A stretch of DNA of 64,000 nucleotides from Rhizobium sp. N324 (lineage in GTDB: Bacteria > Pseudomonadota > Alphaproteobacteria > Rhizobiales > Rhizobiaceae): positions 1,181,001-1,245,000 of the forward strand of contig NZ_CP013630.1 of assembly GCF_001664485.1 (NCBI RefSeq), written 5' to 3'. A program made the translations under genes and the position numbers. Below, piece after piece: positions 1 to 64,000 of this stretch (the first letter of the stretch is position 1; each line of letters starts with the position of its first letter). Under the pieces are notes generated by a model that made no database searches, had not been told where the DNA came from, and saw only the letters and a program-made list of their open reading frames with translations.

Positions 1-206
1 TTGTGGGGAGGGGTTGGGGAGGGGTCTTTCACAGCCGGATGAAGGGGCTGGCATGAGTCGTCTCGCCTGCTGCCAAATGCACGAACATGAACGGCAGCAC
101 CCCAATGGCGCGTTTCGCCTCTCCTGCGGCGCATATGAGGTTGTCTCGCCGGGGCAGTCGCTTCACCATGAAGGCAACTTCAGCTCCGGGAACAGACAGG
201 CAGGCC

Positions 207-3179
207 ATGACAGATATCGCGCAGATGCAGGAACAGCGATTGAACGCCCTTCGACAGACCGCGTCGGGCGCGCCGAAGCTGCCGTCCAACCCGTTCTTCG
301 GCGTCGGGCCGATTACCGATGCGACGACCGACGAAGTCGATAGCCGCCTGCGGCGCATCGCCTTCGACGCCTGGATCGAGAAGACCTATCGCAAATTCGA
401 CGACCGGGGCAACGATATCGGCGGCTTCACCACCGCCGAGATTTCCCGCAGCATGCATCGCGGCTATCCGGCCGACAAGATCCTGACCGACATGATGCGG
501 GCGATCCATCGCTATTTCGGCTTCCCGAAGGAGAACCGCATGGCGGTGGGGCTCGGCGGCGGCCATAGCGGTTTCACCGTCTGCATCCAGCACCTGATGA
601 ATGCCAACGATGCCGGCCAGCGCGTCTATGTCGACACGCCGCGGCCGGAGAGCGATCCGTCCAAGGCCGCCGGCTTCTTCCGCCAGTCCTGGGCGACCCA
701 GCTGATCGAAATGCAGCGTTTCGCCGAAAAGGGCTGCGAGAGCCGCATCCATTTCGCCGCCTCCGAGGGCGTGATCCCGACGGCGGCCGAACTTGCGGCG
801 CTCGGTGTGTCGATCTTCGTCGGCGTCGGCCACGAGACGACGGGGGCCAATGCCTATACCAGCGCCGAGATTCGCGAACTGCTGAGCTGGCTCGACGGCG
901 ACCCGGCCAACCGCCATGCGGTGTTCGACGCCACCTCGATGCTCGGCGCCATGCCCTGGGAGCCCGAACTCGTCAGCGCCGTCATGGCGAAATGCTGCCT
1001 GTTCATGCCGTTCCAGAAGGCGATCGGCGGCATTTCCGGCTATTTCGTCGCCTCCTTCACCCCGCATGCGCTGGCGCTGATCGAGAAGAACCAGCAGGAT
1101 CCGGCCTGGGCGATCCCGCGCCAGCTGAAGATCGCGCCGCCGATCGATCCGCGGCAGCCGTTTTCGGCCAAGCGCTCGGTCGATGCCGGCCCGTTCTATG
1201 ATCCGGCCGAGGACCGCATGCTCGGCGGCGTTATCAACACCTACAGCGCGCTCGCCTTTGCCGAGACCACCTTCGGCCTGCTGCAGTCCGAAGCCCGGGT
1301 CGGCACCATCGTCGAGCTCAACCGCCGCTCCGCCGCCAACCGCGCCGTGATCGACGAATGGGTCAAATCGCACCCGCTGCTGTCGCTGACCGTCACCGAT
1401 GCCGAGCGCCGCGGCGCCGCCGTGACGCTGCTGAAGGTCGAGGACGACATCACCGATGCCGGCATCCACGCCCGCATCATCGCCCGTTCCAAGCAACTGC
1501 TCGGTTATGAGGGCATCACCCATCCGAACGGCGAATACGAGCCCGGCCTCGACGCGGCCCGCTACGTCAACGCCTTCCCCGGCACCCCCGGCGACTACCG
1601 CGCCTGGGTCGGCGGCATCCGCGAGCCCGACGATGTCGTCGCCCTGCTGGAAAACCTGCAATATGCCTATCTCAGAGCCAAGATCGTCGTGCTCGAGGAG
1701 GAGCTGGCAAAACACAGCGTCACCTTCGAGGCGCCCGCCAAGGCCGATGGCGCCGTGCGCAAGGACGATCCGAACCGCGCCTATACGGTGCTGATCGCCG
1801 ATCTCGTCGGCCTGCGCTTCGGCGCCGGTGGCGAGCCGGATTACAGCGAGGTCAAGGCCTATATCGAGGAGAAGGGCGGCAGCTTCCATCTCGGCCCTCT
1901 CGGTGATCGTTCGGCGCTGGAAAAGGGCCGCATCCACTTCTTCTATCAGCCGAACCTCAGCACCGAGGCGGAGATCCTGCCGCAGACCGATAAGGGCCAG
2001 TATGACGCGCTGATCGCGGCGGCGACCTTCATCCCGAAGTCCTCCGTCTTCCCGCTCGGCGGCGTGCGCATCGGCGCCGGCACCGGCAATATGGGCTCGG
2101 CCTCCTGGGGCGGTGGCAACGGCGAGGGCGGCGAAGCGGCGCTGATGAACACGCCCGGCATCAACAGCCGCGCGACCGCCCAGATGGCCGTGAAGGCGAT
2201 CCTGAAGGTCATGCCCGACCTCCCGGTCGACAGGCTGCACCGGATGGTCGCTGGCGGCGATTTCGATACCGGGCGCCAGCTGAAGGATTTCCCGACGGCC
2301 AAGCTCGAGGGTCGCAAGCTCGCCGTTCTCGGCTACGGCAATATCGGCCGCGAAGTCGCCAAGCTCGCCAAGGCCTTCGGCATGAAAGTGTCGATCTATG
2401 CCCGCGAGAATCACAAGCGCTGGATCGAGGCCGAGGGCTTCGACTATGCCGCAAGCCCTGTGGAAGCGGCAAGCGGCGCCGACGTGCTCTCCGTCCATAT
2501 CGGCCTCGGCCGCCTGGATGCCGCGACCGGCATCTATTCCAATGCCGGCACCGTCAATGCCAAGGTGCTCGGCGCCATGAAGGACGGCGCGGTGCTGGTC
2601 AATTACGATCGCGGCGAAGTCGTGGACGCCGGCGCGCTCGATGCAGCCCTTGCCTCCGGCAAGATCGCCCATGCGGCGATCGACGCCGACCTCTTCAGCG
2701 ATGCGGCGACCGGCACGCTGAGCGGCCCGATGCTGCCCTACCTGCCGCTCGAGGAGCGCCACAAGGGCAAGCTGGAACTGCTGCCGCACGCCGCCGCCGA
2801 CACTGACCACCCGTCGCGGGTGACCGGCGCCAAGCAGGCGGTCGACCAGATCTTCGACGTCATCCGCTTCAAGTCGGTCGTCAATCTCAAGGGCGACCTG
2901 CCGGAAGGGCATGTCTCCGGCGGCAGCCGCACGCCGGCCGGCATCGGCAAGGTGACGAAGCAGGTCGTCGCCGAGGCCGGCGGCAAGGCAGCGCTGCTCG
3001 AAGAACTGCGCCAGGCCTCGGAAAAGATCGCCGCCATAACAGGCGCGCTGTCGGCCGTTTCCGACCGGGGGCACCAGGCGCGGATCGTCGAGCGTTACAC
3101 CGGCCTGCTGGTCGAAAATGCCGACCGGCAGCGGACGCTTCTCGATCAGCTCGGCCTGTATGGGCCGGCGGAGGGGTGA
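207..3179 (+). CDS. Fused SerC-like aminotransferase / SerA-like 2-hydroxyacid dehydrogenase
   Basis: The 990-residue protein has two enzymatic halves. Residues ~100-450 look like a class V PLP aminotransferase of the SerC group: an FDATS motif is followed by FQKAIGG, whose Lys (about residue 271) would form the Schiff base. Residues ~560-890 look like an NAD-dependent D-2-hydroxyacid dehydrogenase of the SerA group, with GYGNIG (from about 709) as the dinucleotide loop and an NYDRGEVVD segment before the catalytic region. In serine synthesis SerA oxidises 3-phosphoglycerate and SerC transaminates the product, so a fusion could channel the intermediate. That role is inferred; the true substrates may differ. 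The start is set at MTDIAQ because conserved-looking sequence begins just after it. Further ATGs lie upstream at 87, 105 and 168. Confidence 0.8.
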   Translation: MTDIAQMQEQRLNALRQTASGAPKLPSNPFFGVGPITDATTDEVDSRLRRIAFDAWIEKTYRKFDDRGNDIGGFTTAEISRSMHRGYPADKILTDMMRAIHRYFGFPKENRMAVGLGGGHSGFTVCIQHLMNANDAGQRVYVDTPRPESDPSKAAGFFRQSWATQLIEMQRFAEKGCESRIHFAASEGVIPTAAELAALGVSIFVGVGHETTGANAYTSAEIRELLSWLDGDPANRHAVFDATSMLGAMPWEPELVSAVMAKCCLFMPFQKAIGGISGYFVASFTPHALALIEKNQQDPAWAIPRQLKIAPPIDPRQPFSAKRSVDAGPFYDPAEDRMLGGVINTYSALAFAETTFGLLQSEARVGTIVELNRRSAANRAVIDEWVKSHPLLSLTVTDAERRGAAVTLLKVEDDITDAGIHARIIARSKQLLGYEGITHPNGEYEPGLDAARYVNAFPGTPGDYRAWVGGIREPDDVVALLENLQYAYLRAKIVVLEEELAKHSVTFEAPAKADGAVRKDDPNRAYTVLIADLVGLRFGAGGEPDYSEVKAYIEEKGGSFHLGPLGDRSALEKGRIHFFYQPNLSTEAEILPQTDKGQYDALIAAATFIPKSSVFPLGGVRIGAGTGNMGSASWGGGNGEGGEAALMNTPGINSRATAQMAVKAILKVMPDLPVDRLHRMVAGGDFDTGRQLKDFPTAKLEGRKLAVLGYGNIGREVAKLAKAFGMKVSIYARENHKRWIEAEGFDYAASPVEAASGADVLSVHIGLGRLDAATGIYSNAGTVNAKVLGAMKDGAVLVNYDRGEVVDAGALDAALASGKIAHAAIDADLFSDAATGTLSGPMLPYLPLEERHKGKLELLPHAAADTDHPSRVTGAKQAVDQIFDVIRFKSVVNLKGDLPEGHVSGGSRTPAGIGKVTKQVVAEAGGKAALLEELRQASEKIAAITGALSAVSDRGHQARIVERYTGLLVENADRQRTLLDQLGLYGPAEG

Positions 3180-3227
3180 GGCCATCGACGGCACGGCGAG
3201 TGGCGATGGTTTTTTGTCGCTGACGTC

Positions 3228-3434
3228 GTGCCGTGTGGCCCCCTCATCCGACCCTGCGGGCCACCTTCTCCCCGCTGGGGAGAAGAGGGAGCAAGGCGCT
3301 CCGACACTGACAAAAGAACCCGCCCGCTAATAGGCACTTCATCCAATGGGATCGATGGCGAAGCCGCGCGCTCCCTCTTCTCCCCAGCGGGGAGAAGGTG
3401 GCCCGAAGGGTCGGATGAGGGGGCTGCACGGCAC
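3228..3434. repeat. RIME-like intergenic inverted repeat (family A, copy 1)
   Basis: Two ~60-base arms face each other across a ~75-base spacer. The arms open with GTGCCGTG and a CCCCCTCATCCGACCC stretch, and carry an inner TTCTCCCC/GGGGAGAA hairpin; the right arm ends in CACGGCAC. The organisation and sequence fit the Rhizobium-specific intergenic mosaic elements. Other copies are at 14510, 23279, 32913, 62107 and 62904. Confidence 0.8.
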
Positions 3435-3795
3435 AACCTCACATCATCATTCATTCCGCGACTCTGCGCTCGAGGCCGTTGGCCTGCGGGCGCCATCCGT
3501 GCTTGGTCCAAGGGCGGGCATCGAGACGCTGCACCGCAAGCGTGCCCCTCTTTCCCGCTTGAAAATCTCCCGATATGCGCTAGCTGTGAGCATCGTCATA
3601 CCACCGATATTTGCATATTTAATTGATAGAAGATATTTCGGATTGCTGCCTATGCTCGATGCCCAGCGCTGCCCTGTTTTCCCAAGAACGCCGTCCGGCC
3701 GCGGCATCATCCAGAACACATGAACCGCAAGAACGCGCCGCCCGGCGTTGCTGAGGCAATGCCGGTGAGGAGGGGCGAGCGAGGGAGGACTGACG
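3435..3795. other. Intergenic region upstream of the DUF4132 operon
   Basis: No convincing gene is present. A short AT-rich patch lies near 3595-3640, unlike the flanking DNA, and could hold the promoter of the operon that starts at 3796. I could not assign -35/-10 hexamers with confidence. Confidence 0.4.
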
Positions 3796-6700
3796 ATGTT
3801 CGTTGAGGGTTTGAAGAAGCTGCTGCGCGGCCGTTCCGAAACGCAGGATGCGGCAGCCAAGGGCGGACTGACGGCCGGCGACAGGGACGCTGTTGTCGCC
3901 GACCTCGCCTCCTTCGAGGGGGTGGAGAAGGGGCTCGGCAAGGCCCTTGCCGGCTACGTGCTGTCGGGCACGGGCGACGCGTCCCTGCTCCATCTCAAGA
4001 ACCTCCTGAAGAATTCCAAGGACGAAATCCGCGTCAGGCTGAACAACGCCTTCATGGCCAGTGCCGATGATTGGAAAAACAAGGCGGAGGCGAGTAAGCG
4101 CAGCAAGGCGAGAGAACGGCTGATGTTCGGTCTCGAAGGTTTCGATGCCGCCGCACTCTATCGTTACTTCCTGCTGCACAGCGAGTTTCGTCAGCAGAGC
4201 AGGGCCTGGAACTTCCCCGGCAGCGATCGATCGCCGTATTGGCTGCGCGCAGCCACCTATCTTCTCGATATGCGCGTGCCTGAAGGGGGTGCTCCGCTCG
4301 GTTTTCTCAGCGCCGAACGCGCGCTCGAAATGATGGCGGCGGCCGGACTTGCGCCCTCGGTCGCGCCGCTGATCGATTGCGCCTTTGTCGACGGCGACGT
4401 GCCCTACGGAAATCTGACCCAGCGCATGCTGAAGCTTCCGGGCCTTGTCGATGCCATCGGCGCCATGCCGGAGGAGGCGGTCAAGGCGATCGGCGGTCTT
4501 GCGGCCGGCGGCCGCGAGGCGATGACCAGCTTCATCGGCCAGAACGGCTTCATCGATCGCGAACCGCAGTTCTTCGATTTCGCCTTCGCCATGGCAGGCG
4601 ACGGCGCCAAGGCGGTGCGCGATGTCGCCGTCAATGCGCTGAAGGCGGCGGATGCAGCCAAGGTCCAGGCCAAAGCCGAGGAATTTCTCGCCTCCCGCAA
4701 GGCCAACGAGCGGCTGGCCGGCGTCAACATTCTCGCCGCTTTGCTGCGCGAGAAGTCCCTGCCGATCCTCGCAAAGCACGAGGGCCAGGAAAAATCCAAC
4801 ACGGTGATCGCGGCGATCGGCACGATCCGCGCCACCTATGCCGCGGGCGCTGCCCGCTCGGGCGAGGACGGCCAGGCGGATGGCGGCGACGGCTATATCG
4901 CGATCGACGGCAGTTTCGTCGCCGTGCCGCCGGTCGCCTCCACGCCGGAGATGCCGCTGCCGGCCGATCTGGAAGAGGCCTTCCGCAAGATGCTTGCCGA
5001 AACCAACGCGGCCGCCCGCATCGATTACGACCAGACGCCGCCGGGCAAGGAATGGAACCAGCGGCCGGCGCGACCGTTCTCGGCGCCCTTCGACCCGGGG
5101 CTGGCAAAACACATCGTTGCCGCCATGTCCGGCGAGCGGCTGAGCGAGGCGCAGCGCCGCCAGGTCTGGGCCGCGATTGACGGCAAGGGCGGTTATCACT
5201 GGGAGCGTCAGAGGAACCAGGTCCACGCCAACGGGTTGAAGGCGATCTTCGCCCGTGCCGATATTTCCTTCGAGGCGCTGTCGTGGCTGCTGTTCCAGGC
5301 AACCGACGGGCGCCATTGGCAGCATATATTGCGGGTCGTGCTCGGCGTGCCGAATTACTGGATGCGCGGCCCCGACGATGAACTGGTCACCCGCATCCGG
5401 GCCGGCGCCGATATCCGCATCCTCGCCGACATTGCCGCGGCGGCCGGGGCGCCGGCCTTCGGCGCCATGACAAACGAGCTTGTCGACAGGGCCTATGTCA
5501 ATATCGCCGAGATGATCGACGAGCCGGCGCCGGCCAATGTCTGGCCGCTGCTCGCCGAAAATTTTGCGGCGATCGATGCAGCACTCGCCGGCGACGGGCT
5601 GAAGGAGCGCTGGACCGAGGATTTCATCTTCTCCTGGCTGCGCTTCTTTCCGCATCTGCCGCGCCGCTATTTCCCGCTGGTCGCCGATCGTGCCCTGCAG
5701 GCCGGCGTGCGCCAGCGCGACTTCGCCCGCCACCTCCTGCGCGAGGTCGACGATCTCACGCCGCTGATCACGCCGATGCTGACGGCGGGCCCGGAGGCCA
5801 AACGCATGGCCGCCGCCCGCTGGCTGGCCGAGCGGCGGGACGCCAATGCGATCGCGCCGCTGCGCGCAGCCATTGCCAAGGAAAAATCCGTCGCGGTCAA
5901 GGCGGCCGCCCTGTCGGCGCTCGCCGCCTGCGGCGACGATACCTCGGATTTTTTCGCCGAGGGTGCGCTGATTGCCGAGGCGGAAAAGGGGCTGGCTTCG
6001 ACCAAGGTCGATTATTCCGCGCTGTTTGATGCCGAAAACCTGCCGGCGCTGCATTGGGCGGATGGCCGCGAAGTGTCGCCGGTGCTGGTACGCTGGTGGT
6101 TTGCCCGTTCGCACAAGCTGAAAATGCCGGCCGGCGATCCGCTGATCCACATGGCGCTCGAACGCCTCCACCGGAAGGATGCCGAGCGGCTGGGGGCGGC
6201 GGTCGTCTCGGCCTTCATCTCCTACGACACGCAGCGCCCGACGAGCGCGGAGGCCAATGCCCATGCGGCGGCCAATGCCAAGCAGCGCTACGATTATACG
6301 AAGAAATGGCGCACCGATTTTACCGAGGAGCTGGCCTTTGCCGAGCTGCGCCGGGAAAAGCTCGCCATCTATTTAAACAGCGCGCTCGATCATCGCGGCC
6401 TGCTGGCGCTTGCCCGCTTCGCGCCGCCGGCCGAGACCACGCTTCTCGTCAAGCGTTACCTGCGCGAACACGGCAAGCGGCCGAACCAGTGCCGGGCGCT
6501 GCTCGATGCGCTGATGGCAAACCCGGTTCCCCAGGTGCTGCAGCTCGTGCTGATCGCCTCGCAGCGCCACAAGCAGCCGGGCATGCGCAAATATGCCGGC
6601 GAGGTCATCTCCGCCTTTGCCGAGGCGCGCGGCTGGACGCCGGCCGAACTCGGCGACCGCACCATGCCGTCGGCCGGCATTGACGAGGACGGCTTGCTCG

Positions 6701-7656
6701 AACTGCCGATCGGCGAACGCCTCTATCGCGCCCGTCTGGTCGCCGAAACGGCCAAGAACGGCAAGGAGGAGATGAAGCTCATCCTCGAAAATCCCGACGG
6801 CAAGCCGATCGCCTCGCTGCCGACGCCTTCGGACCCGGAGGAGGCGGAAGAGGCGAAGGAGGCGAAGAAACTGCTTTCCAGCGCCAAGAAGGAACTGAAG
6901 CAGACCGTGGAGCTGCAGAGCGGCCGCCTCTACGAGGCGATGTGCACGGCCCGCCTCTGGCCGCGCGAGGATTTCGAAACCTTCCTGCTTGCCCATCCGA
7001 TCGTCGGCCGGCTGCTGCGCCGCCTGGTTCTGGCCGGCCATGACGACAAGGGCAAGATCGTCGCCAGCTTCCGCGCGCTCGACGACGGCACCTTCACCAA
7101 TGCCGAGGACGAAGCCGTCGATCTCAAAGACTTTGCCGGCATCTCGATCGCCCACCGCGTCAGCCTCGGCGAGGCCGGGGCCAAGGCCTGGAAGACTCAT
7201 CTCGACGATTACGAGGTCAAGCCGCTGTTCGAACAGCTCGACCGGCCGGTGCTTTCCGAGGACAAGCCGCACGCCAAGCGCATCGACGACCGCAAGGGCT
7301 GGATGATCGACAATCTGACGCTTCGCTCGGCCGCTGAGGCGCTCGGCTATATCAGAGGCCCGGTCGAGGACGGCGCCGGCTTCTACACCTATGAGAAGAC
7401 GTTCGGCGATTGCGGCGTGGCCGCCATCATCGAATTCACCGGCAGCTATATCGGCGAGAGCGAACGCGTGCCGAAGGCGCTGACCGAGATGCGTTTTGCC
7501 CGCATCCAGCCGGGCGGCCGGGTGACCTATGGCGGCGAGACGCCGCTTGCCAAGGTGCCGCCAGTGCTGCTCAGCGAAACCTGGAACGATCTGCGCGCCA
7601 TCGCCGACAAGGGCACCGGCTTCGATGCCGCGTGGGAAAAGAAGGGTGGATGGTGA
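3796..7656 (+). CDS. DUF4132 (MolR/YehI-like) protein, first gene of five-gene operon
   Basis: This 1286-residue protein opens the operon. The N-terminal ~1000 residues are rich in short alpha-helical repeats of HEAT-like character, for example Ala/Leu-rich pairs around residues 680-740. The C-terminal ~280 residues carry the DUF4132 signature: a charged linker with EEAEEAKEAKK, then a segment in which a conserved AHR is followed by a Trp-containing stretch, PLFEQLDRPVL, and a terminal YEKTFGD region. GGAGG seven bases before the ATG supports the start. E. coli YehI/MolR belongs to this family, whose biochemical role is not established. The stop codon is 2 bases before the next gene's likely ATG. 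The helical repeats suggest a scaffold or client-binding subunit for the ATPase that follows; this is inference. Confidence 0.85.
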   Translation: MFVEGLKKLLRGRSETQDAAAKGGLTAGDRDAVVADLASFEGVEKGLGKALAGYVLSGTGDASLLHLKNLLKNSKDEIRVRLNNAFMASADDWKNKAEASKRSKARERLMFGLEGFDAAALYRYFLLHSEFRQQSRAWNFPGSDRSPYWLRAATYLLDMRVPEGGAPLGFLSAERALEMMAAAGLAPSVAPLIDCAFVDGDVPYGNLTQRMLKLPGLVDAIGAMPEEAVKAIGGLAAGGREAMTSFIGQNGFIDREPQFFDFAFAMAGDGAKAVRDVAVNALKAADAAKVQAKAEEFLASRKANERLAGVNILAALLREKSLPILAKHEGQEKSNTVIAAIGTIRATYAAGAARSGEDGQADGGDGYIAIDGSFVAVPPVASTPEMPLPADLEEAFRKMLAETNAAARIDYDQTPPGKEWNQRPARPFSAPFDPGLAKHIVAAMSGERLSEAQRRQVWAAIDGKGGYHWERQRNQVHANGLKAIFARADISFEALSWLLFQATDGRHWQHILRVVLGVPNYWMRGPDDELVTRIRAGADIRILADIAAAAGAPAFGAMTNELVDRAYVNIAEMIDEPAPANVWPLLAENFAAIDAALAGDGLKERWTEDFIFSWLRFFPHLPRRYFPLVADRALQAGVRQRDFARHLLREVDDLTPLITPMLTAGPEAKRMAAARWLAERRDANAIAPLRAAIAKEKSVAVKAAALSALAACGDDTSDFFAEGALIAEAEKGLASTKVDYSALFDAENLPALHWADGREVSPVLVRWWFARSHKLKMPAGDPLIHMALERLHRKDAERLGAAVVSAFISYDTQRPTSAEANAHAAANAKQRYDYTKKWRTDFTEELAFAELRREKLAIYLNSALDHRGLLALARFAPPAETTLLVKRYLREHGKRPNQCRALLDALMANPVPQVLQLVLIASQRHKQPGMRKYAGEVISAFAEARGWTPAELGDRTMPSAGIDEDGLLELPIGERLYRARLVAETAKNGKEEMKLILENPDGKPIASLPTPSDPEEAEEAKEAKKLLSSAKKELKQTVELQSGRLYEAMCTARLWPREDFETFLLAHPIVGRLLRRLVLAGHDDKGKIVASFRALDDGTFTNAEDEAVDLKDFAGISIAHRVSLGEAGAKAWKTHLDDYEVKPLFEQLDRPVLSEDKPHAKRIDDRKGWMIDNLTLRSAAEALGYIRGPVEDGAGFYTYEKTFGDCGVAAIIEFTGSYIGESERVPKALTEMRFARIQPGGRVTYGGETPLAKVPPVLLSETWNDLRAIADKGTGFDAAWEKKGGW

Positions 7657-7658
7657 AA

Positions 7659-8750
7659 ATGGATCAGTCAGTCCTTCGTCCGGCAACGGAAATCCTTTAT
7701 GCAGCCGAGCTTGCCAGGCTGGCCGAGACCGACAAGGGGCCGCGGCCGCCGGGCTGGCGGCTCTCGGCACGCGCCGTGCGCGCCTTCGTGCTCGGCGATG
7801 CCGCGCTCGGCATCTCGCGCAAATTCTACGGCGACGATGCGCTCGTCGAGCGGGCGATCGTCAGCCTGATGGGCGAGCAGGGGCTGCTGCTCGTCGGCGA
7901 GCCGGGCACGGCGAAATCGATGCTGAGCGAGCTTCTGGCCGCCGCCGTCACCGGCTCGACCCGCCTCGTCGTCCAGGGCTCGGCCGGCACGATGGAAGAG
8001 CATCTGCGTTATGGCTGGAACTATGCGCTGCTGATTGCCGAAGGCCCGAGCGAAAAGGCGCTGGTGCCGTCGCCAGTGCTGCAGGCGATGCGCGCCGGCC
8101 TCGTCATGCGCATCGAGGAGCTGACGCGCTGCCCGCCGGAGATCCAGGACGGGCTGATCTCCATCCTGTCGGAAAAGATGATCGCAATTCCCGAACTCGG
8201 CGATGCCGCCATCGTGCGCGCCGCGCCGGGATTCAACATCATCGGCACGGCGAACCTGCGCGACCGCGGCGTCAGCGAAATGTCGAGCGCCTTGAAGCGG
8301 CGCTTCAACTTCGAAACCGTGCATCCGATCACCGACCCGACCTTCGAACGCGAGCTGATCCGCCGCCGTCTCGCCGACCGGCTGGCGCCGTCAGGCGTCA
8401 AGCCGGATCTGCCGGAGGCGGCGCTTGCCATCCTCGTCTCCTGCTTTCAGGAGTTGAGAGCGGGGCGCACCGCCGAAGGCGTGACGCTGCAGAAGCCGGC
8501 CGCCGTCATGTCGACCGCCGAAGCGGTCAATGTCGCCCATGCGGCCGCCCTCGAAGCCGCGTATCTCGGCGACGGCATGGTGACGGGCGCGCATCTTGCC
8601 CGCCAGATCGGCGGCATCGTGCTGAAGGACGATCCGGAAGACGGCCGCAAGTTCAAGTCCTATGTCGATCATGTCGTCAAGGACCGTGCCCGCTCCGGCA
8701 GCGACTGGCGCTCCTTCTATGAGGCAGCGCGCGTCCTGAGGCTCGGCTGA
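7659..8750 (+). CDS. MoxR-family AAA+ ATPase (YehL-like)
   Basis: The 363-residue protein has a Walker A motif GEPGTAKS at residues 80-87, a Walker B-like segment ending in RIEELTR, and a sensor-1 region GTANLRDRG followed by the arginine-rich LKRRF. These are hallmarks of MoxR AAA+ ATPases, which usually act as chaperones with a VWA-domain partner, here encoded two genes downstream. Start choice: ATG 7659 has GGGTGG about nine bases upstream, while an in-frame ATG at 7650 overlaps the preceding stop and has no room for a ribosome site. The next gene begins immediately after the stop, so translation is probably coupled. Confidence 0.9.
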   Translation: MDQSVLRPATEILYAAELARLAETDKGPRPPGWRLSARAVRAFVLGDAALGISRKFYGDDALVERAIVSLMGEQGLLLVGEPGTAKSMLSELLAAAVTGSTRLVVQGSAGTMEEHLRYGWNYALLIAEGPSEKALVPSPVLQAMRAGLVMRIEELTRCPPEIQDGLISILSEKMIAIPELGDAAIVRAAPGFNIIGTANLRDRGVSEMSSALKRRFNFETVHPITDPTFERELIRRRLADRLAPSGVKPDLPEAALAILVSCFQELRAGRTAEGVTLQKPAAVMSTAEAVNVAHAAALEAAYLGDGMVTGAHLARQIGGIVLKDDPEDGRKFKSYVDHVVKDRARSGSDWRSFYEAARVLRLG

Positions 8751-11246
8751 ATGGAGGCGGAGGCGGCAGAACACGAGGCCTTTGCCGCCTATGGGCGGCG
8801 GCTGACAGCGGGCGAAGGCGGATTTTTCTTCTTACCCATCCGCCACCACAGCCCGGCCTGCGCGCTGCACCTGACCGCCGCCCTGGCCGAGATCGGCCCG
8901 CGCGCCATCGTGCTGGAGATGCCGGCGGATTTTGCGGCCCTGCTGCCGCTTTTGTCGCATCCCGATATCAGGCTGCCGATCGCCATAGTGTCCGTCGCCG
9001 ACGGCGAAGGGACCTCCGACGAGCGCCTTCCCGTCGGCTACTGGCCCTTCTCGGCGACTTCGCCGGAATGGGCGGCGCTGCGGCTCGCCGGAGAGCGCGG
9101 CTGCCCGGTTGTCTTTGCCGATCAGGAGAGCGGCGCCCGCCTTGCCGCCGCCCGCCAGGAGAAGGCACGCGAGGAGGGCGAGGGCCAGGCGCCGGGCGAG
9201 GAGGCAACGGCGCCGGCGCTTTTGACCGACGAGGGCCAGCTTGCCTATTCCGATTATGCCGAGGGCCTGGTGAAGCGGCTCAGCGTGCGCGATTTCAACG
9301 AGGCCTGGGACCGGCTGTTCGAATCCCGCGCCGGGCAGAAGGATTGGCGCGGCTTTTTCCGCGATGTCGGCATTCACTGCGCCCTGTCGCGCCTGGCTAC
9401 TCCGGCCGCCGCGATCGCCGCCGACGATACGCTCTCCCGCGAGGCCTCAATGCGCGCGGCGATGGCGAGGGCGGCGCTGTCGCCGGGCGAGGGGCCGATC
9501 GCCGTCATCACCGGCGGATTTCACACGCCGGCGCTGATCGATCCGCCGGCTGAAGGGGAGCGGGTGGAAGCGGGCAGGGCGCCGCCGGCTGTCCGCACGA
9601 AATCCTATCTGATCCGCTACACCCATGATCATCTCGACCGGATCAACGGTTACGGCGCCGGCATGCCGTCGCCGCGCTGGTACGAGCGGCTGCTCGGGCG
9701 GGTCGGCGAAGGCCATGATGATCCCTTCACCGAGGCGGCGGCGGATGTGGTGCTGGCGCTGGCCGAGCGCCTGCGTCGCGACCGGCCGAATTTCATGCCG
9801 CCTCTGCCCTCGCTTGCCGCCACCGTCGCCCAGGCGCGGGCGCTCGCCGATCTGCGCGGCCTGCCGGGGCCGGGGCGGGCCGAGATCATCGATGCGGCGC
9901 GCTCCTGCCTGGTGAAGGGCGAGGATCCGCGCGATCAATCGCCGCTGATCGAGGTGCTGATGACCGAGCTTGCCGGCGAAGGCATCGGCGAGGTGCCGCG
10001 CGGCGCCGGCGCGCCGCCGCTGGTCGAGGCGGTGCGCAGCCGCGCCCGGGCGCTCGGCTTCCGCATCGACGACGGCACCGAGCGCAACCGCCTGCTCGAT
10101 ATTCATCGCAAGCCCCGGCATCTCGCCGCAAGCCGCTTCCTGCATGTGATGTCGCTGCTCGGCACCGGCTTCGGCCGCTGCCAGCGCGGCCCGGACTGGG
10201 TGGGCGGCACCGCCACCGACGTGCTGTTCGAGGAATGGACCTATCGCTGGTCGCCGGCCGTCGAAAGCCGGCTGGTGGCGCTGTCGATCGACGGCGACAC
10301 GGTCGAGCGCGCCGCCGACGCCGTGCTGTCGCGAAGCGTCGAGGCGCTTGGGCGGGAAGGCAAGGCGCGCAACGCGCTTGCGGCGATCCGCCTGCTGCTG
10401 ATTGCCGGCCAGGCCGGTCTTGCCGGCGCCTGCACCGCGCTGATGGCGGCGATCGGCCCGGCCGTTGCCGCCGATCCGGATTTCGGCCGGGTAGCGCTCT
10501 GCCTGTCGATGCTCGATAATCTCCGCCGCGGCCGCAAGATCCTCGGCTTTGCCGGCATGGCCGGCCCCGATGTGCTGCGGCTTGCCGCCTATCGCCGTGC
10601 CATCGATCTGCTGCCGACGCTCGAAGGTGCGAGGGAAGAGGACGTGCCGCGGTATGTCGAGGCGCTGGCAACGCTGAACGAGATCGCCGAAGCCGGCGCC
10701 GCGGCCGGCGATGACGAGGAGCGGCTCGATCTCGATCTTCTCGATGAAGGCATTTCAGCCCTGCTCGATGGCGACCTCGCGCCGCGGGCAGCCGGTGCCG
10801 TCGCCGCAATCGCCCATATGTCCGGCCGGGTGAGCGCCGCGGCACTCGCAACCCGCGTCATCGGCCCGCTGCAATTCGGCGTCGGCGACCCGCCCGCCCG
10901 GGTGGAGCCGCTGACCGGCCTGCTGGCGGTGCAGCCGGCGCTGCTCAAGCGTACGCCGGCCCTGCTGGAGGGGCTCGATGAGGTGCTCGCCGGCTTCGAC
11001 GAGGCCGATTTCATCCAGGTGCTGGCGCCGCTGCGGCTTGCCTTCACCGCGCTTGCGCCTGACGAAACCGATGCGCTCGCCGCCGTCATCGCCGAAGCCA
11101 AGGGCAGCGCGCTCGGTCTCGCGCCGCGTTTTTCCGGCGGCCCGAGCGAGGCCGGCATGCTCGCCAATGCCCGCCTCAACGCCACCCTGGCCGAGCTGAT
11201 GCAGGCGGACGGGCTTGCCGCCTGGCTGATGGAGCCGGCATCATGA
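8751..11246 (+). CDS. DUF5682 protein of the MoxR-VWA operon
   Basis: This 831-residue protein begins on the base after the MoxR stop codon. Near the N-terminus it has the family-typical IRHHSPAC motif (about residues 26-33) and then LEMPADF. A second conserved-looking block with HTPALID and YTHDHLDRINGYGAGMPSP lies around residues 265-305. The remainder is helical and Ala/Leu-rich. No enzymatic activity can be assigned, although the paired His and Asp residues in the first 300 residues could form an active or metal site. It sits between the ATPase and the VWA gene, a position comparable to E. coli yehM. The ATGA overlap with the next gene shows tight coupling. Confidence 0.8.
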   Translation: MEAEAAEHEAFAAYGRRLTAGEGGFFFLPIRHHSPACALHLTAALAEIGPRAIVLEMPADFAALLPLLSHPDIRLPIAIVSVADGEGTSDERLPVGYWPFSATSPEWAALRLAGERGCPVVFADQESGARLAAARQEKAREEGEGQAPGEEATAPALLTDEGQLAYSDYAEGLVKRLSVRDFNEAWDRLFESRAGQKDWRGFFRDVGIHCALSRLATPAAAIAADDTLSREASMRAAMARAALSPGEGPIAVITGGFHTPALIDPPAEGERVEAGRAPPAVRTKSYLIRYTHDHLDRINGYGAGMPSPRWYERLLGRVGEGHDDPFTEAAADVVLALAERLRRDRPNFMPPLPSLAATVAQARALADLRGLPGPGRAEIIDAARSCLVKGEDPRDQSPLIEVLMTELAGEGIGEVPRGAGAPPLVEAVRSRARALGFRIDDGTERNRLLDIHRKPRHLAASRFLHVMSLLGTGFGRCQRGPDWVGGTATDVLFEEWTYRWSPAVESRLVALSIDGDTVERAADAVLSRSVEALGREGKARNALAAIRLLLIAGQAGLAGACTALMAAIGPAVAADPDFGRVALCLSMLDNLRRGRKILGFAGMAGPDVLRLAAYRRAIDLLPTLEGAREEDVPRYVEALATLNEIAEAGAAAGDDEERLDLDLLDEGISALLDGDLAPRAAGAVAAIAHMSGRVSAAALATRVIGPLQFGVGDPPARVEPLTGLLAVQPALLKRTPALLEGLDEVLAGFDEADFIQVLAPLRLAFTALAPDETDALAAVIAEAKGSALGLAPRFSGGPSEAGMLANARLNATLAELMQADGLAAWLMEPAS

Positions 11247-12403
11247 GCGATCGGAAGACGCCTGAGGAGAGCCTTCGCCGCTGGCGCCTGGTGCTCGGCC
11301 GCTTCGCCGAGCGCCAGCTTTCGGGCTGCTGCAGCGGTGCCGACGCCCGCCGCGACGCCGTGCTCGAACGCATCTACGGCGAATCCTATCGCCGCCGCGG
11401 CATCCGCACGGGTGGGCCCGAGAGCGGCCGGAAGAATCGGAAAGGCGGCGCCGAGCCGCCGCAGATGACGCTGCCGGAATGGTATGGCGAGATGCGCGCG
11501 CTGTTTCCGAAATCGGTGCTGGAGCGGGTGGAAAAGGATGCGCTCGGCCGCTTCGGCATGACCGAGCTTCTCGACGATCCCAAGGCGCTCGCCGAACTCG
11601 ATCCCGATCCGTCGCTGCTGGCCGCGCTGCTGGCCCATCGCGGCCGCGCCGATCCGGTCATCGCCGCCAAGATCCGCGAGGTCGCCAAGTGCGTCGTCGA
11701 GGAATTGACCAAGCGGCTGCGGCTGCAGACGAGCCGGGCGCTCTCGGGCGCCAGGCGGCGCGGCGAGACGACGGCGCGCCGCTCATCCGCCCGCGACATC
11801 GCCTGGAACCAGACGATCCGCAAGAACCTGAAGAACTGGGATCAGGAGCGGCGCGTGCTGATCGCCGAACATCTGCATTTCCACGCCGCCGCCCGCCGAC
11901 ATCTCCCCTGGCGCATCGTGCTCTGCATCGACCAGTCGGGCTCGATGGCGACCTCGCTGATCTACAGCGCCGTGATGGCCTCGATCCTGTCGACCCTGCC
12001 GGCGGTGACGGTCAAGCTCGTGCTGTTCGATACGACTGTGGTCGACCTCAGCGACGAGGTCGGCGATCCCGTCGACGTGCTGATGTCGGTGCAGCTCGGC
12101 GGCGGCACCGATATCGGCCGGGCGGTTGCCTATTGCGAGGCGACGCACATCGCCGAGTCGCAGCGGACGATCTTCGTGCTGATCTCCGATTTTTGCGAGG
12201 GCGCGCCGGTTGCTCCGCTCTTCGCCGCCATCCGCCGGCTGGCCGGTGCCCGCGTCAAGCTGCTCGGCCTTGCCGCTCTCGATGAGGCCGCCCGGCCGGC
12301 CTATGACCGGGAGACCGCCGCCCGCCTGGTCGATGCCGGCATGGAGATCGCCGCGCTGACGCCGGAGCATTTCGCCGACTGGGTTGCGGGGCATATCAGG
12401 TGA
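11243..12403 (+). CDS. VWA-domain protein, CoxE/YehP-like partner of MoxR ATPase
   Basis: The 386-residue protein has a helical N-terminal half and a von Willebrand A domain from about residue 220. The MIDAS metal site is visible as DQSGS (Asp at ~230), followed by the later LGGGTDIG loop and an ISDFCEG strand. VWA proteins encoded beside MoxR ATPases are thought to bind clients or cofactors during assembly of protein complexes. The start overlaps the preceding stop as ATGA, and the 3' end overlaps the next GTG start as GTGA. The intact MIDAS suggests a functional metal-binding domain. Confidence 0.88.
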   Translation: MSDRKTPEESLRRWRLVLGRFAERQLSGCCSGADARRDAVLERIYGESYRRRGIRTGGPESGRKNRKGGAEPPQMTLPEWYGEMRALFPKSVLERVEKDALGRFGMTELLDDPKALAELDPDPSLLAALLAHRGRADPVIAAKIREVAKCVVEELTKRLRLQTSRALSGARRRGETTARRSSARDIAWNQTIRKNLKNWDQERRVLIAEHLHFHAAARRHLPWRIVLCIDQSGSMATSLIYSAVMASILSTLPAVTVKLVLFDTTVVDLSDEVGDPVDVLMSVQLGGGTDIGRAVAYCEATHIAESQRTIFVLISDFCEGAPVAPLFAAIRRLAGARVKLLGLAALDEAARPAYDRETAARLVDAGMEIAALTPEHFADWVAGHIR

Positions 12404-14478
12404 GCGGCGCCAAGACGGAGAATTCGGCACGGTTTGATGCCGCGGCCCTCGGCGACGAGCTGCTGGAAGCCGCCTCCTCCAAGGGCCTGCTGCGCCGCGC
12501 CCGCCGCGATGTCGAGGCCGGCCTCGTGCGGCTGACCGGCTGGGATGGCGGCACGGCGCTCGCCGAAGCCGATGGTGAAAGCGTGCGGCTCGCCGCCGGG
12601 CCGCTGGCCGCAGCAGGCTGCAGCTGCCCGGCGACCGGCCTTTGCCGGCATATTCTCGCCGGCATCCTGTTCATCCGCGAGGCCGGCGAGGCGACGCCGG
12701 CCGGTGCGGCGGAACCGGCCGAGACGTCGCCTGTAGCCGCTGCGGCGGCTGCGGATGCGCATGCCGAAATCCTTTCGCTCGGCCAGGATGCCATCGCCCG
12801 CGCCTTCGGCCGCGCCGCCTATATCAAGGCGCAGGCGCTGCTGGCCGCGCTCGACGCCGGCGCCGTCAGGATCGAGCCGAGCGCCACTGCCGTCCGCATC
12901 GCGCTCGGCGACCATCCCGCCGTGCTCTATCCCGCCGGCGGCGGCCCGGCCGGCATGATCTCGAAGGCCGCGACCTCGCTGCGCGCCGCGCTGCATGCGG
13001 CCGCCCTGCTTGCGGTGCGCGGCCCCGGCGAGCCGGTTGCCGAGGCGGAGCAGGCACCGGAAGAGGTGGCAGAGCCAGCATCCGGCGTGCTCGAAGAGGC
13101 CGCCGCGCTGCTTTGCGATGCCGCGCGCCAGGCGCTGTCAAAGGCGCCTGTCGGTCTTGAGGAGCGGATCGGCGATCTCGTGCTGTCCTCGCGCGCCGAG
13201 GCGATGCCGCGGCTGGCCGCCGAGCTTCGCACCATCGCCGCCATGATCCGGCGCCGGCGCGAGCGGCTGGAGGCGGCCGATCCGGCTGAGCTTCTCATCA
13301 TGCTGGCGCGCGCCTATGCGCTGACGCAGGCGCTGCAGGCTTCTCCCGACGCAGCCTTGCTCTCCGGCGCCGGGGCGGAAGCGCCGCAGCCGCTTGAGGC
13401 AATCGATCTCCTCGGCTGCGGCTTGCGCCTGTGGCAGAGCGAAAGCGGCGCGCGCGGCGTTACCGGCTATTATCTCGCAGCCGACGGACGAAGCTTCAGC
13501 GCCACGCTGGCGCGCGCGCCCGGCAGCGATCCCGGCTTTGCGCCGCGCCATGCGGCGACCGGCGAAACGGTTTTTGGCCGCTCGCTTGCGGCAATCGCCG
13601 GCAGCGCCTTCCGCCTCGAGGGGGCGGCCGTCAGCGGCAGTGGCCGGCTGCACACCGGCAGCGGCCGCGCCGAACTTCTGGAACCCGGCTGGGAGGCGGC
13701 GGTCAGACGGATCGCCGGCGTGGCGATCGACGATTGGAGCCAATGCGCCACGCGCCTGGCCCGCGCCTTCCAGCCGGTGCTTGCCGCGCCGCCGCGCCGC
13801 GGCCAACCGCTGATCCTGCGGCCGGCGCAGTTCGGCCCGCTCAGCTTCGACGGCGTGGCGCAGGTCGGGCGCTGGCCGGTGCGCGACCGCGAGGGCCGCT
13901 GGCTGGAGCTGGAGATCGAGGGCGACGAGCGGCTGGAGGCGAATTTCGCCCGGCTGGGGGCGATCAGCGATCGCCAGCCGCCGCTGCTGGCAGTTCTGGC
14001 CGAAGCCCGCGGCGCCGAGATCGTGTTCTCGCCGCTGGGCTTCGGAACCGACAGCCTGAGCATGCTGGACCTGCCGCCGCCGCCACAGGCGGCGATCGCG
14101 CAAAAGCCAAGCCTGCTGTCGCGCCTGACCAAAGGCCTGACGCTCTCCGGTATGGCCGAGCGCATGGCCGCCGAGATGCGCTTCGAGGCGATGGCGCGCC
14201 CGCAGGCGGCAAGCCTGCGGCTGGTCGCCGCCGCCTTCGACGAGATCCTGGCGCTGGCCGAACTCGGCGGGCGCATGGAGGATCCGGAGCGGCTGCAGCG
14301 CATGGAGGGATTGGGCCAGCGGCTCGAGGAGGCGGGCCTGGCGCTGGCCGGCCGGCTTCTGACGACGCTTGCCGCCGCCCCCGGCCGCAAACGCGCCGAT
14401 CACCTGCTGCGCGCCGCCTATGCGCTCGATCTGATAAACCGCATCGATCCGCAACTGCCCTTCGTGCGGATGCTTTGA
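12400..14478 (+). CDS. SWIM zinc-finger protein (YehQ-like), last gene of operon
   Basis: This 692-residue protein probably starts at GTG 12400, which overlaps the previous stop. A SWIM zinc finger of the form CxC-x5-CxH is visible at residues 74-84 (C74, C76, C82, H84). The rest is Ala/Leu/Arg-rich and helical, with no other motif I recognise. SWIM fingers bind nucleic acid or protein in other families. With DUF4132, MoxR, DUF5682 and VWA it completes a set resembling E. coli yehI-yehL-yehM-yehP-yehQ. A RIME-like element follows the stop. Confidence 0.85.
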   Translation: MSGAKTENSARFDAAALGDELLEAASSKGLLRRARRDVEAGLVRLTGWDGGTALAEADGESVRLAAGPLAAAGCSCPATGLCRHILAGILFIREAGEATPAGAAEPAETSPVAAAAAADAHAEILSLGQDAIARAFGRAAYIKAQALLAALDAGAVRIEPSATAVRIALGDHPAVLYPAGGGPAGMISKAATSLRAALHAAALLAVRGPGEPVAEAEQAPEEVAEPASGVLEEAAALLCDAARQALSKAPVGLEERIGDLVLSSRAEAMPRLAAELRTIAAMIRRRRERLEAADPAELLIMLARAYALTQALQASPDAALLSGAGAEAPQPLEAIDLLGCGLRLWQSESGARGVTGYYLAADGRSFSATLARAPGSDPGFAPRHAATGETVFGRSLAAIAGSAFRLEGAAVSGSGRLHTGSGRAELLEPGWEAAVRRIAGVAIDDWSQCATRLARAFQPVLAAPPRRGQPLILRPAQFGPLSFDGVAQVGRWPVRDREGRWLELEIEGDERLEANFARLGAISDRQPPLLAVLAEARGAEIVFSPLGFGTDSLSMLDLPPPPQAAIAQKPSLLSRLTKGLTLSGMAERMAAEMRFEAMARPQAASLRLVAAAFDEILALAELGGRMEDPERLQRMEGLGQRLEEAGLALAGRLLTTLAAAPGRKRADHLLRAAYALDLINRIDPQLPFVRML

Positions 14479-14509
14479 GGTGAAGGCATTTCCGTTTTTC
14501 GTGAGGCCG

Positions 14510-14650
14510 GCCCCTCATCCGCCTGCCGGCACCTCTCTCCCCGTAAACGGGGCGAAGGGACTATGCCGCAACCTCTCCGTCCCTTGCTAGCCTCTCGCAA
14601 GGCACGTCCCCTCTCCCCGTTTTTACGGGGAGAGGGTTAGGGTGAGGGGC
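14510..14650. repeat. RIME-like mosaic palindrome (family A, copy 2)
   Basis: The element starts with CCCCTCATCCGCCTGCCGGC and ends in GGTTAGGGTGAGGGGC. Internal hairpins are CTCCCCGTAAACGGGG and CTCCCCGTTTTTACGGGGAG. It lies between the convergent SWIM and lipoprotein genes and could help end transcription. It closely matches copies at 23279 (inverted) and 62107. Confidence 0.8.
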
Positions 14651-14678
14651 ACATCCGGGGTCGGAACCGAACCGTCCG

Positions 14679-15086
14679 TTATTTCTGTTCGGGCGCCAGG
14701 AACTCGGCGCAATAGGACGGGCCGTTGACGCCGGGAATGTCGGCGACGGTACGGATGTCGCGGATCGTGTAATCCGAGCTGGTGGTGATTTCGGTCTGGC
14801 AGCGCAGATAGGCGGTGCGGGCGGACGCGATCTGCTTGCCGCGTTTGCCGTCGGCGCCTTCGGCATATTTGGCCGGAATGCGCACGGTCTTGTAGCCGCC
14901 GCGCCAGGTATAGACGGTGGTGGCGCCTTCCTCGCGGTCGCTGATCGGCGGCCCGTAGGCGGCAAAGAAGATGCCGGCCGATTTGCCGACCCAGCGGGCC
15001 TCGATCGGATTGCCGGCGGAAGGTATGGTGGTGCATCCGGCAAGCCCAATTGCAAGCCCGGCCGCGGTGATGGTGCGGAGTTTCAT
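14679..15086 (-). CDS. Small lipoprotein, function unknown
   Basis: The 135-residue protein starts with MKLRTITAAGLAIGLAGC. This is a lipoprotein signal peptide with a lipobox whose Cys is residue 18, so it should be anchored in a membrane after processing. The mature part has several Tyr/Trp residues and two further Cys (about 88 and 128) that might form a disulfide in the periplasm. AGGGA about nine bases before the ATG supports this start over an upstream in-frame ATG. The family is common in rhizobia but I cannot assign a function. It is transcribed toward the SWIM gene. Confidence 0.75.
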   Translation of the reverse strand: MKLRTITAAGLAIGLAGCTTIPSAGNPIEARWVGKSAGIFFAAYGPPISDREEGATTVYTWRGGYKTVRIPAKYAEGADGKRGKQIASARTAYLRCQTEITTSSDYTIRDIRTVADIPGVNGPSYCAEFLAPEQK

Positions 15087-15350
15087 CGTGTCGTCCCTGA
15101 TCTCAAGCGCAGTGGCTGCGAATCCGCCGTTTACGCGCGGTTTCGCCTGTCCCGTCGAGCCCTTTAGCGCGGAACCCGGCAAAAGAAAATTGCCCCTTTT
15201 GCACTTCCGTTTAATTTGCCGAGGGTGTGTCTTTTTGCTGCAGCGGCCCATTCCGGCCCCTGTCATCAACCCGTCAAAAATTCCCCCGGATTTTTGGAAT
15301 TTGGTGCTTGTGCAACCAGATAGGCTGTTCTATAGAAGCGCCGCTGGTCA

Positions 15351-15427
15351 CGGAGTGTAGCGCAGTCTGGTAGCGCACCACGTTCGGGACGTGGGGGTCG
15401 AGTGTTCGAATCACTCCACTCCGACCA
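15351..15427 (+). tRNA. tRNA-Pro (anticodon CGG)
   Basis: A complete cloverleaf is visible. The acceptor stem is CGGAGTG/CACTCCG, the D arm contains AGTCTGGTAGC, the anticodon stem is CCACG/CGTGG around loop TTCGGGA, and the T arm contains GTTCGAATC. CCA is encoded at 15425-15427. The anticodon CGG (15385-15387) reads CCG proline codons. Confidence 0.97.
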
Positions 15428-15432
15428 GCTAG

Positions 15433-15455
15433 AAACCCCGCTCCGGCGGGGTTTT
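15433..15455 (+). terminator. Rho-independent terminator of tRNA-Pro
   Basis: AAACCCCGC and GCGGGGTTT pair around a short loop and are followed by a run of T, five bases after the tRNA. Confidence 0.9.
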
Positions 15456-15638
15456 TCATGTCCGCTGATAATCTCTCGAAATCTCAAGATAGCGCTTGTG
15501 CGCCCTTCCAGGATCCGAACATATCGATCCTGATGCACTTCGCATGCCGACCAGGCCGATCGGTCTGTGACGGCTCGCGGATTCGACTTGATGCCGAATT
15601 CGGCCGCGGGTAGCATTCCCACAACCTGGGGGATGAGA

Positions 15639-16349
15639 ATGTTGGGTTTCATAAAGCGCTGGAACGACCGTTGGAAATGGGAAACATCTGGCCTCGGGCA
15701 GGCGCTTGCTGAGCATACCCAGAAGTGCTTCAATGAAACGATCCTGTCGGGGCTGCCTCAAGATCGGAAGGATCGCGTGATTGGCGATTTCTACGAGCGG
15801 CTCGCCGCGATGGCGCAGTCTCCAACTGGCTTCCTCGATCTGCGCAAGTCTCTCGCCGGATGGGTCGCCGACTATGCCAAATATCAGGTGCTGTGCCTGA
15901 CCGAGTCCGAGAAGGCCGTCGCCTTCCATCACGAAAGTCCATATATCTCCGGTGAGCTGTATCACCACATCCGCGCCGCCGCCGCGGAAAACGACTATCT
16001 GGCCCAAATCATGCGGTCGGATAAGAATGTTGCCGATGGTGAACTGATTGCGCTCGCCAACATGGAATGCGCTCGGGCACTCTACTACGCCAACGGCTTC
16101 AACATGGTCCGCATCGAGACGGGTGACAGGACCAAGCCGGATTGGTACAAACCCTTCGTCGAGGCGCTGCTCGTCTCCTACGAAGACAATGTCAGGACAT
16201 CAATCAAGCTTCCGCAGTTGCTGCCCGAAAACAGGTTTGGGGTCCTCTATTCCGGGTTCTTCAATCTGGTCTTCACCGGCGAGGAAGATCCGTTCTTCAC
16301 ATGGGCACGGGCATGCCCGGATTATTATCTGGCATCAGGCGCGCCATAG
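15639..16349 (+). CDS. Unknown protein downstream of tRNA-Pro
   Basis: The 236-residue product is soluble and predominantly helical, rich in Tyr, Trp and Phe, with no signal peptide or membrane segment. I do not recognise a family. GGGGGA about six bases upstream supports ATG 15639 (MLGFIKRWNDRW). Its base composition is slightly less GC-rich than the neighbouring operon. It lies alone between a tRNA and prophage genes, a typical place for laterally acquired cargo, but no mobility gene is adjacent. A perfect inverted repeat follows its stop. Confidence 0.6.
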   Translation: MLGFIKRWNDRWKWETSGLGQALAEHTQKCFNETILSGLPQDRKDRVIGDFYERLAAMAQSPTGFLDLRKSLAGWVADYAKYQVLCLTESEKAVAFHHESPYISGELYHHIRAAAAENDYLAQIMRSDKNVADGELIALANMECARALYYANGFNMVRIETGDRTKPDWYKPFVEALLVSYEDNVRTSIKLPQLLPENRFGVLYSGFFNLVFTGEEDPFFTWARACPDYYLASGAP

Positions 16350-16375
16350 GCGCCCGCAGCCCGGCCTTCTCCATG

Positions 16376-16405
16376 GTTATAACTTTCCTGCAGAAAAGTT
16401 ATAAC
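16376..16405. repeat. Perfect inverted repeat GTTATAACTTT / AAAGTTATAAC
   Basis: Eleven-base arms are separated by eight bases, 27 bases after the stop of the upstream gene. Each arm contains the self-complementary octamer GTTATAAC, so it could be a regulator-binding pair or a terminator hairpin. There is no T-run after it. Confidence 0.6.
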
Positions 16406-16534
16406 GGCGCGCGATCGCACCGCAGCGCGCTGCATTAGCGCTGCCCGACTCAGCTCTATGCGCCGGTTTTCGAATCAACCGGAACGAGTCCCAAAGTGAT
16501 TCGTTGAGTCGCGTTCGGTGTGAGATACTGCGCC

Positions 16535-16774
16535 ATGAGCAAGCGACGAAGCTTCAAACCGGTGAAGATCACCATCAATGGCAAGGTGAGGACGGTCTAT
16601 AATGTCGTCCAGGCCGGCAACACTTTGCTGAACGATTGGCCCGACCAGACGCCGGCGGCCAAGGTTGCCGAGCGGCTTGTGCTTGATGTGTTCAACGATG
16701 CCGCCGAGCCCGAGCAGGTGCGCCGCGCCTTCATTACCGCCGCCAAGGCCAGCGATATCAAATATAGTTCCTGA
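16535..16774 (+). CDS. DUF982-like small protein
   Basis: The 79-residue protein has the DUF982 pattern: a basic N-terminal beta segment (VKITINGKVRTVYNV), a central LLNDWP, and a C-terminal helix with RRAFITAAKASDI. DUF982 proteins are abundant in rhizobia and have no known function. An alternative in-frame ATG lies 15 bases upstream at 16520. It stands between an unknown gene and the oppositely oriented prophage genes. Confidence 0.65.
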   Translation: MSKRRSFKPVKITINGKVRTVYNVVQAGNTLLNDWPDQTPAAKVAERLVLDVFNDAAEPEQVRRAFITAAKASDIKYSS

Positions 16775-16800
16775 TCGGCGATGCTGGGCTAAATCAGGGC

Positions 16801-17028
16801 TTACTTCCATGACATCAGCTCCTGATTGGCGCGGTCCTGGTTCCTGAACCGCGTCTCCATCCAGGCGGCCGTGACGATCGCAGCGAGGAAGCCGAAGGCG
16901 AGGCAGGTGATGGCCTGCTTGCGCCAGGAGATGAAGGCGCGTGGCGCCGGGGTGAGCGGCTTTTGCGCGCATTCGCCGGCAGGGCAGGCGCAGCCGGAAA
17001 AGGCCTTGACGATGCAATCGGCAGACAT
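16801..17028 (-). CDS. Small membrane protein, prophage-associated
   Basis: The 75-residue protein has a Cys-rich N-terminus (three Cys in the first 20 residues, SGCACPAGEC) and one hydrophobic segment at about residues 39-58 (ITCLAFGFLAAIVTAAWM). GAGGGGGA lies about eight bases upstream of the ATG. It follows the gene at 17041-17304 by 12 bases, so the two form an operon. A phage holin-like or superinfection function is possible but unsupported. Confidence 0.6.
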   Translation of the reverse strand: MSADCIVKAFSGCACPAGECAQKPLTPAPRAFISWRKQAITCLAFGFLAAIVTAAWMETRFRNQDRANQELMSWK

Positions 17029-17040
17029 TTCCGTTCCCCC

Positions 17041-17304
17041 TCAGGCGTAAAGCTGATCGCGATCGGTCATGCCCATGATCTCGCGGGCATAGCGGTAATG
17101 CTCCTCGACGGAGGCCGCGGCACCCCGCAGCCAGGAGGGGCCGCGGATCGAGTGTTCGGGACGGCGCAGGTACGCAAAGCCGAGGGCGCCCATGCGCTGA
17201 GCCTCGATCGCCATATAGGCGCTGCAGTCGCCGATCCCCAGCGCGCCATTCCAGCGGGCGTCGCGCCTGCTTTCCGCGGTCTCAATATTGCGGATGTGCT
17301 GCAT
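17041..17304 (-). CDS. Unknown small protein under prophage operator control
   Basis: The 87-residue soluble protein has no recognised domain. It is the first gene of a two-gene leftward unit, and 40 bases upstream lie two 18-base palindromes matching half-sites near the repressor gene. This suggests the phage repressor controls it. Confidence 0.55.
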   Translation of the reverse strand: MQHIRNIETAESRRDARWNGALGIGDCSAYMAIEAQRMGALGFAYLRRPEHSIRGPSWLRGAAASVEEHYRYAREIMGMTDRDQLYA

Positions 17305-17343
17305 TGCCCTGTCCTCTCACGCGCCTCTGATCGACTTGTCGCA

Positions 17344-17361
17344 AGGGTATATATAATACCT
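17344..17361. promoter_or_regulatory. Putative phage operator OL1
   Basis: AGGGTATATATAATACCT is an almost perfect 18-base dyad (GGTAT/ATACC). It lies between the leftward gene at 17304 and the repressor region, and matches the site at 17379. Confidence 0.65.
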
Positions 17362-17378
17362 CGTCGCGTCAACCGCTA

Positions 17379-17396
17379 AGGGTATAAAAAATACCT
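17379..17396. promoter_or_regulatory. Putative phage operator OL2
   Basis: AGGGTATAAAAAATACCT has the same outer bases as the site at 17344, spaced 35 bases start to start. The ATAAAAAATACC core recurs just upstream of the repressor start codon at 18773-18785. Confidence 0.65.
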
Positions 17397-17970
17397 CTCA
17401 GGTTGACGGGGTACGAATCATAGGCGTATGTCTGTCGCCAGTGATTGGGCGACCGGGTGCAACTCCCGAGCTGACGAAGCCCAGCGGCGCGGGAAGCGAA
17501 AGTCCTTAAGTGCGCTGTCAGAAAATCAGGACGAGGGCGAAGCGAATGGCCCCTCTGGCACGTGTCCCATCCCGGCTCCGGCCTTCAGGACTTGGCCAAT
17601 GCTCTCCCGGCTTCATGGGCTTTGCTCATGGGGTAGGGGGAAGCTTTGGCCGGAACCCTCCCTCACCAGCCTTCAGGAGCGAAGACAGAGAGATAGAAAA
17701 CAAGGTTCTCTTGGAGTCTGATGCTGCGAGAAAACGGCAGGGCGCAACGAGATCGAAATCGCCGACGAGGGTGGCCGGGCCCAGGCCTTGGGGCGTCGAA
17801 TTTGGATTCATGGGGGAGGGTTGCCGAAGGATATTCCTCGCAGCCATTCGTTCCATCCCGGCGGTGATGCGGGCGGTCCGTGGACGACGTCCGGAGCTGT
17901 TGCGGTTTTTGATTAGAGAGGATGACTCTCGCGATCCTGGTTGCCGGATCGGGGAAATCGGAGTGGGATC
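17397..17970. other. Intergenic region without a confident gene
   Basis: Short open frames exist on both strands but have unnatural composition, no ribosome sites and no recognisable motif. I see no clear repeat or RNA. It may be debris left when part of the phage region was lost. Confidence 0.4.
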
Positions 17971-18075
17971 CTACAGGCCGTACATTTCGCGCGCGGCGCT
18001 GAAGGCCAGGAGAAGCACCGCTGATGTGACGATGTAGAACCAGATTCTGCCGGCGCGAGAGGAAGGGCGGATCAT
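17971..18075 (-). CDS. 34-residue single-pass membrane peptide
   Basis: The short frame begins at ATG 18075 with AAGGA eight bases upstream. It encodes a basic N-terminus (MIRPSSRAGR), one hydrophobic segment (IWFYIVTSAVLLLAF, about residues 11-25) and a short tail. It starts 47 bases after the repressor stop on the same strand, so it is probably cotranscribed. Prophages often place small membrane peptides behind the repressor. The function is unknown. Confidence 0.5.
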   Translation of the reverse strand: MIRPSSRAGRIWFYIVTSAVLLLAFSAAREMYGL

Positions 18076-18122
18076 ATTGGTTTCCTTGATAAATATGGCC
18101 TATCCGCGACAAGCTTGGATCG

Positions 18123-18770
18123 CTACATCTCGATGATCGATCGGCGGACGCGGCCGACGACGGTGACGGCGCCCTGGAAATCCGGCGGCGGCACATCCTC
18201 ATAAGAAGCGGGCTGGAAGGGCGGGTTGTCGTTCGGGCGATAGCGCTTGTAGGTGGCGGCCCCCGTCTCGTCGGCGACGACATAGAGCGCGTTCGGCGCC
18301 AGGCGCTTGTCGCGCAGATTGACGAAGATGATCGAGCCCGGCGGCGAGATCTTGTTCATCGAATTGCCTTCGACCTCGAGCGCGATCCATTCGCCATCGG
18401 GCAGATCGAGCGCGGCCACCGTCGGGAACTCCGAAAAGTCGGTGATCGGCGCCTGCTCGCTCAGTTGGCCGGCGCTGACCCAGGAGATCTTCGGCACATC
18501 GGCGACGGAAACCGGCAGTTCATCGGGATCGAGCGCGTTGCCGGTTCCGAACTGCAGCCAGTTGAGATTGACCTTGAAGGCGCGGGCGTACTTTTTCGCA
18601 TCGGCGATGCCGAAGCCGTTGCGGCCGGACTCGTGCGCCTTGTAAACATTCGCATTCCAGCCGAACCGATCGACGATCGCTTTCGGCCCGGCAAAGCCCG
18701 CGTTTTTCCGGGCCATGACCAGCCGCTTTGCGCGTTCCTCGCGCTCAAATTGTTCCTGATCTTTCAACAT
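18123..18770 (-). CDS. Prophage CI/LexA-type repressor (HTH + S24 peptidase)
   Basis: The 215-residue protein has an N-terminal helix-turn-helix region (about residues 15-75) that contacts DNA, and a C-terminal S24 autoprotease domain. Visible catalytic features are an Ala-Gly cleavage pair in WVSAGQL (A100-G101), Ser137 in GNSM and Lys175 in TYKRY. Proteins of this type keep a prophage silent and cleave themselves when RecA is activated by DNA damage. ATG 18770 is preferred over one at 18806 because the family pattern begins with the basic helix just after it and the upstream part lies in the operator. Operators next to its start imply autoregulation. Confidence 0.88.
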   Translation of the reverse strand: MLKDQEQFEREERAKRLVMARKNAGFAGPKAIVDRFGWNANVYKAHESGRNGFGIADAKKYARAFKVNLNWLQFGTGNALDPDELPVSVADVPKISWVSAGQLSEQAPITDFSEFPTVAALDLPDGEWIALEVEGNSMNKISPPGSIIFVNLRDKRLAPNALYVVADETGAATYKRYRPNDNPPFQPASYEDVPPPDFQGAVTVVGRVRRSIIEM

Positions 18771-18780
18771 GATATAAAAA

Positions 18781-18799
18781 ATACCCCATTTTAGGGTAT
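18781..18799. promoter_or_regulatory. Putative operator, inverted GGGTAT half-sites, at repressor start
   Basis: ATACCCCATTTTAGGGTAT contains the same half-sites as the 17344 and 17379 sites, here facing outward across seven bases. It begins 10 bases upstream of the repressor ATG, within its likely promoter. Confidence 0.6.
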
Positions 18800-18827
18800 A
18801 TGTCATGCTCTTTTCTGCTTGACGTGC

Positions 18828-18846
18828 AGGGTATTAAATGTACCCT
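18828..18846. promoter_or_regulatory. Putative operator OR with nearby TTGACG box
   Basis: AGGGTATTAAATGTACCCT is a 19-base dyad just after TTGACG (18819-18824), a candidate -35 box for rightward transcription. A repressor bound here would block the rightward early genes. No -10 box with ideal spacing is obvious. Confidence 0.6.
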
Positions 18847-18852
18847 ATACGC

Positions 18853-19089
18853 ATGACAAACAGCCAGAACATCCATGCCTCCAGCCAGGCAGCCGTCGGC
18901 CCGGTCGAGCGCGAAAACGCCCGCTACACCGGCTGCCCGAACTGCGGCAAGGCGCTGTCGATCGCCGAGGTGATCGAGCACCATTGCGAAAATTGCGGCC
19001 GGCAGACGCGCCCGCAGGAGATGCGGCAGATCGCCGATCTCCCCGGCGCGTCTGCGCTCAGCAATCCCGACAGCCTCACCCCTCCCTGA
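18853..19089 (+). CDS. Small zinc-ribbon protein, first rightward early gene
   Basis: The 78-residue product has two Cys pairs, CPNCG and CENCG, about 17 residues apart with a His pair between (IEHHCENCG). This forms a zinc ribbon. It is divergent from the repressor, the position of Cro-like or early regulatory genes in lambdoid phages, but it lacks a clear helix-turn-helix. The start is uncertain: ATG 18853 lacks a ribosome site, while ATG 18838 has AGGG upstream but lies within the operator. Confidence 0.65.
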   Translation: MTNSQNIHASSQAAVGPVERENARYTGCPNCGKALSIAEVIEHHCENCGRQTRPQEMRQIADLPGASALSNPDSLTPP

Positions 19090-19101
19090 CGGCTCTCGGT
19101 G

Positions 19102-19135
19102 GCCGGCGTCGTCGCCCTCCCTCGGCGACGCCGGC
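19102..19135. repeat. GC-rich hairpin between early genes
   Basis: GCCGGCGTCG and CGACGCCGGC pair over 10 bases, 12 bases after the stop of the zinc-ribbon gene. It may be an attenuator or RNA-stability element; there is no T-run. Confidence 0.5.
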
Positions 19136-19180
19136 AGCTATTCCCCGGGCGGCCCCCGGGAGACGACTGGAGAGCCGCCG

Positions 19181-19270
19181 ATGAACTCACATGAAACATT
19201 TGGCAGCGCCCGCTTCGGCGGCAACGGCGCGCGGCGCTCGAAATGGACAAGAAGGATCACCCCGGCATGA
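19181..19270 (+). CDS. 29-residue basic peptide, translationally coupled
   Basis: ATG 19181 has GGAGAG six bases upstream. The frame encodes MNSHETFGSARFGGNG followed by a very basic tail (RRSKWTRR) and ends in a TGA that overlaps the next ATG as ATGA. The ribosome site and coupling suggest a real leader or small phage peptide. Its length prevents a family assignment. Confidence 0.4.
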   Translation: MNSHETFGSARFGGNGARRSKWTRRITPA

Positions 19271-19494
19271 ACGCGCTCGAGCTCTTCCGCACCGGCAGGG
19301 ACTATATCGAAATCGCAGCCATCCTCGGCATCTCGGTGCCTTCGGTGGAAAGCGAGATCCACCGGCGCCGAAGCGCCGAGAAGGGCGATACCGCCCAGCA
19401 CGGTCATGCCGGCGCCGAGATCCGCCGCTTTCCGCATCGGATGAGGCCGGGCACGCCGGTGAATTTTGCCGGCGGGCAACGGCGGCAGGTTTGA
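19267..19494 (+). CDS. Small HTH-like phage protein
   Basis: The 75-residue protein contains a helix-turn-helix-like segment at residues ~8-30 (GRDYIEIAAILGISVPSVES) and a basic stretch, so it probably binds DNA. AAGGA upstream of ATG 19267 supports this start over an in-frame ATG at 19243. It is part of the rightward early operon and follows the 29-residue frame with an ATGA overlap. Confidence 0.6.
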   Translation: MNALELFRTGRDYIEIAAILGISVPSVESEIHRRRSAEKGDTAQHGHAGAEIRRFPHRMRPGTPVNFAGGQRRQV

Positions 19495-19516
19495 GCGGCG
19501 GGAGAAAGGAAACGGC

Positions 19517-19882
19517 ATGGCGAAGGACACAATGAGCAAGGACATCATGGACATCCTCAGCCCGGTGCTGGGGGAGGAACTGGCGGCGGCCGTCATCGAG
19601 CACCGCAGGCGCACGCTGAGGAAGCCGCTGACGGCTTACGCCGCCCGCATCCAGGCCAGGGAATATCTGCTGACCGGCGATCCGGCCGGCGCTGCCGAGA
19701 TGCAGATCTTCCGCGGCTGGCAGGCGATCAAATGCGACTGGTACCTCAAGGAGAAGGCGAGGGAAGCCGGGTCGATCAACAGCAGCACGAGAAGGACGAC
19801 AGTTGATGCCGCAAGAGATTTCCTCTCCGGTGAAGATCATAGCGGGGATGCTTTCGGGTTTCCCGGCATCATCCGGCACTGA
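19517..19882 (+). CDS. Prophage early protein, function unknown
   Basis: The 121-residue soluble protein is helical, with a His/Arg-rich segment (IEHRRRTLRKP) near residue 30. It has a clear AAAGGA seven bases before the ATG. It overlaps the next gene by 77 bases in another frame, typical of compact phage operons. No domain is recognised. Confidence 0.6.
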   Translation: MAKDTMSKDIMDILSPVLGEELAAAVIEHRRRTLRKPLTAYAARIQAREYLLTGDPAGAAEMQIFRGWQAIKCDWYLKEKAREAGSINSSTRRTTVDAARDFLSGEDHSGDAFGFPGIIRH

Positions 19883-20243
19883 TCCCGACATGCAGATCCG
19901 CGCCTATCTCCTCGCCATCGACGGCATCCCGCTGGAGGCCGTCTGGCAGGCGGCCAAACTGTTCATTTCAGGCAAGGTCAGGAATCACAACCGCGCCTTC
20001 GCGCCGAGCTCGGCCAGTTTCGCCGAGCAATGCCGCCGGCAGCAGGCGGCAATCGAAGCGCAAAGCCGCCCGCGCGTCGAGCCGGCGCCCGAGCCGCCGC
20101 AGCCGAAGGTCGCGGCCTACAAGATGCAGCTCTTGCGCGACGCCGCGAACGGCAGCCGCAGCGCCAGGCGGGAGCTGGCGAAGATGTTTCCCGACAACCC
20201 GATCATTGCACGAGCCACACGACACGAGGAGGCATTGAGGTGA
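19806..20243 (+). CDS. Prophage early protein, function unknown
   Basis: The 145-residue protein has an N-terminal helical part and a proline-rich linker (about residues 90-100), followed by a short helix with SARRELAKMFP. I recognise no enzyme motif. The layout resembles phage proteins that accompany replication or recombination functions, but this is weak. It ends with a GTGA overlap with the next gene. Confidence 0.6.
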   Translation: MPQEISSPVKIIAGMLSGFPASSGTDPDMQIRAYLLAIDGIPLEAVWQAAKLFISGKVRNHNRAFAPSSASFAEQCRRQQAAIEAQSRPRVEPAPEPPQPKVAAYKMQLLRDAANGSRSARRELAKMFPDNPIIARATRHEEALR

Positions 20244-20533
20244 GAAGCCTGTTCTGGACGGAAGACAAGATCGTCAAGGCTGAGAAGCTTTGGCAGCAGG
20301 GGCTCTCGGCAAGAGAGATCGCCAACCTGTTCGGTTCGAAGAAGAACACCGTCATCAACATGGCGCACCGCAACCGCGACAGGTTCCCCGCAAGGCAGGT
20401 CACCCGGCCGCCGCCCGAGACCTGCGAGGCGCCGGCGCCGATCCGCCACCCCGACCGCGTCACGCGGGTGACCTTGTCGGGGGCTGAGGTGACGATGCCG
20501 CGCGTGCCCTGCATCGATGGGCCGGCGTCATGA
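20240..20533 (+). CDS. GcrA-like DNA-binding protein encoded by prophage
   Basis: The 97-residue protein starts at GTG 20240 with GAGGAGG seven bases upstream. Residues 6-45 closely follow the N-terminal half of GcrA, with WTEDKI, an LW-x-GLSAREIA helix and an NTVINMAHR helix. GcrA is the alphaproteobacterial cell-cycle regulator that works with sigma-70 at CcrM-methylated promoters. The C-terminal part here is short and proline-rich, so the sigma-binding domain may be absent. A phage version could redirect host transcription or the cell cycle; this is inference. It overlaps the next gene as ATGA. Confidence 0.7.
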   Translation: MRSLFWTEDKIVKAEKLWQQGLSAREIANLFGSKKNTVINMAHRNRDRFPARQVTRPPPETCEAPAPIRHPDRVTRVTLSGAEVTMPRVPCIDGPAS

Positions 20534-20742
20534 GCCCGGCCATCAAGAGCAGCATCACCCCGCGCGAAACCGAAATCATCGGCTGGATGGCGGCCGGAAA
20601 GACCGCCGCCGAGATCGGCACCATTCTCGCCATCTCCCCCATCACCGTGAACACGCACATCGCCAACGCCAAGGCGAGACTCGGCGTCTTCAAGGATACC
20701 GCACTGGTCGCCGCTGCACTGCGCAACGGCATTATTCGATAG
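20530..20742 (+). CDS. LuxR-type HTH protein, single domain
   Basis: The 70-residue protein is almost only a LuxR/GerE helix-turn-helix: TPRETEIIGWMAAGKT, AEIGTILAISP and ITVNTHIANAKARLG are the family's canonical helices. No receiver or ligand domain is present. It probably acts as a phage transcription factor, perhaps for late genes. It is coupled to the GcrA-like gene by an ATGA overlap. Confidence 0.8.
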   Translation: MSPAIKSSITPRETEIIGWMAAGKTAAEIGTILAISPITVNTHIANAKARLGVFKDTALVAAALRNGIIR

Positions 20743-20760
20743 AAGGAAAGGACAATCAGC

Positions 20761-21354
20761 ATGGGTGGCAAAGCAGCCAAGGTCAGGACACAGCGGGCAA
20801 ACAAGGGCGCCGGCCGGCCGCGCAAGGCAAATGTCGAGCGTTTTCCCTGCGGCAAGATCAAGCCGTTCGAGACCGAGAAGGACAATATCAGCGTCGCGAT
20901 ATCAGCCCGCCGCCGCATCCACGGCTTCGGCCGGACGGTCGACGACGAGACGGTCAAGAGCCCGTTTGCCGGTTATACGCTGGGGCGCATGTTCCTCGAC
21001 GGCCTGATCAGCGCAGAGCAGCGCCAGGCCGGCGACGACTATGCCGAGGCGATGGCCCGCTACCACAAGACCACCGGCATCCCGGCCCCGAGCCCGCGCG
21101 CCCAATCGCTCTTTTCCGTCAAGGGCCACGAAGGCGAAGTCACCGAAAGCCTCGCCGACCGCGCCCGCAAAGCCAGCAACCGCATGATGGCCCTGCAGGC
21201 CATCCTGCTGCGCTGCCAGGACGGCCCGCAGGTGCGCAGCACCGTCTATAACGTCACGGTGATGGACTACGAACATCTGCGCCAGATGCCACCGCAGCAA
21301 TTGCTGTGGCTGCGGCGGGGGTTGATCGCGCTGCGCGCGGCGAAGGGTGGGTGA
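20761..21354 (+). CDS. Prophage protein preceding the expected packaging genes
   Basis: The 197-residue protein has a basic, AT-hook-like N-terminus (NKGAGRPRKAN), a helical middle and a C-terminus with a predicted helix ending in RAAKGG. It could bind DNA. AAGGA lies upstream of the ATG. It is the last gene of the early operon, and the sequence after it is repeat-rich and non-phage. Confidence 0.65.
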   Translation: MGGKAAKVRTQRANKGAGRPRKANVERFPCGKIKPFETEKDNISVAISARRRIHGFGRTVDDETVKSPFAGYTLGRMFLDGLISAEQRQAGDDYAEAMARYHKTTGIPAPSPRAQSLFSVKGHEGEVTESLADRARKASNRMMALQAILLRCQDGPQVRSTVYNVTVMDYEHLRQMPPQQLLWLRRGLIALRAAKGG

Positions 21355-21475
21355 TGGGGTGGCGGTAGGGCGCGTGTCAGTCGTCGATTTGGCGGCATGA
21401 ATGCGGATGACTGCCTTTGCAAGACCGTAGCGAAACTGGCCCCTTCTCCATCCGCCAATGCTGTGTTTGCCCGGC

Positions 21476-21586
21476 GCTCACCCCACCCTCCGTCTTCCTC
21501 GGGCTTGACCCGAGGATCCACGCCGCCCTCCATCAGCTGCGAGCATGGATCCCAGGCTCAAGGCCTGGGATGACGGAGGTTGGGGG
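21476..21586. repeat. Family B intergenic palindrome, copy 1
   Basis: The element reads CTCACCCCACCCTCCGTC at its left end and has a GGGCTTGACCCGAGGATCC left hairpin. Its right part has CCCAGGCTCAAGGCCTGGG followed by ATGACGGAGGTTGGGG. The ends are inverted copies of each other. Full copies also occur at 37245, 51643, 52395, 53501, 53871 and 54238. Confidence 0.8.
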
Positions 21587-21689
21587 CGCGTTTTCGACAA
21601 ACACCTTGCCGATCGAGCGCAACATTTGCGCGTGAGGTCAATCTTCCTCGCAGTTGGGGAGGGGGCTTGGCCAGCCACCGGCGCCACCC

Positions 21690-21735
21690 GGACAGCCTTG
21701 GCTCAAGGCTTAGGGATACGGAGGGTGGGAGCGGG
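21690..21735. repeat. Degenerate right half of family B repeat
   Basis: TTGGCTCAAGGCTTAGGG followed by a diverged CGGAGGGTGGGAG resembles the right part of the family B element. It is 104 bases from copy 1. The rest of 21355-22038 shows no confident gene. Confidence 0.45.
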
Positions 21736-22038
21736 AGCGCCGTTGAAAGAATGTGACGCGCTTCTATTGTGGCGTGTAACAGGAGTGGGCCGCGCAGAGT
21801 ATCGAAGTGCATGGCTGTGTTATGACGCACCTCCACACGGCCCATCATACTTACGATTTCAGGCGCTTCTTGTTCCCGCGCCGCCGGAAAATTTTGATTT
21901 GTCGCGTGCCATCTTCGCCCGCGTCGCCAGATATTTTCAGCGGCCGGTGATGACGGCCTCAAAGGTATCCGCGCCTTGTCTCAACGGCTCACGATCGGCG
22001 TCAGTTGTACTTCGACTGCCGATATGTTTCAAAAGCGG

Positions 22039-22422
22039 ATGACCGATGCTATCGCTCCCCGTCTCCTGGATCAGCGCATCCGAAATCGCTTCATCGAGCT
22101 CTTCGACGTTTTGTCAAAGGGCGACGAAGCCGTCAGAGACCTTGGATGGGCGGAATATTTCAATTACTTCTTCGACTGGTTCCCCGATGAAGGTCCGATT
22201 CAGCTCCTCTCTACGATGACCGATCAGGAAACCGAGGCCGCTGAAAGAGTTCTTGCGGCAATGCGGGACGCCTGCGATGCCACTCCACGCTTCATGACCG
22301 ACGATGACCTGATTTCAACCGGATGGCCGCAGCGCATTCTGCCGATCGCCAAGCAGGCGGCCGATATTTTTCTCAGGCGCGGTCGCTTTGATGAGGACGT
22401 CGTCGAGTCCGAAAGCTCGTAG
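22039..22422 (+). CDS. Unknown soluble protein
   Basis: The 127-residue acidic, aromatic-rich protein has no signal, membrane segment or known motif. ATG 22039 is chosen because the sequence becomes protein-like from MTDAIAP; ATG 22024 is an alternative and neither has a strong ribosome site. It stands alone between a repeat region and the convergent methyltransferase gene. It may be accessory cargo. Confidence 0.5.
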   Translation: MTDAIAPRLLDQRIRNRFIELFDVLSKGDEAVRDLGWAEYFNYFFDWFPDEGPIQLLSTMTDQETEAAERVLAAMRDACDATPRFMTDDDLISTGWPQRILPIAKQAADIFLRRGRFDEDVVESESS

Positions 22423-22466
22423 CAGCGGGCGCAAGCCGCTTGAAACATTCTCGTGCATCGACCTCA

Positions 22467-23162
22467 TCATCCTTTCACCACCGAAAAGAACAGAAACCGC
22501 GGCGTCGTCGTCAAGCTCCGATAGGCCTGCGGAAACAGCGTGGCGGCGCGGGGATCGGGCTGGGGCTCGCTGACGATATCGATCTGAAATCCGGCCGATT
22601 TGAGTGCGTCGAACATGAGGTGCAGCGGCCGGTGCCAGAAGCGCATGGCGATCTCCTGTCCGCCGCGCTGCCAGGTCTCGTCGAAGCTGTAGGTCTCGAA
22701 ATAATTGTCGTGGCCGCTCGAGGGGTGATCCATGAAGGGATGGTGGGTGGAGAAAACCAGGCGGCCGCCTTTCGGCAGCAGCCGGTTGAATTCCCGGAGC
22801 GGCACCGACCAGTCCGGCAGATAATGCAGGACGAGCGAGGCGAGGATCAGCTCGAAGGCTTGATCCTCGAAAGGCAGTGTTTCGCCGAGATCCGCCTGCA
22901 GCAGGCGCGCGCGTCCTTCCAGGCGGCGTTTCGCAATCTGCAGCATGCCGGCACTGGCGTCGATCCCGGTGACCACGGCCCCGCGCTCGACAAGCGCTGC
23001 CGCATGCGCCCCGCCGCCGCATCCGGCATCGAGCACGGAAAGCCCGGCGACCGCGCCGACCAGGGCAAGAATGGCTGGCCGCTCGTAATATGCATTCCAG
23101 GCATTGGCCTCATTATCCGCGTCGTATGCCGCCGCGAAGGCATCATAGTCGTTCTCGGCCAT
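22467..23162 (-). CDS. Class I SAM-dependent methyltransferase
   Basis: The 231-residue protein has the SAM-binding motif LDAGCGGG at residues 44-51, a downstream GIDASAGML acidic loop and a LHYLPDW segment typical of UbiE/Methyltransf_11 enzymes. The substrate cannot be inferred. GGAAAGG precedes the ATG at 23162. It is a single gene, and its 3' end faces the unknown gene at 22422. Confidence 0.85.
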   Translation of the reverse strand: MAENDYDAFAAAYDADNEANAWNAYYERPAILALVGAVAGLSVLDAGCGGGAHAAALVERGAVVTGIDASAGMLQIAKRRLEGRARLLQADLGETLPFEDQAFELILASLVLHYLPDWSVPLREFNRLLPKGGRLVFSTHHPFMDHPSSGHDNYFETYSFDETWQRGGQEIAMRFWHRPLHLMFDALKSAGFQIDIVSEPQPDPRAATLFPQAYRSLTTTPRFLFFSVVKG

Positions 23163-23278
23163 GGTTTGCCTTTCCGGTGTCGGACGATTGCGTTGGGTCA
23201 TGCGTGTTTGATTAAGGGGCAGCCGTACCATTTTTGCGAGAATCGCTGGTAGATGCAAGCCGCCGCAGAGCCATGGCT

Positions 23279-23417
23279 GCCCCTCACCCTAACCCTCTCC
23301 CCGTAAAACGGGGAGAGGGGACGTGCCCTGCGAGACGCTGGTGAGGGACGGAGAGGTTGCGGCATATCCCCTTCGCCCCGTTTACGGGGAGAAGGTGGCG
23401 GCAGCCGGATGAGGGGC
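23279..23417. repeat. RIME-like mosaic palindrome (family A, copy 3, inverted)
   Basis: This copy is the inverse of that at 14510. It begins with CCCTCACCCTAACCCTCTCC and ends in GCAGCCGGATGAGGGGC, with inner CCCCGTAAAACGGGG and CCCCGTTTACGGGG hairpins. It lies between the methyltransferase promoter and the end of the deaminase gene. Confidence 0.8.
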
Positions 23418-23479
23418 GCGCGGCAATCTCCCAGTTCGAGGAAAGCATTTCTTTCCCAAACGACCCTCTCGGCAGCGGG

Positions 23480-23525
23480 AATGGATCCCAGGGCTCGAGG
23501 CCTGGGAGGACGGAGATCAGGGGGC
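23480..23525. repeat. Right half of family B repeat
   Basis: The segment ATGGATCCCAGGGCTCGAGG followed by CCTGGGAGGACGGAGA matches the right part of family B. The left half is missing. Confidence 0.6.
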
Positions 23526-23548
23526 GCCAAATCCCGACCGAGGCTAGT

Positions 23549-24022
23549 CTAAGCCTTGCCCAGATGCTTCGGCCAGAATTGCTGATGCACTTCCGCGGCT
23601 TCGTCTTCGAGGCTCGTCGGGCCAACCACGGTTACGGTGCGCGCGCCGGTCTGCAACACCGCCCGGCTCGGCACGTTCAACCCAATCCCGGCGATCTCGC
23701 CAAGCCGGGTTTCGGAGCAGGCAAACACCATCCGCCCGATGCCCGACCAGTAGATCGCCCCGGAGCACATCGCGCATGGCTCGGTGCTGGTATAGAGCGT
23801 GCAGTCGGCGAGAAAACCGGTGTCGTAGTGCTGCGCCGCAGATTTCACCAGGTTCATCTCGGCGTGGTTGGTCATATCGTGGCCGGTGAAGACGCTGTTT
23901 TCGGCGCGCAGGATGACCTCGCCGTCCTTCACCAGCACCGAGCCGAAGGGTTCGTCGCCTCGGTCCATCGCGGATTTCGAGAGCGCAATCGCCTCGCGCA
24001 AAAACGGTTCGTGATTTTCCAT
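23549..24022 (-). CDS. Nucleoside/cytosine deaminase-family enzyme
   Basis: The 157-residue protein has the zinc-dependent deaminase signature: HAE at residues 53-55 and PCAMC with Cys at 83 and 86. The His and two Cys bind zinc and the Glu transfers protons. The family includes guanine deaminase and TadA. The length and EPFGSVLVKDG start fit guanine or cytosine deaminase-like enzymes of nucleotide salvage rather than TadA, but the substrate is uncertain. The chosen ATG has GGGGA upstream. Confidence 0.85.
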   Translation of the reverse strand: MENHEPFLREAIALSKSAMDRGDEPFGSVLVKDGEVILRAENSVFTGHDMTNHAEMNLVKSAAQHYDTGFLADCTLYTSTEPCAMCSGAIYWSGIGRMVFACSETRLGEIAGIGLNVPSRAVLQTGARTVTVVGPTSLEDEAAEVHQQFWPKHLGKA

Positions 24023-24305
24023 CAGAGTCCCCAAAAGCTAGAGCGGGACGATCTTGGCTTGAATCGGAGGGCTTTCCAAGGGGCGGCAGATCCGATTGAC
24101 GATCGACGATCCGTATCGCGGCAAGCATGATGTTCGGGTCGCCCTGCAAGTCTGCGAGATGGGGACCGCCGCCTAGATCCGTCAGGATGGAGCCTCGGCC
24201 ATCCAACCCTTGCCACCTTACGAAAATGTATAACCCCGGCGAAGTGCTGGTGAGTTTTCCGGCGCAGGCTTGGCGCAGTCGTTGCCAAGTCGAAAGCCAG
24301 ATCTC

Positions 24306-25127
24306 ATGAACATGCGCGCCACACCCGCCGCCCTGATGCCGGCGATCCATCCGGTCAGCCTGCGGATCGATACCTACCTGATCAATCTCGACCGGGCGCC
24401 CTTGCGGCGGTTTCGGATGGAGCGCCTGCTGGTGGGCATCGGCCTGGCCTTTGAGCGGGTGGCGGCGGTCGATGGCGCAACGCTCAGCCTGCCGCATCCG
24501 GATTTTGACGAGGCCGCCTATCTGAGCCGGCATGGCCGGCGGCCGAACCCTTTCGAGATCGGCTGTTTTCTAAGCCACGTCGAATGCGCCAGGCGCTTCC
24601 TTTCCGGCAATGCCGAATTCGCGCTCATTCTGGAAGACGACCTCGATTTCGACGACGATCTCGCCGAGGTGCTCGAGGCCGCCCTGCAGCACCGGGAGCG
24701 CTGGGACATCCTGCGTCTTTCCACCGTCAACACCGGGCGCAAGCACAGGGTGGAGCCGCTGACGGCGTCGCGCTCGCTTGCCATCGCGCTCACCCGCGAG
24801 AAGGGCTCCGGCGCCTATCTGATCAACCGCAAGGCGGCGGGCTGGATTGTCGGCGCCTTGCTGCCGATGCGGCTGCCCTATGATCTCGCCTTCGATCTGG
24901 AATTCGACGAGGGCTTGAGCGCCTGTTTCGTCGATCCGCTGCCGGTCAGCCAAAGGGCGGATGCCTGCTCGCAGATCCAGGCGGGGCTTTCGGCCTACCG
25001 GCTGGGCCGCCGCCGGCCGTGGAGCGTGCTGCCCTATCGCGCCGCGGCTGAGATGCGCCGCTTTTCCCGTCGCTTCCGCCGCCTCGCGGCCTTGAGGTTG
25101 AAAGTCGCGACTGCTCCGCCGGCCTGA
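24306..25127 (+). CDS. Glycosyltransferase family 25 (LPS-type)
   Basis: The 273-residue protein opens with a basic segment and then IDTYLINLDRAPLRR, the usual start of GT25 enzymes. It has FEIGCFLSHVECARRF and the acidic ALILEDDLDFDDD strand, which would bind the nucleotide-sugar and metal. GT25 proteins transfer galactose or related sugars to lipooligosaccharide. It stands alone and converges on the histidine kinase gene only four bases away. Confidence 0.85.
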   Translation: MNMRATPAALMPAIHPVSLRIDTYLINLDRAPLRRFRMERLLVGIGLAFERVAAVDGATLSLPHPDFDEAAYLSRHGRRPNPFEIGCFLSHVECARRFLSGNAEFALILEDDLDFDDDLAEVLEAALQHRERWDILRLSTVNTGRKHRVEPLTASRSLAIALTREKGSGAYLINRKAAGWIVGALLPMRLPYDLAFDLEFDEGLSACFVDPLPVSQRADACSQIQAGLSAYRLGRRRPWSVLPYRAAAEMRRFSRRFRRLAALRLKVATAPPA

Positions 25128-25131
25128 GCGA

Positions 25132-26556
25132 TCAGGGTCGCTCCGCCGGGACGAGCGGTCGGGACCGCTCGCCCGGTATGAGCGGAAAGGCGATCGCGAC
25201 GATGAGGCCGGGGTGATTATCGGCCATGGTGATCTCGGCCGTATGCAGCTCGGCGATCGCCTTGACGAGGCTGAGCCCGAGCCCGCTTCCTGATGTCGTG
25301 CGGCTTTTGTCCAGCCGGTAGAGCCGCCGGAAGACTTTCTCCCTTTCGCCGGCGGGAATGCCGGGGCCGGTATCGGCGACCGAGACCACGGCGCGGCCTT
25401 CGTCGCAGCGGAGCGAAACCGTGATCACCGTTCCGGCCGGGCAGTGGTTGATCGCATTCTCCACCAGGTTGGCGATCATCTGGGTCAGCAGATCGCGGTC
25501 GCCGCGGATGATGGCGGGACGGCGGGCCATGATCCGCAGCGATTTCCGCGCATCTTCGGCGACATCGACATAGACTTCCGAAATCACCGCCAGCACGGCA
25601 TCGAGATCGGTCGCCTGGAAACGCTCTTTGCGGGCGCCGGCCTCGATCTGCGAGATGCGCAGCAGCGCCTCGAAAGTGGCGTTGATCCGGTCGCTCTCGT
25701 GTCTCGCTTCGTCGAGAAGGGCTGAGACATCGGCCTGCCGGTCATTGCCGGCCACCGCGGCATCGAGCGTCAGCCGCAGCCGGTTGAGCGGGGTTTTCAG
25801 ATCATGGGCGATATCGGTGCTCACCTGCCGCATGCTCTCGACCAGGGTCTGCAGCCGCACCAAAGCCGCATTGATCTGGATCGCCACCGTGTCGAGATCG
25901 TCGCCATTGCCGCTGATCGGTATGCGGGCGTCGAGCGCGCCGTGGGAGACGTCGTTCATGGTGAGGGCCACCCTATCCAGCCGCGCCTGGGCGCGAACGG
26001 CGAGAAACACGCCGCCGCCGATTGCCGTCGCCACGACGATCGCCGCGGCCCATTCGAAGCTGACCAGCACGATCCTCAGCATCTCGTCGACATCGTTGAA
26101 GTTCTCGCCGACCACCAGGCTGTAGGGGCCGATCGTCGACACCTGCATGCGGTAGCGTTCATGCCCCTTCAGCCCAACATCGCGCGAGCGGACGGTATAG
26201 ACGCCGTTCGGGATGGGCGGTGCGGTGAAATTGCCGGCGAGTTTTTTGCCGGCATGGTCGGTCAGCGAATAAAGCCCGTCCGAGGTCGACTGGAAGCTCG
26301 CATAATTGTTCAGCGTGTTGACGAGATCCTGGGTGTCGCCCGGCTCATAGGTCGAGACGATCAGCGAATTCATCTCGGTCAGCGACTGTTCGAGATCGCG
26401 GGAGAGGCCGCGGTCCAGCATGTGATAGATGACCGCACCGCTCAGAAAGAAGGTGACGACGAAGAGCACGCCGAAGGTGACGGCAAGCCGGAACGGCGTG
26501 CTCCGGCGCAGGCTGGAGAAGGATGCCGAAAAATGTGTGCGGTCGGGAAAAGTCAT
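25132..26556 (-). CDS. Sensor histidine kinase (two-component system)
   Basis: The 474-residue protein has a transmembrane helix at about residues 22-46, a periplasmic loop to ~163, a second helix at ~163-187 and a HAMP linker. The phosphoacceptor His251 lies in DIAHDLKTPLNRL. The ATP-binding lobe shows the G-boxes DTGPGIP and GSGLGLSLV. It should autophosphorylate in response to a periplasmic signal and donate to the response regulator encoded just upstream in the operon. The signal is unknown. Confidence 0.9.
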   Translation of the reverse strand: MTFPDRTHFSASFSSLRRSTPFRLAVTFGVLFVVTFFLSGAVIYHMLDRGLSRDLEQSLTEMNSLIVSTYEPGDTQDLVNTLNNYASFQSTSDGLYSLTDHAGKKLAGNFTAPPIPNGVYTVRSRDVGLKGHERYRMQVSTIGPYSLVVGENFNDVDEMLRIVLVSFEWAAAIVVATAIGGGVFLAVRAQARLDRVALTMNDVSHGALDARIPISGNGDDLDTVAIQINAALVRLQTLVESMRQVSTDIAHDLKTPLNRLRLTLDAAVAGNDRQADVSALLDEARHESDRINATFEALLRISQIEAGARKERFQATDLDAVLAVISEVYVDVAEDARKSLRIMARRPAIIRGDRDLLTQMIANLVENAINHCPAGTVITVSLRCDEGRAVVSVADTGPGIPAGEREKVFRRLYRLDKSRTTSGSGLGLSLVKAIAELHTAEITMADNHPGLIVAIAFPLIPGERSRPLVPAERP

Positions 26557-26566
26557 CGCGTTCTAC

Positions 26567-26602
26567 AGCGCGTCGCATCAAACTTGATTCATGCGACGCG
26601 CT
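26567..26602. repeat. Perfect 12-base inverted repeat between kinase and regulator genes
   Basis: AGCGCGTCGCAT pairs with ATGCGACGCGCT across 12 bases. The following GTTTTTATGCATGTCGTTAT stretch resembles other dispersed rhizobial intergenic sequence. The hairpin may tune the regulator-to-kinase expression ratio. Confidence 0.6.
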
Positions 26603-26648
26603 TTCGTCCGTTGTTTTTATGCATGTCGTTATCCCGGGCGAACATGCA

Positions 26649-27326
26649 CTAACGCGGCGCATGCAGGCTGTAGCCGGTGTTGCGGATCGTGTGCAGCAGC
26701 TGGGCCTGGAACGGCTTGTCGACCTTCGCCCGCAAGCGGCTGATATGGGTCTCGACGACGCTGGTCTTCGGATCGAAGTGGAAATCCCAGACCCGCTCCA
26801 AAAGCATCGTCTTGGTGATGACCCGGCCTTCGCCGCGCATCAGCACTTCGAGCAGGGTGAATTCGCGCGGCTGCAGCTCGATCGCCTGGCCGGCGCGGCG
26901 GGCTTCGCGGCGGATCAGATCGAGTTCGAGATCGGCAACCTTCAGCACCGTCTTCTGCTCCTGCACCGGCGGCCGGCGGCCGAGCGCGTTGACGCGGGCC
27001 AGAAGCTCGGAGAAGGCGAAGGGCTTGGTAAGATAATCGTCGCCGCCCGCCTCCAGCCCCTCGACCCGGTCGTCGACGCCGCCGATCGAGGTCAGGAACA
27101 GCGCCGATGTGCCGACCTTGGCAGCCCTGAGCGAGCGGACGATCGCCAGCCCGTCGAGCCCCGGCAGCATGCGATCGACGACGATGACGTCATAGGCCTG
27201 GCGCTGCGCCTGAAACAACCCATCGCGCCCATCGCCGATCACGTCGCAGACATGGCCTGCCTCGGAAAGGCCCTTGGCGATATAATCGGACGTCTTCCGA
27301 TCGTCCTCGATAAGCAGGATCCGCAT
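26649..27326 (-). CDS. OmpR-family response regulator
   Basis: The 225-residue protein has a receiver domain (acidic pair E7-D8-D9, phosphoacceptor Asp51 in VVDRMLPG, Lys in LTKPF) and a C-terminal winged helix. The latter includes LQPREFTLLEVLMR and TSVVETHISRLRAKVD. It is the partner of the kinase at 25132-26556. ATG 27326 (MRILLIEDD) is the natural start. A truncated second copy lies at 28849-29280. Confidence 0.92.
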   Translation of the reverse strand: MRILLIEDDRKTSDYIAKGLSEAGHVCDVIGDGRDGLFQAQRQAYDVIVVDRMLPGLDGLAIVRSLRAAKVGTSALFLTSIGGVDDRVEGLEAGGDDYLTKPFAFSELLARVNALGRRPPVQEQKTVLKVADLELDLIRREARRAGQAIELQPREFTLLEVLMRGEGRVITKTMLLERVWDFHFDPKTSVVETHISRLRAKVDKPFQAQLLHTIRNTGYSLHAPR

Positions 27327-27386
27327 CAGCCCGATCATTCCCGGTATGGCCGGGGTAATCTAGCGGAGCGGGCGGTTGGGCGACAA

Positions 27387-27402
27387 CTTACGGATTTGTA
27401 AG
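27387..27402. promoter_or_regulatory. Candidate response-regulator binding site
   Basis: CTTACGGATTTGTAAG is an inverted repeat (CTTAC/GTAAG, six-base spacer) about 60 bases upstream of the regulator start. The same dyad, with one base changed, survives in the truncated copy near 29256-29271. It may be an autoregulation site. Confidence 0.5.
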
Positions 27403-27491
27403 GTGGGGCGACGCCGCCTTTATCCCCCGGTCGTCTCCGACAGGATCTGGGGGCGTGGCATCCAATACCGACTGAAGCGTGAGATCAACGC

Positions 27492-27526
27492 TTCAACCCT
27501 CCTTGCCACGTGCAAGGAGGGTTGAA
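27492..27526 (-). terminator. Strong hairpin after the stress-protein gene
   Basis: TTCAACCCTCCTTGC and GCAAGGAGGGTTGAA form a perfect 15-base stem with a five-base loop. It lies 12 bases past the stop of the leftward gene at 27538. It lacks a clear T-run, so the terminator role is probable rather than certain. Confidence 0.6.
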
Positions 27527-27537
27527 CGCACGACCCT

Positions 27538-28140
27538 CTAGATCACCGTCCGCCGATACCGATCGCGCTCTTGCTGGATCTGCTCAGGGGCGTATGGATC
27601 GAGCGTGTCGTCGAAGCGGGTCCATCCCTGCTCGTTATAGGCGCGCCGACGTTCGACCGGGTCGACCCAGTTTGAGCCCTGGAGAATAGTCTGCGCCTCG
27701 GAGGCGCGGGCGTCGTCGACCTTGGCCGTGACCAGGCTGCCACCGCGGCGGACACCTTCGGCATAAAGGTGAGCATCATCTTCCGATACACCGGAGTCGG
27801 TGAGGGCGCCGATCAGGCCACCAGCGGCACCGCCGGCGACGGCGCCGGCGACAGCCCCGGCCGCAGTCGCGGCAAGCCAGCCTGCGGCAACCACCGGCCC
27901 GACACCAGGAATGGCCATCAGGCCCAGTCCGGTGAGTAGGCCGCCAGCGCCACCGACGGCAGCGCCAATGCCGGCGCCGGTCGCGGCATCCTCGCCAACG
28001 TCGGAGTCGTCATCGATGCGGCCAGCCTTGTTGGAGACGATACTGATGTCGTTTGAGGGAACGCCTGACGCTTCCAATCTGCTGACGGCGGAGCGAGCGT
28101 CCGAGTAGTCATCGAATAGTCCGGTTACAGTTCTCATCAT
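27538..28140 (-). CDS. General stress protein (Gly/Ala-rich, 17M-like)
   Basis: The 200-residue protein begins with TVTGLFDDYSDARSAVSRLE, a ferredoxin-like fold start typical of 'general stress protein 17M' domains. It has a long Gly/Ala-rich hydrophobic middle (about residues 55-115) resembling glycine-zipper segments, and a charged tail. Such proteins are often induced by general stress and may associate with membranes. AAGGAG precedes the ATG. Together with the upstream gene it forms an operon behind an apparent EcfG-type promoter. Confidence 0.75.
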   Translation of the reverse strand: MMRTVTGLFDDYSDARSAVSRLEASGVPSNDISIVSNKAGRIDDDSDVGEDAATGAGIGAAVGGAGGLLTGLGLMAIPGVGPVVAAGWLAATAAGAVAGAVAGGAAGGLIGALTDSGVSEDDAHLYAEGVRRGGSLVTAKVDDARASEAQTILQGSNWVDPVERRRAYNEQGWTRFDDTLDPYAPEQIQQERDRYRRTVI

Positions 28141-28153
28141 GCTTCTCCTTGGG

Positions 28154-28471
28154 TTACTTGGCGACGATGTTACCTTGATAGTCGAGGGCGATGGAGACGG
28201 CTTTCCCGTCCTTCATGCCTGCGGCCATCCAGATCCCCTTGTCATCCAGCTTGAGATCCTTGACGTCGGTGTAACCCGCTTCCGCAATGCGATCCTTCGC
28301 TTGAGCTTCAGTAAAGCTGTTGGCGCCCTCAACGGGCGCAGTCGGATTCTTAGTGTCTGGGGTTGCAACCGCAGGTGTATTTCCATCCGGAGACGGTGCC
28401 GGTGTCGTCTGGGCAAAGGCTGCAACGGCAGATGCGCCGAAAATTGCCGCCGCGAAGATGATCTTCTTCAT
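28154..28471 (-). CDS. Secreted PepSY-like small protein
   Basis: The 105-residue protein has a Sec signal peptide (MKKIIFAAAIFGASAVAAFA, cleavage near residue 20), a Pro/Thr-rich linker and a compact domain. That domain shows NSFTEAQAKDRIAEAGYTDV and later SIALDYQGNI, the helix-then-sheet pattern of PepSY-like domains. It is periplasmic or secreted. GGAGG sits nine bases before the ATG. It is the first gene of a two-gene unit with the general stress protein. Confidence 0.75.
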   Translation of the reverse strand: MKKIIFAAAIFGASAVAAFAQTTPAPSPDGNTPAVATPDTKNPTAPVEGANSFTEAQAKDRIAEAGYTDVKDLKLDDKGIWMAAGMKDGKAVSIALDYQGNIVAK

Positions 28472-28516
28472 AGATGTTTCCTCCATTGCGGATCAGATGC
28501 CGATCCGTGCGGTGAA

Positions 28517-28541
28517 AACACACAGGAGAGATTTTTGTTCC
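28517..28541 (-). promoter_or_regulatory. EcfG/RpoE2-type promoter of the stress operon
   Basis: On the minus strand GGAAC (28537-28541) is followed after 18 bases by TT. This agrees with the rhizobial RpoE2 general-stress pattern GGAAC-N18/19-TT. It lies 46 bases upstream of the PepSY-like start. Confidence 0.65.
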
Positions 28542-28805
28542 CCGCCGCAGCGCCGAAGTATCCAATTGATTTTTCTAAATATATAGAAACGAAGCGCTCG
28601 CTCGGTTTATTCTCTGCGGCGCTGGGGCGTTGCAAGCCGACAACGAGGGGAGAGGATAGCCGAGGATCCACCGGGCCATTCTAGGAAAGGTCTCATGGGC
28701 AGTGCGGCTTAAAACTTTTAAGTTGTGCTGCTCTTAAATGTTCCGAGGGGGCGTGGCGAATCAAGGCAGCGTAGCCATGAGGCATAAGCCATAGACCGCT
28801 CGCCA

Positions 28806-28848
28806 TGAGTGCGGGCTGAAGACCGGCCTTGCAGGCGAGATTCGGCTT
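28806..28848 (+). pseudogene. Scrap of a DHFR-like (RibD C-terminal) gene
   Basis: About 43 bases (GCGGGCTGAAGACCGGCC and onward) match the part of the gene at 32336-32866 that encodes RGLKAGLAGEIQ. Nothing else of the gene is present. It adjoins the truncated response-regulator copy exactly. Confidence 0.5.
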
Positions 28849-29280
28849 AGCCTTCGCCGCGCATCAGCACTTCGAGCAGGGTGAATTCGCGCGGCTGCAG
28901 CTCGATCGCCTGGCCGGCGCGGCGGGCTTCGCGGCGGATCAGGTCGAGCTCGAGATCGGCAACCTTCAGCACCGTCTTCTGCTCCTGCACCGGCGGCCGA
29001 GCGCGTTGACGCGGGCCAGAAGCTCGGAGAAGGCAAAGGGCTTGGTGAGATAATCGTCGCCGCCCGTCTCCAGCCCCTCGACCCGGTCGTCGACGCCGCC
29101 GATCGAGGTCAGGAACAGCGCCGATGTGCCGACCTTGGCGGCCCTGAGCGAGCGGACGATCGCCAGCCCGTCGAGCCCCGGCAGCATGCGATCGACGACG
29201 ATGACGTCATAGGCCTCGCGCTGCGCCATCTAGCGGAGGGCGCGCTCTGGCGACAACTTACGTATTTGTAAGGTGGGGCG
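28849..29280 (-). pseudogene. Truncated copy of the OmpR-type response regulator
   Basis: The sequence is nearly identical to 26825-27210 and then jumps to the intact gene's upstream region (27357-27415). It therefore lacks codons for about the first 40 and last 65 residues. A 7-base deletion at a GGCGGCC direct repeat in the linker shifts the frame. The phosphoacceptor segment remains, but no functional protein can be made. Its high identity implies a recent duplication. Confidence 0.85.
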
Positions 29281-29371
29281 CGAGGCGACGTCGCAACCGC
29301 ACGCCAAAAGTTTCCCACCGTTCCTTGAACGAAGCGACGAGTTAGGCTTTTCTCGTCTCGGGCAAGATTAC

Positions 29372-29842
29372 ATGACGGGGAGGGCACAATTGGCGACCAT
29401 TCCAGATGGTATGAAATCAGAACTGGCAGCCTGGAATGAGGGTCGAGGGATCAGCCTCCGGGACTGGACCGCCAACAGCGGGAACTTCTCGCTAGCCGTA
29501 GGCTATTCAGAGATATTCTGGCCCCGCTTCGTCACGTTTGAAAAATACATTCTCGTTGATGGTTTTAATTTGGAGGGCTTACGATCCTTTGAACGAAATC
29601 CTGAGGCAACGCGCCAGTCTATCGAATGGGTAATGAATCATTTTCACATCGCTGACATTCAGCATTCGGCATGCACAGATATAGCGGGCGACAAGCTGGC
29701 GATCCTGGGCGAACGCCTGCGCGAAATCTACATCGCAAAGCTTGGATGGCTATTTCCTGATCGTACATTCGTCGTAGAGCTTGTTCAGCCGGAGAGCCCA
29801 GATGAATTCGAAGATTATCAGATAAGCTTTTTCCAAACGTGA
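29372..29842 (+). CDS. Unknown soluble protein, possible accessory gene
   Basis: The 156-residue product is rich in Phe, Trp and Tyr, with an acidic C-terminus and no signal or membrane segment. Its GC content is clearly lower than the neighbours', which suggests transfer. The segments AWNEGRGISLRDW and GYSEIFWPRF look conserved, but I cannot name a family. Size and isolation would fit a toxin-immunity protein; this is only a guess. ATG 29411 is an alternative start. Confidence 0.55.
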   Translation: MTGRAQLATIPDGMKSELAAWNEGRGISLRDWTANSGNFSLAVGYSEIFWPRFVTFEKYILVDGFNLEGLRSFERNPEATRQSIEWVMNHFHIADIQHSACTDIAGDKLAILGERLREIYIAKLGWLFPDRTFVVELVQPESPDEFEDYQISFFQT

Positions 29843-29918
29843 TTTTTGCTGCCGATGGTGGCGTGTTGCGCGGGTGCAGATATCCGGCCGTTCTTGACAT
29901 CGAATAGTTCGCCAAGCG

Positions 29919-30233
29919 CTACGGGCCGCAACCGACACAAGGCTTGATAACTCCTGTCAGAGCCAAGACTAAGCCGAGCAGGACGAACGACGTCGTCAGC
30001 ACCCAAAAAGGCCAGTCGAATAGAAACTTCTGCTTCGGCGTTGCCCAGTCCTCATCATGATCTGGAAACTCAGATCGATGGAGCTTGGGCCCAAAATCCT
30101 GGCTAAAATCGAAGCCGTTTCTAAGGTAGAAAATGACCGACCTGATGTACCAATACCAGCTGTAAGCACAAACGCCGCCTACCGTGCAGAAGGCGACCCA
30201 CAGGCCAACCCGATCTTCGGCAACCAATACCAT
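29919..30233 (-). CDS. Small two-helix membrane protein
   Basis: The 104-residue protein has two hydrophobic segments, about residues 8-32 and 75-95 (FWVLTTSFVLLGLVLALTG), around a charged loop, and ends with CVGCGP. GGGAGG lies almost against the ATG, so initiation may be at the TTG two codons in. GC content is low, like the convergent neighbour at 29372-29842. Function unknown. Confidence 0.5.
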   Translation of the reverse strand: MVLVAEDRVGLWVAFCTVGGVCAYSWYWYIRSVIFYLRNGFDFSQDFGPKLHRSEFPDHDEDWATPKQKFLFDWPFWVLTTSFVLLGLVLALTGVIKPCVGCGP

Positions 30234-30261
30234 ACCTCCCTAACAACCCAAGCATGGCGGC

Positions 30262-30350
30262 GTGTGATCCGCGGGCTGAAGGCCGGGTTTGCCGGCGAGA
30301 TTCAGCTTGGCGGAACGCGACCTCTCGGGAGCAACCTTGGCCTTATCGAC
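30262..30350 (+). pseudogene. Second scrap of a DHFR-like gene
   Basis: A 90-base stretch encodes VIRGLKAGFAGEIQLGG and then LGLIDA, matching residues ~101-133 of the intact protein at 32336-32866 with diverged middle bases. No start or flanking coding sequence remains. Confidence 0.65.
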
Positions 30351-30372
30351 GCATGTTGTTCGGCCCGGTTCC

Positions 30373-30678
30373 TTAAATTCCCGATCCGTCGAGCTGCTCG
30401 GCGTCGTCGCCTTCCCAGGGGGAGGGCATCGAGAGGCGGGTGAGATTGGCCGAGGGCAGCGGCATCCAGCACTTCAATTCCGGCTCGGCATATTCGATGA
30501 TCTGCCCGGGCGAGGAATCGGAGGCGCGCCAGCTCTCTGCGCCAAACTGATCGCCATGCGACCAATAGGCGAGGTCGACTTCCGCCGGCCCCTGTTCGGA
30601 CGGGCGGATGGTGACCAGGATCCGACTGCCGTCTTTCGGTGCGCTGGCCATGCTGCGCCAGCGGTCTGCCTCGTCCAT
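30373..30678 (-). CDS. Small protein with W-R-x-M-x-SAPKDG motif
   Basis: The 101-residue protein starts MDEADRWRSMASAPKDGSRI. The 'WRxMxSAPKDG' motif, followed by ILV and a central AYWSHGD, is found in many short phage-related and rhizobial proteins similar to DUF551. The function is unknown. AGGAGG eight bases upstream of ATG 30678 makes this start convincing. Confidence 0.65.
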   Translation of the reverse strand: MDEADRWRSMASAPKDGSRILVTIRPSEQGPAEVDLAYWSHGDQFGAESWRASDSSPGQIIEYAEPELKCWMPLPSANLTRLSMPSPWEGDDAEQLDGSGI

Positions 30679-30928
30679 CGCTTTTTCCTCCTGCCTTGCC
30701 GCAAGTGCAACTGTCGCCTCACCATCGAAAGCGGTCAACCCCAACTTTATAAGCACCGTCCGCTATCGCTGCATCAGCCGCCGGGTGGTTGATTGCGGCA
30801 AGCGATGTCGGCGTCACAGCCGGCACTTCCCCTCCTCATCAGTGCGTTCCGCAGCTGCGGATTTTCAAGGCGGCGGGGGTGCGCCGACCCCGCAACCGCT
30901 TGGCGCTCCACGATTTTTCGAGGCGGCG
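30679..30928. other. Intergenic region upstream of stress promoter
   Basis: No gene or RNA is recognisable between the divergent genes at 30678 and 30989, apart from the promoter at 30929-30953. Confidence 0.4.
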
Positions 30929-30953
30929 GGAACCGAAGATGCGTTCGGTTGTT
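30929..30953 (+). promoter_or_regulatory. EcfG/RpoE2-type promoter of DUF2231-DUF488 unit
   Basis: GGAAC (30929-30933), an 18-base spacer and TT match the general-stress promoter pattern, as at 28517-28541. Both sites also fit GGAAC-N16-TGTT. It is 36 bases upstream of the DUF2231 start. Confidence 0.65.
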
Positions 30954-30988
30954 ACAGGAGCACAAGCCGTGAACGTCGGAGGGAGCAC

Positions 30989-31450
30989 ATGAACCCGAAA
31001 AGCACGTTGAGCATTGCCGGCCATCCGATTCACCCGATGTTGATCCCGTTCCCGGTCGCCTTCTTTACCGCAACGCTGGTGACCGATATCGTTCACAGCC
31101 AATTCGACAATCCATTCTGGCCGGAAGCGTCGAACTGGATGCTGGGGGCGGGCCTCGTCATGGCGGCCCTGGCGGCGCTTGCCGGACTGACCGATTTCAT
31201 CGGCGATAGCCGCATCCGCAGCTTGCGGGATGCGTGGCTGCACATGATCGGCAACATTATCCTCGTTCTGATTGAAGCCGTGAGCCTTTGGCGCCGGATC
31301 GAACAGGGCCCCGATTTCATTGTGCCCACAGGTCTGGTGCTGTCGCTGATTGCGGTTGCGCTTCTTCTGTTCAATGGCTGGAAAGGCTGGGAAATGGTCT
31401 ATCGCCACCGCGTCGGCGTTGGAGAAGAGGCCGGCAAATCGACGCGGTGA
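30989..31450 (+). CDS. DUF2231 membrane protein
   Basis: The 153-residue protein has the DUF2231 hallmark GHPIHPMLIPFPVAFF at residues 11-26, followed by four hydrophobic segments. These include LGAGLVMAALAALAGLTDFI and a C-terminal LVLSLIAVALLLFNGW. It is an inner-membrane protein; some relatives are linked to haem or redox, but none is assigned. GGAGGGA precedes the ATG. A short fragment of a related gene lies at 41073-41125. Confidence 0.85.
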   Translation: MNPKSTLSIAGHPIHPMLIPFPVAFFTATLVTDIVHSQFDNPFWPEASNWMLGAGLVMAALAALAGLTDFIGDSRIRSLRDAWLHMIGNIILVLIEAVSLWRRIEQGPDFIVPTGLVLSLIAVALLLFNGWKGWEMVYRHRVGVGEEAGKSTR

Positions 31451-32010
31451 GAGAGGCGGCAAAACCAGGCGAGCGGCGTATCGATAATTTCCTTCCGGTG
31501 TTTACCGTCGGGCACTCGACGCGAACGATCGCGGAATTTGCCGACCTTCTGCGCGCGGGCAACGTCGAGCTCGTCGTCGACGTGCGCCGGGTGCCGCGTT
31601 CCTCGACCAATCCGCAGTTCAATTCCGAAGCGCTGTCGAACGCCCTTGCGCCTCTCCAGATCGACTACATCAGGATTGAGGGACTCGGAGGTCTGCGGAA
31701 AAAGTCGCCGGTCCCGGAGGCGGTCAACGGCTTCTGGAACAATCGCAGTTTTCATAATTACGCCGATTACGCATTGTCTGCGGAATTTCGGACAGCCTTC
31801 GGCCAGCTCCTCGCGGTGTCGGCGTCAAGGCGGGCAGCCATCATGTGCGCCGAAGCTGTCTGGTGGCGATGTCACCGCCGCATCATCGCCGACTATCTGA
31901 TCGCCGCCGGACGCCAAGTCTATCATCTGATGGGAGTGAACGAAGTGACGCCTGCCGAGATGACCAAAGGCGCACTGTCCGGCCGCGATGGTCTGCGGTA
32001 TCCCGCCTGA
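31447..32010 (+). CDS. DUF488 protein
   Basis: The 187-residue protein starts at GTG 31447, overlapping the DUF2231 stop as GTGA. It has the DUF488 motifs FTVGHSTRTIAEF, LVVDVRRVPRSS and the Cys-containing MCAEAVWWRCHRRIIADYL. The family is widespread and of unknown enzymatic role; the conserved Cys-Glu and Cys-His-Arg suggest a catalytic pocket. Sharing an EcfG-type promoter, it is probably a general-stress gene. Confidence 0.85.
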   Translation: MREAAKPGERRIDNFLPVFTVGHSTRTIAEFADLLRAGNVELVVDVRRVPRSSTNPQFNSEALSNALAPLQIDYIRIEGLGGLRKKSPVPEAVNGFWNNRSFHNYADYALSAEFRTAFGQLLAVSASRRAAIMCAEAVWWRCHRRIIADYLIAAGRQVYHLMGVNEVTPAEMTKGALSGRDGLRYPA

Positions 32011-32335
32011 GTTCCCAGACGATCATTAGCAGCTTGAAAAAGATGAGCGGGAAGAATCGCATCGGCCGCCGCGTTGACGTTCCGGTGAGCCGCGGAGATG
32101 CAGAAGGAGCTTGGGAGGGTAAAATTTCAATCCTTTGCCTCTGCGCGGCTCGGCCCCTTACTTCCGCCGGAGAGGTTTGTTCCCCCCGTCTTCCGCAACC
32201 GGGACCATAGCTGCCTAACGACCAAGCCCGGCAGTCGTTGAACCCGAGCAGAGCGGCTGGGCTTTGCCAACCGACTTTCACCTTATCGACAAGTGGCTTA
32301 CGCTATCCAGACGAAACCGGGATGGAGGATATAGC
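32011..32335. other. Intergenic region, no gene seen
   Basis: Short frames on both strands lack ribosome sites and recognisable motifs. The downstream end holds GGAGG for the next gene. Confidence 0.4.
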
Positions 32336-32866
32336 ATGGCGAAGCTTGTCTTCGGAATGAACCTGTCGCTGGATGGCTATGTGGACCACCACGAGTTTGC
32401 GCCCGATCCGATCCTCTTTCGTCACTGGATCGAGCAGGTGCGTGGCCTGACGGGAAGCCTCTACGGCCGCCGCATGTACGAGATCATGCGCTACTGGGAC
32501 GAAGACCATCCTGAATGGACCCCGGAACAGCGCGATTTCGCGCTTGCCTGGCGGCGCCAGCCGAAGTGGGTCGTGTCGCGCTCGTTGGCCTCGGTCGGTC
32601 CCAATGCCACGCTTGTTTCGGAGGATGTCGAGGCGGCGATCCGCGGGCTGAAGGCCGGGCTCGCCGGGGAAATTCAAGTCGCCGGGCCGGAGCTTGCGGG
32701 AAGCCTGACCGCGCTTGGCCTGATCGACGAATATCGGCTCTATTTCCACCCCGTCGTGCTCGGCCGCGGCAAGCCCTTCTTCACCGGCCCGAGGCCACCG
32801 CTCCGCCTTGTCGCCAGCGATCGGATCGGCCGGGATGCGATGAAGTTGACATATGTGCCTGGTTGA
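32336..32866 (+). CDS. Dihydrofolate reductase-like (RibD C-terminal) protein
   Basis: The 176-residue protein opens KLVFGMNLSLDGYV, has LYGRRMYEIMRYW and ends with LIDEYRLYFHPVVLGRGKPFF. These are the canonical landmarks of the RibD C-terminal/DHFR-like fold, which binds NADPH. These stand-alone proteins are of unknown substrate in bacteria. GGAGG lies seven bases upstream of the ATG. Two damaged pieces of a close paralogue occur at 28806 and 30262. Confidence 0.85.
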   Translation: MAKLVFGMNLSLDGYVDHHEFAPDPILFRHWIEQVRGLTGSLYGRRMYEIMRYWDEDHPEWTPEQRDFALAWRRQPKWVVSRSLASVGPNATLVSEDVEAAIRGLKAGLAGEIQVAGPELAGSLTALGLIDEYRLYFHPVVLGRGKPFFTGPRPPLRLVASDRIGRDAMKLTYVPG

Positions 32867-32912
32867 TTGGGCTGACGTCGATGGAAGCAGTTGAAGAGCG
32901 ATCATGAAAGGC

Positions 32913-33022
32913 GTGCCGTGCAGCCCCCTCATCCGACCCTTCGGGCCACCGCCCGGGGTTGAGCCACGGGTCTCAACCCCGGGCGGTGGCCCGAAGGGTC
33001 GGATGAGGGGGCCACACGGCAC
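32913..33022. repeat. 110-base near-perfect palindrome (family A, copy 4)
   Basis: The arms start with GTGCCGTG, continue with CCCCCTCATCCGACCC and end in an inner CGCCCGGGGTTGAG/CTCAACCCCGGGCG match. Only about seven bases form the loop. The outer part equals the 3228 copy, while the inner part replaces the TTCTCCCC hairpin. Confidence 0.85.
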
Positions 33023-33136
33023 GGTGCCAACGATGATCCCTCTATCCTGAAGCATCAACACTGCAATTGTTTGATGGCACTTTTCGTTTTTCACGCACGT
33101 CCGTTTCCAACGCATCTCATCTGCTTATGCTCGGTT

Positions 33137-33874
33137 TCACGCTTTTTTGGTTGGTGGAGGCTTCAGCCGGATACGAGGCGGACGGCCTTCGGCGTGATCC
33201 ACCTCGAAGGCATTCGTCTTCTTCACCAGATCGATCAATTTCTTGAACCCGAAAGTCCGTGGATCGAAGTCAGGAGCCAGATTGGTAAGTTGATTTCCAA
33301 CGGCGCCAAGCGGGACCCATCCATCCTCGGTCTCAATCTGCGCGATCATCCTTTTGATGATCGGTGTTGCGGCGCTCGGCGGCTTCAGTGAAGACGCAGC
33401 CTGTACGGCGTTCGCTCCGCTCGATGCCACCGAAGGAGCTAGATTTTCCGTGTAGATAAACCGCCGGCATGCCTGGCGAAAACTCTCCGGTGTCTTCTGT
33501 TCGCCGAAGCCGAAGACGTCGATCCCTTGTTCGCGGATGCGTGAAGCGAGGCGCGTGAAATCGCTATCGGACGACACCAGGCAGAAACCGTCGAAGCGGC
33601 CGCTATGCAGTAGGTCCATCGCTTCGATGACGAGCGTGATGTCGGACGCGTTCTTGCCCGGGGTGTAGGCAAACTGTTGCTGAGGGACTATCGCGTGTCT
33701 TGCGAGGATATCGATCCATGCCTTCGAGCGAGGACTGGCGAAGTCGCCATAGACGCGCCGCACGATCGCTTCACCCATCTTGGCTATTTCCGCGAACAGA
33801 CGGTCGGCGATCTTCGCCGAGGCGTTATCCGCATCGATAAGAACCGCAAGACGTGGCGCGCGTGGTTCAGGCAT
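33137..33874 (-). CDS. NYN-domain nuclease-like protein with C-terminal LOTUS/OST-HTH-type domain
   Basis: The 245-residue protein has an N-terminal NYN (PIN-like) fold with acidic residues DADNAS (residues 14-19), a central SDSDFTRLASRIR and VYGDFAS. These would bind metal for RNA cleavage. Residues ~175-235 (IKRMIAQIETEDGWVPL to FEVDHAEGRPP) match OST-HTH/LOTUS domains that bind RNA. Together they suggest an RNA-processing or decay enzyme. GGGAG upstream supports the ATG. Confidence 0.85.
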   Translation of the reverse strand: MPEPRAPRLAVLIDADNASAKIADRLFAEIAKMGEAIVRRVYGDFASPRSKAWIDILARHAIVPQQQFAYTPGKNASDITLVIEAMDLLHSGRFDGFCLVSSDSDFTRLASRIREQGIDVFGFGEQKTPESFRQACRRFIYTENLAPSVASSGANAVQAASSLKPPSAATPIIKRMIAQIETEDGWVPLGAVGNQLTNLAPDFDPRTFGFKKLIDLVKKTNAFEVDHAEGRPPRIRLKPPPTKKA

Positions 33875-34013
33875 GTCGAAGCTCCCTGGCGATTGATGGG
33901 TCCCAAACTCAAGATGGCCCGTTATTTCAACCAGAAGTTTTCGTCGCGGTCTATAGCGGTGGAAGCACGGTGCTAACGACGATCACCAATCGTCAAAACC
34001 CGCGGTAAAGGAA

Positions 34014-34037
34014 ACGCCAGAGCAAAAACCCTGGCGT
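34014..34037 (-). terminator. Terminator-like hairpin after ABC exporter
   Basis: ACGCCAG and CTGGCGT pair across ten bases just past the exporter stop. On the minus strand the stem is followed by a TTTCCTTT stretch. Confidence 0.5.
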
Positions 34038-34043
34038 CTCCGT

Positions 34044-35834
34044 TCAGGCCACCAGCCCCTTGGTCAGCTCCAGCGCCTGCTGCTCGAACAGCCGGCGGTA
34101 GATGCCGTCGTGGCGGCGGATGAGCGCCTGGTGATTGCCCTCTTCGACGATCTGGCCCTTGTCGAAGACCAGCAGCCGGTCGAGCGCCCGCACCGTCGAC
34201 AGCCGGTGGGCGATGACGAGTGTGGTGCGGCCGTCCATGAGCCGTTCCATCGCCTGCTGGATCTGCACTTCGCTCTCGCTGTCGAGGCTGGATGTCGCCT
34301 CGTCGAGGATCAGGATCGGCGCATCGGCGAGGAAGGCGCGGGCGATGGCGACGCGCTGCCGCTCGCCGCCCGACAGTTTGACGCCGCGTTCTCCCACCAT
34401 CGTCTCATAGCCCTTGGGAAGGCTCAGGATGAAGTCGTGGGCGCTCGCCTGTTTCGCCGCCTGCTCGATCTCGCGCCGCGAGGCGTTCGGCCTGGAATAG
34501 GCGATATTCTCGGCCAGGGTGCGGTGAAACAGGATCGGCTCCTGCTGCACGATGGCGATCTGGCTGCGTAGGCTCGATTGCCTCACTTTGGCGATATCCT
34601 GCCCGTCGATGCGGATCGCGCCCGCATTGACGTCGTAGAGGCGCTGGATGAGCTTGACGAAGGTCGTCTTGCCCGAACCCGAATGCCCGACCAGGCCGAC
34701 ACGTTCGCCCGGCTTGATGGTGACCGAAAAATCCTCGTAGAGCGGGGTGGGATGCGCGCCGTATTGGAAGGTGATGCGGTCGAAGACGATCTCTCCGCTG
34801 CCGATTGCGATCGCTGTGGCGTCCGGCCTGTCTTCGATGCCGAGCGGCATCTTGTCGAGCAGCACCAGCTCTTCCATGTCGTTGACGGCGCGCTGCAGGT
34901 TGCGGATGTCCTGGCCGACATTGCGCAGATAGCCCTGCAGGACGAAGAACATCGCCAGCACGAAAGTGACATCACCAGGCGTCGCCAGCCCCTGCTGCCA
35001 CATGATGAGGCCCGTTCCCAGAATGCCGGCCTGCATCGAGACCATCATGAATCCCTGGATCGTGCCGCTCAACGTGCCGCGCTTCCAGGTCCGCCGCGTG
35101 CGGCTGTCCCAGGTGCCGAGCACGCGGCCGAGCCGCGTCTCTTCGCGGCTTTCGGCGCCGAACGCCTTCACCACCGAGTTGCAGCTGATCGCATCGGCGA
35201 GCGCGCCCCCGAGCTTGGTATCCCAGGCATTGGCAAGCCTTGCCGCCGGCGACACGAAGCCCATGGAAAGCGCCACGGTGACGCCGATATAGACCAGCGA
35301 TCCCAGGCTGACGATCAGCCCCATCACCGGCCAATAGCTGCCGAGCACGATGCCGGCGCCGACCAGCATGACGATCGACGGCAAGAGAGCGACGAGCAGC
35401 AGGTCGTTGAGCGAATCCAGCGCCCACATGCCGCGGGTGATCTTGCGCACCGTCGAGCCGGCAAAGCTGTTGGCGTGCCAGTCGGTGGAGAAGCGCTGCA
35501 CCTTGTGGAAACCGCCATTGGTGACATCCGCCATGGTGCGCAGCGTCAGCCGGATGATGCCGTTGAAGATGAAATAGCGCAGCGCCACGCTGGTGAAGCC
35601 GAGATCCACGACGATGACGAAGGCGCTGAGCGCGCCGTCGGCCGCATTGCCGCCAGCGATGGCATCGACGATCTGGCCTGAAAAGACCGGCACCATGACT
35701 TCGGCGAGCGTGCTTGAGACCACCAGCACGATGATCAGCCCCACCAAACCAGGCCGGTGGCTCCAATGATGAAAGATAAAGCCGAGCACGTTGCGATAGG
35801 CATCGGCGCGGAAATCGAGCTTCTTGCGAGTCAT
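34044..35834 (-). CDS. ABC exporter, fused permease and ATPase
   Basis: The 596-residue protein has six hydrophobic segments in its first ~330 residues and a nucleotide-binding domain. The latter carries Walker A GHSGSGKTT (about 381-389), signature LSGGERQR (~486) and Walker B ILILDEATSS (~505). It would work as a homodimer or heterodimer, driving export from the cytoplasm. The substrate is unknown; lipid, drug or peptide exporters share this build. ATG 35834 (MTRKKLDF) is chosen over a TTG nine bases upstream. Confidence 0.9.
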   Translation of the reverse strand: MTRKKLDFRADAYRNVLGFIFHHWSHRPGLVGLIIVLVVSSTLAEVMVPVFSGQIVDAIAGGNAADGALSAFVIVVDLGFTSVALRYFIFNGIIRLTLRTMADVTNGGFHKVQRFSTDWHANSFAGSTVRKITRGMWALDSLNDLLLVALLPSIVMLVGAGIVLGSYWPVMGLIVSLGSLVYIGVTVALSMGFVSPAARLANAWDTKLGGALADAISCNSVVKAFGAESREETRLGRVLGTWDSRTRRTWKRGTLSGTIQGFMMVSMQAGILGTGLIMWQQGLATPGDVTFVLAMFFVLQGYLRNVGQDIRNLQRAVNDMEELVLLDKMPLGIEDRPDATAIAIGSGEIVFDRITFQYGAHPTPLYEDFSVTIKPGERVGLVGHSGSGKTTFVKLIQRLYDVNAGAIRIDGQDIAKVRQSSLRSQIAIVQQEPILFHRTLAENIAYSRPNASRREIEQAAKQASAHDFILSLPKGYETMVGERGVKLSGGERQRVAIARAFLADAPILILDEATSSLDSESEVQIQQAMERLMDGRTTLVIAHRLSTVRALDRLLVFDKGQIVEEGNHQALIRRHDGIYRRLFEQQALELTKGLVA

Positions 35835-36224
35835 TTGAACCAACCCGGCCGCATATCGTCAGCCGGTCCTCAAAATAAAGAGTTAAATGGCACAGCCCAA
35901 GCAGGAGACGAAATGATCCCGTCAGATCAATCGGGCTATGAAGGAGATGAAAACCGCATGTCGGGCGCGCTTGCGGCGGGCCGCGAATGGAAATGACCTA
36001 ATGTCGGGACATTCCGCACGGGAGGATTTTGGTTTTTGCTGATCGCATGCAACGCCTCCCTTATGTTCGATCTGACGCGGTGAGCCTCTTGTAGCGAAGG
36101 TGATCGCCGTTGCCAACCGGGAAATTGCAACCTGACGGAAAGTGATGCGAAAACGACACAATCCGGAACGTGCAGCTTTGCGCGCCAGCGCGTCTTGCCC
36201 GTCGCTGCGCCGATCGCGGATATG
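35835..36224. other. Intergenic region between divergent exporter and DinB end
   Basis: No convincing gene is visible. Short frames at 35922-36161 lack motifs and ribosome sites. The exporter promoter should lie near 35850-35900, but I cannot define it. Confidence 0.4.
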
Positions 36225-36722
36225 CTAAGCCAGACGCGAAAGATCGGTCGGCTCCGGCTTTGCCCCGGCTGCGGTCAACATCGCGTGGACCTGGCCGCGG
36301 TGGTGGGTCTGGTGGTTGAAAAGTTCGACAGCACATTGCGCCTTTGGCTTCTCGACCCGCGTTGCGCCGTCCCCGGGATACCAGACAAGCACGCCGTCGA
36401 GATCCGCATCGCGCAATCCGGCGGCCCAGTCCTCGATTTCCGCGTTGCGTTGCGATCGCCGGGACTTGAAGTCATCCCACTCCGATGGGCTTGTCAGCGA
36501 GTGGGTGATGTATTCCTCGGGGCGCGCGTTGCCCTTCAATCGCTCCAGGATCAGGCCGTCGGCCCAGTAAAGATGGTTGAGCGTCGCGGCGATCGATTGG
36601 AAGAACGCGCCTCGATCCTTCCAGCGATCGGCATGCGTCAGCCCGTCGGCGGCGGTGACCAGAGAGGTGTTCTGCCAGCTGTTGTAGCGGGCCATGAGTC
36701 GGCAATATCCGGCTGAGATCAT
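36225..36722 (-). CDS. DinB-family metal-dependent protein
   Basis: The 165-residue helical protein has the DinB-like pattern: RYNSWQNTSLV near the start, an ATLNHLYWADGLILERL helix with one His and NHQTHHRGQVHAML with three or more His. These His residues would hold a divalent metal. DinB-superfamily enzymes include thiol transferases; the substrate here is unknown. GGAG upstream supports ATG 36722. Confidence 0.85.
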   Translation of the reverse strand: MISAGYCRLMARYNSWQNTSLVTAADGLTHADRWKDRGAFFQSIAATLNHLYWADGLILERLKGNARPEEYITHSLTSPSEWDDFKSRRSQRNAEIEDWAAGLRDADLDGVLVWYPGDGATRVEKPKAQCAVELFNHQTHHRGQVHAMLTAAGAKPEPTDLSRLA

Positions 36723-36803
36723 TGTCTGGAACTCCGATGTTGGCGATGTTGGGGAGATCGGTGGATGCAGAGAAAACCCGTAGGGGCTGAGGCCGATGGA
36801 ATG

Positions 36804-36832
36804 GATCTAGGCCACCTTCACTGTTCGTCAAG
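36804..36832 (-). promoter_or_regulatory. Candidate sigma-70 promoter of the DinB gene
   Basis: On the minus strand CTTGAC and TAGATC are 17 bases apart, close to the rhizobial housekeeping pattern. It is about 80 bases upstream of the start. Confidence 0.45.
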
Positions 36833-36908
36833 CTTGATTTACATCGTCTGATTGTAAGCGGGTCGCCGCTGGTTATAAGGGCGCTGATAGTTTCGACATT
36901 AGGCGACC

Positions 36909-37205
36909 ATGAAATATAAATTGGCACTTCTAATCCCGATCGCATTTGCTCTCACAGCCTGCGGACACCCCGGGAAACTCAGCCCTCAACAGCGGGAGGC
37001 AATGGTCAAACGACATATGGATCGCTGCCTGGCTGAAGGTGTCCGCGACCAGACCGGTTTGATACGCTGCACGCTTGACAAGATGTGTTGTTCCGCACCG
37101 ACGAAGCAAGCGGAAGACGCCCCTATTTATGAGGCATCGACGGGCAAGATGCTGACAGGCAACGCGGCGATAGCTGCGAGACGGCGCGCTAATCGCCAGA
37201 ATTAA
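36909..37205 (+). CDS. Small lipoprotein with four further cysteines
   Basis: The 98-residue protein has a lipoprotein signal ending in LTAC (Cys18). The mature part contains four more Cys (RCLAEG, RCTLDKMCC) that could form disulfides or bind metal in the periplasm, then a basic tail. AGGCGA lies before the ATG. It is divergent from the DinB gene. Function unknown. Confidence 0.7.
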   Translation: MKYKLALLIPIAFALTACGHPGKLSPQQREAMVKRHMDRCLAEGVRDQTGLIRCTLDKMCCSAPTKQAEDAPIYEASTGKMLTGNAAIAARRRANRQN

Positions 37206-37244
37206 ATTCTCTTTGGGAAATACTGCGCGATACCTGCCCAGAAG

Positions 37245-37350
37245 CTCACCCCACCCTCCGTCCTCCTCGGGCTTGACCGGAGGACCCACGCCGGCCGCCA
37301 CCAGCGGGGCCATGGATCCCAGGCTCAAGGCCTGGGATGACGGAGAGTGA
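37245..37350. repeat. Family B intergenic palindrome, copy 2
   Basis: The ends CTCACCCCACCCTCCGTC and GACGGAGAGTGAGGGTG are inverted. The right hairpin is ATCCCAGGCTCAAGGCCTGG. It separates the convergent lipoprotein and cyclase genes. Confidence 0.8.
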
Positions 37351-37439
37351 GGGTGCGTTTTCGCCAAACTCAGCCGTCAGCCTTGGTCTATCTTGCTGCG
37401 CTCTCATTACACGGCACCGCGTCGTCTCCTCCGCACTTC

Positions 37440-39362
37440 TCATCCTGGCGGCTCGGCTCCGATCTCCCCGACAAGCTCCCATATGTCGACCTTCTCGGCG
37501 CGTCCCTTGACCGGGGCGAGGCCGAAGGGGCGGAAGGTGAAGCGGTCGGGGACGGCGTTGCGGGTGGCGGCGCTGACCAGGATCGATGTGTTGAGGTCCT
37601 TGTTCATGCCTTCGAGCCGCGACGCGACATTGATCGTATCGCCCATGGCCGTGTACTGCTGACGCGAAATCGCGCCGAAGCTGCCGACGACGGCCGGGCC
37701 GGTGTGCAGCCCAAATCGCGTCAGGAGTTCCGGGCGGCCATTTTTGCGATTGGCTTCATTCAAGCCGTCGATCGCCGCTTTCATGGCGAGCGCACAGCGA
37801 CAGCCGTGTTCGGCATGTCTGCTATCGTCAACCGGGGCGTTCCACATGACGAAAATGGAATCGCCGAGATATTGCACGACCGTGCCGCCATTGCGCTCGG
37901 CGATGGTGTTCAGCAGTTCGAAATAGGCAGAAAGCGTGTCGACCACCTCCTCGGGCGAATGTTGTTCGGAGATGGTCGTGAAGTCCTTGATGTCGGTGAA
38001 CAGCACGGTCACTTCCTGCCGCTTCGCTCCGACGATCGTCGTCTCGGGATCGACGATCTGCCGGACCACTTCACGCGGGACATAAAGCGCAAACTGACCG
38101 ATGGCATGACGGCTGGCCGAAAGCGCGCTGGCCAGCGTGTTGATCTCGCTGATCCAGGAGTGGGACATCGGTTTGTCGCCGACCTCCAGATCGCCGATCC
38201 GGCGCGCCTCGTCCGCCAGCCGATAGAGCGAGCGGCTGACCATGCGCGACAGCATCACCGAGGCGGCGACGCCGGCGAGCAGGAAAGCGCCGGCCATGAA
38301 CAGATTGCGCCGGAGCAGCCGATTGGCCTCGACCACCAGATCCGCCAGCGGCACGACGATGGCGGCCACACTTCCTTCGAACAGGCCGGAGACGCTGACC
38401 GGGGCGATCTGCACCAGATGGGTTTCGCCATCGAAATCGACCCGCGCCAGGCCGCCGCCGGCAAAGGCCGGATCCTGTCTCAGCCGCGCCACGGTTTCGA
38501 GGCTCGGGTCGAAACGGTTTGCCGTCGCGCCGAAGGCGCCTGATGTTCTCGACCACAAGCCGATGATCCTGCTCATGATATCAGGGTCGGAATGGGCGAC
38601 GAGGTTGCCGCCGGCATCGATGATGTAGGCCCGCGCCCGCGGCGAGATCTCCCCTGCGTCGAGCAGCCGGCTGACGGTCTGCAGGTGAATGTTGATGCCG
38701 AGCACCACCTTTCCGTCGTCCCGCATCGGGGCGGCGATCGTCAGCGTCGGAACATGCAGCGTTCCGGTGATATAGGGTCCGACGGACACCGGCACGCCGT
38801 CTTGAATGACGGCTTGATACCAGGGGCGCTGCCGCGGATCGAAGGAGGTATCCTCGACATTCCGCTCCGCGATCACCGCGGCATCCTTGTCGAGAAAGGC
38901 CAGCGTCGAGATGGTGTCGGCCGCGTTTCTGCGTGCGATCATTCTGATCGCGAAGGCCGCATCATCGGGTGCGGCAAGCGTCTGGCGAACGTCGCGCCGG
39001 GCCGTGTTGATCACCTGCAGGTAGGAGCCGTCGGGATAGCCGGCGTAAACGCTGGTGGCGTTGGGGACGTTTCGCAGAACCTCCTGAAGGAACTGCTGTT
39101 TTGCCTTGATGTCCCGAGGCGGCGGGGACACCAGCTGCGGCAGGGTGGATGCCAGCGCCACGGCCTCGGTGCCGCTTTGCAGCGTATTGCGGTATCCCTC
39201 GATCAGCCGCAAGCTCATGGCGCGCATCTGCTGCGCGCCGGCACTGACCGCAGCATCGCTCCCGCGGCTGAACGCCATCCAGATGATCGGCGCCGATGTG
39301 CACAGCAGCGACGCGACGACCAGGACGCCGAGATGCAGTCTGAGCGGTTTGGACCAGCGCAC
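37440..39362 (-). CDS. Class III adenylate/guanylate cyclase with periplasmic sensor
   Basis: The 640-residue protein has an N-terminal transmembrane helix (about residues 10-30), a large periplasmic region with PYITGTLHVPTLTIAAPMRD typical of dCache sensors, a second helix (~355-375), a HAMP-like linker and a C-terminal class III cyclase domain. That domain shows metal-binding FTDIKDFT (~449) and DSIFVMWNAP, plus MGDTINVASRLEG. It would make cAMP or cGMP in response to a periplasmic ligand. GTG 39362 has GGGGGA upstream; an ATG at 39422 is the longer alternative. Confidence 0.88.
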   Translation of the reverse strand: MRWSKPLRLHLGVLVVASLLCTSAPIIWMAFSRGSDAAVSAGAQQMRAMSLRLIEGYRNTLQSGTEAVALASTLPQLVSPPPRDIKAKQQFLQEVLRNVPNATSVYAGYPDGSYLQVINTARRDVRQTLAAPDDAAFAIRMIARRNAADTISTLAFLDKDAAVIAERNVEDTSFDPRQRPWYQAVIQDGVPVSVGPYITGTLHVPTLTIAAPMRDDGKVVLGINIHLQTVSRLLDAGEISPRARAYIIDAGGNLVAHSDPDIMSRIIGLWSRTSGAFGATANRFDPSLETVARLRQDPAFAGGGLARVDFDGETHLVQIAPVSVSGLFEGSVAAIVVPLADLVVEANRLLRRNLFMAGAFLLAGVAASVMLSRMVSRSLYRLADEARRIGDLEVGDKPMSHSWISEINTLASALSASRHAIGQFALYVPREVVRQIVDPETTIVGAKRQEVTVLFTDIKDFTTISEQHSPEEVVDTLSAYFELLNTIAERNGGTVVQYLGDSIFVMWNAPVDDSRHAEHGCRCALAMKAAIDGLNEANRKNGRPELLTRFGLHTGPAVVGSFGAISRQQYTAMGDTINVASRLEGMNKDLNTSILVSAATRNAVPDRFTFRPFGLAPVKGRAEKVDIWELVGEIGAEPPG

Positions 39363-39569
39363 GCGATTTCCCCCGAAATGCGAACACGTCTCAGCAGATA
39401 TAGCGCAAGCTCTGTCCGGCATGCGCTAGCCAACGATGCCAGCTAACCGCTTTTTGAAGGCTTGCACAAGCTGGTGATATCAGCGCTCGCGCCCTGGGAA
39501 TTTGGCTGTTGCTGCGCGATGTAGGGGGTAATGGAGGCTGAGCGACGAACGTCGCTGAGTTTGCCACTG

Positions 39570-39632
39570 CTCACCTCACCCTCCGTCCTCTTCGGGCTTG
39601 ACCCGAGGATCCACGCCGTCTCCACCAGCGGA
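39570..39632. repeat. Left half of family B repeat
   Basis: CTCACCCTCCGTCCTCTTCG followed by GGGCTTGACCCGAGGATCCA matches the left part only. The right part is missing, so the element was cut in the middle. Confidence 0.65.
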
Positions 39633-39648
39633 TGCTGAAACGACGAAT

Positions 39649-40347
39649 TCATTGTTCGGGAACGAGGCCATCGAGCAGGAAGTCGAGGCCTTTGCTGAAG
39701 GCGCCGTCCCAGTCATTGTCGAGCAGCAGCCGGGAGCGTTCGATGGTGGGGTAGTGTTGGCTGAGAGCCGTCAGGCGCTGCTGCGCGGCGGCTCTGTCCT
39801 CGTCCGAGAGCTCGAAGCTCGCCCGGGTGGTGGTGGCGCCGATCACGTAATTCCAGAGCGACCAGATCGCGACGTTCAGATCGGCATCGGCGACACCGGC
39901 TCTCGACAGGGTGCTGCTCAGCAGTTCCAGGCGCGCAAGGATGTTCGGGCCGAGCGCCCGGCGGGGCAGGAGCGATGCCGACCAGGGATGGCGCAGCATG
40001 GCGGCGCGCCAGTCTTTGAGCAGATGAACGACTTTCCCGCGCCAGTCTTCCGACGCATCGACTGGCGCCGGGCCGCGATAGGCGAGCACCGTGTCGAGCG
40101 CCAGGTCGAAGACCTCCTCCTTGTTGCCGACGTGCCAATAGAGGCTCATCGCGCCGGCGCCGAGGCGATCGGCCAGCCGGCGCATCTTCAAACCGTCGAG
40201 CCCATCGGCATCCAGCAGTTCGATGGCGGTCGCCACGATCCGTTCCAGCGACAGGGGCTGTTCGCTGCGCGGCTCCGGCCCGGACGGGGGCGACGGAGCT
40301 TTCCGTTGAGGCCGCGTGTTCCCGGCGCCGCTGCGTTTGGCTGCCAT
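39649..40347 (-). CDS. TetR-family repressor
   Basis: The 232-residue protein has a proline-rich N-terminal extension and a TetR helix-turn-helix at residues ~33-80: IVATAIELLDADGLDGLKM and GAGAMSLYWHVGNKEEVF. The C-terminal half is helical and matches the TetR_C pattern. It is divergent from the RidA gene, with a large inverted repeat between them, so it probably represses both. TAGGGA lies before the ATG. Confidence 0.88.
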   Translation of the reverse strand: MAAKRSGAGNTRPQRKAPSPPSGPEPRSEQPLSLERIVATAIELLDADGLDGLKMRRLADRLGAGAMSLYWHVGNKEEVFDLALDTVLAYRGPAPVDASEDWRGKVVHLLKDWRAAMLRHPWSASLLPRRALGPNILARLELLSSTLSRAGVADADLNVAIWSLWNYVIGATTTRASFELSDEDRAAAQQRLTALSQHYPTIERSRLLLDNDWDGAFSKGLDFLLDGLVPEQ

Positions 40348-40412
40348 CCGTTTTCCCTACTGATCAGATTGTCGATTTAAGCCGACAATGCGGCGAATGT
40401 CGATGCTGACGG

Positions 40413-40464
40413 ATTGACTCGTACGCTGTACGATGCAAGTTAATCGTACGATGTACGAGTCAAT
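40413..40464. promoter_or_regulatory. Operator between tetR-type gene and ridA-type gene
   Basis: A 52-base dyad starts ATTGACTCGTAC and ends GTACGAGTCAAT. Inside are two smaller palindromic cores, CGTACGCTGTACG and CGTACGATGTACG. Two TetR dimers could bind. The TTGACT at its left edge may be the -35 box for the RidA gene. Confidence 0.75.
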
Positions 40465-40543
40465 CACATAGGCGACAAACCGACGTTCAATCCTGCCGGC
40501 TGCGGGGAGGTGGCCCGCAGTCCTCAACGCTCAAGAGAAAATC

Positions 40544-41032
40544 ATGTCACACGCAATCACACATCTGCTCATCGGAGGGCTCATCTTCATGACCATTGGA
40601 ATTCCTGCGAAAACTGCCGCCAGCGAGGCCAATCTCAAGCTGACCATCGTCAATCCGAAAAACCTCTACGATCCCTCGCCGAATGGCTACAGCACGGCGG
40701 TGATCGTGCCGAGGGAAGGCCGGCTGGCCTATATCTCCGGGCAGGGCGGCCAGGACAGCACCGGCGCTTTGTCGCCCGACTTCGCCGTTCAGGTGAAGCA
40801 GGCCTACGCCAATCTGCGCAGCGCCCTCGACGCGCTTGGCGCCAGGCCCGATCAGGTCGCCAAGCTGACGGTCTTCGTGGTCGATCACGATATGTCCAAG
40901 CTTCAGGTGTTGACAGAGAACGTCAAGGAAATGTTCGGCGCAGCCCTGCCGGCGCAGACCTTGATTCCCGTTCCCAAGCTGGCGATCGACCCCATGCTCT
41001 TCGAGGTCGAAGCCGTCGTCCTTTTGGACTAG
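40544..41032 (+). CDS. Exported RidA/YjgF-family protein
   Basis: The 162-residue protein matches the RidA family in its last ~125 residues: ISGQGGQD, AYANLRSALDALGARPDQV, KLTVFVVDHDM and PAQTLIPVPKLA. RidA proteins hydrolyse reactive enamine/imine intermediates. The first ~27 residues (LLIGGLIFMTIGIPAKTAAS) look like a signal peptide, so it may act in the periplasm. A start at 40589 with GGAGGG upstream would make a shorter form. The TetR gene diverges from it. Confidence 0.85.
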   Translation: MSHAITHLLIGGLIFMTIGIPAKTAASEANLKLTIVNPKNLYDPSPNGYSTAVIVPREGRLAYISGQGGQDSTGALSPDFAVQVKQAYANLRSALDALGARPDQVAKLTVFVVDHDMSKLQVLTENVKEMFGAALPAQTLIPVPKLAIDPMLFEVEAVVLLD

Positions 41033-41072
41033 CGGTGGTTGGAATTGCGGGCGGCGGCAGCGCCGTCCGTCA

Positions 41073-41125
41073 ACCCAGAAGGCGACCGGGAACGGGATCA
41101 ACATCGGATGGATCGGGTGGCCGAA
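41073..41125 (-). pseudogene. Fragment of a DUF2231 gene
   Basis: On the minus strand about 50 bases encode FGHPIHPMLIPFPVAFW, the signature of DUF2231 proteins, and match the gene at 30989-31450. The frame is not continued on either side. Confidence 0.7.
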
Positions 41126-41204
41126 GGCGCTGCCGGGAAGTCGGCAAGCAGAAATTGCTCTCCGTAAGACAGATGCGCCTTACACCCTATTCATCTCGGG
41201 CGCA

Positions 41205-42518
41205 CTATTCATCCCGGAAGGCTCGGTTGATCTGGTCTGTGAGCGGTTTGATCAAATAGGACAGCGCGGTACGCTCGCTGGTCCGGATGAAGGCCTCGGC
41301 CGGCATGCCCGGCAGCAGCGTCAGACCATCCAGCTTCTTCAGTTCTTCAGGCGCCACGGCTATACGCACGAGGTAGTAGGAAAGCCCGGTGCGCTGGTCG
41401 GTGGTGAGGTCGGCGGCGACGAGGCTTACATGGCCATTCAGCTCCGGCGTGGTGCGCTGGTTGAAAGCCGACATGCGCAGCACCGCCCTCTGGCCGATCT
41501 GGAGTTGATCGATGTCCTTCGGCGCGATCCGCACCTCCAGCGCCAGCTTGTCATTTTCCGGCACGACCAGCATGATCGGATCGGCGGGCGTCAGGACGCC
41601 GCCGATCGTATGCGCTTGGAGCGAATGGACGATGCCGGACTGCGGAGCGACGATGTCGGTGCGCTTCAGCTCGTCCTCGGCGGCAATCTTGCGCTCGACA
41701 TACTCGCCGATCTGCGCCTGCGTATCGCGCAGTTCCCGTCCGACCTCGGCCTTCAGATCCTGATCGACCTGGAGAATCTGGAGGTTCGTCTCGGTGATGC
41801 GGCCGGCAGCCTGCGCCTCAGCGGCGATCTGCTCGCCGCGGTCACCGCCGAAGGTGGCGCGCTGGGTCTTGAGGCTGTTGAGCCGCTGGTCCGACACCGC
41901 ACCCTGCACCCGCAGGGAGGTGAGGGAGGCGATTTCCTTGTCGAGCACCTCGATGCCCTCGGTATAGGCGATCTCCTGCGCCTTCACGCCCTCGATCTCG
42001 TGCTGGTACTGAAGAATGCGTTCGCGCAGTTGCGCTGTCTTGCTTCGCAGCGCCTCGCGGCGGATGGTGAAGAGCCGTTCCTCTCCGCGCAGGATCGCGG
42101 CGATTTCGGGATCGTCGCGCCGGGTCAGCAGGCTGTCAGGGAACATGATCGCCGGCAGGTCGTCGCGTTCGGCCTCGAGCCGCGCGAAGCGCGCCTGGAA
42201 TTCATCCAGCCGTCGCGTGACGATCGCCAGATTGGCGCGCGTCGCCGTGGCGTCGAGCCTGAGCACCACGTCGCCGGCTTTTACCTCCGAGCCCTCGTGA
42301 ACCAGGATTTCGCCGACCACGCCGCCGGTTGGATGCTGAACCTTCTTCACATAGGAGTCGACCACGAAGCTCCCGGGCGCCACCACGGCTCCGGCGAGGT
42401 TCGTCGTCGATGCCCAGCCGCCAACGCCGACGACAAGGCCGCCACACATCACGAGGGTGCCGAGCAAGTGCCGGCGAATGGAAGCGGAAAGGCCGCCGTC
42501 CCTGTCAATCCCGGTCAT
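41205..42518 (-). CDS. HlyD-family membrane fusion protein of type I secretion (PrsE-like)
   Basis: The 437-residue protein has one N-terminal transmembrane helix (about residues 18-42), a lipoyl-like segment (GGVVGEILVHEGSEVKAGDV), a long periplasmic coiled coil (~105-285) and a C-terminal barrel region. It would bridge the inner-membrane ABC protein to a TolC-type channel, which is not encoded here. It starts 14 bases after the ABC gene with GGAG upstream, so the two are cotranscribed. PrsE of Rhizobium leguminosarum is the closest type. Confidence 0.88.
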   Translation of the reverse strand: MTGIDRDGGLSASIRRHLLGTLVMCGGLVVGVGGWASTTNLAGAVVAPGSFVVDSYVKKVQHPTGGVVGEILVHEGSEVKAGDVVLRLDATATRANLAIVTRRLDEFQARFARLEAERDDLPAIMFPDSLLTRRDDPEIAAILRGEERLFTIRREALRSKTAQLRERILQYQHEIEGVKAQEIAYTEGIEVLDKEIASLTSLRVQGAVSDQRLNSLKTQRATFGGDRGEQIAAEAQAAGRITETNLQILQVDQDLKAEVGRELRDTQAQIGEYVERKIAAEDELKRTDIVAPQSGIVHSLQAHTIGGVLTPADPIMLVVPENDKLALEVRIAPKDIDQLQIGQRAVLRMSAFNQRTTPELNGHVSLVAADLTTDQRTGLSYYLVRIAVAPEELKKLDGLTLLPGMPAEAFIRTSERTALSYLIKPLTDQINRAFRDE

Positions 42519-42532
42519 GGATCACTCCATCG

Positions 42533-44275
42533 TCATTTTGTTTCAAGCGTTCCAAGCTGTCTGCGCGCCGTATTCGTCTGGAGCCTGTTTCCTGCCTCTG
42601 CACGGCTCCTTGCCGGAGCAGGAGCCACCTGCAGAACCTTTGACAGCACCTCGTCTTTCGGACCGAAGGCGCGCTGGCGGCCACCCTCCATCATCAGCAC
42701 CTTGTCGACGACGCTGATCGCGCTCGGCCGGTGCGCGACGACGATCGCGATGCCGCCGCGCTCGCGAACCGAGACGAGGGCCCTGACCACGGCTGCCTCG
42801 CCCTCGGCGTCGAGGTTGGCGTTCGGCTCGTCCATCACCACGAGGAAGGGATCGCCATAAAGCGCGCGGGCGATGCCGATACGCTGGCGCTGACCGGCCG
42901 ACAGCGCGGAGCCGCCTTCGCCGATTGAAGTCTCATAGCCCTTCCCGAAGGAAAGGATCAATTCGTGCGCGCCCGCCGCTTTCGCCGCTGCCACGATCGC
43001 CTCCGGATCGGGATCATCCTCGAACCGGGCGATGTTCTCGGCGATGGTGCCGTCGAACAGTTCCACGCCCTGCGGCAGATAGCCGATATGGCGGCCAAGC
43101 GCCTCGTTGTCCCAATGGTCGAGGCTGGCCCCGTCCAGGCGGACATTGCCGGCCGCCGGCGCCCATGCCCCGACCAGCACCCTTGCGAGGCTCGACTTGC
43201 CCGAGCCGGACGGCCCGATGATGCCGAGTGCGGTTCCGCGCTCCATGACAAAGCCGACGCCGCCGACATTTGGCTTGCGTTCGCCGGGAGGAACGATGAT
43301 GAGCTCTTCGGCGCGCAGTTCCCGCACCGGCTTCGGCAGCGGCAAGGCCGACCGTTGTTCCGGCACCTTCTTCAGCATGTCCTGTAGCCGGGCCCAGCTC
43401 TGCCGCGCCATAAGGAAGGGCTTCCAGTTGGCGATGGCGAGATCGACCGGCGCAAGCGCACGGCCCATCATGATCGAAGCGGCGGTCATCACGCCGGGCG
43501 TCGCGACTTGATTGATGACCAGCCATGCGCCGACGCCGAGCATCGTCGATTGCAGGATGGCGCGCAGCGCCTTCGCAAGGCCGCCAAGGCCGCCCGTGAC
43601 ATCGCCCGCCCGGCGGTTCGCCTTGAGATAGTCGGAATTGGCTTTCTGCCAGCGCGCGCCGATCCGGCGCGAAAGACCCATCGCATGGACGACCTCAGCA
43701 TTGCGGCGAGCGGCTTCCATGAGCCCGTTGCGGGCCATGTTGTGGGTCGTCGCCTCCTTGATTGCCTTCTGCGAAAGGATGTTCGTCAGCAGCGTCAGCG
43801 ACACCAGCACGATCGCCCCGGCAAGCGCCGTGATGCCGAGCCAGAAATGGAAGATGAAGCAGATGCCGAGATAGAGCGGGATCCACGGAAGGTCGAAGAG
43901 CGCCGTCGGGCCGGCGCCCGACAGGAAGCCTCGCACATTATCGAGATCGCGCAGCGGCTGCAGACCGTCGCCGGGCATACGGGCGATGAGCGGCAGGCGC
44001 GTCACCGCCGCATGCACCCGGTCCGAAAGTTCCCGGTCGAAGCGCTCGCCGATGCGCAGCAGAATGCGCGAGCGAAGGATGTCGAGCGCCGCCTGAAAAC
44101 CGTAAAGCCAGAGCGCGAGAACACCGAGGCCGACCAGCGTCGGAACGCTTCCGCTCGCCAGAACCCGGTCGTAGATCTGCAGCATGAACAGCGGCGCGGT
44201 CAGCGCCAGCAAGTTGATAACGAAGCTCGCGGCAACAAGACTGCCGAAAACACCCAGGTTCAGGAAAGCAAACAT
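42533..44275 (-). CDS. Type I secretion ABC transporter (PrsD-like)
   Basis: The 580-residue protein has an N-terminal membrane domain (residues 1-300) with several helices, and a nucleotide-binding domain. The latter shows Walker A GPSGSGKSS (about 352-360), signature LSAGQRQR (~456) and Walker B VVMDEPNANLD (~477). It lacks an N-terminal peptidase domain, as usual for exporters of RTX proteins. It follows the adhesin gene by about 130 bases and precedes the HlyD gene. The likely cargo is the upstream adhesin. Confidence 0.9.
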   Translation of the reverse strand: MFAFLNLGVFGSLVAASFVINLLALTAPLFMLQIYDRVLASGSVPTLVGLGVLALWLYGFQAALDILRSRILLRIGERFDRELSDRVHAAVTRLPLIARMPGDGLQPLRDLDNVRGFLSGAGPTALFDLPWIPLYLGICFIFHFWLGITALAGAIVLVSLTLLTNILSQKAIKEATTHNMARNGLMEAARRNAEVVHAMGLSRRIGARWQKANSDYLKANRRAGDVTGGLGGLAKALRAILQSTMLGVGAWLVINQVATPGVMTAASIMMGRALAPVDLAIANWKPFLMARQSWARLQDMLKKVPEQRSALPLPKPVRELRAEELIIVPPGERKPNVGGVGFVMERGTALGIIGPSGSGKSSLARVLVGAWAPAAGNVRLDGASLDHWDNEALGRHIGYLPQGVELFDGTIAENIARFEDDPDPEAIVAAAKAAGAHELILSFGKGYETSIGEGGSALSAGQRQRIGIARALYGDPFLVVMDEPNANLDAEGEAAVVRALVSVRERGGIAIVVAHRPSAISVVDKVLMMEGGRQRAFGPKDEVLSKVLQVAPAPARSRAEAGNRLQTNTARRQLGTLETK

Positions 44276-44408
44276 GATACTTCTCTTTCACAGTACCTCA
44301 GGCGGCTTTTCCCGTGCTTCCGTCCTGCCGATCGAAAAGATCGGCTGTGGCCCGCCACCGCGAACCGCCGCGGTGGCGACATGGCGGGAAAGCGGGCCTC
44401 CATTTTGA

Positions 44409-47400
44409 TCAGAGGAGGAAATCCGAACTCGTCAGGCCCAGGTTTGTGCCTGTCAAGACGATCGTCGTTTCGTCGGTATTCGTGTCTCCGTTGCTATCGA
44501 AGTGAAGGATCGTGTTGCCGCCGCTTTCGGTGTACCAGGCACTGTGGGTCGTGGCCGTCGTTCCACTCCAGGCGAAGGCTTGATCGCCTGGAGTGTTGGG
44601 GTTGAGCGTATACGCGTCGAGCCCGCTCACATCGATCTTGTCAAACCCATGGTGGAAGTCATGGATCGTGTCCGGGGCGCCGGACGTGCTGTCCCCCGCC
44701 AAGGTAAACACAAATGTATCATTGCCGGAGCCACCCCAAAGGTCATCCTGCTCGGCGCTGCCATTGAGGGTGTCGTTGCCGGAGCCCCCGTACAACGTGT
44801 CCAGGCCTTGGCTTCCGATCAGTATGTCGTTGCCCGCCTGGCCGTAGAGCGCATCGGCCCCGTTGTTTCCATTCAGCGTGTCGTTACCTGCCTGGCCATA
44901 AAGCGTATCACCAGAGTTGCCGCCGCTGATGGTATTGTCAGCCGCATTTCCGACCTTGATATCGACACCGTTGGTTTCGCCCCAATTTGTCGTTGTAGCG
45001 GTCGCTGTGTCCGTATCGTGGTCATTGCTCGTATCGCTGTCGCTTTCGATCACGTCGATGATGCCGAGATGGAAAGTATGCGAGGCATCCGGCGTGCCGC
45101 CGACCGTTGCATCATTCACGTTCACGGTCACGTCGTAGCCGGCCTTCGCTTCGAAGTTCGCGCCACCGTTGAAGTACAGCGCGCCGTTCAGGATCGTGAA
45201 TGACGCGACGTCACTTCCAGACAGCGACAGCACGTTGTTTCCGGAATCGACATCCGTCACCGCAATATCGGCAACTTTGATCACGCCGCCATTTTCGGGC
45301 GTCGACGTGACTGTGTTCGACAACACAACCGCCGTCGGGGCGTCGTTGACCGCATCAAGCGTAAAGCTCTGCGTTGCCGGCACACTGCCGCCATGGCCGT
45401 CGATGACGGTATAGCTGAGGCTGACCGGGCCGTTGTAGTTGGCATCCGGCGTAAAGGTCCAGCTGCCGTCATTGTTGTTGACCAGGGCGCCATGATTGGC
45501 GCTGAGGCCGGAGACCGACAGCGGATCGCCGTCGACATCGGAGAAGCCGGCCAGCAGGTCAGCGGCGCTGATCGTGTAGGCCGTGTCCTCGCTGCCTGCG
45601 ACCAGCGTCGCCGCATTGCCGCTGAGAACGGGCGCGTCGTTGACCGCATCAAGCGTGAAGCTCTGGGTTGCCGGCACACTGCCGCCATGGCCGTCGATGA
45701 CGGTATAGCTGAGGCTGACCGGGCCGTTGTAGTTGGCATCAGGCGTAAAGGTCCAGCTGCCGTCATTGTTGTTGACCAGGGCGCCATGATTGGCGCTGAG
45801 GCCGGAGACCGACAGCGGATCGCCGTCGACATCGGAGAAGCCGGCCAGCAGGTCAGCGGCGCTGATCGTGTAGGCCGTGTCCTCGCTGCCTGCGACGAGC
45901 GTCGCCGCATTGCCGCTGAGGACGGGCGCGTCGTTGACCGCATCAAGCGTGAAGCTCTGGCTTGCCGGGACACTGCCGCCATGGCCGTCGATGACGGAGT
46001 AGCTGAGGCTGACCGGGCCGTTGTAGTTGGCATCCGGGGTGAAGGTCCAGGTGCCGTTATTGTTGTTGACCAGGGCGCCGTGGTTGGCGGTCAGGCCGGA
46101 GACCGACAGCTGGTCGCCGTCGACATCGGTAAAGCCGGCCAGCAGATCAGCGGCGCTGATCGTGTAGGGTGTGTCCTCGCTGCCGGCGGCCAGCGTCGCT
46201 GCATTGCCGCTGAGGACGGGGGCGTCGTTGACCGCATCAAGCGCAAAGCTCTGCGTCGCTGGCACGCTGCCGCCATGGCCGTCGATGACGGTATAGCTGA
46301 GACTGACCGGGCCGTTGTAGTTGGCATCAGGCGTAAAGGTCCAGCTGCCGTCATTGTTGTCGACCAGGGCGCCGTGGTTGGCGGTCAGGCCGGAGACCGA
46401 CAGCGGATCGCCGTCGACATCGGAGAAGCCGGCCAGCAGGTCAGCGGCGCTGATCGTGTAGGCCGTGTCCTCGCTGCCGGCGACCAGCGTCGCCGCATTG
46501 CCGCTGAGAACGGGCGCGTCGTTGACCGCATCAAGCGCAAAGCTCTGGGTTGCCGGCAGACTGCCGCCATGGCCGTCGATGACGGTATAGCTGAGGCTGA
46601 CCGGGCCGTTGTAGTTGGCATCAGGCGTAAAGGTCCAGCTGCCGTTGTTGTTGTCGACCAGGGCGCCGTGATTGGCGCTGAGGCCGGAGACCGACAGCGG
46701 ATCGCCGTCGACATCGGAGAAGCCGGCCAGCAGGTCAGCGGCGCTGATCGTGTAGGCCGTGTCCTCGGTTCCCGCCGAAAGCGTCGCCGCATTGCCGCTG
46801 AGGACCGGCGCGTCGTTGACCGCACCAAGCGTGAAGCTCTGGGTCGCCGGCACACTGCCGCCGTTTCCGTCGGTGACGGTGTAGCTGAGGCTGACCGGGC
46901 CGTTGTAGTTTTCGGCCGGGGTGAAGGTCCAGGTGCCGTTATTGTTGTCGACCAGGGCGCCGTGATTGGCGGTCAGGCCGGAAACCGACAGCTGATCGCC
47001 GTCGACATCGGTAAAGCCGGCCAGCAGATCAGCGGCGCTGATCGTGTAGGCCGTGTCCTCCGTGCCTGCGGCCAGTGTCGCCGCATTGCCGCTGAGGACG
47101 GGGGCGTCGTTGACCGCCGCCAGGGAGAAGCTCTGGGTCGCCGGGACACTGCCGCCATGGCCGTCGATGACGGTATAGCTGAGGCTGACCGGGCCGTTGT
47201 AGTTGGCATCCGGGCTGAAGGTCCAGGTGCCGTTATTGTTGTTGACCAGGGCGCCATGGTTGGCGCTGAGGCCTGAGACCGACAGCTGGTCGCCGTCGAC
47301 ATCGGTGAAGCCGGCCAGCAGGTCGGCGGCGCTGATCGTGTAGGGCGTGTCCTCGGTGCCGGCCGAAAGCGTTGCTGCATTGCCGCTGAGGACCGGTGCA

Positions 47401-48164
47401 TCGTTGACCGCCGCTAGCGTGAAGCTCTGCGTCGCCGGCACACTGCCGCCATGACCGTCGGTGACGGTGTAGCTCAGGCTGACCGGGCCGTTGTAGTTGG
47501 CATCCGGCGTAAAGGTCCAGGTGCCGTTATTGTTGTTGACGAGGGCGCCATGGTTGGCGGTCAGGCCTGAGACCGACAGCTGGTCGCCGTCGACATCGGT
47601 GAAGCCGGCCAGCAGGGCAGCGGTGCTGATCGTGTAGGGTGTGTCTTCGCTGCCGGCCGCAAGCGTCGCCGCATTGCCGCTGAGGACCGGCGCGTCGTTG
47701 GCTCCGTTGATCACAACCTTCAGCGTGCCGACGCTGAGCGTGCCGTTCGACATCTTGATCGTATACTGGATCGTGTCCTGGAACGTTTCTCCGGCATTGA
47801 GCGCGTTGATCTGCGCGCGTAGACCGGCTGCGTCATAGTGGATCTTGTTGTCATTGCCGATCCAGAATGTTGCTCCCATTTGGCTGGTTTGGCTGAAGCT
47901 TACGCCCACGCCGTCCTGGATCAGCAGGTCCTTGTTGTAATCGACAAACGCCTTGTTGGTAACGACGATCGCTGCCCCTCCGTCGTCGTTTTTGACGCCG
48001 TCATCGACCGAATAGATTGTCGTCTTCACGCCGCCCCCGCTTGCGGCCAAGACGTCGAACGCGAACTGAAGGCTGCCGTCCTCGGTGCCGGATTGTGTCA
48101 GATCGGCTGCCGCGCCTGAATTCGAAAACGTGACGGTCGTGCCTGAAACTGTCGTAGTCGCCAT
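44409..48164 (-). CDS. Large RTX/cadherin-repeat adhesin, type I secreted
   Basis: The 1251-residue protein has an N-terminal ~155-residue region, eight tandem 98-residue cadherin-like (VCBS/tandem-95 type) repeats at residues 156-939, one diverged repeat and a C-terminal RTX part (~1080-1150) with GGxGxDxLY nonapeptides. The end is the uncleaved type I signal region. Ca2+ binding to the aspartates would stiffen it outside the cell. It should be a surface or secreted adhesin involved in attachment or biofilm. GGGGGAAA upstream supports ATG 48164. Confidence 0.9.
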   Translation of the reverse strand: MATTTVSGTTVTFSNSGAAADLTQSGTEDGSLQFAFDVLAASGGGVKTTIYSVDDGVKNDDGGAAIVVTNKAFVDYNKDLLIQDGVGVSFSQTSQMGATFWIGNDNKIHYDAAGLRAQINALNAGETFQDTIQYTIKMSNGTLSVGTLKVVINGANDAPVLSGNAATLAAGSEDTPYTISTAALLAGFTDVDGDQLSVSGLTANHGALVNNNNGTWTFTPDANYNGPVSLSYTVTDGHGGSVPATQSFTLAAVNDAPVLSGNAATLSAGTEDTPYTISAADLLAGFTDVDGDQLSVSGLSANHGALVNNNNGTWTFSPDANYNGPVSLSYTVIDGHGGSVPATQSFSLAAVNDAPVLSGNAATLAAGTEDTAYTISAADLLAGFTDVDGDQLSVSGLTANHGALVDNNNGTWTFTPAENYNGPVSLSYTVTDGNGGSVPATQSFTLGAVNDAPVLSGNAATLSAGTEDTAYTISAADLLAGFSDVDGDPLSVSGLSANHGALVDNNNGSWTFTPDANYNGPVSLSYTVIDGHGGSLPATQSFALDAVNDAPVLSGNAATLVAGSEDTAYTISAADLLAGFSDVDGDPLSVSGLTANHGALVDNNDGSWTFTPDANYNGPVSLSYTVIDGHGGSVPATQSFALDAVNDAPVLSGNAATLAAGSEDTPYTISAADLLAGFTDVDGDQLSVSGLTANHGALVNNNNGTWTFTPDANYNGPVSLSYSVIDGHGGSVPASQSFTLDAVNDAPVLSGNAATLVAGSEDTAYTISAADLLAGFSDVDGDPLSVSGLSANHGALVNNNDGSWTFTPDANYNGPVSLSYTVIDGHGGSVPATQSFTLDAVNDAPVLSGNAATLVAGSEDTAYTISAADLLAGFSDVDGDPLSVSGLSANHGALVNNNDGSWTFTPDANYNGPVSLSYTVIDGHGGSVPATQSFTLDAVNDAPTAVVLSNTVTSTPENGGVIKVADIAVTDVDSGNNVLSLSGSDVASFTILNGALYFNGGANFEAKAGYDVTVNVNDATVGGTPDASHTFHLGIIDVIESDSDTSNDHDTDTATATTTNWGETNGVDIKVGNAADNTISGGNSGDTLYGQAGNDTLNGNNGADALYGQAGNDILIGSQGLDTLYGGSGNDTLNGSAEQDDLWGGSGNDTFVFTLAGDSTSGAPDTIHDFHHGFDKIDVSGLDAYTLNPNTPGDQAFAWSGTTATTHSAWYTESGGNTILHFDSNGDTNTDETTIVLTGTNLGLTSSDFLL
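45348..47699. repeat. Eight tandem 294-base repeats inside the adhesin gene
   Basis: Every 294 bases the same sequence returns, with about one change per 15-25 bases. Repeats 5, 7 and 8 are the most alike, suggesting recent duplication or conversion. The frame is unbroken. Confidence 0.95.
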
Positions 48165-48676
48165 TACAAATTTCCCCCCAGTGATACTGCAAACGACAAA
48201 GTGTTCGCCCCAGCTGTTATTGTTAATCCGGGCGCGCCCACCCATCCCCGACGCAATCGCGGAATAAACATGCCCATCTTGACGGTATATTATATTTTTA
48301 CAAATAGTAATCCATGCAATACATATAACGCTACAAACTATACAATAGAGTTAGGTTGATTGTGCATATAGTTAATTGACCAATGCATGGGATTATTTGC
48401 GCCAGCATCCATATGGCAACCTGCACTTCCGGTTTATCGGCACGGAAGAGTTCCACCCGGCACCAACTGGGCCGGGTCTGCAGCTCGACAGGTTTCGTGA
48501 GCGAAGCGAGCTCGCGAGGCGGTGGACTGGCCCGCGAGCTTTATGAAATTGTGCGCGGATGCAGGGGGAACTACCGGACGGGCGATCTCGCATCGAAAGG
48601 CTTGAAAATTTCCGATGGACCTTGTCGATTGCAGAACCGTAAAATCGACAACCGTCTGTCAACACGGAACAATCAC
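48165..48676. other. AT-rich intergenic region between adhesin and GFA genes
   Basis: Around 48270-48400 the sequence is much more AT-rich than the window average, with runs such as TATATTATATTTTTAC. It probably contains the adhesin promoter and could bind a nucleoid protein or a MucR-like regulator. Short frames have no support. Confidence 0.5.
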
Positions 48677-49084
48677 ATGCCGATCTTTCATGCCAAGTGT
48701 AGCTGCGGCGCCCTGTCCCTGGAGGTCGATGGCGATCCTTTGCACAATCACATCTGCACCTGCAGACGTTGCCAGCGCGCATCCGGCAGCGTGCTTTCCC
48801 ACAATGTATGGTTCCGCGAGGAGAATGTCCGGGTCGTTTCCGGAGACTATTCCGTATGGTATCCGCAGGGCGAAAACACAGCTGATGTGATGAAGGCGTT
48901 TTGCCGGATCTGCGGCGGCGGTGGATTTTCGAAATCCGGATCATATTTCCCCGGCTCGGTCGTCATCGCGGGCGGCACATTTGCCGATCCGTCCTTTCCC
49001 GCGCCGGATCATGTTCATTGGTGGAATAGTCGCCCCCACTGGATCGATCTGGCCGAGGCGATCGAGCGTCATGCCGACGAGTGA
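48677..49084 (+). CDS. GFA-family (CENP-V-like) zinc protein
   Basis: The 135-residue protein has the glutathione-dependent formaldehyde-activating fold: Cys8 and Cys10 in CSCGAL, CTCRRCQ (27-32) and CRICG later, all placed to bind two zinc ions. Family members handle S-hydroxymethylglutathione or related thiols; the substrate is not proven. ATG 48677 matches the family start; a longer frame upstream has no ribosome site. Confidence 0.85.
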   Translation: MPIFHAKCSCGALSLEVDGDPLHNHICTCRRCQRASGSVLSHNVWFREENVRVVSGDYSVWYPQGENTADVMKAFCRICGGGGFSKSGSYFPGSVVIAGGTFADPSFPAPDHVHWWNSRPHWIDLAEAIERHADE

Positions 49085-49098
49085 ATTCGTTCGAGCAG

Positions 49099-49130
49099 CT
49101 CAAGACCTGGAATGACGGAAGTCGGGGCGG
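49099..49130. repeat. Right-half fragment of family B repeat
   Basis: CTCAAGACCTGGAATGACGG and the next GGGGCG match the right part of family B with a few changes. Confidence 0.55.
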
Positions 49131-49159
49131 GCGGTTTCGCTAAACGGCCAGCCGACGGC

Positions 49160-49504
49160 TCAATCCGTCTTCGGCTGGCCGGGGATCTGTCCGTAAGCCG
49201 TCAGGATGGCCTTGATCAGGCCCGGGAAGCGCTCATCGAGCTCGGCGCAGCGGGTTTGATTGCGCATCTCGATACCCTGGCGTTCGCTGAGGATCAGGCC
49301 GGATTCGCGCAGCACCTTGAAATGGTTCGACAGCGACGACTTCGGGATGACGCGCTCGCCGAGTTGGCCAAGCGCAGAACAGGTCCCGCCGCAGCCGGCA
49401 CCGGAAAGCCAGGCGAAAATTGCGGCGCGCTCCGGATCGGAAAGCGCATAGAGGATCGCCTCGGGCCGGATGTCCTCTAATGCGGGGTGAAAGAGCGGTC
49501 TCAT
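49160..49504 (-). CDS. ArsR-family transcription regulator
   Basis: The 114-residue protein has a winged helix-turn-helix. The recognition segment is IPKSSLSNHFKVLRESGL (about residues 53-70), with ALSDPERAAIFAWL earlier. Cys38 and Cys42 (GCGGTC) might sense a metal or thiol. It is divergent from the SDR gene, and a dyad lies in the shared promoter, so it probably represses both. Confidence 0.85.
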   Translation of the reverse strand: MRPLFHPALEDIRPEAILYALSDPERAAIFAWLSGAGCGGTCSALGQLGERVIPKSSLSNHFKVLRESGLILSERQGIEMRNQTRCAELDERFPGLIKAILTAYGQIPGQPKTD

Positions 49505-49523
49505 GAATTTTATATAGCGACCC

Positions 49524-49559
49524 TTGACATTAAGATCAACAGTTCCGAATTTCTGAACT
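49524..49559 (+). promoter_or_regulatory. SDR promoter with ArsR-type operator
   Basis: TTGACA (49524-49529) is 17 bases from a weak -10. AGTTC (49541-49545) and GAACT (49555-49559) form an inverted repeat over this -10. A bound ArsR protein would block transcription of the SDR gene. Confidence 0.6.
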
Positions 49560-49611
49560 ACGGAACAAGGCCGCCAGTTTCGACGGCAGTCCGGATCAGA
49601 AGGAATTGAAT

Positions 49612-50358
49612 ATGGCTAAGCTTACGGGAAAGGTCGCTGTGGTCACGGGGGCCTCCAAAGGCATTGGCGCCGCGATTGCCAAGGCGCTTGCGGCCGAAGG
49701 TGCGCAAGTGGTGGTGAATTACGCTTCGAGCAAGGCCGGAGCAGATGCCGTCGTTGAGGCGATCAGCGCGGCCGGCGGCAAGGCGATCGCCGTCCAGGGC
49801 GACGTCTCGAAGGCCGAGCAGGCGCAGGGCCTGGTCGATGCCGCCGTCAAGCAATTCGGCAAGCTCGACGTGCTGGTCAACAATTCGGGCGTCTACGAAT
49901 TCGCGTCGATCGAGGAGGTGACCGAGGAACATTATCGCCGCATCTTCGACGTCAACGTTCTCGGCGTTCTCCTGACCACCCAGGCGGCGGTCAAGCACCT
50001 CGGCGAGGGCGGCAGCGTCATCAACATCTCCTCGGTGGTCACCAGCATGGCCCCGCCCGCCAGCGCCGTCTACACCGGCACCAAGGGCGCGCTGGAGGGC
50101 ATCAACAGCGTGCTGGCCAAGGAGCTCGGCCCGCGCAAGATCCGCGTCAACGCCATCCTGCCTGGAATGGTCGAGACCGAGGGCGCGCACACGGCCGGCG
50201 TCATCGGCTCGGATTTCGAGCAGGTCGTCGTCGGCCAGACGCCGCTCGGCCGCGTCGGCCAGCCGGATGATATCGCCGGCGTCGCCGTCTTCCTCGCTTC
50301 CGACGACGCCCGCTGGATGACCGGCGAACGGCTGGCTGCCAGCGGTGGTTTTCGCTAA
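49612..50358 (+). CDS. Short-chain dehydrogenase/reductase
   Basis: The 248-residue protein has the classical SDR motifs: TGASKGIG (residues 12-19) for NAD(P), NNSGV, an INISSVV strand and YTGTK as the catalytic Tyr-Lys pair. LPGMVETEG follows. It would reduce or oxidise a small carbonyl or alcohol; the substrate is unknown. It is divergent from the ArsR gene, an arrangement usual for stress- or xenobiotic-responsive reductases. Confidence 0.9.
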   Translation: MAKLTGKVAVVTGASKGIGAAIAKALAAEGAQVVVNYASSKAGADAVVEAISAAGGKAIAVQGDVSKAEQAQGLVDAAVKQFGKLDVLVNNSGVYEFASIEEVTEEHYRRIFDVNVLGVLLTTQAAVKHLGEGGSVINISSVVTSMAPPASAVYTGTKGALEGINSVLAKELGPRKIRVNAILPGMVETEGAHTAGVIGSDFEQVVVGQTPLGRVGQPDDIAGVAVFLASDDARWMTGERLAASGGFR

Positions 50359-50558
50359 GGCCGGCTGATGACGCGCGCGTCTTGACGGCGCGCGCTGCCC
50401 GCCTGAGAGACTCTACACTCCCCTTGGCAATCAAAGCTCCCACATCGTTAAGCCCCGCCGCACTTTCCGACTAAAGGCCCAGGCCCTCAGCCTTCAGGAA
50501 CAAAGTCCGCATGGCGAGGTTGGTGTTGCGATACAGCGCAAAACCCTGGGAGAAACTC

Positions 50559-50900
50559 ATGCGGAAATCTCTTCAATTCATACTGGTCGGCCTCGCCGCC
50601 ATGACCGGCCTGACGATCTCGCCGACGATCGCGGCTGCGCAGGATCTGGAATTGCGGGTCGGCCCCGGCGGCGTCGGTGTTTACGATCGGGATCGCGACC
50701 GTGATCGCTACGACCGGTACGACCGCCGTGGTCGGCGCGGCTGCGATCCTAACGATGCGCTCGATATCGCCCGCAGCGAAGGACTTCGCCGGGCGCAGAT
50801 TGTCCGCATGTCGCCGCGCGCAATCGTCGTCCAGGGGATGACGCGCCGAGGACCGGATCGGATGACCTTTGCCAACCGGCGCGGCTGCCCGGAAATCTGA
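50559..50900 (+). CDS. Secreted basic protein, unknown
   Basis: The 113-residue protein has a signal peptide (cleavage after TIAAAQ, about residue 28) and a stretch of Asp-Arg-Tyr repeats (DRDRDRDRYDRYDRRGRR), followed by a small domain with two Cys. It is typical of secreted Rhizobiales proteins of unknown function. GGGAGA seven bases upstream supports ATG 50559. Confidence 0.7.
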   Translation: MRKSLQFILVGLAAMTGLTISPTIAAAQDLELRVGPGGVGVYDRDRDRDRYDRYDRRGRRGCDPNDALDIARSEGLRRAQIVRMSPRAIVVQGMTRRGPDRMTFANRRGCPEI

Positions 50901-50948
50901 TATGGCGTGAGCGGCAAGATGGACGGGCCGCGTTTGCGAGCCCGGTGC

Positions 50949-50973
50949 GGAACCTTTGGGCGCGCCGGACATT
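50949..50973 (+). promoter_or_regulatory. Possible EcfG-type promoter
   Basis: GGAAC-N18-TT occurs about 62 bases upstream of the YidB-like gene. The -10 side is weaker than in the sites at 28517 and 30929, so this may be chance. Confidence 0.3.
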
Positions 50974-51034
50974 GCTGCCCATGCAGCGCTCTGCATGGGT
51001 CGGCTGCAGTCTTTCAACCATGGGAGGATTCATC

Positions 51035-51568
51035 ATGATGAGCGGTCAATTGAAGGCGCTTCTCGCCGTTCTTGCCGTTGCCGGCTACCAGAACAGAGAC
51101 AAGATCGGGGAACTCCTGCGCGGCATTCAGAATCCGCAGTCGGCCGGCGCCGGCGGCCAGCAGCCCGGTGGGCTTGGCGGCATCCTCGGCGGCCTCGGGG
51201 GCTCCGGTGGTTTGGGTGGACTTCTCGGCGGGCTGACCTCCGGCAGCATCGTCAGCGGCGGTCTCGGCGATCTCCTGAAGACCTTTCAGCAGAACGGCCA
51301 TGGCGACAAGATCGACTCATGGGTAAGACCCGGCCAGAATGCCGATATCAACGACGGCCAGCTCGCCGAAGCCCTCGGTCCGGATGTCCTGAACGAGATC
51401 GCCCGGAACACCGGCCTGTCGCGAGACGAGATTCTCGGGCGGCTGAGCCGCGATCTCCCCAAGGCCGTCGACGATCTGACGCCGGAGGGGAAGCTGCCGA
51501 CCGCCGAGGAGGATTTCTTGTCGTCGGCGAGCCAATCGACCACGTCGCCTCGGCCGGGTGGCATTTAG
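51035..51568 (+). CDS. YidB-like (DUF937) protein
   Basis: The 177-residue protein has a helical N-terminus (LKALLAVLAVAGYQNRDKI), a very Gly-rich central stretch (about residues 38-75) and the YidB-like C-terminal domain with VRPGQNADINDGQLAEALG and LPKAVDDLTPEGKLP. YidB proteins are cytoplasmic and of unknown role. GGAGG lies before the ATG. Confidence 0.8.
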   Translation: MMSGQLKALLAVLAVAGYQNRDKIGELLRGIQNPQSAGAGGQQPGGLGGILGGLGGSGGLGGLLGGLTSGSIVSGGLGDLLKTFQQNGHGDKIDSWVRPGQNADINDGQLAEALGPDVLNEIARNTGLSRDEILGRLSRDLPKAVDDLTPEGKLPTAEEDFLSSASQSTTSPRPGGI

Positions 51569-51642
51569 GTTTGCGCTAAGGGGCGCGCGGCCGGCCGGCA
51601 GCCGGCGCGCGTCAGCTCATATATCGCTGATTTGCCGAAGCT

Positions 51643-51750
51643 TTCACCCCACCCTCCGTCCTCCTCGGGCTTGACCGGAGGATCCACGCCGGCCCCCATC
51701 GGCGGTGGGCATGGATTCCAGGCTCAAGGCCTGGAATGACGGAGATTGGG
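51643..51750. repeat. Family B intergenic palindrome, copy 3
   Basis: The element runs from CACCCCACCCTCCGTCCTCC to ATGACGGAGATTGGGG, with GGATTCCAGGCTCAAGGCC as the right hairpin. Confidence 0.8.
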
Positions 51751-51807
51751 GATGTGTTGGGGTGCTACACTCGCCGCTGGCGCGCGTGATGATTGCGGTC
51801 GGACTTG

Positions 51808-52302
51808 ATGAGGATTCTGCGGCGCGATAAATCACCTGTTGCCATCAACGCGGATCGCCCCGAAGTGAACAAGAGACATCGCAGCTCCGATACTTCCGCA
51901 CCCCATGTTTTCACACGCAGCGCCATCGCGTCAGATATTGCCTGGTTGCCTGACATGGTTGCCCTTGGAAAACCATCGATTGCTGCTGAAGCCTATATCC
52001 AGGCCTATCTGGCGGATCCCGCCGAATGGTACTGGTCGACGATCCTGCTTCACGATCCGGAAGAGATGGTCTTGAAGCGGGTTCTCGCCATTGTCGAGCA
52101 AGCCAAATTGCCCGATCACGAGGAGGCGCTCGGTCAATTGGGCGCCGGCCCGCTCGAAGACATGATGTCGGATGAACTGCTGGATCATTTGCAGCATTGG
52201 CTGCCGTTCACGCCCGCCATGCGTTACGCGCTGAGTCAGGTTCGCATGTCTGCCGAACATCCCGCCTTGCAACGGCGATTAGAGGCGATGCTTTCGCGGT
52301 AG
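51808..52302 (+). CDS. DUF6869-like protein
   Basis: The 164-residue protein has AYIQAYLADPAEWYW and a later LGQLGAGPLEDMM, which resemble the DUF6869 signature of helical proteins common near polymorphic-toxin loci. The first ~45 residues are basic and poorly conserved in character, so a start at ATG 51955 is possible. It lies between two family B repeats. Function unknown. Confidence 0.6.
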   Translation: MRILRRDKSPVAINADRPEVNKRHRSSDTSAPHVFTRSAIASDIAWLPDMVALGKPSIAAEAYIQAYLADPAEWYWSTILLHDPEEMVLKRVLAIVEQAKLPDHEEALGQLGAGPLEDMMSDELLDHLQHWLPFTPAMRYALSQVRMSAEHPALQRRLEAMLSR

Positions 52303-52394
52303 TGCCTGCGCTGGCGGGCGGGCATGGTTGAGGAGGGGGATCAGGGAGCGCACCGACGCTCTCCTTCCGCCATACGTCGCTGATTTGCCGCAGA

Positions 52395-52507
52395 GTTCAC
52401 CCCACGCTCCGTCCTCCTCGGGCTTGACCCGAGGATCCACGCCGGCCACCCATCAGCAACGGGCATGGATTCCAGGCTCAAGGCCTGGAATGACCGAGGT
52501 TGGGGGT
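52395..52507. repeat. Family B intergenic palindrome, copy 4
   Basis: The element has TTCACCCCACGCTCCGTCC at the left and ATGACCGAGGTTGGGGGTG at the right. It is most like the 51643 copy. Confidence 0.8.
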
Positions 52508-52545
52508 GTGTTGGGTGTCACACTCGCTGTTGGCGGATGGCAGAC

Positions 52546-53403
52546 TTATTTCGGCAGGGATGTCCGAAGAAACGCATAAACGCTGCGGATTGACTTTGCT
52601 GCGGCGTCCGGATTGTATTTTTCGATATGCCCCAACACCCTTCTTCCCACCGCGAATTCCGGGGCATCAAAATTGTGATAAACGCCCTTGTAGAGATTGA
52701 ACTCGATGGGCGGGGCATCGTCACCAATACGGGCGAGCCTCTTGCGGCATGGCTCAGCCGGGCTCCAATTGTCTCGGTCGCCGCTTAAAATCAGGGTCGG
52801 CACCGTCGCATCGCCCTGACTGGCGGCGCAGGCCGGATAGTAGGCGACCGCCGCCTTGAATTTGTGCTCCATCAGTTGTTCGTTCCCTTCGATCTTTGTG
52901 GCCTCCAGCGTCGCGGTGCCGCCCGTGGAAAAGCCCATCAGGGCGACGCGCCTGATCTCGACGAAGCTCGATTTCGATAGGAAATTCAAAGCGCCATAGG
53001 CGTCGAAGACCCGATCGGGGAGAGGGCTTCGGCAGGTGTCCTGGATATTGCGGGTGGTGAAGCTATCGACGACCAGCACGACGTAACCCCAAGAGACCAG
53101 CCGCTTCGGCCAGAGGTCCTTGACGCTCGGGCGCATGCCCTCGCATCCATGCATGACGACGACCGCCGGGAAGGGACCGTCGCCGCGAGGGCGGGACAGA
53201 TAGCCGAGCAGGGGCGTGCCTGGCGGCTGGGAGAGAAATTCTCCCTGTTCCGTAGCCTTGCGAATTCGAAAGGCGCTGAGTTTGACGGGAGCACTTTCGA
53301 ACCGCACCAATTCGTCGGCCTCGGCTGGGTTTTCGGCAAGCGTGACGCCGAGACAGGCGGCAAGGCAACGAAAAAGTCTCGCGGTTTTCACTGACGCCTC
53401 CAT
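52546..53403 (-). CDS. Dienelactone hydrolase-family alpha/beta hydrolase
   Basis: The 285-residue protein has a short N-terminal hydrophobic part that may be a signal (RLFRCLAACLGVTLAENPAEA). Its hydrolase core has VVVMHGCEGMRP, the nucleophile elbow GFSTGG (Ser instead of the family's usual Cys), SGDRDNWSP for the acid and YHNFD for the His. It would hydrolyse an ester or lactone, possibly in the periplasm. Confidence 0.85.
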   Translation of the reverse strand: MEASVKTARLFRCLAACLGVTLAENPAEADELVRFESAPVKLSAFRIRKATEQGEFLSQPPGTPLLGYLSRPRGDGPFPAVVVMHGCEGMRPSVKDLWPKRLVSWGYVVLVVDSFTTRNIQDTCRSPLPDRVFDAYGALNFLSKSSFVEIRRVALMGFSTGGTATLEATKIEGNEQLMEHKFKAAVAYYPACAASQGDATVPTLILSGDRDNWSPAEPCRKRLARIGDDAPPIEFNLYKGVYHNFDAPEFAVGRRVLGHIEKYNPDAAAKSIRSVYAFLRTSLPK

Positions 53404-53500
53404 CGTTTGAGCGACAGAATGCTAATTTTACGCCGGACTTGACGGTTGGCAAAGGCGCTGATGGGGTTGGGCGGGAAAGAGTTCACTGTTTCTCACGGAG

Positions 53501-53606
53501 TTCACCCCTTGCTCCGTCCTCCTCGGCCCGAGCATTCACGTCTGGCCTCCATCAGCCGCGGGCATGGATCCTCGGCTCAAGGCCGAGGAGGACGGAGGGT
53601 GGGGTG
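53501..53606. repeat. Family B intergenic palindrome, copy 5
   Basis: CACCCCTTGCTCCGTCCTCC and GAGGACGGAGGGTGGGGTG are the ends. The inner hairpin is CCTCGGCTCAAGGCCGAGG. It is part of the first duplicated unit. Confidence 0.75.
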
Positions 53607-53870
53607 GCGTTTTCGCCAAACTTGTCGAATAGCGGATTCGGCCTCCAACTGGGTCGGGCAGAGCAGAGTTTTAGGCTGACCTTGGACCACGCTTGAAAGG
53701 CCTTGATCACCCCCCGGCAAGTCGGTTAAGCCTACCGTAAATCCAAGCTGCGAGATTTGAATCCAGAGGTGAGGTCGGCTAAGTCGGCGTCGGCCTGCGG
53801 TTGGCTGCGCCTTTCGCTAAGGCTTGCGAACCGGCCGCGGTCAATGAGCGCAACCGCTATTTCTCACGGA

Positions 53871-53983
53871 GTTCCCCCCTTGCTCCGTCCTCCTGGGGCT
53901 TGACCCAAGGATCCACGCTGGCTTCCATCAAGTGGCGGGCATGGACCCTCGGCTCAAGGCCGAGGAGGACGGAGGGTGGGGTG
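53871..53983. repeat. Family B intergenic palindrome, copy 6
   Basis: The copy in the second duplicated unit ends in the same CCGAGGAGGACGGAGGGTGG as copy 5 but keeps the GGGCTTGACCCAAGGATCC left hairpin. Confidence 0.75.
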
Positions 53984-54237
53984 GCGTTTTCGCCAAACTT
54001 GTCGGATAGCGGATGGCATTCTGCCGCCACTTGGTCGGGCAGGCTTGATTCTAAACTGGGCCACATTAGCGCTTGATCACCCCCCGGCGGATCATTTATC
54101 ACTACCGCAAATCCAAGCTGCGAATATTGAATCCGAAGGCAATGTCGATGATCACGTCGGTATCGCACTTCGATCGCATGCATTCGCCGAGGCTCCCCGG
54201 CCAGCGTTACCGAACGCCACTGCGGGTTTGGCACAGT

Positions 54238-54350
54238 GCTCATCCCTTGCTCCGTCCTCCTCAGGCTTGACCCGAGGATCCACGTTGGCCTCCGCCAGAC
54301 GTGGGCATGGATCCCAGGCTCGAGGCCTGGGATGACGGAGGGTGGAGGGA
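54238..54350. repeat. Family B intergenic palindrome, copy 7, at prophage edge
   Basis: It reads from CATCCCTTGCTCCGTCCTCC to ATGACGGAGGGTGGAGGG. It lies 80 bases before the first gene of the prophage structural block. Confidence 0.8.
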
Positions 54351-54430
54351 GGTTTTCGCCAAGCCTATCGGAGCTAAGCGTGTCCCTGCGGCAGTGTCAG
54401 CAAGCCCACCCCTTCATAAGGAGAACTGCA

Positions 54431-54667
54431 ATGGACGCTTCGATTGCGCCGGCCTCGCGGGCCGCCGTGGTGACGCCGAATGACAGTGCGATTGTCGGTG
54501 CGCGTGCTCTTTATATCGGTACCGCAGGCGATGTGGCGATTGCGCCGCGGCGGGATATGGACCCGGTGATTTTCAGGAGCGTGCCGGCCGGGACGATTCT
54601 GCCCGTGCATGCGGCCATCGTGGCGCTTACCGGGACGACGGCGTCCAATATCGTCGCGTTGTTCTAA
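54431..54667 (+). CDS. Small phage protein, spike-base-like
   Basis: The 78-residue protein shows VTPNDSAIVGARALYIGTAG, then VIFRSVPAGTILPVHA and ends TGTTASNIVALF. This pattern is shared by a common family of small phage proteins, sometimes named spike-base proteins. AAGGAGA seven bases before the ATG supports the start. It is unusual to see it in front of the terminase genes. Confidence 0.7.
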   Translation: MDASIAPASRAAVVTPNDSAIVGARALYIGTAGDVAIAPRRDMDPVIFRSVPAGTILPVHAAIVALTGTTASNIVALF

Positions 54668-54685
54668 GCCGTTCCGAAGCAGAGC

Positions 54686-55156
54686 ATGGGCAGGCCGACC
54701 AAGTTCACCCAGGCGCTGGCCGAGAAGATCTGCGATCGCATTGCCGATCGGGAAAGCCTGCGGTCGATCTGCCGGGATGAGGATATGCCGGCGAAATCGA
54801 CGGTGCTCTCCTGGCTCGCCGATGACGGCAAGGCGGCGTTTCGGGCGCGCTATGCGCTGGCGCGCGAGATCCTGGCCGACGGCTTCGTCGACGAGCTGGT
54901 CGAGATTGCCGACGACCGCAGCAATGACTGGATCGAGAAGAAGAACGCGGCCGGCGAGACCACCGGCTGGCAGGAGAATGGCGAGGCGATCCGGCGCTCG
55001 CAACTGCGCATCGCCACCCGCCAATGGGTCGCCGAGAAGCTGCGGCCGAAGAAATACGGCTCGAAAGCCGAGCCCGAACAGGGCGCGAGCGGCGAAGTCT
55101 CGCAATTGCTGGAAGATATCAATGGCAAAACCCGCGGACTTCCAAACGGCGGTTGA
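54686..55156 (+). CDS. Phage terminase small subunit-like protein
   Basis: The 156-residue protein has an N-terminal helix-turn-helix (ESLRSICRDEDMPAKSTVLSW, split over residues ~18-38), a helical middle and a basic C-terminal part ending at the large-subunit start. Small subunits recognise phage DNA for packaging. Its 3' end overlaps the large-subunit gene by 35 bases. Confidence 0.75.
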   Translation: MGRPTKFTQALAEKICDRIADRESLRSICRDEDMPAKSTVLSWLADDGKAAFRARYALAREILADGFVDELVEIADDRSNDWIEKKNAAGETTGWQENGEAIRRSQLRIATRQWVAEKLRPKKYGSKAEPEQGASGEVSQLLEDINGKTRGLPNGG

Positions 55157-56693
55157 CCAGTTTTCCGACTGGCGCTGGCGGCTGAACAATCTCTACTGGA
55201 TCACCGACAAATCCGGCCGGCGCGTCAGGTTCGAGATGAACTGGACGCAGATGACGTTTTTCGAGGAGATGCATTATCTCAACGTGCTGCTGAAGGCCCG
55301 CCAGCTCGGTCTGACCACCTTCATCCAGATCTTCATGCTCGATGCCTGCGTCTTCAACCGGGATATCCGCGCCGGCACCATCGCCCATACGCTCGGCGAC
55401 GTGCAGACGATCTTCCGGGACAAGGTCAAATATCCCTACGACAATCTGCCGGAAGGTATCCGCAACGCCGTGCCAATTGTCCGGACCAACCAGGCCGAAC
55501 TGCTGCTCGCCAACAATTCGAGCATCCGCGTCGGCACCTCGCTGCGCTCGGGAACGCTGCAATATCTGCACATCTCCGAATACGGCAAGCTGTGCGCCAA
55601 ATATCCCGACAAGGCGCGGGAGGTGCGCACCGGCGCGCTGAATACGGTGCAGGCCGGCCAGCTTGTGTTCATCGAAAGCACGGCGGAGGGCCAGGAAGGG
55701 CATTTTTACGCGCTCTGCGACGATGCCCAGGTGAAGCAGCGCCAAGCGCTGGAGCTGACCGAACTCGACTTCAAGTTCCATTTCTTCCCCTGGTGGAAGG
55801 AGCCGCAATATGCGATCGCGCCTCATGGCGTCATCATCAGTGAGGCTTTCGCCAAATATTTCGGCCAACTGGCCAAACAGGGCATTACCCTGACGGAGGG
55901 GCAGAAGGCCTGGTACGTCAAGAAGGCCGAAACCCAGCTCGGCGACATGAAGCGCGAATATCCCTCGACGCCGGCCGAGGCTTTCGAGGCGAGCGTCGAG
56001 GGCGCCTATTATGCCGACCAGATGGCGGTGGCCGATGCCGAGGAGCGCATCGGCGTCTTTCCGCATGTGGACGGTTATCCGGTTCACACCATCTCCGACA
56101 TCGGCATGGACGATGCCAACAGCGTCTGGCTGTTTCAGGTGCTGCCCGGCCGCATCCGGATGATCGGTTATTTCGAGCATACCGGCACCGGCATGGACGG
56201 CATGCTCGACGAACTGGAGCGGCGCGCGCGCGACAATGGTTATGTCTACGGCGTCCACAACATGCCGCACGACATCAAGGTCAGGGAATGGACGCGCGGC
56301 GGCATGACCCGCATCGAAATCATGCTGAAAGAGGTCAAGGCGCGCGGTCTCGGGACGGTGCGCAAGGTCGAGCGCGCCTATGTGCATGACCGCATCAACG
56401 GCACAAGGCGCATATTGGCCAAGATCGAGTTCGATCAGGCCGGCTGCGCTGACGGCATCAAATGCCTGCGCAATTACCGCAAGGATTGGGACGAGGATCT
56501 CGCCGTCTTCCGCGACGAACCGCTGCACAACTGGGCATCACACGGCGCCGATGCTTTCGGCGGGCTGGCGATCATCTTCACCGGCTTGGCGCCCGAACCG
56601 CTGAAGCCGGAGCGTAAGCCGCTGCCGACATTCCAGACGATGACATTCAACGAATTTGCCGATGCCACCCCTAGCCAGAGCGAGCGTGTTTGA
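55122..56693 (+). CDS. Phage terminase large subunit
   Basis: The 523-residue protein carries an ATPase region with KARQLGLTTF (about residues 50-60, an adenine/Walker-A-like motif), ILHISEYGK-type Walker B features and IESTAEGQEGHFY. The C-terminal nuclease part has SDIGMDDANSVW, whose Asp would bind metal. It drives DNA into the head and cuts it. GGAAGA before ATG 55122 supports the start. Next gene overlaps by TGATG. Confidence 0.88.
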   Translation: MAKPADFQTAVDQFSDWRWRLNNLYWITDKSGRRVRFEMNWTQMTFFEEMHYLNVLLKARQLGLTTFIQIFMLDACVFNRDIRAGTIAHTLGDVQTIFRDKVKYPYDNLPEGIRNAVPIVRTNQAELLLANNSSIRVGTSLRSGTLQYLHISEYGKLCAKYPDKAREVRTGALNTVQAGQLVFIESTAEGQEGHFYALCDDAQVKQRQALELTELDFKFHFFPWWKEPQYAIAPHGVIISEAFAKYFGQLAKQGITLTEGQKAWYVKKAETQLGDMKREYPSTPAEAFEASVEGAYYADQMAVADAEERIGVFPHVDGYPVHTISDIGMDDANSVWLFQVLPGRIRMIGYFEHTGTGMDGMLDELERRARDNGYVYGVHNMPHDIKVREWTRGGMTRIEIMLKEVKARGLGTVRKVERAYVHDRINGTRRILAKIEFDQAGCADGIKCLRNYRKDWDEDLAVFRDEPLHNWASHGADAFGGLAIIFTGLAPEPLKPERKPLPTFQTMTFNEFADATPSQSERV

Positions 56694-58801
56694 TGGAAGA
56701 CGAGATAACGGCTTCGGAGGGCGAGCGCTGGGATCCGGCCAAGGTCGGCGCCCGTTGGCAGCAGGAGTTGGAGCGCGCCCAGCGCTATTTCAAGTCCTGG
56801 CACGACCGCTGCGTCAAGATCGAGAAGATCTATCTCGACCAGCAATCGGACCAGACGAGCGCCGCCAAGCGCCGCTTTCCGATGCTCTGGGCCAATACCT
56901 CGGTGATGCAGCCGGCCGTCTATGCCCGCGTGCCGCAGCCGGTGGTCGAGCGCCGCTTCAAGGATGCCCAGCCGGTGGCGCGCATCGCCACGGAGATCGT
57001 CGAGCGCAATCTCGCTTATACCGGCGACGAGGCCGATATCGATTCGATCATGCGGGCGGTGCGCGACGATTTCCTGCTCTGCGCCCGCGGCACGGTGTGG
57101 CTGCGCTACGAAGCCGATTTCGAGCCGCTCGATATGGGCGTCCAGCCCTCGGACCCGGCGGCAGCCCATCTATCCGAGAGTTTGCCCGGTGAGATGGGCG
57201 GGGCGCAGCCGGAAGCGATCAGCGACGAGCGTGTCTGCATCGACTACGTCCACTGGTCGGATTTCCTGCATTCGCCGGCGCGGCGCTGGAAGGATGTGAC
57301 CTGGGTGGCGCGGCGCGTGCCGATGACCGAGGAGGAGATGGAAAAGCGCTTCGGCCCCGAGGCCATGGCATCGCGGGCGGCCGAAGGTTCAAGCGGCAAT
57401 AAGGGCGCCAGCCAGGCGGAGCGGCTGGAGAATGAGGGCAAGACCCATGTCTGGGAGATCTGGTGCAAGAGCGAGAACTATACCGTCTGGATCGCCGACG
57501 GTTCGCCGGTGGCGCTTGAGGTCTCCGAGCCGCCGCTCGACCTGACCCATTTCTGGCCTTGCCCGCGCCCGGCCTATGGCACGATGTCGACGAGCTCGCT
57601 GATCCCGGTTCCCGACTATGTCTATTACCAGCAGCAATGCGACGAGATCGATCTTCTCACAAAGCGCATCAACAAGCTGACCGATCAGCTGCGGCTGAAG
57701 GTGTTTTATCCCTCCGGCGACGGGGCGATCTCGCCGGCGATCGAAAAGGCGATGCGGCCTGAGAACGACATGGTGATGGTGCCGATCCCGGAATGGGCGG
57801 CCTTTACCGACAAGGGCGGCTCGAAGGCAGTGGTGACATTGCCGATCGACGAGGTGCAGAAGGTGATCGTCGCCTGCATGTCCGCCCGCAAGCAGCTGAT
57901 CGAGGATGTCTACCAGATCACCGGCATTTCCGACATTGTGCGCGGTGACACGCAGGCGTCGGAGACGGCGACGGCGCAGCGGATCAAGAGTCAGTGGGGC
58001 TCGATCCGCATCCGCGACCGCCAGGCCGAGCTCGCCCGTTTTGCCCGCGACATCATCCGCCTTGCCGGCGAGATCATCTGCGACCAGTTCCAGCCGGAAA
58101 CGCTGATGCTGGTCAGCGGCATCAAGCTGCCCAGCATGGCTGAGAAACAGCAGGTCGAGATGCAGATGCAACAGATGCAGATGGCGGTACAGCAGGCGGC
58201 CATGCGGGCTGAGCAGACCGGCCAACCAGCGCCACCGGCGCCCGAAATGCCGCCGCAGCTGCAGCAGATGATGGGGCAGCCGACGATCGACGAGGTGGTG
58301 CAGCTGCTCCGCAATGACAGCATTCGCGGCTTCCAGATCGAGATCGAGACGGATTCGACCATCGAGCCCGACGAGGATGCCGAAAAGCAGCGCCGCATGG
58401 AATTCGTCCAGATGGTCGGCGGCTTCATGCAGCAGGCCGGCGCCATGGCGCAGCAGAGCCCGATGCTGGTGCCGGTGATGGTCGAGACGCTGCTCTTTGC
58501 CGCCCGCGGCTTCCGGGCCGGCCGCCAGCTGGAAAGCACGCTGGAGCAGGTGGGGGCCCAGCTCTCGCAGGCGGCAGCCGCGCCAAAACCGGAGCCGCAG
58601 CCTTCGCCTGGCGAGATGGTCAAGCTGAAAACCGCCGAGGTGAAGGCCGGCGCCGAGCAGCGCAAGGCCGAACTCAGTGTGGCAGAGGCCGAGCTCGCGC
58701 ATCGCGCCGCGGTGGAGCAGGCACGCGGCGAGATGGCGGCGCAGGCATTACAGCAGATCCAGGGGCAGCAACTCCAGGCGCAGCAGCCGGCCTATCAGTG
58801 A
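56693..58801 (+). CDS. Phage portal protein (P22-like)
   Basis: The 702-residue protein has an N-terminal helical part (QQELERAQRYFKSWHDRC), a middle with WSDFLHSPARRWKDVTWVARR and VPDYVYYQQQCDEIDLLTKR, and a long Gln/Met-rich C-terminal coiled-coil tail (about 480-560 and 640-700). This suits a P22-type portal, which forms the dodecameric DNA entry ring. It begins within the terminase stop codon (TGATG). Confidence 0.85.
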   Translation: MEDEITASEGERWDPAKVGARWQQELERAQRYFKSWHDRCVKIEKIYLDQQSDQTSAAKRRFPMLWANTSVMQPAVYARVPQPVVERRFKDAQPVARIATEIVERNLAYTGDEADIDSIMRAVRDDFLLCARGTVWLRYEADFEPLDMGVQPSDPAAAHLSESLPGEMGGAQPEAISDERVCIDYVHWSDFLHSPARRWKDVTWVARRVPMTEEEMEKRFGPEAMASRAAEGSSGNKGASQAERLENEGKTHVWEIWCKSENYTVWIADGSPVALEVSEPPLDLTHFWPCPRPAYGTMSTSSLIPVPDYVYYQQQCDEIDLLTKRINKLTDQLRLKVFYPSGDGAISPAIEKAMRPENDMVMVPIPEWAAFTDKGGSKAVVTLPIDEVQKVIVACMSARKQLIEDVYQITGISDIVRGDTQASETATAQRIKSQWGSIRIRDRQAELARFARDIIRLAGEIICDQFQPETLMLVSGIKLPSMAEKQQVEMQMQQMQMAVQQAAMRAEQTGQPAPPAPEMPPQLQQMMGQPTIDEVVQLLRNDSIRGFQIEIETDSTIEPDEDAEKQRRMEFVQMVGGFMQQAGAMAQQSPMLVPVMVETLLFAARGFRAGRQLESTLEQVGAQLSQAAAAPKPEPQPSPGEMVKLKTAEVKAGAEQRKAELSVAEAELAHRAAVEQARGEMAAQALQQIQGQQLQAQQPAYQ

Positions 58802-58814
58802 ACGGGAGCAAGGC

Positions 58815-59126
58815 ATGAGAGAACGCTATTGCCGCGTCTGCGGCGGCTGGCACGCACTCGACCAATGGCCGCAGAACTGCCTGCCGGCGCAAAATGCGGC
58901 GCAGTCGGATCTGCCGGCGCCGCATTTCGTCAGCGACAGCATCGATATCCAGTCGATGCATGACGGGAGGCATTACACCTCGAAAGCCAGGCTGCGTTCG
59001 GCTTACCGGGCAGCCGGGGTGGTCGAGATCGGCAACGAAAAGCCGCAGCCGATCGAACAGCCGAAGACGGATCCCGCCGCAATCCGCAACGAATTGCGGC
59101 GGGTTTATACCGAATACAACGCCTGA
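58815..59126 (+). CDS. Small phage protein with CxxC start
   Basis: The 103-residue protein opens MRERYCRVCGGWHALDQWP with Cys6, Cys9 and His13, then Cys21. These could bind zinc. The rest is hydrophilic, with a repeat-free C-terminus. GGGAGCAAGG before the ATG is a strong ribosome site. It lies between portal and scaffold, so a head-assembly role is likely. Confidence 0.7.
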   Translation: MRERYCRVCGGWHALDQWPQNCLPAQNAAQSDLPAPHFVSDSIDIQSMHDGRHYTSKARLRSAYRAAGVVEIGNEKPQPIEQPKTDPAAIRNELRRVYTEYNA

Positions 59127-59161
59127 ACCGGGCATCAATCCCCGACATAGGAAATTTCCCC

Positions 59162-60259
59162 ATGGATATGGAAGACCTGAACGAGGCCGGCAACGGCAGC
59201 GAAGATTTTGGCGCGTTCGACGACAAGCCATTGAGCGATAGGCCGGTCAGCATCCGCGACAGTTTGAAAGCGGCGATCGACACCGTCGAGGCCAGTGGAC
59301 CGGGCGATATATCAGGCCAGCCGCGCGACGGCGAAAACGACCGCTTTCTGGCCAAGGGGCAGGAGCAAGCCTCCGCCGCTCAGCGGGCAGGGCAGGCGCC
59401 GGCGGCAAATGCCGCCCAGCAGCAGACGCTGCAGAGCCGCGGGCAGGGCGGGGAACAGCCGGCAGCCGGCGCCAGCCGGGTTCCGCCCGGCTGGTCGGCG
59501 GAAGCCAAGGCGCAGTTCACCAGCCTTCCCCACGAAGTGCAGGCGGCGATCGCCAAACGGGAACAGGAGGTCGATAACGGTTTCCGCGTTCTGCAGGATT
59601 ACAAGGGGCTCGAGGAATTCACCCCGATCATCCGCCAGGCCGGCATGACCCATGCCGATGTCATGCGCCGGGCGATCGACTGGGAGAGGGCGCTGATCCA
59701 CGATCCCGTCAACACCGTCGTTCACGTCGCCAGGATGGCCGGGGTCAATCTGCACGCCCTGGTCAACGGTCAGACGGGAGAGATCCTGCAGCGCCAGCAG
59801 CAGGCCCTGTCACAACAGGCCCTATCACAACAGGCAGCGCCGCAGCCTCGACACGTCAACGTCGAGGCGACGGTCGAACATGTTTTGCGGAAAAGGGACA
59901 CCGAAACTCAAGTCGATGCCTTCCTTTCCGACCCGGCAAACGCGCACGCCGAAGATGTGCTCGACGACATGATCGCCCTCGTCAACGCAGGGCGGGCATT
60001 CTCGCTGCAGGACGCCTACGACGCCGCATGCTGGATGCGCCCGGATATTCGCCGGCAGTTGATCAGCCAGACTGCTCAAGCCTCCGTCCCACAACTCCAA
60101 GCCCAGAGGTCCGCAGCGGCAGATCAAGCCCGCCGCGCCTCGCGATCCATCTCTGGTTCTTCCGCGCCGGGCCCGACCCGCGATGCGGCAAGAGGCCAGC
60201 CCACCTCCATCCGCGACTCGCTGCGCGACGCCATGCGTTTTTCGCGCGGCCAAGTCTGA
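59162..60259 (+). CDS. Phage scaffold-like protein
   Basis: The 365-residue protein is hydrophilic, Gln/Ala-rich and disordered in parts (residues ~60-110 and 205-225), as usual for scaffolds encoded between portal and capsid. It has helical central parts. The motif SIRDSL occurs near both ends, in PVSIRDSLKAA (~29-39) and TSIRDSLRDAM (~347-357). It may be removed during head maturation. Confidence 0.75.
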   Translation: MDMEDLNEAGNGSEDFGAFDDKPLSDRPVSIRDSLKAAIDTVEASGPGDISGQPRDGENDRFLAKGQEQASAAQRAGQAPAANAAQQQTLQSRGQGGEQPAAGASRVPPGWSAEAKAQFTSLPHEVQAAIAKREQEVDNGFRVLQDYKGLEEFTPIIRQAGMTHADVMRRAIDWERALIHDPVNTVVHVARMAGVNLHALVNGQTGEILQRQQQALSQQALSQQAAPQPRHVNVEATVEHVLRKRDTETQVDAFLSDPANAHAEDVLDDMIALVNAGRAFSLQDAYDAACWMRPDIRRQLISQTAQASVPQLQAQRSAAADQARRASRSISGSSAPGPTRDAARGQPTSIRDSLRDAMRFSRGQV

Positions 60260-60291
60260 TCAAAGGCCAATTCTGATCAAAGGAATGATCG

Positions 60292-61266
60292 ATGCCCATT
60301 TCCCCCAACCTCTCTGAAATCGTCACCACGACGCTGCGCAACCGCAGCGGCACGGTCGCCGACGACGTGACGAAGAACAACGGTCTTCTCACCCGTCTGA
60401 ACAGCCGCGGCCGCAAGAAGCCGATCTCCGGCGGCCGCACCATCGTCCAGGAATTGCAATATCAAGAGAATAGTACCTTCAAGCGCTATTCCGGTTATGA
60501 CATCCTCAACGTCCAGCCCTCCGACGTCATCACCGCCGCCGAATACGATCTGAAGCAGGCCGCGGTCGCCGTCTCCATGTCCGGCCTCGAACAGCTGCAG
60601 AATTCCGGCGAGGATGCGATCCTCGATCTGCTCGAGCAGCGCATCGAGAATGCCGAAACGACGTTGAAAAACAACATCGCGCTCGATTGCTATTCCGACG
60701 GCACGGCCGACGGCGGCCGGCAGATCGGCGGCCTGCAGCTGCTGATCTCGACCTCGCCGACCTCGGGCACCGTCGGTGGCATCTCGCGCGCCACCTGGGG
60801 TTTCTGGCGCAACCAGAAATTCTCGGCCTCGGCCGATGGCGGCGCGGCCGCCACCAATGCCAACATCCAGAGCTACATGAACCGGCTCTATATGTCCTGC
60901 GTGCGCGGCTCCGACGCCCCCGATCTCGTCGTCGCCGACAACAACTTCTTCCGGCTCTACTGGGAATCGCTGCAGGCGATCCAGCGCATCACCTCGGCCG
61001 ACAAGGGCATGGCCGGCTTCCAGTCGCTGCAATACATGGGCGCCGACGTGATCTTCGACGGCGGCTTCGGCGGCGGCGCGCCGCTCAACCAGATGTTCTT
61101 CCTGAACACCAAATACCTGTTCTATCGCCCGCACCGCGACCGCGACATGGCGCCGATCGGTGACGAGCGCATGAACACCAACCAGGATGCCTTCGTCCAG
61201 CTGATGGGCTTTGCCGGCAACCTCACCATGAACAACGCCTTCCTGCAGGGCGTGTTGTTCGCCTGA
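60292..61266 (+). CDS. Phage major capsid protein
   Basis: The 324-residue protein follows the scaffold gene and starts MPISPNLSEIVTTTLRNRSG. Its composition, length and blocks such as KRYSGYDILNVQPSDV, VVADNNFFRLYWESLQ and NTKYLFYRPHRDRDMAP fit a P22/HK97-fold coat protein. AAGGA precedes the ATG. It should be the most abundant virion protein. Confidence 0.85.
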   Translation: MPISPNLSEIVTTTLRNRSGTVADDVTKNNGLLTRLNSRGRKKPISGGRTIVQELQYQENSTFKRYSGYDILNVQPSDVITAAEYDLKQAAVAVSMSGLEQLQNSGEDAILDLLEQRIENAETTLKNNIALDCYSDGTADGGRQIGGLQLLISTSPTSGTVGGISRATWGFWRNQKFSASADGGAAATNANIQSYMNRLYMSCVRGSDAPDLVVADNNFFRLYWESLQAIQRITSADKGMAGFQSLQYMGADVIFDGGFGGGAPLNQMFFLNTKYLFYRPHRDRDMAPIGDERMNTNQDAFVQLMGFAGNLTMNNAFLQGVLFA

Positions 61267-61289
61267 TCGTCCACGAAAGGAACAAGCAT

Positions 61290-62075
61290 ATGTCGGTCGC
61301 ATCAATCCAGTCCGATCGTCTTGGCGCGAACCCGTTCGTCGTCGAAGGCCCGATCGTTTCCGGCTCCGGTATTCCCGGGCCGAACTTCGCTCTCGGCGCG
61401 ATTGCCGGCGGCGATCGTGAATCCGAATGGGTCTATTGCCAGCTGGTGCTGGCCGCGCAGACCACCCTTCAGCCCGGCCAGTGGTTCCAGTGGACCCGGG
61501 ATTATGTCGCTTCGGTGCTGACTACGGCGGCTGCCGTCGTCGGCCAGCGCTGCGGCGTCTTTTCGGGGGCTGCCCAGCCGCCGACGCTGACCGGCGGTCC
61601 GGTCGGCGCCGTGACACTCGCGGCCGGCACCTATTACATCTGGCTGCAGCGCAACGGCCAGGCGCCGTCGCAGGTGGCGACCGCAACGGCGGCCCTCGTC
61701 GTTGCCGAAACCACCGCCACCGCAGGCCAGGCGAGCGCCCCGGCCTCGGCCACCGCCACCACCAAGGCGATCGCCAACGTCAACTTCGCCGCCGCCAACC
61801 AGACGTTTACGGCAACAACGGTCAACGGCTCCAACCTGCTGATGGGTATTGCCGGCCTCAGCGCCGGTTCCGGCCCGTTCATCGGCGCGGCGGTTTCCGG
61901 CACCGGCATTGCAGGCGGCACGACGATCTCGGGCATCACCTACAGCCCGAACGGCGTCGTCCAGAGCATCACGCTCTCGGCCAATGCGACGGCCAACGGC
62001 ACGGGCATCACCATCACCGCGACGGGCGTGCTCGAAGCGACGCTGATGCGGCCGTTTTTGTCGAAGGTGAACTGA
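61290..62075 (+). CDS. Head decoration-like protein
   Basis: The 261-residue protein is Ala/Thr/Gly-rich and beta-structured, with no charged helices; residues ~150-250 form a domain with repeated TATT and GTGI elements. It lies directly after the capsid gene with AAGGA upstream. Decoration or head-stabilising proteins have this position and composition. A RIME-like element follows its stop. Confidence 0.65.
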   Translation: MSVASIQSDRLGANPFVVEGPIVSGSGIPGPNFALGAIAGGDRESEWVYCQLVLAAQTTLQPGQWFQWTRDYVASVLTTAAAVVGQRCGVFSGAAQPPTLTGGPVGAVTLAAGTYYIWLQRNGQAPSQVATATAALVVAETTATAGQASAPASATATTKAIANVNFAAANQTFTATTVNGSNLLMGIAGLSAGSGPFIGAAVSGTGIAGGTTISGITYSPNGVVQSITLSANATANGTGITITATGVLEATLMRPFLSKVN

Positions 62076-62106
62076 ACCTAAGCGCCGACCTTTCTATGTT
62101 TGGTGT

Positions 62107-62245
62107 GCCCCTCATCCGCCTGCCGGCACCTTCTCCCCGCTCGCGGGGCGAAGGGGGCAAGCGGCGAGCTCTCCGTTCCCACAGACCTCTCGCGGGGCAC
62201 GTCCCCTCTCCCCGTTTTTACGGGGAGAGGGTTAGGGTGAGGGGC
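62107..62245. repeat. RIME-like mosaic palindrome inside prophage operon (family A, copy 5)
   Basis: It matches the 14510 copy along most of its length, starting CCCCTCATCCGCCTGCCGGC and ending GGTTAGGGTGAGGGGC. It sits between the decoration-like gene and the gene at 62323. Confidence 0.85.
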
Positions 62246-62322
62246 AGCCACCGGCACTGACATCACAGCAGGCGCTTCCCGCGCCCATCCCATCTCCCCG
62301 CCATCAACAGCGAGACCAGCAC

Positions 62323-62886
62323 ATGCCCGACAACACCGGAATCTATGCCTCCTTCAGCCTCGAACCGGTCGAACAGACCTTTCTGACCGAGAAGGAAGGC
62401 CGGCCGATTTTTGCCGACAAGGAATTCGTCCGCATCTTCATATCGGGCGACAAACACACCGAGGTCTACCGCGAGGTGACCGACAACGACAAACAGCGTT
62501 TTGCCGACGCCTATAAGCGGTTCAAGGAAGGGGCAGCGGCCCGCGAGCAGCTGACCGGCACGCCGCTTTCGCAATGGCCCTATCTCAAGCCCAGCCAGAT
62601 CAAAGAGATGGAGGCGGTCAATATTTATACCGTCGAGCAGCTGGCAGCGCTTTCCGACACCGCCAAGCAGAAGATCGGCATGGGCGCCAACGAGCTGACC
62701 GCCGCCGCTCGCGCCTATCTCGCCACCGCCGAAAGCTCCAGCGCGGCGTCCGCCTTTGCCGCCGAGAACGAGCGGCTGAAGGATGAGGTGACCCGTCTGC
62801 AGGAGCAGATGAAGGAGATGGCCACTCGCTTCGAGGCGCTGGAAAACGAAAGCGGCAGCAAGTCTCGCGGTCGGCAAGCAGCCTGA
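62323..62886 (+). CDS. Prophage protein with C-terminal coiled coil
   Basis: The 187-residue protein has an N-terminal beta-rich part (PVEQTFLTEKEGRPIFADKEF), a helical middle with LKPSQIKEMEAVNIYTVEQLAAL (a short helix-hairpin-helix-like piece) and a coiled coil at ~140-180 (AAENERLKDEVTRLQEQ). A role in head assembly is inferred from location only. Ribosome site is weak. Confidence 0.65.
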   Translation: MPDNTGIYASFSLEPVEQTFLTEKEGRPIFADKEFVRIFISGDKHTEVYREVTDNDKQRFADAYKRFKEGAAAREQLTGTPLSQWPYLKPSQIKEMEAVNIYTVEQLAALSDTAKQKIGMGANELTAAARAYLATAESSSAASAFAAENERLKDEVTRLQEQMKEMATRFEALENESGSKSRGRQAA

Positions 62887-62903
62887 AGAATCGCTGACAC
62901 AAG

Positions 62904-63024
62904 CGGCCCCCTCATCCGCCCTACGGGCACCTTCTCCCCGATGGGGAGAAGAGGGAATCGACACCTCGCGGCATAACCCCTTCGCCCCAGCGGGGAGAAG
63001 GTGCCGGCAGGCGGATGAGGGGGC
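62904..63024. repeat. RIME-like palindrome inside prophage operon (family A, copy 6)
   Basis: Arms CCCCCTCATCCGCCCTACGG and GCAGGCGGATGAGGGGGC enclose TTCTCCCC/GGGGAGAA hairpins. It is the second such element within four genes of the structural module. Confidence 0.8.
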
Positions 63025-63089
63025 TACACGGCACACCTTCCCCCGCCACGCCCACGCCCACGCCAACGCGCTCAACCGGAGACCCCCGC

Positions 63090-63797
63090 ATGTCGCTCCT
63101 GACCATCATTCAGAACGTCTGCGCGGAAATCGACCTCGATCCGCCGACGGCCGTCATGTCCTCGGCGGATCCGCAGATCATGCAGCTGCGCATCCTTTCC
63201 ACCCGCGCCGGCCGCGACCTGATGCGCGAGCATGACTGGTCGGCGCTGATGGTGCGGCGGCAATTCGCAGCGACCGGTGCAAATCCGGAGCCGGCCGAGC
63301 CGCCCGCCGACTGGAACCGCTTCGCCGCCAATGCCACGATCTGGAATGCCGCGCGCCTCTGGCAGCTGAACGGCCCTGTTGAGCCGCAGACCTGGCAGCG
63401 CCAGACGATCCTCAATTCCAACCCGGTGCCGCAGATCTGGCGCATGGCCGGCGGCAAGCTCGACATCTACCCGAACGTCGCGGGCGAGACGATGGAATAT
63501 GCCTATATTTCCGGCTTCTGGGTGGCGGTGAATGGCGGCGCGGCCACGGCGGGCAATTGGGCCGATGACAGCGATACCGCCCGTCTTCCCGAAGATCTCC
63601 TCGAACTCTCGCTGATCTGGCGCTGGAAGCGGGCCAAGGGCCTCGATTACGGCGAGGAGCTTGCCGGTTTCGAGCGATCCAAGGAAGCGGCGATCGGCGC
63701 CGACCGCGCCGCCAGCCCCGTCGACCTCTCGCTGCCGGTGAGGAGCGGGGCGCCCGAGACTTATTGGCCCGGCACGATCACGGGGGCAAATCCATGA
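63090..63797 (+). CDS. Phage head-tail adaptor-like protein
   Basis: The 235-residue protein has the pattern of head-tail adaptors: RAGRDLMREHDWSALMVRR near residue 40, a beta part (PQIWRMAGGKLDIYPNV) and a C-terminal ELSLIWRWKRAKGLDYGEEL helix. It would sit beneath the portal. CGGAGA precedes ATG 63090. The stop overlaps the next ATG as ATGA. Confidence 0.75.
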   Translation: MSLLTIIQNVCAEIDLDPPTAVMSSADPQIMQLRILSTRAGRDLMREHDWSALMVRRQFAATGANPEPAEPPADWNRFAANATIWNAARLWQLNGPVEPQTWQRQTILNSNPVPQIWRMAGGKLDIYPNVAGETMEYAYISGFWVAVNGGAATAGNWADDSDTARLPEDLLELSLIWRWKRAKGLDYGEELAGFERSKEAAIGADRAASPVDLSLPVRSGAPETYWPGTITGANP

Positions 63798-64000
63798 CCC
63801 GCAGACCTGTCCCTCCGAATGGGCGCACCGGCCGCGTTTCGCCGAGCAAGGACTGGATCGCGCCGATCGGCGGCTGGCGAACCGATGTCGAGATGGCGGA
63901 TATGCCCGCGGATGCCGCATTTCAGCTCGACAACTTCTTTCCCGAGGCCAACCGTGTGCGCGCCCGCTATGGTTTTCTCGCCTTTTCCACCGGCCTCGGC
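63794..64000 (+). CDS. Phage structural protein, cut off at window end
   Basis: Only 69 codons are visible. They read MTRRPVPPNGRTGR, then KDWIAPIGGWRTDV and FQLDNFFPEANRVRARYGF. This opening is usual in tail/stopper-region proteins that follow the adaptor gene. The gene continues to the right. Confidence 0.65.
   Translation, partial: MTRRPVPPNGRTGRVSPSKDWIAPIGGWRTDVEMADMPADAAFQLDNFFPEANRVRARYGFLAFSTGLG

Follow-up and report, generated by a model that had tools for sequence, protein, structure and literature searches.

A five-gene DUF4132-MoxR-DUF5682-VWA-SWIM operon in Rhizobium, with a probable ChaN-like domain in its DUF5682 protein

Introduction

CoxDE and CobST are MoxR-VWA chaperones of metalloenzymes. 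For NorQ-NorD, PMC13036017 reports that the MoxR ATPase remodels its target through coupling to the VWA partner, and the name of the YehL subfamily of MoxR ATPases is taken from PMC3893208. The available literature passages on the Escherichia coli yeh genes give no function for them: yehQ is one of many butanol-mutant candidates (PMC6442406), and yehP occurs in an expression table (PMC3589462). A literature search returned no paper with the term DUF5682. Here we describe an operon combining these families in a window of Rhizobium sp. N324, i.e., the whole analysed stretch of 64,000 nucleotides.

Results

Organization of the operon and family assignment

The five genes (Table 1) adjoin on one strand and constitute a yeh-type cassette of DUF4132, MoxR, DUF5682, VWA, and SWIM genes. 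The preliminary description, made from the sequence alone, had proposed an operon of overlapping or abutting genes, and its coordinates and junctions were confirmed. The MoxR start at ATG 7650, our choice of the best start, gives a 7-nt overlap with the DUF4132 gene (stop at 8750); the MoxR and DUF5682 genes meet at adjacent codons, and the DUF5682/VWA and VWA/SWIM junctions are ATGA and GTGA, respectively. Apart from a tRNA, neither Rfam nor a scan for sigma-70 promoters contributed anything.

Table 1. Features of the operon and its surroundings in the window
Feature	Positions	Strand	Remarks
Block absent from nine same-genus genomes	3487..14675	+	~11.2 kb; empty-site comparison
DUF4132 protein	3796..7656	+	1286 aa; PF13569 E=9e-33 (Pfam)
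DUF4132 protein, C-terminal domain	7273..7629	+	~residues 1160-1278; possibly YugN-like fold
MoxR AAA+ ATPase, YehL type	7650..8750	+	366 aa; AAA_5 E=1.1e-32 (Pfam)
DUF5682 protein	8751..11246	+	831 aa; DUF5682 E=4.2e-102 (Pfam)
ChaN-like domain of DUF5682 (probable)	8808..9740	+	residues 20-330; profile match and conserved residues
VWA protein, VWA_CoxE family	11243..12403	+	E=2.7e-50 (Pfam); MIDAS complete
SWIM zinc-finger protein	12400..14478	+	692 aa
SWIM motif CSCPATGLCRH (CxCx5CxH)	12619..12651	+	residues 74-84
tRNA-Pro (CGG) beside the insertion site	15351..15427	+	Rfam

Profile searches placed four of the proteins in the families proposed for them (DUF4132, AAA_5, DUF5682, and VWA_CoxE), and the fifth was placed by its SWIM motif and its relatives: it has no Pfam match at E<=0.001, and the relatives, including E. 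coli YehQ, score as PF04434 SWIM. The earlier statement that all key motifs are intact holds for Walker A (GEPGTAKS), MIDAS, and the SWIM motif, but not for Walker B, which is a non-canonical RxEE variant, invariant in 76/76 aligned MoxR members. YehL and the window MoxR are found by one profile and share this variant, which, with the position of the gene among yehM-, yehP-, and yehQ-type genes, agrees with the YehL subfamily. The MIDAS residues D230, S232, and S234 are present in 65/65 aligned members, T289 in 63/65, and D316 in 64/65, and each position of the SWIM motif is kept in 52/55 aligned family members. In the DUF4132 protein the eponymous domain covers residues 1002-1185, and a HEAT-like match at residues 658-716 lies below the cut-off. 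Comparison with PDB chain sequences found midasin for MoxR and nothing meaningful for the DUF4132, SWIM, or full DUF5682 proteins.

An all-or-none gene set in two versions

Very distant bacteria have this set or one that matches it closely, the complete cassette occurring in nine phyla among the loci examined. Of the 80 loci, 52 extend 7 kb or more to both sides; among these 52, 42 carry the complete DUF4132-type set and 8 a complete SWIM-DUF5691-MoxR-DUF5682-VWA set, the partners are wholly absent in two, and none has a partial set. Loci with DUF5682 but no recognisable partners are L023, L037, and L085. Where the sequence left room, MoxR lies directly upstream of DUF5682 in 67/70 loci and VWA directly downstream in 69/75. 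The census of the genus (148 genomes) found DUF5682 in nine, three with DUF4132 and six with DUF5691; if the families were independent, such a match would arise by chance with a probability of ~1e-14.

Pairwise distances of the families correlate at 0.90-0.95 (permutation maxima <=0.17), although such co-divergence, like linkage, is also expected for any genes inherited together. The alignments comprised ordinary-length members only (DUF5682 from 68/80 loci, MoxR from 66, VWA from 57, and SWIM from 52), supplemented for the residue counts by the window itself and a small number of annotated or same-genus loci; locus L104 was dropped for a weak DUF5682 match below the cut-off.

A single reading frame encodes both DUF5682 and VWA in two cases, Streptomyces NBC_00984 and a Micrococcales MAG; the two clear fusions seen are both actinobacterial. 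A VWA-SWIM frame in L061 was left out of the fusions because it looks frameshifted.

The earlier suggestion that the products act as one unit is thus supported by all-or-none presence, co-divergence, the exact phyletic match within the genus, and DUF5682-VWA fusion. The composition of the set, by contrast, is not fixed, since DUF5691 replaces DUF4132 in the second complete architecture. Profile comparison of DUF4132 with DUF5691 gave 19.6% (E 0.0012), and the SWIM families of the two cassette types are related outside the motif as well (93.1%, E 3.2e-7). In the Methylosinus DUF5691-type cassette the VWA gene is in pieces.

A probable ChaN-like domain in DUF5682

The DUF5682 protein consists of an N-terminal, probably ChaN-like alpha/beta domain followed by ~500 mostly helical residues. 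In profile comparison, residues 20-330 match ChaN with probabilities of 89.6/93.6% and E-values of 1.9e-6/2.2e-7 over 187/214 columns, whereas reversed ChaN or 30 column-shuffled ChaN profiles reach no more than 1.6% probability. The alignment pairs RHHSP of DUF5682 with GExHDNP of ChaN, E56 with the LEM glutamate, REAxM with WDxxMA, and GGFH with GSGH. The domain-wide match, both histidine motifs, and the glutamate after strand 2 speak for a place in the ChaN-like superfamily; the glutamate of the ChaN GExH motif is missing, I30 standing at the aligned place.

The domain contains R31-H32-H33-x-P35, E56, SPE104-106, D124, E191, R230-E231-xx-M234, and G255-xx-H258. Its key residues are conserved across 77 diverse sequences, and 59 rows obtained by word search show few exceptions. 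The invariance of R31, H32, H33, and P35 in the 80-locus set is partly a matter of selection, because an RHH pattern fetched those loci; the key residues are also kept in 13 sequences gathered without that pattern.

Profile probabilities were 0.21% for the erythromycin esterase family PF05139, with only 12 similar sequences, and 31.9% for TraB, of which the first motif alone was matched. The AF2 model (pLDDT 90) has an alpha/beta N-terminal domain; a fold search of PDB with the whole model was filled by helical repeats and returned nothing for this domain, and a search of PDB sequences with the N-terminal profile gave no ChaN or Ere chain at E<=10.

Judged from profiles and conservation, the N-terminal ~310 residues are probably ChaN-like and carry a putative, ancient hydrolase-type site. 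Given the ChaN match and the near-invariant His, Glu, and His, the operon itself probably contains an enzyme or ligand site. In the preliminary description the operon had no client or metabolic gene, and the helical DUF4132/DUF5682 proteins might themselves recognise the target; an operon devoid of enzyme-like members and a simply helical DUF5682 recogniser are not supported. The new element is that DUF5682 is probably not only helical and offers a candidate active site with named residues.

Genomic context and the possibility of a conflict role

The cassette of the window lies in a block whose right border falls at 14668-14676 in 9/9 empty-site genomes; the left border is at 3464-3487 in 4/9, whereas for the remaining five the match on the left stops at 3176-3210. 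The GC content of the operon is 69.1%, compared with 63.7% for the window. The position of this block beside tRNA-Pro, its empty sites, the patchy distribution, the presence of two distantly related cassette versions within one genus, and copies on plasmids, one of them followed by a restriction system, speak for an anti-phage or other conflict system in a mobile accessory block. We nevertheless consider this explanation very unlikely. PADLOC 2.0 assigned none of its families to the five proteins at E<=0.01, and no match was found in phage records or, for close relatives, in IMG/VR. Further, yehM is present in 5284/5426 E. coli genomes and is thus nearly core there, whereas the cassette is rare in Rhizobium; near-core presence is unusual for an accessory defence system. 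The conflict role initially raised as a possibility gained no support here.

The neighbourhood survey across loci found no constant extra partner of the cassette. Neighbour clusters shared between loci reach 6 loci at most, and those of this size are a response regulator and an ABC ATPase. In a scan of 216/239 nearest neighbours (those of up to 700 aa, from crude gene calls), no Pfam family exceeded 4/108 or 3/108 of the scanned neighbours, and defence families stayed at 2/108 or fewer in either set. The PADLOC models WGR_XIII and HEAT-ARM_XIII had one neighbour match each.

Links to DNA damage

In E. coli, molR is presumably the WGR-DUF4132 gene that precedes yehI-yehQ. In the available part of PMC11039860, molR is listed among the LexA-regulated genes of E. 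coli, and in that of PMC8533742 the Deinococcus radiodurans proteins DRA0166 (DUF4132) and DR2173 (WGR) increase after mitomycin C treatment, depending on IrrE. These reports raise the possibility of a DNA-damage machine, whose WGR, SWIM, and HEAT-like subunits would bind either damaged DNA or the protein complexes of such DNA and whose ATPase would clear or process them. In line with it, the cassettes of three Lentzea loci are preceded by WGR-DUF4132 proteins, the single intact WGR-DUF4132 gene of one E. coli strain stands first in the row, and yehF has a CTG-N10-CAG box whose end lies 9 nt ahead of the gene; within 24 kb no other site fits the relaxed, AT-rich pattern. The E. coli locus contains no copy of the stricter CTGT-N8-ACAG, however, and the looser pattern was derived from a presumed site and matches exactly at two more places in that locus. 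GAAC-N7-GAAC, which we take to be the alphaproteobacterial LexA box, occurs once in the 64 kb, at 231-245 and not upstream of the operon, and no LexA-type site was found near those cassette gene starts that are covered by 14 further loci of gamma- or betaproteobacteria. LexA boxes were accordingly rejected as a general feature of the cassette, and a DNA-damage machine appears possible but rather unlikely, while being compatible with the MoxR-VWA-DUF5682 machine considered below. The suggested stress role thus has outside support for E. coli molR and the Deinococcus DUF4132/WGR genes in the parts of those two papers available, but not for the window operon.

Discussion

We tentatively favour a reading that we regard as plausible yet somewhat short of probable, in which the five proteins would assemble as one ATP-driven machine. 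With the VWA protein as its coupling partner, as in NorQ-NorD, the MoxR ring would remodel or activate the large DUF5682 subunit with its putative ChaN-like hydrolase or ligand site, and the SWIM and DUF4132 (or DUF5691) proteins may recognise a substrate or damage signal and deliver it to DUF5682.

A competing reading is an ordinary MoxR-VWA chaperone that matures a metalloenzyme encoded elsewhere, DUF5682 being a scaffold with a dead ChaN-like domain. Membership in the VWA_CoxE and MoxR families and the NorQD precedent fit it, the VWA protein has a weak cobaltochelatase-like match far below the cut-off, and client genes are not a recurrent neighbour of the cassette, as a distant client would predict. 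A slight metal hint comes from yehM, which is among the genes mutated in copper-exposed E. coli populations in the available part of PMC12409786. The near-invariance of the DUF5682 signature over many phyla argues against a dead domain, and occurrence in 9/148 genomes of the genus would be surprising if the cassette assisted a housekeeping enzyme; we judge an external client unlikely.

Returning to a machine built around DUF5682, the probable site in this protein and an all-or-none set with two partner types turn a list of DUFs into a testable machine, and if DUF5682 is the working end, the MoxR-VWA motor would have its own enzyme. A stronger form of this proposal, which we consider doubtful and quite unlikely as it stands, is a new AAA+-driven hydrolase or peptidase in several bacteria, in which the motor would feed the ChaN-like DUF5682, DUF4132 plus SWIM or DUF5691 plus SWIM would be interchangeable recognition modules, and the stimulus would be DNA damage or a similar stress.

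Comparison with known systems

NorQ-NorD and RavA-ViaA share with the window operon a MoxR ATPase and a VWA partner. Their clients, in the available parts of the literature, are respiratory complexes, and no DUF5682, SWIM, or DUF4132 partner is mentioned in those parts; the window MoxR differs by its RxEE Walker B. The bpMoxR ternary systems likewise combine MoxR and VWA with further partners, but PF20030 scores 23.7 bits against a cut-off of 27, and none of the five proteins has a beta-propeller domain. A term search of the main text of PMC7159879, presumably the source of these systems, found no SWIM, MolR, or yeh.

ChaN (PF04187, Cofac_haem_bdg) matches most of the N-terminal domain of DUF5682 by profile, with the signature motifs in order, whereas the ~500 additional, mostly helical residues and the missing GExH glutamate are features of DUF5682. 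The DUF5691 cassettes, found on an R. etli plasmid and in Deinococcus taeanensis, Methylosinus, Leptolyngbya, and actinobacteria, have the same MoxR-DUF5682-VWA core and a SWIM protein, but DUF5691 replaces DUF4132, the SWIM gene comes first in most of them, and their DUF5682 proteins form a separate deep branch. One of the closest described relatives is the E. coli cluster molR-yehI-yehK-yehL-yehM-yehP-yehQ, and its likeness to the operon, noticed from the start for yehI-yehL-yehM-yehP-yehQ, proved real: all five families are present in identical order. An extra WGR-DUF4132 gene (split in K-12) and yehK are E. coli features, and the window DUF5682, ~25% identical to YehM, belongs to another branch of the tree.

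Gene Content and Linkage of the Operon

All five open reading frames were found at the positions proposed in the preliminary description, with neighboring genes abutting or overlapping. Its family assignments also hold: Pfam assigns four of the five proteins, and the remaining one has an intact SWIM motif and is related to E. coli YehQ, which scores as SWIM. The encoded proteins point to Rhizobium as the source of the window: the closest DUF5682 relative of the window protein (96% identical) is named Rhizobium aethiopicum.

Named genome contigs were scanned with a DUF5682 alignment, giving at least 593 pattern matches, of which 577 were confirmed. The best 80 of these at least 577 loci, representing the closest relatives rather than an even sample, were mapped for the gene families, using profiles derived from annotated plasmid loci together with the window and E. 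coli loci. Fifty-two have at least 7 kb on each side of DUF5682; the other 28, with less DNA on one side, were dropped. Among these 52 loci, 42 contain MoxR, VWA, SWIM, and DUF4132, and 8 contain MoxR, VWA, a second SWIM type, and DUF5691; two (L023 and L085) have no partner gene, and partial sets are absent. One dropped locus (L037) also has DUF5682 alone. In L023, L037, and L085, DUF5682 keeps its key residues, with no partner genes recognizable nearby.

The place of DUF4132 varies: most proteobacterial and planctomycete loci have it upstream, most Bacillota loci and Acinetobacter have it downstream, and an Allorhizobium plasmid carries it between DUF5682 and VWA. Seventeen loci (L012, L019, L029, L068, L078, and others) have at least two DUF4132 reading frames, some being fragments or overlapping frames, which suggests repeated duplication of this subunit. 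The VWA gene of the DUF5691-type cassette on Methylosinus plasmid pOB3b3 (L008) looks broken, since it is spread over three overlapping frames.

Of 148 genomes of the genus, nine contain DUF5682, three DUF4132, and six DUF5691; the latter two sets are disjoint and together make up the nine DUF5682 genomes (chance about 1e-14 if independent, uncorrected for kinship). In the phylum, DUF5682 occurs in 12 of 299 genomes. Between the five families, pairwise distances show correlations of 0.90–0.95 (permutation maxima 0.09–0.17), to which the shared ancestry of linked genes contributes. DUF5682 and VWA are fused into a single protein in Streptomyces NBC_00984 and one Micrococcales MAG.

N-Terminal Domain of DUF5682

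The N-terminal part of DUF5682 probably forms a ChaN-like domain with candidate active-site residues. The AlphaFold2 model is confident (pLDDT 90, pTM 0.82) and predicts that roughly the first 300 residues form an alpha/beta domain and that the rest is mostly helical. In profile–profile comparison, residues 20–330 (140 sequences) matched ChaN (PF04187; 30 sequences) with 89.6% probability (E 1.9e-6); swapping the two profiles gave 93.6% (E 2.2e-7). Controls gave 0.7% for reversed ChaN, at most 1.6% for 30 column shuffles, and at most 0.2% for four other cassette families; the C-terminal part of DUF5682 gave 0.24% against ChaN. For scale, ChaN against TraB, two members of one superfamily, scored 93.6%, and erythromycin esterase (Ere) against ChaN 89.2%; DUF5682 against Ere gave 0.21%. 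The aligned DUF5682/ChaN motifs are RHHSP/GExHDNP, a Glu after strand 2, REAxM/WDxxMA, and GGFH/GSGH.

Nineteen key positions are invariant in 77 sequences, except for one E231D and G/A at 256, the latter being also the only disagreement in 13 sequences fetched without the RHH pattern. A word-search alignment (59 rows including the window) has exceptions at H33 (1), H258 (1), S104 (16), and G256 (3). Structure search has so far given the fold no support because helical repeats filled the match list, and sequence search found no related PDB chain. Members of the ChaN-like superfamily include haem-binding, esterase, and peptidase proteins. Passages of one paper count Tiki/TraB among peptidases (PMC8939145).

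Genomic Site and Possible Mobility

In nine same-genus genomes, left-flank matches end at 3464–3487 (four genomes) or 3176–3210 (five), right-flank matches begin at 14668–14676, and the gap between them is about 70–360 bases. In the two other DUF4132-type Rhizobium genomes the operon adjoins the same tRNA-Pro as in the window; the left flank is common to one and absent from the fetched stretch of the other. The GC content is 69.1% in the operon vs. 63.7% in the window. The pattern does not separate insertion in the window genome from loss in the other genomes with certainty. Dispersed repeats lie on both sides (table below), the left one being partly palindromic, as its matches on both strands indicate. 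The first 700 residues of the 1030-aa protein have no Pfam match at E ≤ 0.001.

Features in the window and in surveyed loci (L numbers)
Feature	Position	Strand	Remark
1030-aa protein	window 87–3179	+	D-2-hydroxyacid dehydrogenase NAD domain, residues 716–866
Dispersed repeat	window 3221–3449	both (matches)	left of operon; many same-genus copies
Dispersed repeat	window 14503–14651		right of operon; many same-genus copies
HTH + Peptidase_S24 protein	window 18123–18806	-	LexA/CI-like regulator, ~3.6 kb past operon
VWA gene	L008 11220–12388		three overlapping frames
Small gene	L048 15474–15935		between SWIM and DUF4132
Small gene	L066 15153–15518		between SWIM and DUF4132

On the mobilizable Iodobacter plasmid pl1 (L009), type I restriction-modification genes come after a full cassette, and transposases lie on either side.

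Comparison with E. coli

By contrast with the genus, 5284 of 5426 E. coli genomes contain yehM (5166 at ≥80% coverage). We take molR to be the WGR-DUF4132 gene ahead of yehI to yehQ, in part on the basis of MolR's WGR domain; strain F17EC0245 has such a gene, unbroken, at the yehF site, followed by yehI to yehQ. One paper's list includes molR among LexA-regulated genes (PMC11039860), and passages of another place the WGR domain at the N-terminus of MolR and describe an increase of the tagged D. radiodurans proteins DRA0166 (DUF4132) and DR2173 (WGR) on mitomycin C (PMC8533742). A CTG-N10-CAG box ends 9 nt ahead of yehF; the stricter CTGT-N8-ACAG is absent at the E. coli locus, and LexA-type sites were found neither at the window operon nor near the gene starts covered in 14 other gamma/beta loci. 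The metG/DUF4132/yeh region (L006) is described in one paper as transposon-disrupted in 184 isolates of one ST131 branch (PMC9334617), and is therefore dispensable there.

The small gene between SWIM and DUF4132 (cluster representatives of 153 and 121 aa) has related frames in 8 loci, which come from Bacillota, a spirochaete MAG, and one unplaced bacterium and fall into two clusters; it may be comparable to yehK of E. coli. The operon is a real and widespread machine, known in E. coli by its gene names and with a function that we infer; to that system we add a putative ChaN-like domain with candidate active-site residues, an all-or-none rule with two versions, and a mobile-looking state in Rhizobium.
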